29,147 nt of DNA from a virus. The translations under genes and the position numbers were made by a program. Position 1 is the stretch's first letter; every line of letters begins with the position of its first letter. This document shows, piece by piece, positions 1-29,147 of this stretch. The DNA is taken from positions 1 through 29,147 of the IMG/VR virus record IMGVR_UViG_3300046389_000509; one strand, given 5' to 3'. Under the pieces are notes generated by a model. That model searched no databases and was not told where the DNA came from. It worked only from the letters and a program-made list of their open reading frames with translations.

Positions 1-113
1 AAGATAATAAAAAAGCAGATACTGTAGCTTGGATTAGAACTTTTATTATAGCGCAAGCTGTAATAACAAACCTGCTTATAGCTATTAACATTTTAATAGT
101 TTGGTTTGGATAA
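1..113 (+). CDS. C-terminal end of a small membrane protein (partial)
   Basis: Reading frame open from the left edge (first whole codon at base 3) to TAA at 111-113. The visible 36 residues contain a long uninterrupted hydrophobic stretch (from about FIIAQAV through ILIVWFG) with no charged residue, preceded by a charged DNKK segment. This is what a C-terminal transmembrane helix looks like, so the product is probably a small inner-membrane protein. The function (holin, membrane anchor or other) cannot be told from this fragment. Its stop lies inside the start region of the next small gene. Confidence 0.6.
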   Translation, partial: DNKKADTVAWIRTFIIAQAVITNLLIAINILIVWFG

Positions 114-136
114 GCAAGAAGCCCTTCGTATATTAG
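105..136 (+). promoter_or_regulatory. Promoter-like element TTTG-N20-TATATTAG with TTCG extension
   Basis: TTTG at 105-108 is followed after 20 bases by TATATTAG (129-136), directly preceded by TTCG, so the core TTCGTATATTA is at 125-135. The arrangement resembles the Bacteroidetes -33 TTTG / -7 TAnnTTTG promoter. It lies inside the 45-codon gene and about 180 bases upstream of the folE-like gene, which it could drive. Because it overlaps coding sequence it is less certain than the intergenic copies. Confidence 0.45.
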
Positions 137-243
137 AGGAAATAGAAGAAAATGTTAATACCTGCTGTGCTATTACTATGGAACCAGATGATGTATTAGT
201 ATTAATAGATAAATTGAAAGAATATTTAAATGAAAAAAATTAA
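106..243 (+). CDS. Small hypothetical protein, 45 aa (TTG start)
   Basis: Open frame of 45 codons from TTG at 106 to TAA at 241-243, overlapping the end of the upstream membrane-protein gene by 8 bases. The peptide begins MDKQEALRILEEIEENVN and ends DKLKEYLNEKN; it is acidic, leucine-rich and probably helical. An ATG at 178 would give a 21-residue version. The longer form is preferred because its composition is protein-like and the stop/start overlap matches the rest of the window. No family recognised. A promoter-like motif (125-135) lies within this frame. Confidence 0.45.
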   Translation: MDKQEALRILEEIEENVNTCCAITMEPDDVLVLIDKLKEYLNEKN

Positions 244-314
244 AAATATAGTTATATTAAAAATATTTTTATTTAAATTATGGTTACAAAGAATTAAAAT
301 TAAAATCAAGTTAA

Positions 315-1013
315 ATGTCAGAAAATAAACGTAGAAAAGTTCATGAAGAATTAGAAGTAGTAAAAGTAGGTTATGCGAATGGTGTTGCAGAAGGATTTCC
401 CTTTACAGATAAAGAAAAATTAAAAATGATTGATAAAGCAGAAAAAGCTTATGGTAAGTTTTTAGATGCTTTAAAATGTGATTGGAGAGATGATCCCAAT
501 TCAATGGAAACACCTCGACGAGTAGCTAAAGCTTATGTGAATGATCTATGGGCTGGTAGATACACAGCAATGTCCCCAATTACATCATTTCCCTCGGATG
601 GTTATGATGGTATTGTTATTGAACGTAACATACCATTAACTTCAATGTGTTCTCATCACCATCAAACAATTGGAGGTGTAGTTCATATTGGATATATAGC
701 AGGAGAAGGTGGTCAAGTAATTGGTTTATCTAAATTAAACAGAATTGTAGAATTATTTGGTCGTAGAGGAGCAATACAAGAACAATTAACATCAGCAATC
801 CATAATGCTGTAGATAAAATTACAGAAGGAAATAAAGGTGTTATTGTTACTATAGTAGGTACTCATAATTGTGTATCTTGTAGAGGAGTTAAACATCAGG
901 GTGCAGCAATGGTTACAACTAAAGCATCAGGTGTATTTAAAGATAATAAAAATTTAGCTCGTAAAGAATTCTTTGATAGTCTTAAAATTAATAACGGGGG
1001 ACATAATATATAA
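315..1013 (+). CDS. folE: GTP cyclohydrolase I (FolE type)
   Basis: FolE converts GTP to dihydroneopterin triphosphate, the first step of folate/pterin synthesis and also of the 7-deazaguanine (queuosine, preQ0) pathway. The 232-residue protein matches family length (about 220). The zinc ligands are recognisable: C112 and H115 in the CSHHH block and C186 in the HNCVSCRG block. GLSKLNRIVELFGRR and QEQLTSAI correspond to the conserved core helix. The N-terminal 30 residues are charged and family-variable. The gene is followed after 5 bases by a phosphoribosyltransferase gene, suggesting a nucleotide-metabolism group. Whether the product feeds folate or a modified base cannot be decided because no queC/D/E genes are visible here. 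The 71 bases upstream (244-314) hold no clear promoter. Confidence 0.93.
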   Translation: MSENKRRKVHEELEVVKVGYANGVAEGFPFTDKEKLKMIDKAEKAYGKFLDALKCDWRDDPNSMETPRRVAKAYVNDLWAGRYTAMSPITSFPSDGYDGIVIERNIPLTSMCSHHHQTIGGVVHIGYIAGEGGQVIGLSKLNRIVELFGRRGAIQEQLTSAIHNAVDKITEGNKGVIVTIVGTHNCVSCRGVKHQGAAMVTTKASGVFKDNKNLARKEFFDSLKINNGGHNI

Positions 1014-1018
1014 GAGAA

Positions 1019-1477
1019 ATGGCATTAGTAGACAAATCAGAAAATAAAATATATTTAAGTTGGGGAGATATTAATGATGCGGTTGATAACTTATGTAACA
1101 AGATTAGACATGATCAACCCAACATAGACTCAATCCATGGTATTGCTAGGGGAGGATTAATTCCCGCAGTTTTAATTTCTCATAAATTAGGTTTACCTTG
1201 GACTGATGTTATTTTACCTAATACTTTAGTAGTAGATGATGTATGTGATTCAGGGGTAACATTAGAAAATGCACCAGGTGTTTGGACAGCAGTATTACAT
1301 TATAAACCCCACACATCATGTTTTCAACCTAGTATATGGGCAGAAATACATGAAGGTGATGAGTGGTTAATTTACCCTTGGGAAACTAAAGATTCAAAAC
1401 CTATTCAAGATTATTTAAAACCTGGAGCTAAAGAATATAGAGATAAACTAGATGAATATTATAAATCAAATGAATAA
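1019..1477 (+). CDS. Phosphoribosyltransferase, probably purine (Gpt/HGPRT-like)
   Basis: Type I phosphoribosyltransferase of 152 residues. The PRPP-binding loop reads LVVDDVCDSGVTL with the acidic pair at D73-D74, and the N-terminal SIHGIARGGLIPAVLISHKLG corresponds to the R-G-G loop of the fold. The segment ending in IYPWE resembles the end of bacterial xanthine-guanine phosphoribosyltransferase (Gpt). The expected reaction joins a free purine base with PRPP to make the nucleoside monophosphate. Exact base specificity (guanine, xanthine, hypoxanthine or a modified base) is not readable. It sits between the folE-like gene and a DUF4494-like gene, consistent with salvage of purines from degraded host DNA. 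Confidence 0.8.
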   Translation: MALVDKSENKIYLSWGDINDAVDNLCNKIRHDQPNIDSIHGIARGGLIPAVLISHKLGLPWTDVILPNTLVVDDVCDSGVTLENAPGVWTAVLHYKPHTSCFQPSIWAEIHEGDEWLIYPWETKDSKPIQDYLKPGAKEYRDKLDEYYKSNE

Positions 1478-1479
1478 AT

Positions 1480-1677
1480 ATGGAATATTGGCAAATTAAA
1501 ACTCAAAATGAATTTGAGAATGAAAGAGGTAGGATACAAAAAACAACTGAATTATATTTAGTAGTAGCAGTATCAGCAACGGATGCAGAAGCTAAGATGT
1601 ACAAACATAATGAAGGTATGTCTAATTTTAGAGTTGTAGAAGTAAAGAAAACCAAATTTTTAGAAGTAATAAGCTAA
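1480..1677 (+). CDS. DUF4494-like small protein
   Basis: A 65-residue protein beginning MEYWQIKTQNEFENERG, then KTTELYLVVAVSATDAEAKM, and ending in VVEVKKTKFLEVIS. The pattern (aromatic start, K-x-TE-x-YLV-x-A-S-x-x-DAEA, then an alternating VVxVKKT strand) resembles DUF4494, a family I know mainly from Bacteroidetes genomes and their phages; this is from memory, not a search. Function unknown. The gene begins 2 bases after the preceding stop, and its last base is the first base of the next start codon. Confidence 0.7.
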   Translation: MEYWQIKTQNEFENERGRIQKTTELYLVVAVSATDAEAKMYKHNEGMSNFRVVEVKKTKFLEVIS

Positions 1678-2216
1678 TGGGAAAACAATTAGAATTATTT
1701 AGCAAAGCCGACGTGCCCTTTGTTAATGAAGTAGAAACTTTTAACCGCACGTTCGGAAAACCAAACAATTATGAACCGACAATACCAGAAAAAAAGGAGT
1801 GGGAATTCGTATACGACTTTGTACTTGAAGAATTGGAAGAATATAGACAGGCTTGCGAAAACGGAGACATCGTGGAAGTTTTGGATGCTCTGTGTGATAT
1901 TGCTTACGTTTCCCTTGGGAACGGTACTATGTTACACGGCCTTAAAGATAAGATATGGCCTGCATATCAAGAAGTACAAGGAAGCAATATGTCGAAGTCT
2001 TGTAGCACTAAAGAGGAAGCCATGGAAACTGTCACCCTCCGCTCTAAAGAACAAGATGAGCCATGTCACTTTGAACAGATCGAAGACCGATTCGTAGTAT
2101 ACAGAACACGTGATCGTAAAGTAATGAAATCAATTAATTACTATAGACCAGATTTAAAACAATTCTTTACAGGAGATGAATTACAAAAATTCCATAAACC
2201 AGCAACCTTTATTTAA
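1677..2216 (+). CDS. MazG-like (all-alpha) NTP pyrophosphohydrolase
   Basis: A 179-residue protein with the helical NTP-pyrophosphatase signature: E51-E52-x2-E55 in LEELEEYRQA, then E67-x2-D70-x3-D74 in VEVLDALCDIAYV. Such enzymes hydrolyse NTPs or dNTPs to monophosphates using Mg2+ held by these acids; phage members often tune nucleotide pools. The C-terminal ~70 residues (from about SCSTKEEA) are an extra domain I do not recognise. Base composition is unlike its neighbours: about 43% G+C over 1801-2100 by direct count, against about 22% in a sampled stretch of the polymerase gene (2941-3000), returning to low values near 2110. This suggests recent acquisition of most of the gene. The stop touches the next start. 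Confidence 0.75.
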   Translation: MGKQLELFSKADVPFVNEVETFNRTFGKPNNYEPTIPEKKEWEFVYDFVLEELEEYRQACENGDIVEVLDALCDIAYVSLGNGTMLHGLKDKIWPAYQEVQGSNMSKSCSTKEEAMETVTLRSKEQDEPCHFEQIEDRFVVYRTRDRKVMKSINYYRPDLKQFFTGDELQKFHKPATFI

Positions 2217-3967
2217 TGTATAAAAAGTGTTATTTAGGAGATAAAATAAAACCTAATGTTTTTCAAATGCATCTTTGGGAAGAAGATGGGGGACATCAAA
2301 TTATTGAATATGAAAATGTAGCATATCAAGAATGTACTGAAGAAGAACATACACATAAAGGATTAAATGGAGAATTTTTAAAATCCCAACCTAAATGGTT
2401 TTATTCTAAAAATCCGGATTATAGTCATAAAAATACACCTGGTTTACATTTCCATGATATGAAACCTCATCAAAAATTTTTAGTTGAGCGTTATGGTGTA
2501 AATGATGTTCCTTCTAAGGGACATAGAGAAGTATTTTTTGATATTGAGTGTGAAATAGGAGGAGCATTAACTGAAGAATATATTGAAGATGCTCCTATGC
2601 CTATTACTTCTATTGCTTGGTGGGATAAACAAAAAGATTATTGGTCTATACTTATTTTAGATAAAAAAAATCAACTATCACATACTAAAACAGGAAAAAA
2701 TAAAAATAAAGAAATTATTCCTTGTACTACAGAAAATGAATTGTTAGCTAAATTTATTGAAGCTATAAGAGAGATGGATCCCGATATACTAGTAGGTTAC
2801 AACTCAGATTATTTTGATATACCTTATTTATATTATAGAATGTGTAGAACAATAGGTAAAGATTGGGCTGATCATTTATCTCCTATTGGTAAAGTAGTTT
2901 CTAAGAAAAATAATAAATATTTTTTTAAACAAAATCAATATGTAGATATTGTAGGTATTGAATCTTTAGATTATATTCGTTTACATAAAAAATATAGTTG
3001 GAAAGATGAACCAAGTTGGAAATTAGATGCAATTGGGGCCAAATATGTAGGTATGAATAAAGTTGAATATGATGGAAATTTAGATCAACTATTTGAAACT
3101 GATATTCATAAATTTATTCAATATAACTTTGTTGATGTAGAAATTTTACAAAAGTTAGATGAAAAATTACAATATTTAGCTTTAACTAAAAACTTATCCC
3201 ATAAAGGTAAGCATAATTATAGTGAAGTTTATTCTAATAGTATTACTCAAGATGGAGCAATTTCTGCTTATTTATTATCCCAAAATATAGTTCCACCTCC
3301 TAAAGAACCTTTCCCTCAAAAGAAAGATAGTTATGCAGGAGGATATCTTTTTTGCCCTAAAGCAGGATTATACAAATATATGTTTGATGAAGATTTAACA
3401 TCGTTATACCCATCTATAATTATGTCAATTAACATTGGTAAAGAAACATTCGTGGGTCGTATTATAGATGCAGATGACCGTAATAATAGATTGGGTCTTA
3501 ACGATTTAAAAGAACGTGACCCCGAAGAAAAATTATTAGTAGAAAATGCAAAACGAAAACAAACCTATGTTAATGCTGGTAGGTTAGTTGAAATGATCAA
3601 ACAAAATGATTTAGCAGTAGCGGCTAATGGTTCAATGTTTAGAACAGATAAAGAAGCAGTATTATCCACTATACTTAAAAAATGGTTTAAGGAGCGTGTT
3701 ATTTATAAAAATGCAATGAAAAAAGCATATAAAGAAGGAAACAAAGAATTAGGTGAATATAATCATTTAATGCAATACACAATGAAAATTCTTTTAAATT
3801 CATTGTATGGTGCAACTGCATTACCTTCATTTAGGTATGGTATGAATTTCCAAACCCTAAGTGAAGCAATTACATTATCAGGACACAGAATAATCCAAGA
3901 ATCAGCCCTTTGTGCTAATAGACATATGAATAAAGTTATGCGAGGGGAATTAAAATTAGAAATATGA
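2216..3967 (+). CDS. 43A: DNA polymerase family B, N-terminal part (gp43A: exonuclease, motifs A and B)
   Basis: The 583-residue protein carries the 3'-5' proofreading exonuclease (FFDIECE with D109 and E111; DILVGYNSDYFDIPYL; YNFVDVEIL), polymerase motif A DLTSLYPSII with catalytic D393, and motif B K524-x3-NSLYG (N528, Y531, G532). It stops soon after motif B, before the DTDS motif C. Motif C occurs at residues 24-27 of the gene starting at 5302. The two parts total 894 residues, close to the 898 of intact T4 gp43, so this is a polymerase split in two at the palm. Each half lacks an essential catalytic aspartate and should need the other. Its TGA overlaps the next start (ATGA). Splits of gene 43 are known in some Aeromonas T4-like phages. 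Confidence 0.95.
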   Translation: MYKKCYLGDKIKPNVFQMHLWEEDGGHQIIEYENVAYQECTEEEHTHKGLNGEFLKSQPKWFYSKNPDYSHKNTPGLHFHDMKPHQKFLVERYGVNDVPSKGHREVFFDIECEIGGALTEEYIEDAPMPITSIAWWDKQKDYWSILILDKKNQLSHTKTGKNKNKEIIPCTTENELLAKFIEAIREMDPDILVGYNSDYFDIPYLYYRMCRTIGKDWADHLSPIGKVVSKKNNKYFFKQNQYVDIVGIESLDYIRLHKKYSWKDEPSWKLDAIGAKYVGMNKVEYDGNLDQLFETDIHKFIQYNFVDVEILQKLDEKLQYLALTKNLSHKGKHNYSEVYSNSITQDGAISAYLLSQNIVPPPKEPFPQKKDSYAGGYLFCPKAGLYKYMFDEDLTSLYPSIIMSINIGKETFVGRIIDADDRNNRLGLNDLKERDPEEKLLVENAKRKQTYVNAGRLVEMIKQNDLAVAANGSMFRTDKEAVLSTILKKWFKERVIYKNAMKKAYKEGNKELGEYNHLMQYTMKILLNSLYGATALPSFRYGMNFQTLSEAITLSGHRIIQESALCANRHMNKVMRGELKLEI

Positions 3968-4227
3968 CATTAAAAAAACAATCTATTAGAAAAAATCAAC
4001 TAATTACTGTAGAAGGTAAACCTATATCTAAAGAAGAAATAATCACTAGAAGTGAAAAATGGAGTGAAATCCAAGAGAATTTTTTTAAAAAAATGCTTAA
4101 ACAAGGGGGAACATTTAAAGTAGCGGGAATAAAATATAAAGTAGAATTAATTGAAAGAAGTGATTTAGACTCTAACGGAAATAAACCAATAACTGTACCA
4201 CCATTACCAGGTGAAAGAACATTTTAA
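3964..4227 (+). CDS. Hypothetical protein, 87 aa, between the polymerase halves
   Basis: A small basic protein starting with an ATGA overlap on the polymerase part A stop. It begins MTLKKQSIRKNQL and contains a helical stretch (SEKWSEIQENFFKKML) followed by a probable beta hairpin (GGTFKVAGIKYKVELIER) and a proline-rich tail (PITVPPLPGER). No cysteine pairs, signal peptide or membrane segment. I do not recognise the family. It is the first of three genes separating the two polymerase parts. Confidence 0.75.
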   Translation: MTLKKQSIRKNQLITVEGKPISKEEIITRSEKWSEIQENFFKKMLKQGGTFKVAGIKYKVELIERSDLDSNGNKPITVPPLPGERTF

Positions 4228-4229
4228 TT

Positions 4230-4925
4230 ATGATATTACAAGAGGCATTTAATTGGTATTTAAATTATAACCCAAATACTGATTCTTTAAGATCTTCTCA
4301 ATTAAATAAAGTAATTGGGGAAATAGAAGATGAATTTATTAGTAATTTTGATTCTTCTAAAAAAATAATTTGTATAGAAACAGGTGCTTCCCATAATTGG
4401 AATGATGGTTGTGTTGGAGCTTTTTTTGCAAAATTATGTGAATTAACAAATGGGAAATTCTATTCTGTAGATATAAATTCTGAATTAATTGATAATAGTA
4501 AAACATTATATAATAGCTTAGGATTTACTAATATAACTCATCATATTGATGACTCAGTAAATTATTTAAAGAATACAAAAGTTATTCCTAATATAGTTCA
4601 TTTGGATTCATGGGATTTAAATCTTCGAGATCCTTTTCCTAGTGCATTACATGGGTGGAATGAATTTTTAGCTATTGAAGATAAAATGCCTTTAGGGTCT
4701 CTTTTAATTATAGATGATAATTATTTTAATGGAACTTGGGTTAATTGGAAAGATAATCGTAATGATAAAGAATGGGATAGAGTAACAATTAATTATCCAA
4801 TTGTAGGTAAAGGAAGTCATATTTACAGTTATGTTGAAAGTGGTAATAGTAATTGGATAAAATTAAGTAATGACCATGTTGGAACAAATGAAAAATTAGT
4901 TTATAAAAAAGTAAAATTATGTTAG
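4230..4925 (+). CDS. Class I SAM-methyltransferase-like protein (Methyltransf_24-like)
   Basis: A 231-residue protein with a Rossmann-like order of elements: KKIICIETGAS (motif I strand and turn), a helix, GKFYSVDIN (acidic end of strand 2, cofactor ribose position), NIVHLDSWDLN and GSLLIIDDNYF (strands 4 and 5 with acidic residues). This resembles methyltransferases that modify sugars or small molecules (Methyltransf_24/macrocin-O-methyltransferase type). The glycine-rich loop is not canonical, so activity is uncertain. It lies inside the polymerase split, next to a DUF6165-like gene, far from the sugar cluster (13.7-25.9 kb) where such genes would be expected. It overlaps the next gene by 7 bases. 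Confidence 0.65.
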   Translation: MILQEAFNWYLNYNPNTDSLRSSQLNKVIGEIEDEFISNFDSSKKIICIETGASHNWNDGCVGAFFAKLCELTNGKFYSVDINSELIDNSKTLYNSLGFTNITHHIDDSVNYLKNTKVIPNIVHLDSWDLNLRDPFPSALHGWNEFLAIEDKMPLGSLLIIDDNYFNGTWVNWKDNRNDKEWDRVTINYPIVGKGSHIYSYVESGNSNWIKLSNDHVGTNEKLVYKKVKLC

Positions 4926-5302
4926 TAGAAATTTCAAACGGAGAATTATTAGATAAAATTTCAATTTTAGAGTTAAAATTACTTAAAATTGAAGATGAAG
5001 AAAAACTAATAAATATTAAAAAAGAATTTGAAACATTAAACCCTTTAGTAATAGAACTATTTGAAAAGTATGATGGTCAATTACAAAATCATTATCTTGA
5101 ATTAGCTAAAATTAATGGTCAACTTTGGGATATAGAAGATTGGATTAGAGATTGTGAACGTGAAAAGAGATTTGATAAAGAATTTGTAGAACTAGCCCGT
5201 TCTGTGTATATTACCAATGATAAAAGATGTGAAGTTAAAAAATTAATCAATTTAATGACCTCATCAGGATTAGTAGAAGAAAAATCATATAAAGAATATT
5301 AA
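4919..5302 (+). CDS. DUF6165-like protein
   Basis: A 127-residue, mainly helical, charged protein. The opening MLVEISNGELLDKISILELK and the later FDKEFVELARSVYITNDKR and LVEEKSY resemble DUF6165, a family I recall next to glycosyltransferase and surface-polysaccharide genes in aquatic bacteria; this is from memory. No catalytic motif, signal peptide or membrane segment is visible. Function unknown. Its last base is the first base of the polymerase part B start codon, so it is probably co-transcribed with both polymerase genes. Confidence 0.65.
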   Translation: MLVEISNGELLDKISILELKLLKIEDEEKLINIKKEFETLNPLVIELFEKYDGQLQNHYLELAKINGQLWDIEDWIRDCEREKRFDKEFVELARSVYITNDKRCEVKKLINLMTSSGLVEEKSYKEY

Positions 5303-6237
5303 TGAAACATTTAGAAGAAACACCTTGGTGGATATGTGATACAGATGATGAAAATTATTGTGCCTACGTTGATACTGATTCTAATTATTTTAATGCTGAA
5401 CCTTTACTTTTTAAGTTATATCCTAATTTTGAAGAATTATCTGCAGAAAAAAAAGATGATATTTTAGAAAAGGTAGCAATGAAATATCAAGATGTAATTA
5501 ATGAAGATTATGATAGATTAGCTAAAGAGTGTTTTAATGTAACTGAACATCGACTTGAAATGAAAACTGAATGTGTTATTCGTTCAGCTTATTTTAGAGC
5601 AACTCGTCGTTATGCTCAATGGATTACTAAACAAGAAGGAATTGCTAAAGAATCTTTAGATATTAAAGGTTTGGAATTTATGAAAGCAAATTTTCCACCT
5701 ATCTTAGGATCATTTTTTAATGACATACTTCAACAGGTACTAAAAGGTGAAGAAAAATCTAGTATTTTAGATCAAATTAAAATATTTAAAAAACAAATCT
5801 TAGATGGTACAATACCACTTACTAAACTAGGTAATCCATCAGCAGTTAAAAAATTAGAAAAATACTCGGGTAAAAATGCTAGAGCAGGAGAAATGTTTAC
5901 AGAAATACTTAAAGGAGCTCCTGCACCTGTACGTGCTACAATTCGTTATAATGATTTATTAAGGTTATGGCAATTAGATAAAAAATATAATTTAATTACA
6001 CAAGCAGATAAAGTTAAATGGATTTATTTAAGAGATAACCCTTATAAAATAGAAGCATTAGCATTTCAAGATTTTGATGTGCCTGAAAAAATTAATGATT
6101 TTTTAAATGCTTATGCTGATAGACAAAAAGTATTTGATTCAATATTATTAAATAAATTAGAAGGATTCTTTAGTGACTTACAATGGTCATTAGATTTAAA
6201 TCCTTATACAAATGCATTAGCATCTTTTGAGATATAA
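5302..6237 (+). CDS. 43B: DNA polymerase family B, C-terminal part (gp43B: motif C and thumb)
   Basis: A 311-residue protein whose N-terminus reads through YCAYVDTDSNYF: motif C with catalytic D24 and D26. It continues with TRRYAQWITKQEG, the KKRY-like region of T4 gp43, and a long helical thumb. There is no exonuclease and no motif A or B, which are in the gene ending at 3967. Part A ends with about 9 residues after the conserved NKV; part B begins with 23 residues before DTDS. In intact T4 gp43 this linker is about 12, so both halves have gained a little sequence at the break. The C-terminus (ALASFEI) may correspond to the clamp-binding tail of phage polymerases. A clamp gene follows after 23 bases. 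Confidence 0.93.
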   Translation: MKHLEETPWWICDTDDENYCAYVDTDSNYFNAEPLLFKLYPNFEELSAEKKDDILEKVAMKYQDVINEDYDRLAKECFNVTEHRLEMKTECVIRSAYFRATRRYAQWITKQEGIAKESLDIKGLEFMKANFPPILGSFFNDILQQVLKGEEKSSILDQIKIFKKQILDGTIPLTKLGNPSAVKKLEKYSGKNARAGEMFTEILKGAPAPVRATIRYNDLLRLWQLDKKYNLITQADKVKWIYLRDNPYKIEALAFQDFDVPEKINDFLNAYADRQKVFDSILLNKLEGFFSDLQWSLDLNPYTNALASFEI

Positions 6238-6256
6238 AATAAACTTCGTATATTAC
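6225..6256 (+). promoter_or_regulatory. Promoter TTTTG-N19-TATATTAC before the sliding-clamp gene
   Basis: TTTTG (6225-6229) lies 19 bases before TATATTAC (6249-6256), which is preceded by TTCG (motif TTCGTATATTA at 6245-6255). The -33-like box lies in the last codons of the polymerase part B gene, the rest in the 23-base gap. By analogy with Bacteroidetes promoters transcription would begin near 6260, almost exactly at the ATG (6261), giving a nearly leaderless mRNA. Confidence 0.65.
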
Positions 6257-6260
6257 AACT

Positions 6261-6983
6261 ATGGTAAATAAAACAACACTAACATCAGTTATTTCAAAAT
6301 ATTATTTAAATGGTTTAAATAATCAAGTAAAATGGCGTATTAAAGATAACCAATTAACTGTTTATGCGGGTGAAAATGGTAGAGTATGTAAAGTAATACA
6401 TAATAATTTTAACCTTGAAGACTCAGAATTAGGTGTATTTGATACTCATAAACTTAGTAAATTACTTTCTATCACCAACGGTGAATTAAATATTTCACTT
6501 GAAAAAATTAAAGCGGTTTATACTAAAATACATATCGCTGATTTAAACTTTGATTTAACTTATTCATTAGCTGATATTTTAATTTTAGGTAAAAATACTT
6601 ATTATGAAGATCCTGAAGAATTTGAAATACAAATTGATTTAACAAATGAAGATATTAATCATTTAATTAAAGCTAAAAGTGCTTTAGCTGATGTTAATAA
6701 TATGTTAATCACAAGTACCACAGATATGGATGGGACTAATATATGTGAAATTATATTTGGTGATAATACAGGATTTTCAAATAAAATTACTTATCAGCTT
6801 AGAGGTAATATTACTAAAGGAGATATTCAAATTCCTTTTGATTCAGATATATTTAAAGATATTTTAAATGCTAATAAAGATATGGAAAGTGGTACACTGA
6901 AAATATCTGAAGTAGGAATGTTAAAATTAAATTTTTCAACAACAGAAACAGAAAGTGAATACTTTATTGCAAGAAATGAGTAA
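6261..6983 (+). CDS. 45: Sliding clamp, DNA polymerase processivity factor (gp45-like)
   Basis: A 240-residue protein close in size to T4 gp45 (228). It begins VNKTTLTSVISKYYLNGLNNQVKWRIKDNQLTVYA, followed by alternating strands and helices in a two-fold repeating pattern; GVFDTHKLSKLLSI and DIQIPFDSDIFKDILNANKDM fit the conserved helices of the gp45 fold, and the protein ends in a beta-rich segment. The trimeric ring tethers the polymerase to DNA and in T4 also activates late transcription. Context supports the call: it directly follows the polymerase genes, and clamp-loader genes occur 3.2 kb downstream. Sequence similarity to T4 is weak by eye, so the assignment rests on pattern plus context. 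Confidence 0.85.
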   Translation: MVNKTTLTSVISKYYLNGLNNQVKWRIKDNQLTVYAGENGRVCKVIHNNFNLEDSELGVFDTHKLSKLLSITNGELNISLEKIKAVYTKIHIADLNFDLTYSLADILILGKNTYYEDPEEFEIQIDLTNEDINHLIKAKSALADVNNMLITSTTDMDGTNICEIIFGDNTGFSNKITYQLRGNITKGDIQIPFDSDIFKDILNANKDMESGTLKISEVGMLKLNFSTTETESEYFIARNE

Positions 6984-7078
6984 ACACATATGTATAATAG
7001 AACATAAAATGGAGCTAGGGCACGTGTTATGTTTAAATTAAATTAACCGAGAGCTACGGCCTCACAAAACTAAATGAT
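6984..7078 (+). promoter_or_regulatory. Structured intergenic spacer upstream of the hsp20 gene
   Basis: A 95-base gap without a gene. It contains the palindrome ACATATGT (6986-6993), TATAAT (6993-6998), an inverted repeat AACATAA (7001-7007) / TTATGTT (7027-7033) enclosing 19 bases, the palindrome CACGTG (7021-7026), and two near-identical 10-mers, GAGCTAGGGC (7012-7021) and GAGCTACGGC (7051-7060), 39 bases apart. These G+C-rich blocks stand out. The region probably holds a promoter and operator or 5' leader control for the heat-shock-type gene; the TTCGTATATTA motif is absent. Confidence 0.4.
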
Positions 7079-7495
7079 ATGAGTACATTATTCAATGAAC
7101 GTACACCGTTCGACTTACTATTCCGTAACTTTTTTAAAGCAGACGGATCTTTTCAACCAACAACGTTTGACAACAAACAACCTCACCCACTAGATATTTT
7201 TTACGACGAAGAAGGGCTTCACTTTGAGATTGCCTGTACTGGTCTAACTAAAAAAGATATTCAACTAGAAATAGATGGAGATCTTTTAAAAATTATCTAT
7301 GATAAACCAAAAGAAGAAGAAGATTATTCTGGTTATATCTATAAAGGATTAGCTAAACGATCTTTTAATCTAGGTTATAAAGTAGCAGCTAAATTTGAAC
7401 TTGAAAGTTTAACTGCTGGAATGAAAGATGGCTTACTTCATATTTTTATTCCAATAGCTGAATCTAAGAAGCCAAAAACAATTAAAATTCAATAA
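7079..7495 (+). CDS. hsp20: Small heat-shock protein, Hsp20/alpha-crystallin family
   Basis: A 138-residue protein with a short N-terminal arm starting MSTLFNERTPFDLLFRNFF, then the alpha-crystallin domain from about residue 37 (PLDIFYDEEGLHFEIACTGL, KDIQLEIDGDLLKI) ending in AGMKDGLLHIFIPI. The C-terminus contains an I-K-I tail of the I-x-I type that packs between subunits. Such proteins form oligomers that hold unfolding proteins in a refoldable state without ATP. It lies 365 bases upstream of GroES/GroEL genes, so sHsp and chaperonin could act in sequence during virion or enzyme folding. Small Hsps are known in marine T4-like phages. Confidence 0.92.
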   Translation: MSTLFNERTPFDLLFRNFFKADGSFQPTTFDNKQPHPLDIFYDEEGLHFEIACTGLTKKDIQLEIDGDLLKIIYDKPKEEEDYSGYIYKGLAKRSFNLGYKVAAKFELESLTAGMKDGLLHIFIPIAESKKPKTIKIQ

Positions 7496-7507
7496 TAAGT
7501 TTTATTA

Positions 7508-7531
7508 AAAAAGCGTGTCCTAGCGCATTTT
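7508..7531 (+). terminator. Possible weak intrinsic terminator after hsp20
   Basis: AAAAAGCG (7508-7515) can pair with CGCATTTT (7524-7531) across an 8-base loop, with one A-A mismatch, followed by ATTT. The stem is A/U-rich and only three G-C pairs hold it, so termination would be weak at best. It lies between the hsp20 stop and the next promoter motif, which is the expected position. Confidence 0.3.
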
Positions 7532-7533
7532 AT

Positions 7534-7545
7534 TTCGTATATTAA
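7534..7545 (+). promoter_or_regulatory. Promoter motif TTCGTATATTAA upstream of the groES/groEL group
   Basis: TTCGTATATTA occupies 7534-7544 in the 70-base gap after hsp20. No TTTG is present at 19-20 bases upstream; the best partial match is GTG at 7515-7517, 20 bases before TATATTAA (7538-7545). The start codon of the next gene is 21 bases downstream (7566), leaving room for a short A/T-rich leader without a Shine-Dalgarno sequence. It would drive the small unknown gene plus groES and groEL. Confidence 0.5.
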
Positions 7546-7565
7546 CGTCTAAATAAATAAGTTAT

Positions 7566-7883
7566 ATGATAAAAAAAAGAAAGTCTATTCAGACTATTAC
7601 CGATCCCTTACTAGAACCATTCTTTATTACTAAGGACGAATACAGTTATACTGTAAAACAAAATGTGACATCTGATGCCAATCATTTTAGGGCTAAAGGT
7701 AAAGCAAAAACTTATGAAAAATCCCTATATTATTATGCTAATTTTGAACAGGCTTTACAAAAAATAGCTAAATTACAAGCTGATATTGAAGATTTTGATA
7801 GTTTAGATGAATATATTAACAATTATACAAAAATAAGTACTAACATTAAAAATTATACAAATGGAATTAGAAGCATTGTTTGA
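7566..7883 (+). CDS. Conserved-looking small phage protein, 105 aa, unknown function
   Basis: The protein begins MIKKRKSIQTITDPLLEPFFITKDEYSY and continues KGKAKTYEKSLYYYANFEQALQKIAKLQ, then a helical tail. The phrase ITDPLL-x-PFFITKDEYSYTV followed by a YYxxFxxAL-x-KIA helix is one I associate with small hypothetical proteins of phages and mobile elements in Bacteroidetes, but no function is known to me. It starts 21 bases after a promoter motif. It overlaps the GroES gene by 23 bases, so the two are translationally linked. Confidence 0.75.
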   Translation: MIKKRKSIQTITDPLLEPFFITKDEYSYTVKQNVTSDANHFRAKGKAKTYEKSLYYYANFEQALQKIAKLQADIEDFDSLDEYINNYTKISTNIKNYTNGIRSIV

Positions 7884-8172
7884 TGCCGTTATTGTAAAAC
7901 CCCAAGAAGTTGAAGAAACTACTTATGGGTCAATTATTGTGCCTGATTTAGGTAAAGATAGAAATGAGCATGGAACTGTAGTAGCAGTAGGTCCTGGTAA
8001 ACCAACTGTAACTGGAACTTTTTTACCAACAACTGTAAAGGTTGGGGATAAAGTAGTTTTACCAACAGTAGGTTTTACTAAATTACAACATTTAGGAGAT
8101 GAATATTATATTGGCCCCGAAAATCAAATTTTAGCAAAAATTAACCAAACAGAGAAAAAAGAAGATGAATAA
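7861..8172 (+). CDS. groES: Co-chaperonin GroES (Cpn10 family)
   Basis: A 103-residue protein with GroES order: LFDAVIVKPQEVEETT (first strand), a mobile loop with hydrophobic tripeptide IIV in GSIIVPDLGKD, EHGTVVAVGPGK, then VKVGDKVVLP and a terminal DEYYIGPENQILAKI strand as in bacterial GroES. This is a true Cpn10 relative rather than the divergent gp31 of T4. It forms the heptameric lid of the chaperonin encoded immediately downstream. The mobile loop is shorter than in E. coli, which may suit the phage GroEL specifically. It overlaps the groEL start by 8 bases. Confidence 0.93.
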   Translation: MELEALFDAVIVKPQEVEETTYGSIIVPDLGKDRNEHGTVVAVGPGKPTVTGTFLPTTVKVGDKVVLPTVGFTKLQHLGDEYYIGPENQILAKINQTEKKEDE

Positions 8173-9784
8173 ACAAGTTACATTAGGTTCAAAAGCTAGA
8201 ACCAATTTAGTAAAAGGAATTGATACCTTAGCTGATGCTGTAGTATCAACACTAGGACCAAATGGTCGAAATGTAGTAATAGCAAACGAAATGGGAGTTC
8301 CACAATCAACAAAAGATGGAGTTACAGTTGCTAAATCAATTAAACTAAAAGATCCTGAACAAGAATTAGGAGTACAATTAGTAAAACAAGCTGCAATTAA
8401 AACAGCTGAAAAAGCAGGTGATGGTACAACTACATCTACTTTATTAGCTCGTGAAATGGTAAAAGCAGGATTAAATGCTTTAAATAATAATGAAAATGCA
8501 GTCCAAATTAAACGTGATATTGATTCTACAGTTGAAAAAGTAGTTAACAATCTTAGAAACAATATTTCAGAAGATATCTCAGGAGAAGAACAATTAGAAC
8601 AAATTGCAACTATATCAGCAAATAATGATCCAGAAACCGGAAAATTAATTGCTACTGCTATTGACAAAGTAGGAATGGAAGGAGTTGTTCATATAGAAGA
8701 ATCCCGAACAGGAGAAACATATTTGGAAACAGTAGAAGGTATGCAATTTGATAGAGGTTATAAATCCCCGTATTTTGTAACTGATAATAATACAATGACT
8801 GCTACTTTAGATAATCCACTTATATTAATTGCGGATAGTAAAATTACTCAAGTAAAAGAATTATTACCTATTCTTGAAAGTGTTTCTTCACAAGCAAAAT
8901 CATTACTTATTATAGCAGAAGATATTGATCAAGAAGCATTAGCAACTCTTATTGTTAATAAAATGAGAGGTACTATGAAAGTATGTGCTGTAAAAGCCCC
9001 AGATTTTGGTGATAGACGTAAATTAGTTTTAGAAGATATTGCAGTCACAACAGGTGGTGTAGTATTTGATAAACAAAAAGGAATGAAAATGGATAAATTT
9101 AGTTGGGAATGGTTTGGAGAAGCTAGAACCGCAACTATAGATAAAGAAAAGACAACACTGGTAGATGGAAAAGGAACAATTGAATCAATTGAAACACGTA
9201 TTGAAGAACTACAACAACAAATTGACAAAGCAGACTCACCGTTCGAAATCGAAAAACTCCAAGAAAGACTTGCAAAATTTGTCGGAGGAGTAGCAGTTAT
9301 TCATGTAGGTGGAAATACTGAAACTGAAATGAAAGAGAAAAAAGATAGGGTTGATGATGCTTTACATGCAACAAAAGCCGCTATTGAAGAAGGTATAGTA
9401 CCTGGTGGTGGAACAGCATTATTATATGCATCATCAGGATTAGAAGCTAAAACAACAGGAGCAGCTATTGTAATAGAAGCTTGTGCTAAACCCTTTAATC
9501 AAATTTTAGTTAATGCTGGGTTTGATGAAGTTAAGGGGCAAATTTTAGCTGATAATTTAGTTAACTCTGGTAATGATACTTGGGCTGGATTTAATATTAA
9601 AAATGAAAAAACAGTTAATATGAAAGAAGCTGGTATTATCGATCCAACTAAAGTAGCAAGAACTGCATTGCAAAATGCGGCATCTGTTGCTGGTACAGTA
9701 TTACTAACAGAATGTACTGTAGTAAATGAAATTACTGAGGAAAATCCTCAACAACAAGTTGATCCATCAATGATGGGTTATTAA
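8165..9784 (+). CDS. groEL: Chaperonin GroEL (Cpn60), full length
   Basis: A 539-residue protein, essentially full length (E. coli 548). Equatorial: LGPNGRNVVI, TKDGVTVAK with D51 and AGDGTTTSTLLA with D86 (E. coli D52, D87); apical: DRGYKSPYFVTD, KAPDFGDRR; second equatorial: VDDALHATKAAIEEGIVPGGG with D398, the residue needed for ATP hydrolysis. All catalytic aspartates are kept, so it should be an active ATPase ring. The C-terminus ends DPSMMGY and lacks the GGM repeats of host GroELs. With GroES adjacent, the phage supplies its own folding chamber, probably for capsid or other large phage proteins. Internal antisense frames are shadows. Confidence 0.97.
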   Translation: MNKQVTLGSKARTNLVKGIDTLADAVVSTLGPNGRNVVIANEMGVPQSTKDGVTVAKSIKLKDPEQELGVQLVKQAAIKTAEKAGDGTTTSTLLAREMVKAGLNALNNNENAVQIKRDIDSTVEKVVNNLRNNISEDISGEEQLEQIATISANNDPETGKLIATAIDKVGMEGVVHIEESRTGETYLETVEGMQFDRGYKSPYFVTDNNTMTATLDNPLILIADSKITQVKELLPILESVSSQAKSLLIIAEDIDQEALATLIVNKMRGTMKVCAVKAPDFGDRRKLVLEDIAVTTGGVVFDKQKGMKMDKFSWEWFGEARTATIDKEKTTLVDGKGTIESIETRIEELQQQIDKADSPFEIEKLQERLAKFVGGVAVIHVGGNTETEMKEKKDRVDDALHATKAAIEEGIVPGGGTALLYASSGLEAKTTGAAIVIEACAKPFNQILVNAGFDEVKGQILADNLVNSGNDTWAGFNIKNEKTVNMKEAGIIDPTKVARTALQNAASVAGTVLLTECTVVNEITEENPQQQVDPSMMGY

Positions 9785-9802
9785 CCAATAAATAATAAAA
9801 AA

Positions 9803-9970
9803 ATGACAAAACAAGAAATTTTTGAGATTATTGAAACAAATTTCAATATCTTAGCAGCAGAAAACGATGGAACTACTAAGGCAAGTCAAGCACGAGCTAG
9901 AAAAGCAGCCCAAGCTATTAAACGAGTAATCACAGATTATAAAAAAGCATCTGTGGCTGAGTCAAAATAG
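9803..9970 (+). CDS. Small histone-H1-like basic protein, 55 aa
   Basis: ATG at 9803 to TAG at 9968-9970, filling the gap after groEL. The peptide starts MTKQEIFEIIETNFNILAAE, then runs ASQARARKAAQAIKRVITDY, ending KKASVAESK. The alanine/lysine/arginine-rich helix with spacing RARKAxQxIK resembles small H1-like (Hc1/HctA-type) chromosomal proteins found in Bacteroidetes and some phages. A role in binding phage or host DNA is plausible but unproven. The reading is supported by good codon structure and by starting 18 bases after the groEL stop. Confidence 0.6.
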   Translation: MTKQEIFEIIETNFNILAAENDGTTKASQARARKAAQAIKRVITDYKKASVAESK

Positions 9971-9971
9971 T

Positions 9972-9983
9972 TTCGTATATTAT
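9972..9983 (+). promoter_or_regulatory. Promoter motif TTCGTATATTAT overlapping a start codon
   Basis: TTCGTATATTA occupies 9972-9982, so its last base is the A of the ATG of the next gene. A GTG (9953-9955) lies 20 bases before TATATTAT (9976-9983), the same partial upstream box as at 7534. If transcription starts several bases beyond the -7 box, the RNA would lack the annotated ATG of the next gene; it could still serve the clamp-loader gene at 10232. Confidence 0.45.
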
Positions 9984-10251
9984 GGCTACAAAGATTGAAG
10001 AAAAAAATATCCTAATCGCTCGGAGAGTTCCTCCGGGCGACAAATGGAGATTAGTTGCAAATGAACCAGATGGTCCTGTACATAAAACTTTAACTGATGC
10101 CTTAGAAGCATACATGGTCAAAACAGGATTTAAAGGTCACTACAGGTTAGAACCACTTAAAAGTAGTTTATATGCAATTGATTCTAAAGAAACAGAAGTA
10201 ATACCAGAACCAGAAAAGAAATATTCAATATATGGCGAATACGGAGAATAG
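9982..10251 (+). CDS. Hypothetical protein, 89 aa, upstream of the clamp loader
   Basis: Begins MATKIEEKNILIARRVPPGDKW, continues with LVANEPDGPVHKTLTDALEAYM and a C-terminal region ending EPEKKYSIYGEYGE. The pattern of short strands followed by a helix suggests a compact alpha/beta domain; no motif recognised. The early codons form a strong G+C-rich hairpin at 10017-10039. It overlaps the clamp-loader gene by 20 bases. A promoter motif ends on the A of its ATG, so it may be translated only from read-through RNA starting upstream of groEL, or the true start may differ; no other in-frame ATG occurs until about residue 45. Confidence 0.65.
   Translation: MATKIEEKNILIARRVPPGDKWRLVANEPDGPVHKTLTDALEAYMVKTGFKGHYRLEPLKSSLYAIDSKETEVIPEPEKKYSIYGEYGE
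10017..10039 (+). other. Strong G+C-rich hairpin in the early coding region
   Basis: CGCTCGGAG (10017-10025) pairs with CTCCGGGCG (10031-10039) across a 5-base loop AGTTC: nine consecutive pairs including one G-U. In this AT-rich sequence such a stem is exceptional. It starts 35 bases after the ATG at 9982 and just downstream of a promoter motif, so it would sit near the 5' end of the transcript. It encodes part of ARRVPPGD, so protein constraint may be the sole cause. Confidence 0.4.
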
Positions 10252-11167
10252 TTTATTAGTAGAAAAATATAGACCTAAAACATTAAATAATTATGTTGGA
10301 AATGAAAATATAAAAAAATCTATATCTGCCTATTTAAACCAAAATGATATTCAAAATTTTATATTTTATGGTCCTGCAGGAACTGGTAAAACAACGTTAG
10401 CAAAAATTATTGTTAATAGTCTAGACTGTGATCATCTATATATTAATGCTTCTGATGAACGTGGTATTGAAACCATTAGAGATAAAGTTTCTAGTTTTGC
10501 ATCTGTTGCTTCGTTTAAACCACTTAAAGTGGTTATTTTAGATGAAGCAGATTTTCTTACAATTCAAGCTCAAGCATCACTTAGAAATATAATTGAAACA
10601 TTTTCTCGTACTACAAGATTTATTATGACTTGTAATTTTGTAGAACGTATTATTGATCCCCTACAATCTAGATGTCAAGTACTTAAAATTGTACCTCCAA
10701 CCAAAAAAGATGTTGCTAAACATTTAAATTGGATTTGTAATGAAGAATCAATTACACATGAAATAAATGATTTAGTACCTCTAGTTAATCAATATTATCC
10801 CGATTTACGTAAGTGTATTAATACTATACAATTATCAACTGTAGATGGTGGGGCAAATGATTTATATCTTAGGTTAGATCAATCCATACTAGTATCATCT
10901 AATTATATAGACAAGGTTATTACTGAATTATCTAAAGGTAATAAAGTATCATCATTTAATACCATACGTCAAATTATAGCAGATGCTAATGTAGATGACT
11001 TTGATGAGTTATTTAGAGCACTTTATGATCGTTCATCTGAATATTATAAAGATAAAGAAGGCACAGCAACACTAGCAATAAACGAACACCAATATAAAGC
11101 AAATTTCCGTATTGACAAGGAAATAAATATAATGTCATTAATTCAAACTTTAATAAAATATAAATAA
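10232..11167 (+). CDS. 44: Clamp-loader large subunit, AAA+ ATPase (gp44/RFC small-subunit type)
   Basis: A 311-residue AAA+ protein (T4 gp44 is 319). N-terminal VEKYRPKTLNNYVGN is the RFC-box-like entry; Walker A is GPAGTGKTT (residues 47-55, K53); Walker B is VILDEAD with D104-E105; the arginine-finger motif SRC is at 146-148. C-terminal helices form the collar. With gp62 it opens the gp45 ring and loads it on primer-template DNA. Gene order (clamp, chaperones, gp44, unknown, gp62) differs from T4, where 45-44-62 are contiguous. The start overlaps the previous gene by 20 bases. Confidence 0.95.
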   Translation: MANTENSLLVEKYRPKTLNNYVGNENIKKSISAYLNQNDIQNFIFYGPAGTGKTTLAKIIVNSLDCDHLYINASDERGIETIRDKVSSFASVASFKPLKVVILDEADFLTIQAQASLRNIIETFSRTTRFIMTCNFVERIIDPLQSRCQVLKIVPPTKKDVAKHLNWICNEESITHEINDLVPLVNQYYPDLRKCINTIQLSTVDGGANDLYLRLDQSILVSSNYIDKVITELSKGNKVSSFNTIRQIIADANVDDFDELFRALYDRSSEYYKDKEGTATLAINEHQYKANFRIDKEINIMSLIQTLIKYK

Positions 11168-11174
11168 TTAAACT

Positions 11175-11417
11175 ATGGAACAACCAGTTCAACAACCCAA
11201 AATCGATTTATCCAACACTACTGCATTAAAAAACTTTGATGGAGGGGATACATTTACTCAACAATTTATCATTCGTAAAGTTTCTAGATTTGTAACAGGT
11301 ACTGATGAAGATGCTATGATGCCTATTCCAGTATTTGTATGTACAGAATCAGGTAAAATTGTAGGAGAAGGATTACCTCCTGAATTAAGAGAAGAATATA
11401 AAGATCAACTTCTTTAA
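11175..11417 (+). CDS. Hypothetical protein, 80 aa, between gp44 and gp62
   Basis: Begins MEQPVQQPKIDLSNTTALKN, then FDGGDTFTQQFIIRKVSRFVTG and a C-terminal PIPVFVCTESGKIVGEGLPPE. It looks like a small mostly beta protein with a flexible N-terminus. I do not recognise the family. Being placed between the two clamp-loader subunit genes, with its last base shared with the gp62 start codon, hints at a replication role, but nothing in the sequence shows this. Confidence 0.75.
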   Translation: MEQPVQQPKIDLSNTTALKNFDGGDTFTQQFIIRKVSRFVTGTDEDAMMPIPVFVCTESGKIVGEGLPPELREEYKDQLL

Positions 11418-11830
11418 TGAAAAATATTTTTGATTGGTTAAAAGCAATTAATAATACCAAACCCCCAGCTGAGTCTTTTACAGACAAAGATTGGGAGGTT
11501 TGGAACAGTTATATGATACATAGATTTTTATCTATGAATCCTGATTATTTAGAAATTGTAAATTATGTTCAAGATTTTCCCCCGCAGGAAAAAAGAATGA
11601 TTTATAATATTTATAGAGAATTTATTCCAAAAAATAATAAATGGAGTAAATATATTAAATCTAAAGTAAAACAACCAAATAAAGATTTAATTATTAATAT
11701 TAAAAATTATTTCCAATGTTCATCAAAAGAAGCAAAAGAATATATAAATATATTGGATTCTACAGACGTAGGTCGTATATTATCTAGTATAGGATTAGAA
11801 AAAAAAGAAATTAAACAATTATTAAAATGA
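11417..11830 (+). CDS. 62: Clamp-loader small subunit (gp62-like)
   Basis: A 137-residue helical protein: NIFDWLKAINNTK, then WEVWNSYMIHRFLSMNPDYLEIVNYVQ, a KRMIYNIYREFIP helix and KWSKYIKSK, followed by a small helical domain rich in lysine. The pattern (small loader subunit, aromatic-rich N-terminal helices, KYIK segment) resembles gp62 of marine T4-like phages, and the position just after gp44 supports it. T4 gp62 is longer (187). It has no ATPase motifs; its role is to bind gp44 and the clamp. ATGA overlap with the next gene. Confidence 0.75.
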   Translation: MKNIFDWLKAINNTKPPAESFTDKDWEVWNSYMIHRFLSMNPDYLEIVNYVQDFPPQEKRMIYNIYREFIPKNNKWSKYIKSKVKQPNKDLIINIKNYFQCSSKEAKEYINILDSTDVGRILSSIGLEKKEIKQLLK

Positions 11831-12057
11831 CAAAAGAATTATATAATATGTTAAAAACATCTGCTGAGGCAGATAAAGCTAAAGCATTATTATCACTTGA
11901 ATTACTTGGTAATAAAGCAGTAGGAATTGGAGATCACTCTACAGAAGATTTTTATAAAAATGCTGAAGAAGCACTTATAAATCTAGTTGATGCTGATGAT
12001 AGATTAGCAGCACTAAATACTTATTTTCTAGATAGTAAAGAACAAATCAATGGGTGA
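11827..12057 (+). CDS. Hypothetical acidic helical protein, 76 aa
   Basis: Begins MTKELYNMLKTSAEADKAKALLSLELLGNK and continues with DHSTEDFYKNAEEALINLVDADDRL. Predicted almost entirely helical and acidic, with no cysteine or membrane segment. I do not recognise it. It starts on an ATGA overlap with the gp62-like gene and overlaps the next gene by 8 bases, so it is part of the same transcription unit. Confidence 0.75.
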   Translation: MTKELYNMLKTSAEADKAKALLSLELLGNKAVGIGDHSTEDFYKNAEEALINLVDADDRLAALNTYFLDSKEQING

Positions 12058-12529
12058 TTCAGTTAAAAAATACATGGAGAGTTTAGAAAATAAAATTAAT
12101 AGCGGGGGACATTTTGCTTCCAACGCCATCCAATTATCAAAATTTATGAGTGATAGAGAAATTATGAATGCTAAAAACGGGGTATCAACAAAATTAAGTG
12201 TACAAGTATTCGAAAAAGAATACCCTGAATTATCTAAGGAATTTAAAAAAATCCAAAAAGAAATGTATGAAATGTTTGCCCGTAAACATATGGATTATGG
12301 TTTAAATAACATTGCTTTAGGTGGAGATATCGTTAATAACAGCGATGATAAACAATTTTCATTAACTGGGTTATGTATTAGATTAACTGACAAAATATCA
12401 CGTTTAAAAAATTTACTAATTAATGGTAGATCATTTGTTGAAGGTGAAGGTATGCAAGATACATTTATAGATATTGCTAATTATGGAATAATCGGTCTTT
12501 TAGTAGGTCGAGATAAATGGAAAAAATAG
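12050..12529 (+). CDS. DUF1599 / nucleotide-modification-associated domain 1 (Nmad1)-like protein
   Basis: A 159-residue protein whose C-terminal two-thirds carries EMFARKHMDYGLNNIALGG, then LTGLCIRLTDKISRLKNLL and GMQDTFIDIANYGIIGLLVG. The K-x-x-DYG, R-x-x-DKxxRLxxL and D-T-x-x-D-xA-x-Y elements match my memory of the DUF1599 (Nmad1) family, a helical fold related to MazG-like nucleotide enzymes and linked by comparative genomics to modified nucleotides. The acidic residues could bind metal. Together with FolE and MazG-like genes at the left it raises the possibility of unusual nucleotide metabolism; the substrate is unknown. Confidence 0.75.
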   Translation: MGDSVKKYMESLENKINSGGHFASNAIQLSKFMSDREIMNAKNGVSTKLSVQVFEKEYPELSKEFKKIQKEMYEMFARKHMDYGLNNIALGGDIVNNSDDKQFSLTGLCIRLTDKISRLKNLLINGRSFVEGEGMQDTFIDIANYGIIGLLVGRDKWKK

Positions 12530-12530
12530 T

Positions 12531-13505
12531 TTGGCTAAAAAACTTCCAAAAATAGTAAAAGAGATTAGAAATAATCCCCCACCACCTATTAATTATGCAT
12601 ATCAAAAGAATATATCATATTCTCAGATGTCTATATTTAGAGGATGTCCTCATAGATGGAAACTTCAGTATAAAGATAAAATTAAACGATTTACATCTTC
12701 TATCCATACTGTATTTGGAACTGCTATGCATGAATCAATGCAATATTATCTAGATTATGCTTATGAAAAATCATTTGCTGCTGCTGATAGAGATATTGAT
12801 TTAAAAGAAGATTTTCAAGGTCGATATATAAGTGAATATCAAGTACAATATAGAAAGAATAATGATTCTCATTTTTCTGATGCCGTTGAAATGAGAGAAT
12901 TTTTTGAAGATGGGGTAGCTATTTTAGAATGGTTTAAGAAAAAGCGTAATAGATATTTTAGTAAAAAGGGTACATATTTAGTTGGATGTGAAATACCAAT
13001 TGTAGTAGCACCAAATAAAATGTTAAATAACGTATTATATGTGGGGTATCTTGATGTTGTAACATATTGTGAAACAACAGATACATTTAAAATAATCGAT
13101 ATAAAAACAAGTACTAATGGGTGGAATGATTATTCTAAAAAAGATGAAAATAAACAATTCCAACTATTACTCTATAAACAATACTTTTCAGAACAATATA
13201 ATATACCTTTAAATAAAATTGAAATTGAGTTTTTTATTCTTAAAAGAAAGGTATTAGATCCTAATGATGAAAAGCTTATGTCACCTTATCAAGCTTATAG
13301 GGTACAACAATTTGCACCACCAAGTGGTAAAATTAAACTATCAAGAGCAAAAAATGCTATTAATGATTTTATTAATGAATGTTTTAATTCAAGTGGTAAA
13401 ATAAAAGAAGCAGATTATCCAAAATCTCCTTCTAAATGGAATTGTAATTTTTGTCCTTATGGAGAAGATAAAGAATTATGTGGAGCTAAACAACATTTTT
13501 CGTAG
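12531..13505 (+). CDS. PD-(D/E)XK nuclease with probable 4Fe-4S cluster (Cas4/RecB/AddB-like)
   Basis: Starts at TTG 12531, one base after the previous stop; no nearby ATG is better. The 324-residue protein has the RecB-like N-terminal SYSQMSIFRGCPHRWKLQY (C39), a central FGTAMHESMQ segment, GYLDVV (D175) and IIDIKTS (D190-x-K192), followed by a QFQLLLYKQYF helix. Three C-terminal cysteines C305-x2-C308-x8-C317 with C39 fit the four-cysteine Fe-S arrangement of AddB and Cas4-type nucleases. Expected role: DNA exonuclease in recombination, repair or host DNA degradation. It follows the replication genes, and the sugar cluster begins after it. Confidence 0.88.
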   Translation: MAKKLPKIVKEIRNNPPPPINYAYQKNISYSQMSIFRGCPHRWKLQYKDKIKRFTSSIHTVFGTAMHESMQYYLDYAYEKSFAAADRDIDLKEDFQGRYISEYQVQYRKNNDSHFSDAVEMREFFEDGVAILEWFKKKRNRYFSKKGTYLVGCEIPIVVAPNKMLNNVLYVGYLDVVTYCETTDTFKIIDIKTSTNGWNDYSKKDENKQFQLLLYKQYFSEQYNIPLNKIEIEFFILKRKVLDPNDEKLMSPYQAYRVQQFAPPSGKIKLSRAKNAINDFINECFNSSGKIKEADYPKSPSKWNCNFCPYGEDKELCGAKQHFS

Positions 13506-13514
13506 GTTTCCACA

Positions 13515-13532
13515 TACGTATATATATAAATA
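13515..13532 (+). promoter_or_regulatory. Promoter-like region: TACGTATATATA overlapping TATAAATA
   Basis: The 48-base gap after the nuclease gene contains TACGTATATATA (13515-13526), a variant of the TTCGTATATTA motif, overlapping TATAAATA (13525-13532), which is the consensus of T4 late promoters. The next start is at 13554, 21 bases downstream. No TTTG box lies at 19-20 bases. Either reading would make this the promoter for the regulator-like gene and the sugar cluster. TATAAATA also occurs by chance in this AT-rich sequence. Confidence 0.4.
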
Positions 13533-13553
13533 ATGTTTTAATAAATAAAGACT

Positions 13554-13754
13554 ATGAGTTCAACAAAAAACCAAACACTAACTAGTGTTAAAGTCCAAAC
13601 CCCTTTATTTGAGGAATTTAAAATTGAATGTGTAAAGCGTAAATTTTCATTTCAAAAACTTGCTGATCGTGCTTTGTTTTTGTATCTTACAGATGAAGAT
13701 TTTCGTAAAAAAATTACAAATCAAATTAACCTCCAAATAAAAAAGAATGGATAG
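13554..13754 (+). CDS. Small ribbon-helix-helix-like protein, 66 aa
   Basis: The sequence TSVKVQTPLFEEFKIECVKRKFSFQKLADRALFLYLTDEDFRKKI has the strand-helix-helix order of ribbon-helix-helix (Arc/MetJ type) DNA-binding proteins: an alternating strand (SVKVQ), a helix with buried hydrophobics, a turn at F-S-F, and a second helix. Members usually act as dimeric repressors. It is the first gene after an intergenic promoter-like region and overlaps the first glycosyltransferase gene by 8 bases, so it could regulate the cluster or its own operon. The fold is inferred from pattern only. Confidence 0.65.
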   Translation: MSSTKNQTLTSVKVQTPLFEEFKIECVKRKFSFQKLADRALFLYLTDEDFRKKITNQINLQIKKNG

Positions 13755-15195
13755 AAAATTTAGTTATATTCCCAAAGATAAACGTAAAAAAATACTTTTA
13801 ATTTGTGATGATATCAGAGTACATTCAGGTGTTGCTACTGTTGCTAAAGAAATTGTAGTACATACTGCAAATCATTTTAATTGGTGTCAAATAGCAGGTG
13901 CTATTAGACATCCTGAAAAAGGAAAACAACTAGATCTATCAGATGAAACTAATAAAGTAGCAAAAATTGAAGATTCTTATGTAAAATTATTCCCTGTAGA
14001 TGGTTATGGTAATGAACAGATTTTAAGAGAAATTTTAAAATTTGAAAAACCAGATGCCGTAATGTTGTTTACAGATCCAAGATATTTTGAGTTTGTTTTT
14101 AGAATGGAGGCTGAAATTAGAAAAATTTGTCCTATTATGTATCTTAATATTTGGGATGATTTACCTGCTCCTATGTATAACAGTGCTTACTATGAAGCTT
14201 GTGATTTATTAATGGGAATTTCAAAACAAACTGTAAATATTAATAAGTTAGTTTTAAAAGGAAAAGAAAAAAATAGACTATTTAAATATTTACCTCATGG
14301 TAAAAATGAAAATATCTATTACCCTTTAACACAAGAAGAAAAATCATCAAAAGATTTTATTAACTTTAAAAAAAGTATATTTAAAAATAAAAACCCTAAA
14401 TTTGTTGGTTTCTTTAACTCTAGGAATATTAGAAGAAAACAAATCCCTGATACTTTATTAGCTTTTAGAGAATTTTTATATTCATTACCTAAAGAAGAAG
14501 CTAAAGAATGTTTTCTAATATTACATACAGAAGCAGTAACTGATCATGGTACAGATCTATATAAAGTAAGAGAATATTTATTTGGAGAAGATTTTGAAGA
14601 TCAAATTATATTTTCCCACCAAAAATATGATGATAGAATATTAAATTGGTTATATAATATAGCTGATGTACAACTATTAATTACATCAAATGAAGGATGG
14701 GGATTAACAATTACTGAGGCTATTTTAGCAGGTACTCCTATTATAGCTAATACTACAGGTGGGATGCAAGATCAAATGAGATTTGTAGATAATGAAGGTA
14801 AATGGTTTGAACCGGATGAGAATGTGCCTTCTAATCATAGGGGTACATATAAAGAACATGGTGAATGGGCATTTCCAGTTTATCCAACTTCAAATTCAAT
14901 ACAAGGTTCTCCTCCTACTCCTTACATTTATGATGATAGATGTTCATGGGAAGATGTTAGTAAAAGATTAAAAGAAGTATATCTTATGAATAAAGAGGAA
15001 CTTCAATCTAGAGGGTTAAAAGGTAGAGAATGGGCTATAAGTAATGAAGCTGGTTTTACATCAAAACACCAGGCTGAAAGATTTGTAGAATATGTAAATG
15101 AACTATTTGATACTTGGGAACCAAGAGAAAAATATGAAATAGTAAATGCAAATGAATATAAAGGAAAATTTTTAAACCATAAAATAATTTATTAA
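13747..15195 (+). CDS. Glycosyltransferase, GT4-type (GT-B fold)
   Basis: A 482-residue protein with N-terminal KKILLICDDIRVHSGVATVAKEI (nucleotide-fold entry with a glycine loop) and a C-terminal donor-binding domain with NEGWGLTITEAILAGTPIIANTTGG, the E-x7-E signature of retaining GT4 transferases. The C-terminal extension carries EEVYLMNKEEL-like helices typical of the family. It transfers a sugar from an NDP-sugar to a glycan or protein acceptor in the cytoplasm. No membrane segment. First of the sugar genes; its last base is shared with the next start codon. Confidence 0.88.
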   Translation: MDRKFSYIPKDKRKKILLICDDIRVHSGVATVAKEIVVHTANHFNWCQIAGAIRHPEKGKQLDLSDETNKVAKIEDSYVKLFPVDGYGNEQILREILKFEKPDAVMLFTDPRYFEFVFRMEAEIRKICPIMYLNIWDDLPAPMYNSAYYEACDLLMGISKQTVNINKLVLKGKEKNRLFKYLPHGKNENIYYPLTQEEKSSKDFINFKKSIFKNKNPKFVGFFNSRNIRRKQIPDTLLAFREFLYSLPKEEAKECFLILHTEAVTDHGTDLYKVREYLFGEDFEDQIIFSHQKYDDRILNWLYNIADVQLLITSNEGWGLTITEAILAGTPIIANTTGGMQDQMRFVDNEGKWFEPDENVPSNHRGTYKEHGEWAFPVYPTSNSIQGSPPTPYIYDDRCSWEDVSKRLKEVYLMNKEELQSRGLKGREWAISNEAGFTSKHQAERFVEYVNELFDTWEPREKYEIVNANEYKGKFLNHKIIY

Positions 15196-16469
15196 TGAGT
15201 AAAACAAGTTTTGTAATAAGTTGCCCATTTGACACTTATAGTGGATATGGAGCTAGATCAAGAGATATAGTTAAAGCTATAATACAATCTGGAAAATATG
15301 ATGTAATGTTATTACCCCAGAGATGGGGATCAACTTCTTGGGGTTTTTGTGATGCACACCCTGAATGGAAGTTTTTAAATGATTTAAAAATTAATAGATT
15401 AACTAAACGTCCTGATATTTGGATGCAAATTACAATACCTAATGAATTTCAACCAGTTGGGAGATATAATATTGGATGTACCGCAGGTATTGAAGCTGAT
15501 AAATGCAAACCAGAATGGATTGCTGGTTTAAATAAAATGGATAGGAATTTTGTGTCTTCTAAATTCACAAAAAAGATGTTTGAAGAACAAATATTTGATC
15601 AAAAAGATAAAAAAACAAACCAAGTTATAGGAAGTATTAAATTAGAAAAACCTATAGATGTTGTATTTGAAGGTGTAGATTTAGATACATATAAACCTCT
15701 AAAAAGTACTGAATTAACTACTTTTGATTTTAGTAAAATTAAAGAATCATTTTGTTATTTATTTGTAGGACATTGGATGAAAGCAGATTTTGGTCATGAT
15801 AGAAAAAATGTTAGTTTATTAGTAAAAGCATTTTATGAAACATTTAAAAATAAAAAGAAAAAACCTGCTTTAATATTAAAATCATCTACTGGAGTAGCAG
15901 GATATATGAGTAGAGATGAAATTTTAGATAAAATTAACAAAATTAAAAAATCAGTAGATTCTAAAATTTTACCTAATATTTATGTTTTAAATGGAGAATT
16001 TAGTGATTCTGAAATGAATGAATTATATAACCATCCTAAAGTAAAAGCAATGGTTAGTTTAACTAAAGGAGAAGGGTTTGGTAGACCATTACTAGAATTT
16101 ACTACAACAGGTAAACCTGTAATAGCTTCAGGTTGGTCTGGTCATACAGATTTTTTACATAATCAATTTTCAGTTTTAATACCTGGAGAATTAGAACCTG
16201 TACACGCCTCTGCTGCTAATAATTGGTTAATTACTGAAGCTAAATGGTTTAAACCTGATACTAGATATGTTGGAGGTTCTTTTAAAAATGTATTTGAGAA
16301 ATATAAAGATTTTAGAACAAAAAGTAAAAGACAAAAATATTATACACAACAAAATTATAGTTGGAAACATATGGAAAAATTAGTTAATGAAATTTTAGAT
16401 AATAATCTTCCAGAGTTTCCTAAAGAAATGGAGCTAAAACTCCCAGAATTAAATATACCAAAATTATGA
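15195..16469 (+). CDS. Glycosyltransferase, GT4-like (GT-B fold)
   Basis: A 424-residue protein. N-terminal FVISCPFDTYSGYGARSRDIVKAI is a GT-B opening with the glycine-rich loop; the middle has NFVSSKFTKKMF and PIDVVFEGVDLDTYKP, a hallmark of the linker in GT4 enzymes; the C-terminal domain has LTKGEGFGRPLLEFTTTGKPVIASGWSGH, an E-x7-E motif. It is a distinct paralogue of the preceding gene, suggesting sequential sugar additions. It overlaps the next gene by 4 bases (ATGA). Confidence 0.87.
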   Translation: MSKTSFVISCPFDTYSGYGARSRDIVKAIIQSGKYDVMLLPQRWGSTSWGFCDAHPEWKFLNDLKINRLTKRPDIWMQITIPNEFQPVGRYNIGCTAGIEADKCKPEWIAGLNKMDRNFVSSKFTKKMFEEQIFDQKDKKTNQVIGSIKLEKPIDVVFEGVDLDTYKPLKSTELTTFDFSKIKESFCYLFVGHWMKADFGHDRKNVSLLVKAFYETFKNKKKKPALILKSSTGVAGYMSRDEILDKINKIKKSVDSKILPNIYVLNGEFSDSEMNELYNHPKVKAMVSLTKGEGFGRPLLEFTTTGKPVIASGWSGHTDFLHNQFSVLIPGELEPVHASAANNWLITEAKWFKPDTRYVGGSFKNVFEKYKDFRTKSKRQKYYTQQNYSWKHMEKLVNEILDNNLPEFPKEMELKLPELNIPKL

Positions 16470-16909
16470 AACATGACTCACTAAAAATATGCACCAGATG
16501 TGGTTCAGATGCTTGTTATACCCAAGAAGTAACTAAAGATATTAATATAGAAATGTGTTATGGATGTGGTTTTCAAAGTAACAGTATAATTAAAAAAGGA
16601 AATGAATTCTTTAATCAACAATTTGAAAATCTTCCAGAATTATATAAAGAATTAATGGATGAAGAAGAAGAAACAGGTAAAATATGGATGCCCACTATTA
16701 TTAACTTAAAAGATAAGGGTATGGTTTTTGCTGATGGAACTGGAAGAAATAATTGGAGATGGGCTGCAGTCAAAGCAGTAGAAATACCTAAGGAAGAACA
16801 AGAAAAATTTAAAGGAGAAAAACATAAAGCTGATATGTCTACTATAAAACATTTTGTAGAACGTGAATTTATAGAAGCACTTTCATATATTGGCGTATTA
16901 CCAGAATAA
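16466..16909 (+). CDS. Zinc-ribbon protein, 147 aa, unknown function
   Basis: Two CxxC pairs near the N-terminus, C9-x2-C12 and C31-x2-C34, form a probable zinc ribbon. The remainder includes WMPTIINLKDKGMVFADGTGRNNWRWAAVKAV, a beta-rich domain I recall in hypothetical proteins of T4-like aquatic phages, but no function is known to me. It is set within the sugar cluster, between glycosyltransferase and epimerase genes; zinc ribbons are not a normal part of sugar pathways, so it may simply be a passenger or a regulator. Confidence 0.7.
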   Translation: MKHDSLKICTRCGSDACYTQEVTKDINIEMCYGCGFQSNSIIKKGNEFFNQQFENLPELYKELMDEEEETGKIWMPTIINLKDKGMVFADGTGRNNWRWAAVKAVEIPKEEQEKFKGEKHKADMSTIKHFVEREFIEALSYIGVLPE

Positions 16910-17764
16910 ATGAAAATATTAGTTACAGGTGGAGTTGGATTTGTAGGAACAGCTCTAATTAAAAAATTGTTAACCGAGGGACATAATGTTCACTCATTAG
17001 ATAATTATGAAATTGGTGTTATTGAAAATGAAATAGCTGGTTGTAATTATCATATTGGGGATATAGAAAATATAAGTTTAATGGATAAAGATTTTGATCT
17101 AATATTTCATTTAGCTGCTCTATCTAGAATACAACCTTCATTTAATAATCCAAATGAAACCTACAGAGTTAATACAATTGGAACACAAAGGGTATGTGAA
17201 TTTGCTAGATTAACGGGAGCTAAAGTTGTATATGCTGGTTCCTCTTCTAGATGGCATGATCCATATCAATCACCTTATGCTGCGTGTAAACACATGGGAG
17301 AAGAAGCATGTAAAATGTATAAAAAAACCTATGGTATGAATATTGAAATAGTTAGGTTTTATAATGTTTATGGTCCTGGTGAAATAGTAGATGGAGATTG
17401 GGCTGCGGTTATAGGAAAATGGAGACGTCAAGTTAGAGATGGAGAACCAATAACCATTGTAGGTAATGGTGAACAAAGAAGAGATTTTACCTATATAGAT
17501 GACATTATAGATGGACTATGGAAAATTGGAATGAAGGAATTAACACATGAAGATGCCTGGGAATTAGGAACGGGTATGAATTATTCTATTAATGATGTTT
17601 ATTTAATGTTTAAGGAAAGATTTGGAGTTGATTTTATTAACTTACCAGACCAATCAGGCAATTATAGAGCTACTTTAAGAGAAAATGATGATAGTTTAGA
17701 TAAATTAAATTGGAAACCTTCAGATAAATTAAGAGATTATATCTTAAGTTTAAACAAAAATTAA
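16910..17764 (+). CDS. NAD-dependent NDP-sugar epimerase/dehydratase (extended SDR)
   Basis: A 284-residue extended short-chain dehydrogenase. The NAD loop GGVGFVG is at residues 7-13; HLAALSRIQPS follows strand 4; the active site is AGSSSR with Y123-x3-K127 (YAACK). RFYNVYGPGE and RRDFTYIDDIIDGLW match UDP-glucose 4-epimerase/GDP-mannose dehydratase relatives. The substrate is probably a UDP-, GDP- or dTDP-sugar; epimerase versus dehydratase cannot be resolved. Starts directly after the previous stop codon. Confidence 0.85.
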   Translation: MKILVTGGVGFVGTALIKKLLTEGHNVHSLDNYEIGVIENEIAGCNYHIGDIENISLMDKDFDLIFHLAALSRIQPSFNNPNETYRVNTIGTQRVCEFARLTGAKVVYAGSSSRWHDPYQSPYAACKHMGEEACKMYKKTYGMNIEIVRFYNVYGPGEIVDGDWAAVIGKWRRQVRDGEPITIVGNGEQRRDFTYIDDIIDGLWKIGMKELTHEDAWELGTGMNYSINDVYLMFKERFGVDFINLPDQSGNYRATLRENDDSLDKLNWKPSDKLRDYILSLNKN

Positions 17765-17766
17765 AT

Positions 17767-18396
17767 ATGAAAATAAGTTATGCAATAACCGTATGTGATG
17801 AGTTTCTTGAAATACAAAAACTTCTCTCACTATTATTAAATAATAAAAGACAACAGGATGAAATTGTAGTATTAGTTGATTTAAGTAAAAATGAACCTAC
17901 ATCTGAACTTTTAAGTTATCTTCATGAACTAAGTTCTGAAGATTGTATTAAGTTAGTTGAAGACAATTTTAAAGGACATTTTGCTAATTGGAAGAATTTA
18001 TTAACTAATCATTGTTCTGGAGATTTTATATTTCAAATAGATGCTGATGAAACCCCCCATGAAGTATTATTAGGTTATCTTCCTGAAATATTAGGAAATA
18101 ATCCTAATAATGAAGTATATTTAGTTCCTAGAGTTAATACTGTAGAAGGATTAACAGATGAACATATTAAAAAATGGGGATGGAGAGTTAACGATGCCGG
18201 TTGGGTAAATTGGCCTGATTATCAATGGCGTATTTGGAAAAATAAACCAGAAATTAAATGGGTAAATAAAGTACATGAAAAACTAGAAGGTTTTAAAACA
18301 TATGCTACCATTCCTTTAACTGAACAATTATCTTTATACCACCCTAAAAATATTAATCGTCAAGAAAAACAAAACGCTTATTACGATACATTATGA
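17767..18396 (+). CDS. Glycosyltransferase, GT2-like (GT-A fold)
   Basis: A 209-residue protein with SYAITVCDEFLEIQKLLSLL, EIVVLVDLS and FQIDADETPHE, the D-x-D metal/nucleotide-sugar site of GT2 enzymes. The C-terminal WVNWPDYQWRIWKNKPEIKWVNKVHEKL resembles the acceptor region of short GT2 proteins of the lipooligosaccharide type. Shorter than usual GT2 (250-330), but nucleotide-binding core and acceptor loop are present. ATGA overlap with the following gene. Confidence 0.82.
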   Translation: MKISYAITVCDEFLEIQKLLSLLLNNKRQQDEIVVLVDLSKNEPTSELLSYLHELSSEDCIKLVEDNFKGHFANWKNLLTNHCSGDFIFQIDADETPHEVLLGYLPEILGNNPNNEVYLVPRVNTVEGLTDEHIKKWGWRVNDAGWVNWPDYQWRIWKNKPEIKWVNKVHEKLEGFKTYATIPLTEQLSLYHPKNINRQEKQNAYYDTL

Positions 18397-19268
18397 AAAT
18401 ATTATATGTAACAAATCATAATGATATTTTTGATTTTACTAAAGGGGTTATTAATGATTACCAAAATGATTTAGTATTTCATGGTTTAAGAGAATTATTT
18501 GGAGATGATGTTGTAGATAGTACACAAATAATATCTTTATATAAAGAATTTGAAGGTAAGATTTTGCCTCAAAACTTATGGGGACGTATGACTCTTTTTT
18601 GGTTAATAGGTGATAATAATATAGATAGAACTAATATTGAAGATAAAATTAAAGATAAATATTATGATTTAATTATTTATGGGTCAATTAAACGTTGTAG
18701 AAATTATTATAATCTAGTTTCTAAAGTATACCCACCTGATAGAGTTATACTAATTGATGGAAATGATGAAGAAACTTTAGATCCTTTACATACTAAACAT
18801 CTATATTTTAAAAGAGAATTTTTACCTGGCTATGAACATAAAAATATCCATCCTATAACTTTTGGTATTCCTTCTTCTAAAATAGCCAAATTGCCTATAA
18901 CAAAAACACAACAATATGCAACTAACATCCCAGGTAAACCTGAAACTTATATTTTTAAAGATGAAAAAAGTTACTATGAAGATTACCAAAAATCATATTA
19001 TGGAGTAACTACTAAAAAAGCAGGATGGGATTGTATGAGACACTATGAGATATTAGGTAATTATTGTATGCCTTATTTTCCAGAATTAGAAAAATGTCCT
19101 AAGAATACTTTATCTTTACTACCAAAAGAATTACTTATAGAAGGAAGAGAGTTAACGAAAAATTTTAATATTGAAAGATATTATAATATTTTAGATGAAC
19201 TATTTGATTATACTAAACAAAATCTTACTACAAAAAATGTAGCTGAGTATATATTATCTAAAATATGA
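18393..19268 (+). CDS. Unknown protein of the sugar cluster, possibly a glycosyltransferase
   Basis: A 291-residue protein: MKILYVTNHNDIFDFTKGV, YDLIIYGSIKRCRNYYNLV, RVILIDGNDEETLDP, and a C-terminal YYGVTTKKAGWDCMRHYEILGNYCMPYFPE. The last segment, where a conserved GWDCMRHYEIL precedes a hydrophobic turn, recalls the donor-binding part of CgeB-like/GT-B proteins (E at 'YEIL'), but no clear nucleotide loop is seen. I call it an unknown with a likely sugar-related job because of its position among glycosyltransferase genes and ATGA overlaps on both sides. Confidence 0.6.
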   Translation: MKILYVTNHNDIFDFTKGVINDYQNDLVFHGLRELFGDDVVDSTQIISLYKEFEGKILPQNLWGRMTLFWLIGDNNIDRTNIEDKIKDKYYDLIIYGSIKRCRNYYNLVSKVYPPDRVILIDGNDEETLDPLHTKHLYFKREFLPGYEHKNIHPITFGIPSSKIAKLPITKTQQYATNIPGKPETYIFKDEKSYYEDYQKSYYGVTTKKAGWDCMRHYEILGNYCMPYFPELEKCPKNTLSLLPKELLIEGRELTKNFNIERYYNILDELFDYTKQNLTTKNVAEYILSKI

Positions 19269-20056
19269 TATTAAAGGAAATTATAAATAAATCATATTAT
19301 GGTACCTGTAATTATATTGGTAATCTTAATGATCTTAAAAGATTAGAACAACTTATTTTATATAATTTTAATGTACTAAAAGAATATAAAGGTATTATAG
19401 TAGCCACTAACTATGGAAATCTAGATTTATCCTCCCAAAATTCAGAAATGTGGTTAAAGTATTTCCCTAATTGTCATATAATTGATTTAAATGAAAATAG
19501 AGGACATAATTTTGGGACTGCTGATTTAGACAATGTCTTATTTGATTATTGTAAACAAAATAATATAGAATGGTTATGTAAATCATCAGGAGATACTATT
19601 TTAGAAATAGAAGTACTTAATAATAGAATTGAAGAAAGTGATTTTTATTACTTAAATGGAATTGGTTATGGTGGAATGGTTAAATATAATTTTAATTTAG
19701 ATGTAATAATTAAAGAAGATTTTTATCCACAAACTAATTTTTATTTTATAAATGTATCAAAAACAGATTATTTAAATGATAAAGATTACATTAATAAAAC
19801 ATATGACACTATTAAAAATAATTCTGAATATAATGGAAAAATTTGGGAATATTTTAGTGGGTGGAGTTGTGAAGATTTCTTAAAAAATTGTGTTATTAGA
19901 AATAATCTTTCCAAATTTCATTTGGTTACTCCAAAAAATTATCGTATATTACTTCAATATATAAAAGATTCTCAAATACATGACTGTAGTCATAAACAAA
20001 TAATGATTGAAAATATTTGTCATTTACATGAGGGTAATAATATAATAAAACTTTAA
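19265..20056 (+). CDS. Putative glycosyltransferase-like protein, 263 aa
   Basis: N-terminal YKGIIVATNYGN, then CHIIDLNENRGHNFGTADLDNVLFDYC and IEWLCKSSGDTIL fit the shape of a GT-A fold: a strand, the NRG segment seen in GT2 enzymes (N-x-G), then a strand before an acidic residue. A canonical D-x-D is not visible (GDT occupies that place), so the catalytic competence is unclear. No membrane segment. ATGA overlap with the preceding gene and a 1-base gap to the next indicate co-expression. Confidence 0.5.
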   Translation: MILKEIINKSYYGTCNYIGNLNDLKRLEQLILYNFNVLKEYKGIIVATNYGNLDLSSQNSEMWLKYFPNCHIIDLNENRGHNFGTADLDNVLFDYCKQNNIEWLCKSSGDTILEIEVLNNRIEESDFYYLNGIGYGGMVKYNFNLDVIIKEDFYPQTNFYFINVSKTDYLNDKDYINKTYDTIKNNSEYNGKIWEYFSGWSCEDFLKNCVIRNNLSKFHLVTPKNYRILLQYIKDSQIHDCSHKQIMIENICHLHEGNNIIKL

Positions 20057-20057
20057 T

Positions 20058-21209
20058 ATGAAACAAACAAAAAAAATTTGGTATGCTCCTTATAAGCATG
20101 AAGCTTATGGTCAAGAAGAAATTGATGCCGTAGTTGAATCACTAAAATCAGGTTGGTTAGGAGGACAAGGTCCTAAATCAGTTGAATTTGAAGAAAAAAT
20201 TGCTAAAACATTTGGTAAAAAATATGGTGTATTTGTTAACTCGGGTTCATCAGCATGTTTATTAGCTATTGCTGCTTTAGACTTACCTAAAGGAACTAAA
20301 ATTATTACACCTGCTTGTACATTTGCTACCACATTAGCTCCTATTATCCAATTAGGATATGTACCTGTATTTGTAGATGTAGATTTAACTACATATTGTG
20401 CAAATATAGATCAAGTTATAGCTAAAGTAACAGATGATACATCAGCAATTATGTTGCCAAATTTAATTGGTAATAAACCAGATTGGCCTAGACTTAAAAA
20501 GGCATTAGTTGATATGGGTAGAGAAGATATTTATTTAATTGAAGATTCAGCTGATACTTTAACTCAAACACCTGAAACAGATGTTGCCACTACTAGTTTT
20601 TACGCTTCACACGTTATTACAGCTGGTGGAGTAGGTGGAATGGTAATGTATAATGATAAAAAACATGTTACTAAATGTTTACAATATAGAGATTGGGGTA
20701 GATTAGGTGATGATTCTGAGATTATGGATGATAGATTTAATCATATAGTAGATGGGATTCCTTATGATCATAAATTTTTATATTCAGTATTAGGTTATCA
20801 TATGAAAGCTAGTGAAATGAATGCCGCATTTGGTATTGTTCAATTAGAAAGATTTGGTGTTAATAGTAAAATTAGAAGAGATAATGTTGAACGTTATTTA
20901 GAAAATTTAAAAGGGGTTGGGGATCTAATTTTACCTGATGATAGTATTAAACCTAATTGGTTAGCAATACCCTTACAAACAGAAAAAAGATTTGAATTAT
21001 TAAACTTTTTAGAGGATAATAACATCCAAACTAGAGTAACATTTGCCGGTAATGTAACTAGACACCCAGTTTATCGTGAGTATTTAGAAGACTTTGAAAA
21101 TTCAGATACTATTATGAAAAATGGATTTTTACTAGGAGCTCATCACGGGATGACTGTTGAAGATGTAGATATTGTATGTGATAAAGTTAAAGAATTTTTT
21201 AATAAATAG
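20058..21209 (+). CDS. PLP-dependent NDP-sugar 3-dehydratase-like enzyme (DegT fold; ColD/RfbH type)
   Basis: A 383-residue DegT/DnrJ/EryC1-fold protein: GWLGGQGPKSVEFEEKI, VNSGSSACLLAIAAL, FVDVDLTTYCANID, IEDSADTL. Where aminotransferases have the PLP-binding lysine, this protein has H185 in SFYASHVITAGGVGG. Lysine-to-histidine replacement is the diagnostic change in ColD and RfbH (E1), which remove the C3 hydroxyl rather than transfer an amino group. RDWGR and YDHKFLYSVLGYHMKASEM also match RfbH. The cysteines that bind 2Fe-2S in RfbH are absent between RDWGR and YDHK, so it is closer to the iron-free ColD. Likely product: a 3-deoxy or 3,6-dideoxy-4-ketohexose nucleotide. Confidence 0.85.
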   Translation: MKQTKKIWYAPYKHEAYGQEEIDAVVESLKSGWLGGQGPKSVEFEEKIAKTFGKKYGVFVNSGSSACLLAIAALDLPKGTKIITPACTFATTLAPIIQLGYVPVFVDVDLTTYCANIDQVIAKVTDDTSAIMLPNLIGNKPDWPRLKKALVDMGREDIYLIEDSADTLTQTPETDVATTSFYASHVITAGGVGGMVMYNDKKHVTKCLQYRDWGRLGDDSEIMDDRFNHIVDGIPYDHKFLYSVLGYHMKASEMNAAFGIVQLERFGVNSKIRRDNVERYLENLKGVGDLILPDDSIKPNWLAIPLQTEKRFELLNFLEDNNIQTRVTFAGNVTRHPVYREYLEDFENSDTIMKNGFLLGAHHGMTVEDVDIVCDKVKEFFNK

Positions 21210-21893
21210 ATGAAAGTAGCTATATTAGGGGATGGATTACTAGGAATAGAATTATCAAAACAAACTAATTGGGATATTATTAGTAGAAATTCTCATGGTC
21301 TTGATTTTAATGATATATCATCTTGGTATCAATATTTAGTTAAATATGATGTAATTATTAATTGTATAGCTAACACTGATTCATACTCCAAAGATAAAAC
21401 CCAACATTGGAACATAAATTATAAATCAGTAGTAAGACTATGTAATTGGTGTAATGAATATGATAAAAAATTAGTACATATATCTACTGAATTTGTTTAT
21501 GCTAATAATGAAAAACCACCTACAGAAGAAGATATTCCATCCCCTGATAATACTTGGTATGCTTATACTAAATTATTAGCAGATGAATATATTAAACTTA
21601 CTAGTTTTAATTATCTAATTTGTAGAGAATTACATAAACCAAATCCATTCCTATATGATGAGGTTTGGAAAGTCCAAACATCAGGAGATACAGTTGATAA
21701 AATAGCTAATTTAATAATACAATTAATAAATAAAAATGCTAGTGGAGTTTTTAATGTTGGTACTGGGGATAAATGGTTAAAAGAACTTGCACCTAAAACA
21801 AGTAAAGTAATACCACCTCCATTTAAAACCCCATTTGATACTAGAATGGACTTAACTAAACTTAATAACTTTTTAAATGAGAATAATATATAG
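21210..21893 (+). CDS. RmlD-like sugar reductase (SDR)
   Basis: A 227-residue protein with N-terminal MKVAILGDGLLGIEL (NAD(P)-binding G-x-G-x-x-G variant), DVIINCIANTDSYSKDK, then VHISTEFVYANNEKPPTEED and the Y-x3-K site in WYAYTKLLADEY. These elements match dTDP-4-dehydrorhamnose reductase (RmlD) and relatives. It is shorter than RmlD (about 290), with a reduced substrate domain. Next to a 3-dehydratase it would be the natural 4-keto reductase that finishes a deoxysugar. Starts immediately after the previous stop; overlaps the next gene by 17 bases. Confidence 0.8.
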   Translation: MKVAILGDGLLGIELSKQTNWDIISRNSHGLDFNDISSWYQYLVKYDVIINCIANTDSYSKDKTQHWNINYKSVVRLCNWCNEYDKKLVHISTEFVYANNEKPPTEEDIPSPDNTWYAYTKLLADEYIKLTSFNYLICRELHKPNPFLYDEVWKVQTSGDTVDKIANLIIQLINKNASGVFNVGTGDKWLKELAPKTSKVIPPPFKTPFDTRMDLTKLNNFLNENNI

Positions 21894-22572
21894 AATATCA
21901 GATGCTGGTTATAATAAAGTCAAACCAGAATATATTAATAATGAAAATTGTTTAGCTAATGCTACTAAGGTATTTGATAATTCAACCTGGAGTGTTATAG
22001 CAGATAATGTATCCCCAGATACTAATAATATGATTCAAAAATATGTAACACGTAATTGTATTTTATATGCTGAAAAAGGTAATGGGGCTGCAACATTTAA
22101 TTTAGCATTGGATGAAGCCTTAACTTATGATGATGAAGAAATAATATATTTTATAGAGAATGATTATTTGCATAAACCTGAATCTGAAAAAATAATAGAA
22201 GAAGGATTTAAATTAGGAGCATCATTTGTATCATTATATGACCATCCAGATAAATACATTACACCTGAAAATGGTGGTAATCCTTATTGTCAAGGTGGAG
22301 CTGAAGACACAAGAGTATATTTAACTGATTCTTGCCATTGGAAAATAACTAATAGTACTACTATGACTTTTGCTGCTAAAGTAAAAACATTAAAAAAAGT
22401 AGAACCTACACTTAGAGCTTATACTACTGGAACCTACCCTCAGGATTTTAAAATGTTTTTGGATTTAAGAAAACAAGGACATTTGTTAGTAACACCTTTA
22501 CCTGGATATTCTACTCATGGAGAAACTGCTTGGTTAACTCCTTTAACTAAATGGGAACAATATATAAAATGA
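21877..22572 (+). CDS. Putative GT-A glycosyltransferase-like protein, 231 aa
   Basis: N-terminal MRIIYRISDAGYNKVKPEYI, then STWSVIADNVSPDT, CILYAEKGNGAATFNLALDEAL and EIIYFIENDYLH. The order (strand, N-terminal helix, G-N-G segment, IxFxExD before an aromatic) follows GT2-like enzymes, with ENDY at the D-x-D site. The C-terminal part has CHWKITNSTTMTFAAKVKTLK and a STHGETAWL end often seen in small phage or aquatic-bacterial glycosyltransferases. Function inferred from fold pattern and context; acceptor unknown. Confidence 0.6.
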   Translation: MRIIYRISDAGYNKVKPEYINNENCLANATKVFDNSTWSVIADNVSPDTNNMIQKYVTRNCILYAEKGNGAATFNLALDEALTYDDEEIIYFIENDYLHKPESEKIIEEGFKLGASFVSLYDHPDKYITPENGGNPYCQGGAEDTRVYLTDSCHWKITNSTTMTFAAKVKTLKKVEPTLRAYTTGTYPQDFKMFLDLRKQGHLLVTPLPGYSTHGETAWLTPLTKWEQYIK

Positions 22573-23333
22573 TAACAGTAGTAATTACAACATATAAAGA
22601 ACCTAAGGCATTAGATATTTGTTTACAATCCGCTATTAAAGGGCAAGTCCACGATAATCAGATTATTGTAGTAGTAGATGGTTATTATGACTTAAATAAA
22701 GAAGTACTAGATAAATATAAGGATAAAATAAATACCCTTAATTTAGAAAATAATTTAGGAATGATTAAGGCCATGAATTTAGGTCATTATAATGCCCATC
22801 ATGATTTGGTATTTCATGTTCAAGATGATAATGTATTTCCAAATAAATGGGATGAAAAATTATTAGAACATTATAAAGAAGGATCAGTTTTAACCCCAAA
22901 CCAAATAGAACCTAATCCAAGTATGTTTCCTCAATTTAGTATAAAAGATTTAGGAACGGATTTAAATAACTTTAATTTATCTTCATTTTGGGATTACAAT
23001 GAATTAATATCTAAAAATGAATTTGATGAATGTGGTTCAACTTTCCCTTTCTTAATATCTAAATCTGATTATCTAAAAATAGGTGGATTTGATGAATCAT
23101 ACCCAGGACCTTGGGTTGTTGATTGGGAATTTTTTATGAAATGTCAAATGAATGGATTAAAAATGATTAGAACTTATAACTGCCATTTTTACCATTTTGT
23201 ATCATTAGGGACAAAATCACAAGAACAATTAGAGGAAGCAAAACAAAAAGAAAATTTATGTCATAAATTTGCCTTATACAAATGGGGTTCGTATATTAAA
23301 CATAACCCTAATAATAACATAAAATATATTTAA
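22569..23333 (+). CDS. Glycosyltransferase, GT2 family
   Basis: Start at ATG 22569, which forms an ATGA overlap with the preceding stop and gives MITVVITTYKEPKALDICLQS; an in-frame ATG at 22551 would add six residues (MGTIYK) but lacks the usual overlap. GT2 landmarks: IIVVVDGYYD, ENNLGMIKAMNLG, LVFHVQDDNVF (D-D-N as the D-x-D site) and PWVVDWEFFMKCQMNGLKM (the D/E-D catalytic region), 254 residues. A copy of the promoter motif (23288-23298) lies near its 3' end. Confidence 0.87.
   Translation: MITVVITTYKEPKALDICLQSAIKGQVHDNQIIVVVDGYYDLNKEVLDKYKDKINTLNLENNLGMIKAMNLGHYNAHHDLVFHVQDDNVFPNKWDEKLLEHYKEGSVLTPNQIEPNPSMFPQFSIKDLGTDLNNFNLSSFWDYNELISKNEFDECGSTFPFLISKSDYLKIGGFDESYPGPWVVDWEFFMKCQMNGLKMIRTYNCHFYHFVSLGTKSQEQLEEAKQKENLCHKFALYKWGSYIKHNPNNNIKYI
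23268..23299 (+). promoter_or_regulatory. Promoter-like element inside the end of a glycosyltransferase gene
   Basis: TTTG (23268-23271) followed after 20 bases by TATATTAA (23292-23299), with TTCG directly before it (TTCGTATATTA at 23288-23298). It lies within coding sequence (near WGSYIKH) and 34 bases upstream of the start of the next gene at 23333, so it could be an internal promoter for the right-hand part of the sugar cluster. Confidence 0.45.
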
Positions 23334-23773
23334 TGGAAAATATAATAGGATTTACAGCAGGTAACTTTGATCTAATCCATCCAGGATATATCTATACATT
23401 TGAAGAAGCAAAACGTCATTGTGATTATTTCATGGTGTTTTTACAACGTGATCCATCTGAAACTAGGTTTACTAAATACAAACCTGTTATTCCTTTATAT
23501 GAAAGGTATAAAACTTTAATGGCTATCGAATATGTAGATGAAGTAGTTACATATCAAACAGAAGAAGAATTAATAAGTCTAATTGAATTTTATAAACCCG
23601 ATATTAGAATTTTAGGAGACGATTACATTGGTAAAAGATTTACAGGGGATTATTTACCTCAAAAAGTAATTTATACTACCAGATCACATGGTTGGTCAAC
23701 TACTAAGTTGAAAAATATGATTACTAAACAAACAGTTTTACAAAATCCTGATGTTTTAAATGAAAAAAATTAG
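23333..23773 (+). CDS. Cytidylyltransferase-like nucleotidyltransferase (TagD/RfaE-C type)
   Basis: A 146-residue HxGH-superfamily protein: IIGFTAGNFDLIHPGYIYTFEEAK (H16-P-G-Y19 in place of HxGH), DYFMVFLQRDPS, then YKTLMAIEYVDEVV and a C-terminal TTRSHGWSTTKLKNMI loop like the STT-type signature. These proteins activate a sugar- or polyol-phosphate with CTP or ATP. The second histidine of the motif is a tyrosine, so catalysis may be altered. Its presence among deoxysugar genes suggests it makes a nucleotide-activated precursor. It overlaps the next gene by 14 bases. Confidence 0.75.
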   Translation: MENIIGFTAGNFDLIHPGYIYTFEEAKRHCDYFMVFLQRDPSETRFTKYKPVIPLYERYKTLMAIEYVDEVVTYQTEEELISLIEFYKPDIRILGDDYIGKRFTGDYLPQKVIYTTRSHGWSTTKLKNMITKQTVLQNPDVLNEKN

Positions 23774-24197
23774 TGACCATAGAGGATTATTTTTTTTAGA
23801 TAATAATGCTAGATATGATCAAGTATTTATTGCAACTAATGAAGCTAGGCATACTTTTAGAGGTATGCATTTTCAAACTAATCCTTATCAAATTAAAAAT
23901 TTAACAATTATCCAAGGGGAAGTTTTAGATTTTTTATATAATATTAAAACAGGTGAAGTAAAAGAATATAATTTAAAAGTAGGAGATACACTTACTATTA
24001 GTGAAGAGTATGCTCATGGTTATTTAACATTAGTACCTGACACTATAGTATATTATGGAGTAAAAGGAAAATTTAATCCTGATACATACAAAAGTATTGT
24101 ATGGAATACAATTCCTAGTATAAAAAATACAATAGAAACAATTATAGGTGACTTAAATAGAATTACAATTTCAGAAAAAGATAAATTAGGAAAATGA
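23760..24197 (+). CDS. RmlC-like cupin (dTDP-4-dehydrorhamnose 3,5-epimerase family)
   Basis: A 145-residue cupin with the RmlC pattern: TFRGMHFQ with catalytic-base H37, K46 in YQIKNLTI, then IIQGEVLDFLYNIKTGE, a LKVGDTLTISEEYAHGYLTLVPD region and a final YYGVKGKFNPDT...IVWN. Shorter than RmlC (about 180), but the active-site residues are present. It would epimerise a 4-keto sugar nucleotide at C3 and/or C5. The 4,6-dehydratase gene follows with an ATGA overlap, as in rml operons. Confidence 0.82.
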   Translation: MKKISDHRGLFFLDNNARYDQVFIATNEARHTFRGMHFQTNPYQIKNLTIIQGEVLDFLYNIKTGEVKEYNLKVGDTLTISEEYAHGYLTLVPDTIVYYGVKGKFNPDTYKSIVWNTIPSIKNTIETIIGDLNRITISEKDKLGK

Positions 24198-25081
24198 GAA
24201 TAATAGTAACAGGAGGAGCAGGATTTATAGGATCCCATTTTATAAATTTTGTAGGTAAACAAAACCCAACAACTGAGATTGTATTGGTAGATAAATTAAC
24301 TTATGCTTCTAATTTGAACAATTTAGATGTTAAAGTTAAATTTATTAAAAAAGATATATGTGATATAACCCCAGAGGATTTAGGAATATATGATTATTTA
24401 ATCAATTTTGCAGCTGAAAGTCATGTTGATAATTCAATTAAAAATGGAAAACCATTTGTAAAAACAAATGTTGAAGGTACTTTTAATTTATTAGAAGTAG
24501 CTAGACAAAATCCTAATCTAAAAAAATTCGTTCAAATATCTACTGATGAAGTTTATGGTGATATGGATGATTATGGTCCTGGTGTTTTAGCTGATGAAAA
24601 ATTTAGTTTAATTGGATCATCATATTATTCATCAACTAAGGCGTCTGCTGATTTATTAGTTCAAGCAGCAGGTAGAACATATGGATTACCCTATTTAATA
24701 ACTCGTACGTGTAATAATTACGGAAAAAACCAACATCAAGAAAAATTATTGCCTACAATAATAAATTGTGTTAAAAATAATCTTAAAATTCCTATCTATG
24801 GAGATGGTCAAAATATAAGAGAATGGATACATGCTGATGATAATTCAATGATAATATTCAATTTATTAAATTCAGATAAAACAGGAGTACATAACATAGG
24901 TTCAGGTGAAAGATATACTAATTTACAAATAATTGAAACTATAGAAAAAATATTAGGTTATCAATTAGATTTAAAGTTTGTAGAAGATAGAAAAGGCCAT
25001 GATAGAGCTTATGGTTTATTAACTAATTATACACCTGTATTACAAAATAACTTGACAAAATATTTAACAGAACAATTATGA
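24194..25081 (+). CDS. NDP-sugar 4,6-dehydratase, RmlB-like (extended SDR)
   Basis: A 295-residue protein with NAD loop GGAGFIG (residues 7-13), AAESHVDNSIKN, catalytic STDEVYG (D118-E119) and Y145-x3-K149 in YSSTKAS; REWIHADDN and HNIGSGERYTNLQ follow as in dTDP-glucose 4,6-dehydratase. Shorter than RmlB (about 350) in its C-terminal substrate domain. It produces the 4-keto-6-deoxy intermediate used by the RmlC-, RmlD- and ColD-like enzymes in the same cluster. No RmlA-type thymidylyltransferase is visible, so the donor sugar may be host-made or supplied through the cytidylyltransferase. Confidence 0.9.
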   Translation: MRIIVTGGAGFIGSHFINFVGKQNPTTEIVLVDKLTYASNLNNLDVKVKFIKKDICDITPEDLGIYDYLINFAAESHVDNSIKNGKPFVKTNVEGTFNLLEVARQNPNLKKFVQISTDEVYGDMDDYGPGVLADEKFSLIGSSYYSSTKASADLLVQAAGRTYGLPYLITRTCNNYGKNQHQEKLLPTIINCVKNNLKIPIYGDGQNIREWIHADDNSMIIFNLLNSDKTGVHNIGSGERYTNLQIIETIEKILGYQLDLKFVEDRKGHDRAYGLLTNYTPVLQNNLTKYLTEQL

Positions 25082-25908
25082 AAATAGGAATTATAGGACA
25101 AGGATTTGTAGGTAATGCTATATACCAAAAGTTTAAAAATTATTATAATGTAATAACTTATGATTTAAAACCAAATTTATGTAATTCTACATTTGAAGAA
25201 GTAGCTAAACAATTAGTTATATTTGTTTGTCTTCCTACTCCAATGAATATGGATGGAAGTTGTAATATTGATTTAATTGAAAAAACTCTTTTAAAAATAT
25301 CTCAATCTCCATCTCCAAATTTATTTAGAACAATAGTAATTAAATCAACAATCCCCCCAGGTACAACTGATAAATTAAATGCTAAATATGATAATCTTCA
25401 TATTATGTTTAATCCTGAATTTTTAACTGAAGCTAATGCTATAGAAGACTTTAATAATCAAAATAGAATAATTTTAGGAGGTCATAAAGATGTTACATCC
25501 TACCTTAAAACTATATACATTAAAGTATTTCCACAAGCACGTATAATTAAAACTGATTCAACTCATGCAGAAATGGTAAAGTATCTAATAAATACATTTC
25601 TTTCAACCAAAGTATCTTTTGCAAATGAGATGTACGAAATAAGTAAATCATTAGGTATTGATTATGATAAGGTTATTGAGTATGCAACATTAGATGATAG
25701 ATTAGGAAAATCACATTGGAATGTACCAGGACCAGATGGGGATTTTGGATTTGGTGGACATTGTTTTCCAAAAGACCTCCAGGCATTGATATCATTAGCA
25801 CACGATTTAAATGTATCCCCAAGAATATTAACAGCAGTTGATTGTAAAAACAATGATGTTAGAAAAAACAAAGATTGGAAACAAATGAGAGGGAGAGCTG
25901 TAATATAG
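25078..25908 (+). CDS. UDP-glucose/GDP-mannose dehydrogenase-like protein, short
   Basis: A 276-residue protein: MKIGIIGQGFVGNAIYQKF (Rossmann loop), LVIFVCLPTPMNMDGS, IVIKSTIPPGTTDKL, MFNPEFLTEANAIEDF and GFGGHCFPKDL with nucleophile C229 and K232. These match the N-terminal NAD and central domains of the UDP-glucose/GDP-mannose dehydrogenase family, which oxidise a C6 hydroxyl to a carboxylate. It stops about where the central domain ends and lacks the C-terminal sugar-nucleotide-binding domain (full enzymes are about 390-440). It may work on another substrate or be partly degraded. Last gene of the cluster. Confidence 0.85.
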   Translation: MKIGIIGQGFVGNAIYQKFKNYYNVITYDLKPNLCNSTFEEVAKQLVIFVCLPTPMNMDGSCNIDLIEKTLLKISQSPSPNLFRTIVIKSTIPPGTTDKLNAKYDNLHIMFNPEFLTEANAIEDFNNQNRIILGGHKDVTSYLKTIYIKVFPQARIIKTDSTHAEMVKYLINTFLSTKVSFANEMYEISKSLGIDYDKVIEYATLDDRLGKSHWNVPGPDGDFGFGGHCFPKDLQALISLAHDLNVSPRILTAVDCKNNDVRKNKDWKQMRGRAVI

Positions 25909-25939
25909 TTGTTTACCTAATCTCTTTTTCATATATTTA
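25909..25939 (+). promoter_or_regulatory. Promoter TTG-N20-TATATTTA after the sugar cluster
   Basis: TTG (25909-25911) and TATATTTA (25932-25939) are separated by 20 bases in the 62-base gap between the dehydrogenase gene and the next small gene. TATATTTA fits the Bacteroidetes -7 pattern TAnnTTTG in six of eight positions scored; the TTCG extension is replaced by TTTCA. A T-rich run (25923-25929) lies between. It would start the right-hand unit of small genes. Confidence 0.45.
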
Positions 25940-25970
25940 TATATTGCAATTTAAATTTAAATAATAGTTA

Positions 25971-26117
25971 ATGACAACAACTCAACAATCAAACAATGGG
26001 CAAACTCAAGTCAATAGTACTAGAGAAACGTTCAATGCAAAGGTATCCCGATTAAGTATGTTAGGGAGATCTAAAAAAGTTGCCTGGGACAATGTAAGAA
26101 GAAACAGGTCAATTTAA
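25971..26117 (+). CDS. Small hypothetical protein, 48 aa
   Basis: ATG 25971 to TAA 26115-26117. The peptide starts MTTTQQSNNGQTQVNSTRET and ends in a basic stretch, LGRSKKVAWDNVRRNRSI. It looks like a soluble, positively charged peptide of 48 residues, following a promoter-like region and preceding a zinc-ribbon gene after 20 bases. No family recognised. Supported by position and clean codon structure. Confidence 0.55.
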   Translation: MTTTQQSNNGQTQVNSTRETFNAKVSRLSMLGRSKKVAWDNVRRNRSI

Positions 26118-26137
26118 CACTTAAAAAGTAATAAAAA

Positions 26138-26389
26138 ATGAAAATGATTCCTTGTATTAAATGTAAGGCAGATATGCCTGAATTAAGGTTAACTCAATAT
26201 GGTTATAAAGTATGTGTTAATTGTTCTAGTGTAAGCACTAAACGTGGCATCCCAGTAACAAGGGGTTCAGGTGATCATACTTGGACTGAAACCGTAATAA
26301 TGGAAGAAGATCAATATCAGTCTTTTGTAAACTCAACTTCTAAAGAAAGAGGTAGCAGTGGTGATACAGTAACCTTTAAATTAAATTAA
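26138..26389 (+). CDS. Small zinc-ribbon protein, 83 aa (DksA/TraR-like zinc finger)
   Basis: Two CxxC pairs, C6-x2-C9 and C26-x2-C29, enclose a basic 16-residue loop (MPELRLTQYGYKV), as in the zinc finger of DksA/TraR-type regulators; the segment KRGIPVTRGSGDHTWTETV is beta-rich. I recall similar short proteins in phages of Bacteroidetes. A transcriptional role is likely but not demonstrated, and the coiled-coil of true DksA is missing. Its last base is shared with the next start codon. Confidence 0.65.
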   Translation: MKMIPCIKCKADMPELRLTQYGYKVCVNCSSVSTKRGIPVTRGSGDHTWTETVIMEEDQYQSFVNSTSKERGSSGDTVTFKLN

Positions 26390-27006
26390 TGCCTAAGGCA
26401 AAACCTTTATCTAAAGAACAAATAGTAGCGGCTCAAGCGAAAACAAAATCTAATATGGCTGCTGCTCGTTATCTTCATGTGTCATATCAACACTATAAGA
26501 AGTGGGCTAAGTTATATAAATTATTTGATGGACATAAAAATCAAAGTGGTAAAGGTATACCTAAGTTTTTAAAGGGGCCTAAAAAAATGCCTCATATGTT
26601 AGAAATAATTGAGGGTAGGATAGCTGCATCTTCATTTGATCCAAATAAACTTAAATATGCTCTAATAGAACAGGGATATTTATCAGAGGAATGTTCTATA
26701 TGTTCATTTAAAGAAAGAAGGGTATTAGATTACAAGATTCCTTTATTACTTCATTTCAAAGATAATAATAGTAATAATTATAGTTTAGATAATGTACAGT
26801 TATTATGTTATAATCATTATTTTCTAACTGTAGGAGATGTTTTTAATGCTAAAGATGTAAAACAAATTGAATCAAAACAAGAACATTTTGGTACAAGTGA
26901 AAAAGTAGAATGGGAAGTTGATGATTATCATTTACAACGTTTAAAAGAATTAGGATTAGGAGATGATGATGAAGATGATATTAATCAATATATTTCAAGA
27001 ATATGA
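26389..27006 (+). CDS. HTH plus HNH-like protein, 205 aa
   Basis: N-terminal SKEQIVAAQAKTKSNMAAARYLHVSYQHYKKW looks like a helix-turn-helix of the type that precedes HNH domains. The central C102-x2-C105 ... LLLHF (H122) ... NNYSLDNVQLLCYNHYF is an HNH-like ββα-metal region: Cys pair, His, Asn residues, C140 and H143, but the usual second CxxC cysteine is replaced (C-Y-N-H). An acidic tail ends it (DDDEDD). It could be an HNH nuclease that has lost metal ligands or a DNA-binding regulator. ATGA overlap with the next gene. Confidence 0.6.
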   Translation: MPKAKPLSKEQIVAAQAKTKSNMAAARYLHVSYQHYKKWAKLYKLFDGHKNQSGKGIPKFLKGPKKMPHMLEIIEGRIAASSFDPNKLKYALIEQGYLSEECSICSFKERRVLDYKIPLLLHFKDNNSNNYSLDNVQLLCYNHYFLTVGDVFNAKDVKQIESKQEHFGTSEKVEWEVDDYHLQRLKELGLGDDDEDDINQYISRI

Positions 27007-27182
27007 AAAAATCTAGACGAGCTAAATCATTAGAAAAAAAACATCATAAAATTACTAAGGATTACGATAAACAAAAAGAACGTCATTTAGAAAAACTTGC
27101 ATCAAAAACTTTGGCTAATGACGAAAAGTTTCGTAAATTACATGATAAGAAAATCAAGGGTGATTTCTTAAAAAATTTTTAA
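27003..27182 (+). CDS. Small lysine-rich protein, 59 aa
   Basis: ATG 27003 (ATGA overlap with the preceding stop) to TAA 27180-27182. The peptide is MKKSRRAKSLEKKHHKITK, then a lysine-rich helix and KIKGDFLKNF. Highly basic and helical, probably nucleic-acid binding, though composition alone cannot prove it. The overlap with the upstream gene and the 2-base gap to the next gene support it as a real gene. Confidence 0.6.
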   Translation: MKKSRRAKSLEKKHHKITKDYDKQKERHLEKLASKTLANDEKFRKLHDKKIKGDFLKNF

Positions 27183-27184
27183 TT

Positions 27185-27490
27185 ATGGAATTTGCACACA
27201 AATGGGAATTTGATAGTGAAGATGAATTAAATAATATCTTTACTGACGGTAAAAAAGAATTAAATGATCTAATTGTAGATATAGCATTAGATAATTTGCA
27301 TACTAAAATTAATGATATACCTGTACTATCAATCTATACTAAAGATACAGATATGTTTTATGATATTATGATTGAACGTCCTGATATGGTAGAAACATTA
27401 GAACAAAATCTTACAGCAATGGAGGAATATGAGGATTATGAACGTTGTTCTAAGATTATTAAAGCAATAGATTATCTTAAAAATCAATAA
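27185..27490 (+). CDS. Hypothetical acidic protein, 101 aa, with UVR-like C-terminal helix
   Basis: Starts MEFAHKWEFDSEDELNNIF, continues with NDLIVDIALDNLHTKINDIPVLSI, and ends MEEYEDYERCSKIIKAIDYLKN. The final segment (E-x-E-D-Y-E-x-x-x-x-I) resembles the UVR motif of UvrB and Clp adaptors, a helical hairpin that mediates protein contacts, but the similarity is short. No catalytic motif. I call it unknown. Confidence 0.65.
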   Translation: MEFAHKWEFDSEDELNNIFTDGKKELNDLIVDIALDNLHTKINDIPVLSIYTKDTDMFYDIMIERPDMVETLEQNLTAMEEYEDYERCSKIIKAIDYLKNQ

Positions 27491-27491
27491 T

Positions 27492-28079
27492 ATGAAAACT
27501 ACGTTAAAAATTGGAATTATAGGAATATCAATTTTTTTACTAGCATTTAAAGATTATAGAGAAAAACTACTCCCAGTTACTCCAGTATTAGATTTACCCG
27601 TTAAAGGTATAAATAATATTGAAGTTACACCATTAACGGTACCTCATATTGAATTAAAATCAAATTCCCATGAAGAATTTTTAAAAGCTATTGGATTTAA
27701 AGAATCAGGTAATAGATATGATGTTGTAAATCGTTTTGGTTATATGGGTAAATATCAATTTGGAAAACGAACACTCAGAGGTTTAGGATTTAAAGTAAGT
27801 AAAGAAGAATTTTTAAATTCCCCTGAAATTCAAGAAGCTGCTATGAGAAAATTACTCCAAACTAATAAAAAATATTTACAAAAATATATAGATGAGTTTG
27901 AGGGAAAAGTAGTAAATGATATTCTAGTAACAGAATCAGGATTATTAGCTGCTGCACATTTAGGAGGTGCTGGGAGTGTTAAAAAATGGTTCCGTACTGG
28001 TAAAGTTAAAAAAGATGGTAATGGAGTTAAAATAACTACATATATGGAGCGTTTTTCTGGATATGATTTATATTTATAA
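27492..28079 (+). CDS. Lysozyme-fold/lytic-transglycosylase-like protein with N-terminal anchor
   Basis: A 195-residue protein. Residues 1-20 (basic start, then IGIIGISIFLLAF) form an N-terminal hydrophobic helix that could be a signal or signal-anchor. After a low-complexity linker the catalytic domain begins EEFLKAIGFKESGNRYDVVNRFGYMGKYQFGK with probable catalytic E71 in ESGNRY, typical of lytic transglycosylases and related lysozymes; LLAAAHLGGAGSVKKW matches the second half of the fold. It probably cuts peptidoglycan, at lysis or during genome entry. No holin is evident next to it, though the membrane fragment at the left edge could be one. Confidence 0.8.
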   Translation: MKTTLKIGIIGISIFLLAFKDYREKLLPVTPVLDLPVKGINNIEVTPLTVPHIELKSNSHEEFLKAIGFKESGNRYDVVNRFGYMGKYQFGKRTLRGLGFKVSKEEFLNSPEIQEAAMRKLLQTNKKYLQKYIDEFEGKVVNDILVTESGLLAAAHLGGAGSVKKWFRTGKVKKDGNGVKITTYMERFSGYDLYL

Positions 28080-28092
28080 GCAAAAATAGATT

Positions 28093-28227
28093 ATGGCAAG
28101 GATAGTTGTAAATAATTACACCCCAAATAGTAGAAAAAAACGCCCTGGGGTACATGCTAAAAGCAAAACTAGTAAATTAAAAAAAAGTAAAAATTATGTC
28201 AAAGCGTATCGTGGTCAAGGGAGATAG
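28093..28227 (+). CDS. Small basic conserved-type protein, 44 aa
   Basis: ATG 28093 to TAG 28225-28227. The peptide is MARIVVNNYTPNSRKKRPGV, followed by a KSKTSKLKKSKNYVKAY segment and RGQGR. The phrase RPGVHAKSKTS...KNYVKAYRGQGR is a small, highly basic pattern that I recall as recurring in phages of Bacteroidetes and other podo-/myoviruses; function unknown, nucleic-acid binding plausible. It begins 14 bases after the preceding gene. Confidence 0.65.
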   Translation: MARIVVNNYTPNSRKKRPGVHAKSKTSKLKKSKNYVKAYRGQGR

Positions 28228-28228
28228 T

Positions 28229-28390
28229 ATGGATTTAAGTACTATATCTTTATTTAACCATATGACAGATGATGATTTTCTAGCTGTACATAATGCTGGA
28301 CAATTAAAAAACTTATGTACGGCTTTATCATTAGATTTACAATCAATTAAAGATGAAAAAATTAAAACAAATAACACTTACACAGCATGA
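28229..28390 (+). CDS. Hypothetical protein, 53 aa
   Basis: Start chosen at ATG 28229, one base after the previous stop codon; an in-frame ATG at 28196 would add 11 residues but overlap the preceding gene by 32 bases. The protein begins MDLSTISLFNHMTDDDFLAV and runs with LKNLCTALSLDLQSIKDEK. Helical and acidic; no known family. The upstream end of the longer form (SKRIVVKGDS) looks less protein-like, so the shorter form is preferred. Confidence 0.55.
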   Translation: MDLSTISLFNHMTDDDFLAVHNAGQLKNLCTALSLDLQSIKDEKIKTNNTYTA

Positions 28391-28511
28391 ATGGATTGAT
28401 GCTATGAAACTTCCTACACCTCATAGGAATAAAAAGAAATACTATAGAAAAGAAAAACACAGAGCTGCTTGGAAAAGCGGCTCTTCTTCATTATATTTAC
28501 ATAGTAAATAA
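28353..28511 (+). CDS. Small basic protein, 52 aa
   Basis: ATG 28353 to TAA 28509-28511, overlapping the preceding gene by 38 bases; a shorter start at 28404 would give 35 residues. The longer peptide, MKKLKQITLTQHEWIDAMKL followed by PHRNKKKYYRKEKHR and ending SSSLYLHSK, has continuous protein-like composition, so the longer form is favoured. Basic and tyrosine-rich; function unknown. Confidence 0.45.
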   Translation: MKKLKQITLTQHEWIDAMKLPTPHRNKKKYYRKEKHRAAWKSGSSSLYLHSK

Positions 28512-28516
28512 AGGTT

Positions 28517-28957
28517 ATGTTATACGAATTTAAAAATTATAATAAACACGGTAATGTAAGGACAAGGATAGTACCTGGTCCCAAGGGTAAAGCATTTAGT
28601 GTTAATCCAAAAGGTTTAGGTAATTATATTGGTGTTAGAGTATTCAAATATGAATATAAACATGAACTATTACCTCCAAGTTTATTAAGTATAGGTGGTA
28701 AAAGATATATTGTTCCTACTTGGCAAGAAGTACTACCAGAAACTGAATTGAGTGATATAAAATGGATCAAACCAAAACCAAAGGTTAAACAAGAACCAAT
28801 TATTGAGACCCATATTAGCAGTAGCAACGCAAATAAAACGTATAAAACAATATACTACCCAGAATCAGGTAAATTCCATTGCGATTGTCCAGGTAGATGG
28901 AGAGCGTTTGATAACCGTTGTAAACACATAAAATCATTAGAAAAAAAAGTAAAGTAA
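28517..28957 (+). CDS. SWIM zinc-finger protein, 146 aa
   Basis: The C-terminal 30 residues contain HCDCPGRWRAFDNRCKHI: C122-x-C124-x10-C135-x-H137, the CxCx(n)CxH pattern of SWIM zinc fingers, which bind nucleic acid or protein. The N-terminal 90 residues form a beta-rich domain starting MLYEFKNYNKHGNVRTRI with RYIVPTWQEVLPETEL. SWIM fingers occur in bacterial SNF2 ATPases and some phage proteins; a stand-alone form next to a short unknown domain is unusual. Function in the phage is unknown. Confidence 0.75.
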   Translation: MLYEFKNYNKHGNVRTRIVPGPKGKAFSVNPKGLGNYIGVRVFKYEYKHELLPPSLLSIGGKRYIVPTWQEVLPETELSDIKWIKPKPKVKQEPIIETHISSSNANKTYKTIYYPESGKFHCDCPGRWRAFDNRCKHIKSLEKKVK

Positions 28958-28968
28958 TGCGCGGGAAA

Positions 28969-29000
28969 TTTTGATACCCGGGCTAGGGTTCGTATATTTA
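28969..29000 (+). promoter_or_regulatory. Promoter TTTTG-N19-TATATTTA with TTCG extension
   Basis: TTTTG (28969-28973) lies 19 bases before TATATTTA (28993-29000), directly preceded by TTCG (28989-28992). The spacing and -33-like box are identical to those of the copy at 6225-6256. Transcription would start near 29003, exactly at a hairpin (29003-29027), 42 bases before the next start codon. This is the clearest intergenic copy. Confidence 0.65.
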
Positions 29001-29002
29001 CC

Positions 29003-29027
29003 ACGTTGATGCAGTTAAGCATCACGT
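29003..29027 (+). other. Hairpin at the predicted 5' end of the last transcript
   Basis: ACGT (29003-29006) plus GATGC (29008-29012) pair with GCATC (29019-29023) plus ACGT (29024-29027), with one bulged T at 29007 and a 6-base loop AGTTAA. Nine pairs in an AT-rich genome are unlikely to be accidental. It lies just where the upstream promoter should start RNA, so it may protect the 5' end or tune translation of the next gene. Confidence 0.5.
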
Positions 29028-29044
29028 TAAAACCAATAAGAGTT

Positions 29045-29147
29045 ATGTATATTCAAGTCAAAAACACAACAAAGAAAAGAAACAACCAATTTAGAGTTCA
29101 AACAATGTCTGCTGGATTAAAAGAAATTAAATCTAGAGGATGGATTG
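29045..29147 (+). CDS. Start of a small basic protein (partial)
   Basis: Open frame from ATG 29045 to the right edge (34 codons visible) beginning MYIQVKNTTKKRNNQFRVQT and continuing SAGLKEIKSRGW. The start follows a promoter and a 5' hairpin, which supports it. The visible part is basic and shows no recognised motif. It continues beyond the window. Confidence 0.65.
   Translation, partial: MYIQVKNTTKKRNNQFRVQTMSAGLKEIKSRGWI

Follow-up and report, generated by a model that had tools for sequence, protein, structure and literature searches.

The question raised by this locus is what a viral protein of the DegT fold does when the Schiff-base lysine of DegT aminotransferases has been replaced by histidine. 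The window (the whole stretch of 29,147 nucleotides that was analysed, from virus record IMGVR_UViG_3300046389_000509 of an uncultured T4-like phage) contains a T4-like replication set, GroEL/ES, Hsp20 and GTP cyclohydrolase, as read from its open reading frames, together with a + strand gene of 383 codons from ATG whose product matches Pfam DegT_DnrJ_EryC1 (PF01041) with 237 bits. The encoded enzyme very probably removes the C3 oxygen of an activated sugar. Judged from sequence comparison and, above all for function, from gene context, it is likely to be a PMP-dependent nucleotide-sugar 3-dehydratase from an Fe-S-free lineage that would be the third after those of E1/RfbH and ColD, with dTDP-4-keto-6-deoxyglucose as the likeliest substrate. 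The gene and the residues on which this reading depends are as follows.

20058..21209, + strand: SFYASH-type DegT-fold protein, putative Fe-S-free PMP-dependent NDP-4-keto-6-deoxyhexose 3-dehydratase (PF01041, PDB, AF2/Foldseek)
20544..20546, + strand: D163, invariant across all His- and Lys-type rows of the alignment
20595..20630, + strand: active-site stretch SFYASHVITAGG, residues 180-191 (alignment with E1, ColD and aminotransferases)
20688..20702, + strand: RDWGR motif, residues 211-215 (alignment)
20763..20819, + strand: YDHKFLYSVLGYHMKASEM motif, residues 236-254, common to E1/RfbH (YDHKYTYSHLGYNLKITDM)

The replacing residue, H185 (codon 20610-20612), aligns with H220 of E1 and H188 of ColD, at the position where six Lys-type aminotransferases have lysine, and D163 is the conserved aspartate that we take to bind the ring nitrogen of PLP/PMP. 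In place of Cys193, Cys251, Cys253 and Cys261 of E1 the phage protein has A165, G217, a gap and M223, the last three of these positions lying just past the RDWGR motif. An earlier sequence-only reading had placed H185 at the PLP lysine position, found the Fe-S cysteines of RfbH missing, and quoted motifs resembling RfbH/ColD; the alignment, and for H185 also its invariance in relatives, bears out these observations, all of the quoted motifs being present, with YDHKFLYSVLGYHMKASEM and the RDWGR residues W213, G214 and R215 common to E1. The AF2 model (pLDDT 94.3, pTM 0.92) retrieves E1 as the top Foldseek match (3e-34), with ColD further down the list, and the best PDB match by sequence is likewise E1 (3bcx, 1.4e-56). 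The score against the E1/RfbH family model NF011936, 256 bits, is below its cut-off of 423.

Searches for relatives by close patterns matched 114 viral stretches; profile patterns matched 229. Among the 80 viral loci kept from the close-pattern set, in which identity falls to 72%, H185 is unchanged and SFYASH[VI]ITAGG is the active-site motif without exception; H185 is likewise present in all 64 rows of the SFYASH clade in the alignment. This invariance indicates that the exchange of histidine for lysine is not due to chance. The same 64 rows all lack the three Fe-S cysteines that belong to the RDWGR region, and at the position equivalent to E1 193 they have either A or C. The DegT gene also appears highly conserved relative to its neighbours, a comparison that is inflated because the loci were picked by that same gene. 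No match was obtained in a close-relative scan of bacterial genomes, and a profile scan recovered bacterial members of the clade. The branch is widespread: besides phages, it includes relatives of 38-76% identity from Patescibacteria, Flavobacteriales, Pelagibacter, SAR86, Prochlorococcus, Rhodospirillales, Chlamydiae and others. The relatives matching at 71-76% come from MAGs and single-cell genomes (L082-L084) and may represent phage sequence. Two bacterial sequences are single-frame fusions, one joining a sugar C-methyltransferase to an SFYASH dehydratase (L096:6738-9191) and the other, from Magasanikbacteria, joining an SFYASH dehydratase to an RmlB-type 4,6-dehydratase (L094:8001-10325).

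The genes surrounding the DegT gene in the window encode glycosyltransferases and further sugar enzymes.

13747..15195, + strand: GT4 glycosyltransferase, conserved anchor upstream of the sugar island (PF00534; 52% identical in Flavobacterium phage immuto)
15195..16469, + strand: second GT4 glycosyltransferase, anchor (PF00534; in >500 viral stretches)
16910..17764, + strand: extended SDR, nucleotide-sugar epimerase/dehydratase (PF01370, 166 bits; relative in phage immuto)
17767..18396, + strand: GT2 glycosyltransferase, anchor (PF00535; 66% identical in phage immuto)
21210..21893, + strand: short RmlD-like SDR, proposed 4-keto reductase of the 3-deoxy product (PF04321, 63.6 bits)
22551..23333, + strand: GT2-like glycosyltransferase, within the island
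23333..23773, + strand: cytidylyltransferase-like protein of HldE-C/TagD type (PF01467; TIGR02199 under cut-off)
23760..24197, + strand: RmlC-like 3,5-epimerase homologue (PF00908, 57.8 bits)
24194..25081, + strand: RmlB-like dTDP-glucose 4,6-dehydratase, proposed source of the 4-keto-6-deoxy substrate (TIGR01181)
25078..25908, + strand: UDP-glucose/GDP-mannose dehydrogenase-like protein (TIGR03026, 203 bits, over cut-off)

Family matches and alignments thus support the RmlB-, RmlC- and RmlD-like enzymes that had been named for this cluster. The RmlB-like protein keeps STDEVYG and YSSTKAS when aligned with 6bi4. In the RmlC-like protein, the His of RGMHF, the Lys of IKN, the Tyr of VYY and the Asp of SEKD align with RmlC, which rules out a homologue lacking the catalytic Asp and Tyr. 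About 97 of the 114 loci have the DegT gene in an island anchored by the same order of genes (GT4, GT4, small protein, GT2). When loci were instead selected by the second GT4 (n=80, many of them fragments), an SFYASH DegT protein was present in 10, a Lys-type in 1 and a ColD-like protein in 2. Among isolates, the closest that carries the anchor is Flavobacterium phage immuto, and there a Lys-type aminotransferase occupies the corresponding position. The sugar island is therefore variable, and the dehydratase is one of the genes that it may contain. ColD-like proteins with the motif SLYFGHH were seen at L257:19253 and L258:19253, in islands of related phages with the same glycosyltransferase anchor. 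Elsewhere in the window, Hsp20, GroES and GroEL lie close together (7079-9784), the GroEL being 59% identical to that of phage immuto, and a family-B DNA polymerase appears by eye to be split between 2216-3967 and 5302-6237, with three other genes between. A FabH-like 3-ketoacyl-ACP synthase III was recognised, also by eye, in the part of a near-identical phage contig that extends downstream of the window (L386:12596-13615). The phage whose GT4 and GroEL are nearest to those of the window points to Flavobacteriia as the probable hosts.

The partners of the DegT gene provide a view of its function from outside the gene itself. Using a profile of the 21210-21893 reductase rather than of the DegT gene, 80 viral loci were selected; 65 of these contain a His-type DegT protein (44 SFYASH and 21 Fe-S E1-type, the latter including two in which a cysteine is hidden by an intein), none contains a Lys-type, and in 15 DegT is absent. 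The His-type gene nearly always lies upstream of the reductase, either directly or separated by one small gene. Since all but one of the profile sequences came from loci with either DegT type, and many of the 44 SFYASH loci are on contigs already recovered by the DegT search, it is the E1-type loci that supply independent evidence here. The intein in the E1-type 3-dehydratases of L382:2554-5001 and L384 sits exactly at the Fe-S motif (WWGRD / CHPAGTS...SHN / CYCVGS).

A second kind of partner is found in 25 of the 114 viral loci, where a ThDP enzyme takes the place of the reductase. Among 20 viral loci selected by the ThDP enzyme, 17 have a 3-dehydratase, of which 10 are Fe-S E1-type (all with the four cysteines and the His) and 7 are SFYASH; the other 3 are without DegT. 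In many of these loci the gene order is 3-dehydratase, RmlB, ThDP enzyme and PanB-like protein. The best solved matches of the ThDP enzyme are 5ahk, annotated as acetolactate synthase II and presumably PpYerE, and JanthE 8rph (301 and 293 bits, respectively), plain acetolactate synthases reaching at most 232. JanthE is a YerE-like enzyme (PMC12188165). YerE itself acts on the compound that E1-type 3-deoxygenation yields, CDP-4-keto-3,6-dideoxyglucose, and attaches a two-carbon unit to it (PMC12247030). ErwE uses 4-hydroxy-2-oxobutanoate as keto-acid donor (PMC12247030). In most phage cassettes the YerE-like gene is followed by PanB (ketopantoate hydroxymethyltransferase, >320 bits), which may make a hydroxymethylated keto-acid donor of this kind for a branched sugar; an SDR assignment for the 311-aa gene after the ThDP enzyme was ruled out by this Pfam match. 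In about a dozen further phage loci the dehydratase has a split transketolase-like pair (~200 and 156 aa) on its downstream side.

L286:7805-8740, L290:7573-8505 and others: PanB-like genes (PF02548)
L043:9137-10209 and L190:9137-10212: split transketolase-like pair

Reductase and ThDP partners appear mutually exclusive in a Fisher test that does not count relatedness (p 2e-9); after correction for relatedness the exclusivity is not significant: three contrasts are supported, nearly every pairing has none that contradicts the prediction, and the test lacks power. The argument for function places no weight on this exclusivity. Both the reductase and the ThDP probe, which are unrelated, recover SFYASH and Fe-S E1-type proteins, so that the two types interchange in one slot. 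This is the main reason for assigning them the same net reaction, and the gene context suggests that the Fe-S and Fe-S-free dehydratases may be functionally interchangeable.

Several other readings of the protein need to be weighed against a separate Fe-S-free 3-dehydratase branch. The Pfam and PHROG family names read aminotransferase, yet an ordinary aminotransferase misread at the outset has almost no probability and is refuted at the sequence level: lysine is missing throughout the clade, and the tree, a check that the sequence-only reading had itself proposed, splits all His-type proteins from the Lys-type aminotransferases with support of 100/99 and does not place this protein among the true aminotransferases. 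The SFYASH group forms one side of a branch with the same support (100/99); a 78-row tree was also built. A lysine-to-histidine change is by itself no proof of dehydration, and a DegT-fold protein that has moved past aminotransfer to another reaction or a sensory role (epimerase, isomerase or dead enzyme) could be imagined. We consider this improbable in the extreme, given that the protein keeps the residues of those alignment columns in which E1, ColD and the SFYASH group hardly vary, that conservation is strong across hundreds of viral stretches, and that the protein is interchanged with E1-type enzymes beside the same partners. Little more credence is due to a true ColD orthologue, a GDP-4-keto-6-deoxymannose 3-dehydratase leading toward GDP-colitose. 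The absent Fe-S cysteines, the His base and an E-value of 2.8e-36 to ColD would all agree with it, and an AU test does not reject the grouping of SFYASH with ColD (p-AU 0.069). E1 is nevertheless closer by 66 bits; the best tree places the SFYASH clade beside E1 (82/87), with ColD outside the E1+SFYASH group; and W213, R215, D237 and K239 are common to E1 and differ from ColD in the alignment. Genuinely ColD-like phage proteins exist and group elsewhere, the ColD side of the tree including those of cyanophages S-CAM7 and ACG-2014f and the E1 side holding Fe-S proteins of cyanophage S-H68, marine virus AG-345-D19 and a huge phage. (An AU test holding E1 and ColD together was set aside, as it says nothing on grouping with aminotransferases.) The tree thus favours a separate Fe-S-free branch, here called SFYASH, nearer to E1/RfbH than to ColD, and together with the structure match that ranks E1 first it points to a 3-dehydratase homologue with E1-like loops that lacks the E1 cluster. 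Of the ColD-type reaction originally proposed, the His-type, Fe-S-free 3-dehydratase is supported and the ColD placement is not supported.

The nucleotide carried by the substrate separates the remaining readings. The 24194-25081 protein scores 286 bits as dTDP type (TIGR01181), as against 52 for the CDP type and 34 for the GDP-mannose family, and an RmlB-type protein of ~300 bits occurs in 9 of 19 long phage records, every phage RmlB match being under the TIGR01181 cut-off. Neither a GDP-mannose dehydratase nor a CDP-glucose dehydratase was found as partner in the phages, and with a dehydratase partner of dTDP rather than GDP or CDP type, colitose itself, the sugar to whose precursor ColD leads, is without support. 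A 3-dehydratase of the same kind whose natural substrate is CDP-4-keto-6-deoxyglucose, the CDP sugar coming from the host, is unlikely, although less so than the readings above. Clade members in Flavobacteriales adjoin genes for a glucose-1-phosphate cytidylyltransferase and a CDP-glucose 4,6-dehydratase that each exceed the family cut-off, and the likely phage host group is Flavobacteriia; specificity for the nucleotide may therefore differ between branches. Against a CDP substrate, the phage's own dehydratase is of RmlB type and no CDP-type dehydratase over cut-off is present in the 19 long phage records. A convincing RmlA is also absent from these 19 records, the RmlB gene does not adjoin the dehydratase gene in the window, and no 4,6-dehydratase is in view at many of the phage loci. 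The 2Fe-2S ferredoxin domain PF00111 is present in none of 21 phage records, and PF00175 in one of 21; the former gives no sign of an E3 reductase. The records may be incomplete, and the host could supply such a reductase.

For the Fe-S-free 3-dehydratase we infer a route (chemistry, nucleotide, order of steps, stereochemistry and acceptor alike) that would begin with host dTDP-glucose, converted by the RmlB-like enzyme (24194-25081) to what is most likely the substrate, dTDP-4-keto-6-deoxyglucose. By analogy with ColD, PMP would be formed by amino transfer from glutamate and would condense with the C4 keto group of the 4-keto-6-deoxyhexose; H185 would then serve as the acid/base expelling the C3 hydroxyl, and hydrolysis would release a 4-keto-3,6-dideoxyhexose, no one-electron reductase taking part. 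The RmlD-like enzyme (21210-21893) would reduce C4, perhaps after 5-epimerisation by the RmlC-like protein, to give a dTDP-3,6-dideoxyhexose whose sugar phage glycosyltransferases would transfer to a phage-made glycan, with virion protein, DNA or the host surface as candidate acceptors. More broadly, a swappable module of T4-like phages, in which a dTDP-type, Fe-S-free 3-dehydratase makes 4-keto-3,6-dideoxyglucose that passes either to a reductase or to a YerE-like/PanB-like branch, is an attractive but tentative extension, to which we give somewhat less than an even chance.

Known 3-dehydratases are few, namely E1, ColD, SpnQ and a few unstudied ones (PMC8987622), and phage-encoded RfbH annotations already exist (PMC11295528). 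The literature searched, with partial coverage, yielded annotation-level mentions only of phage dideoxyhexose enzymes, no description of an Fe-S-free E1-like branch or of phage YerE/PanB cassettes, and no characterised member of the SFYASH branch. If the proposed function is correct, 3-deoxygenation on an E1-like architecture would be possible without an Fe-S cluster, and the natural swapping of Fe-S and Fe-S-free types beside the same partners would offer a clean comparison of two chemistries. Phages seem to trade ready-made gene sets for rare sugars in which a 3-dehydratase feeds a reductase or a carbon-adding enzyme, and such modules would be swapped at one set position of T4-like genomes, in the manner of serotype cassettes, making the role of phage-made glycans testable with defined sugars. 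Phages would then be makers of rare and branched-chain sugars, among them dTDP-3,6-dideoxyhexoses, a class with no example known to us.

Compared with known systems, the phage protein most resembles E1/RfbH/DdhC (CDP-6-deoxy-L-threo-D-glycero-4-hexulose-3-dehydrase, 3bcx), which likewise has the DegT fold and His at the lysine position and has in common with it the RDWGR and YDHK...GYN motifs and partner genes in phages. E1/RfbH, however, has [2Fe-2S] cysteines, of which C251, C253 and C261 are lacking in the phage protein, and works with an E3-type reductase, none of which was seen in the phage records, where the dehydratase partner is of RmlB (dTDP) type. ColD (GDP-4-keto-6-deoxy-D-mannose-3-dehydratase, 2gms) also combines the DegT fold with a catalytic His and no Fe-S cluster; the phage protein differs from it by one additional residue between SFY and the His, by other loop residues, and by having no GDP-mannose dehydratase as partner. 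Homologues from cyanophages S-H68, S-CAM7 and ACG-2014f are also phage-encoded His-type DegT proteins in sugar clusters and are 28-34% identical to the protein described here, but that of S-H68 retains the Fe-S cysteines and those of S-CAM7 and ACG-2014f are ColD-like. Finally, the YerE-type pathways for yersiniose and erwiniose consume the 4-keto-3,6-dideoxy product, and YerE-like ThDP enzymes occur in the same cassette in related phages, whereas the window has a reductase in place of the ThDP enzyme.
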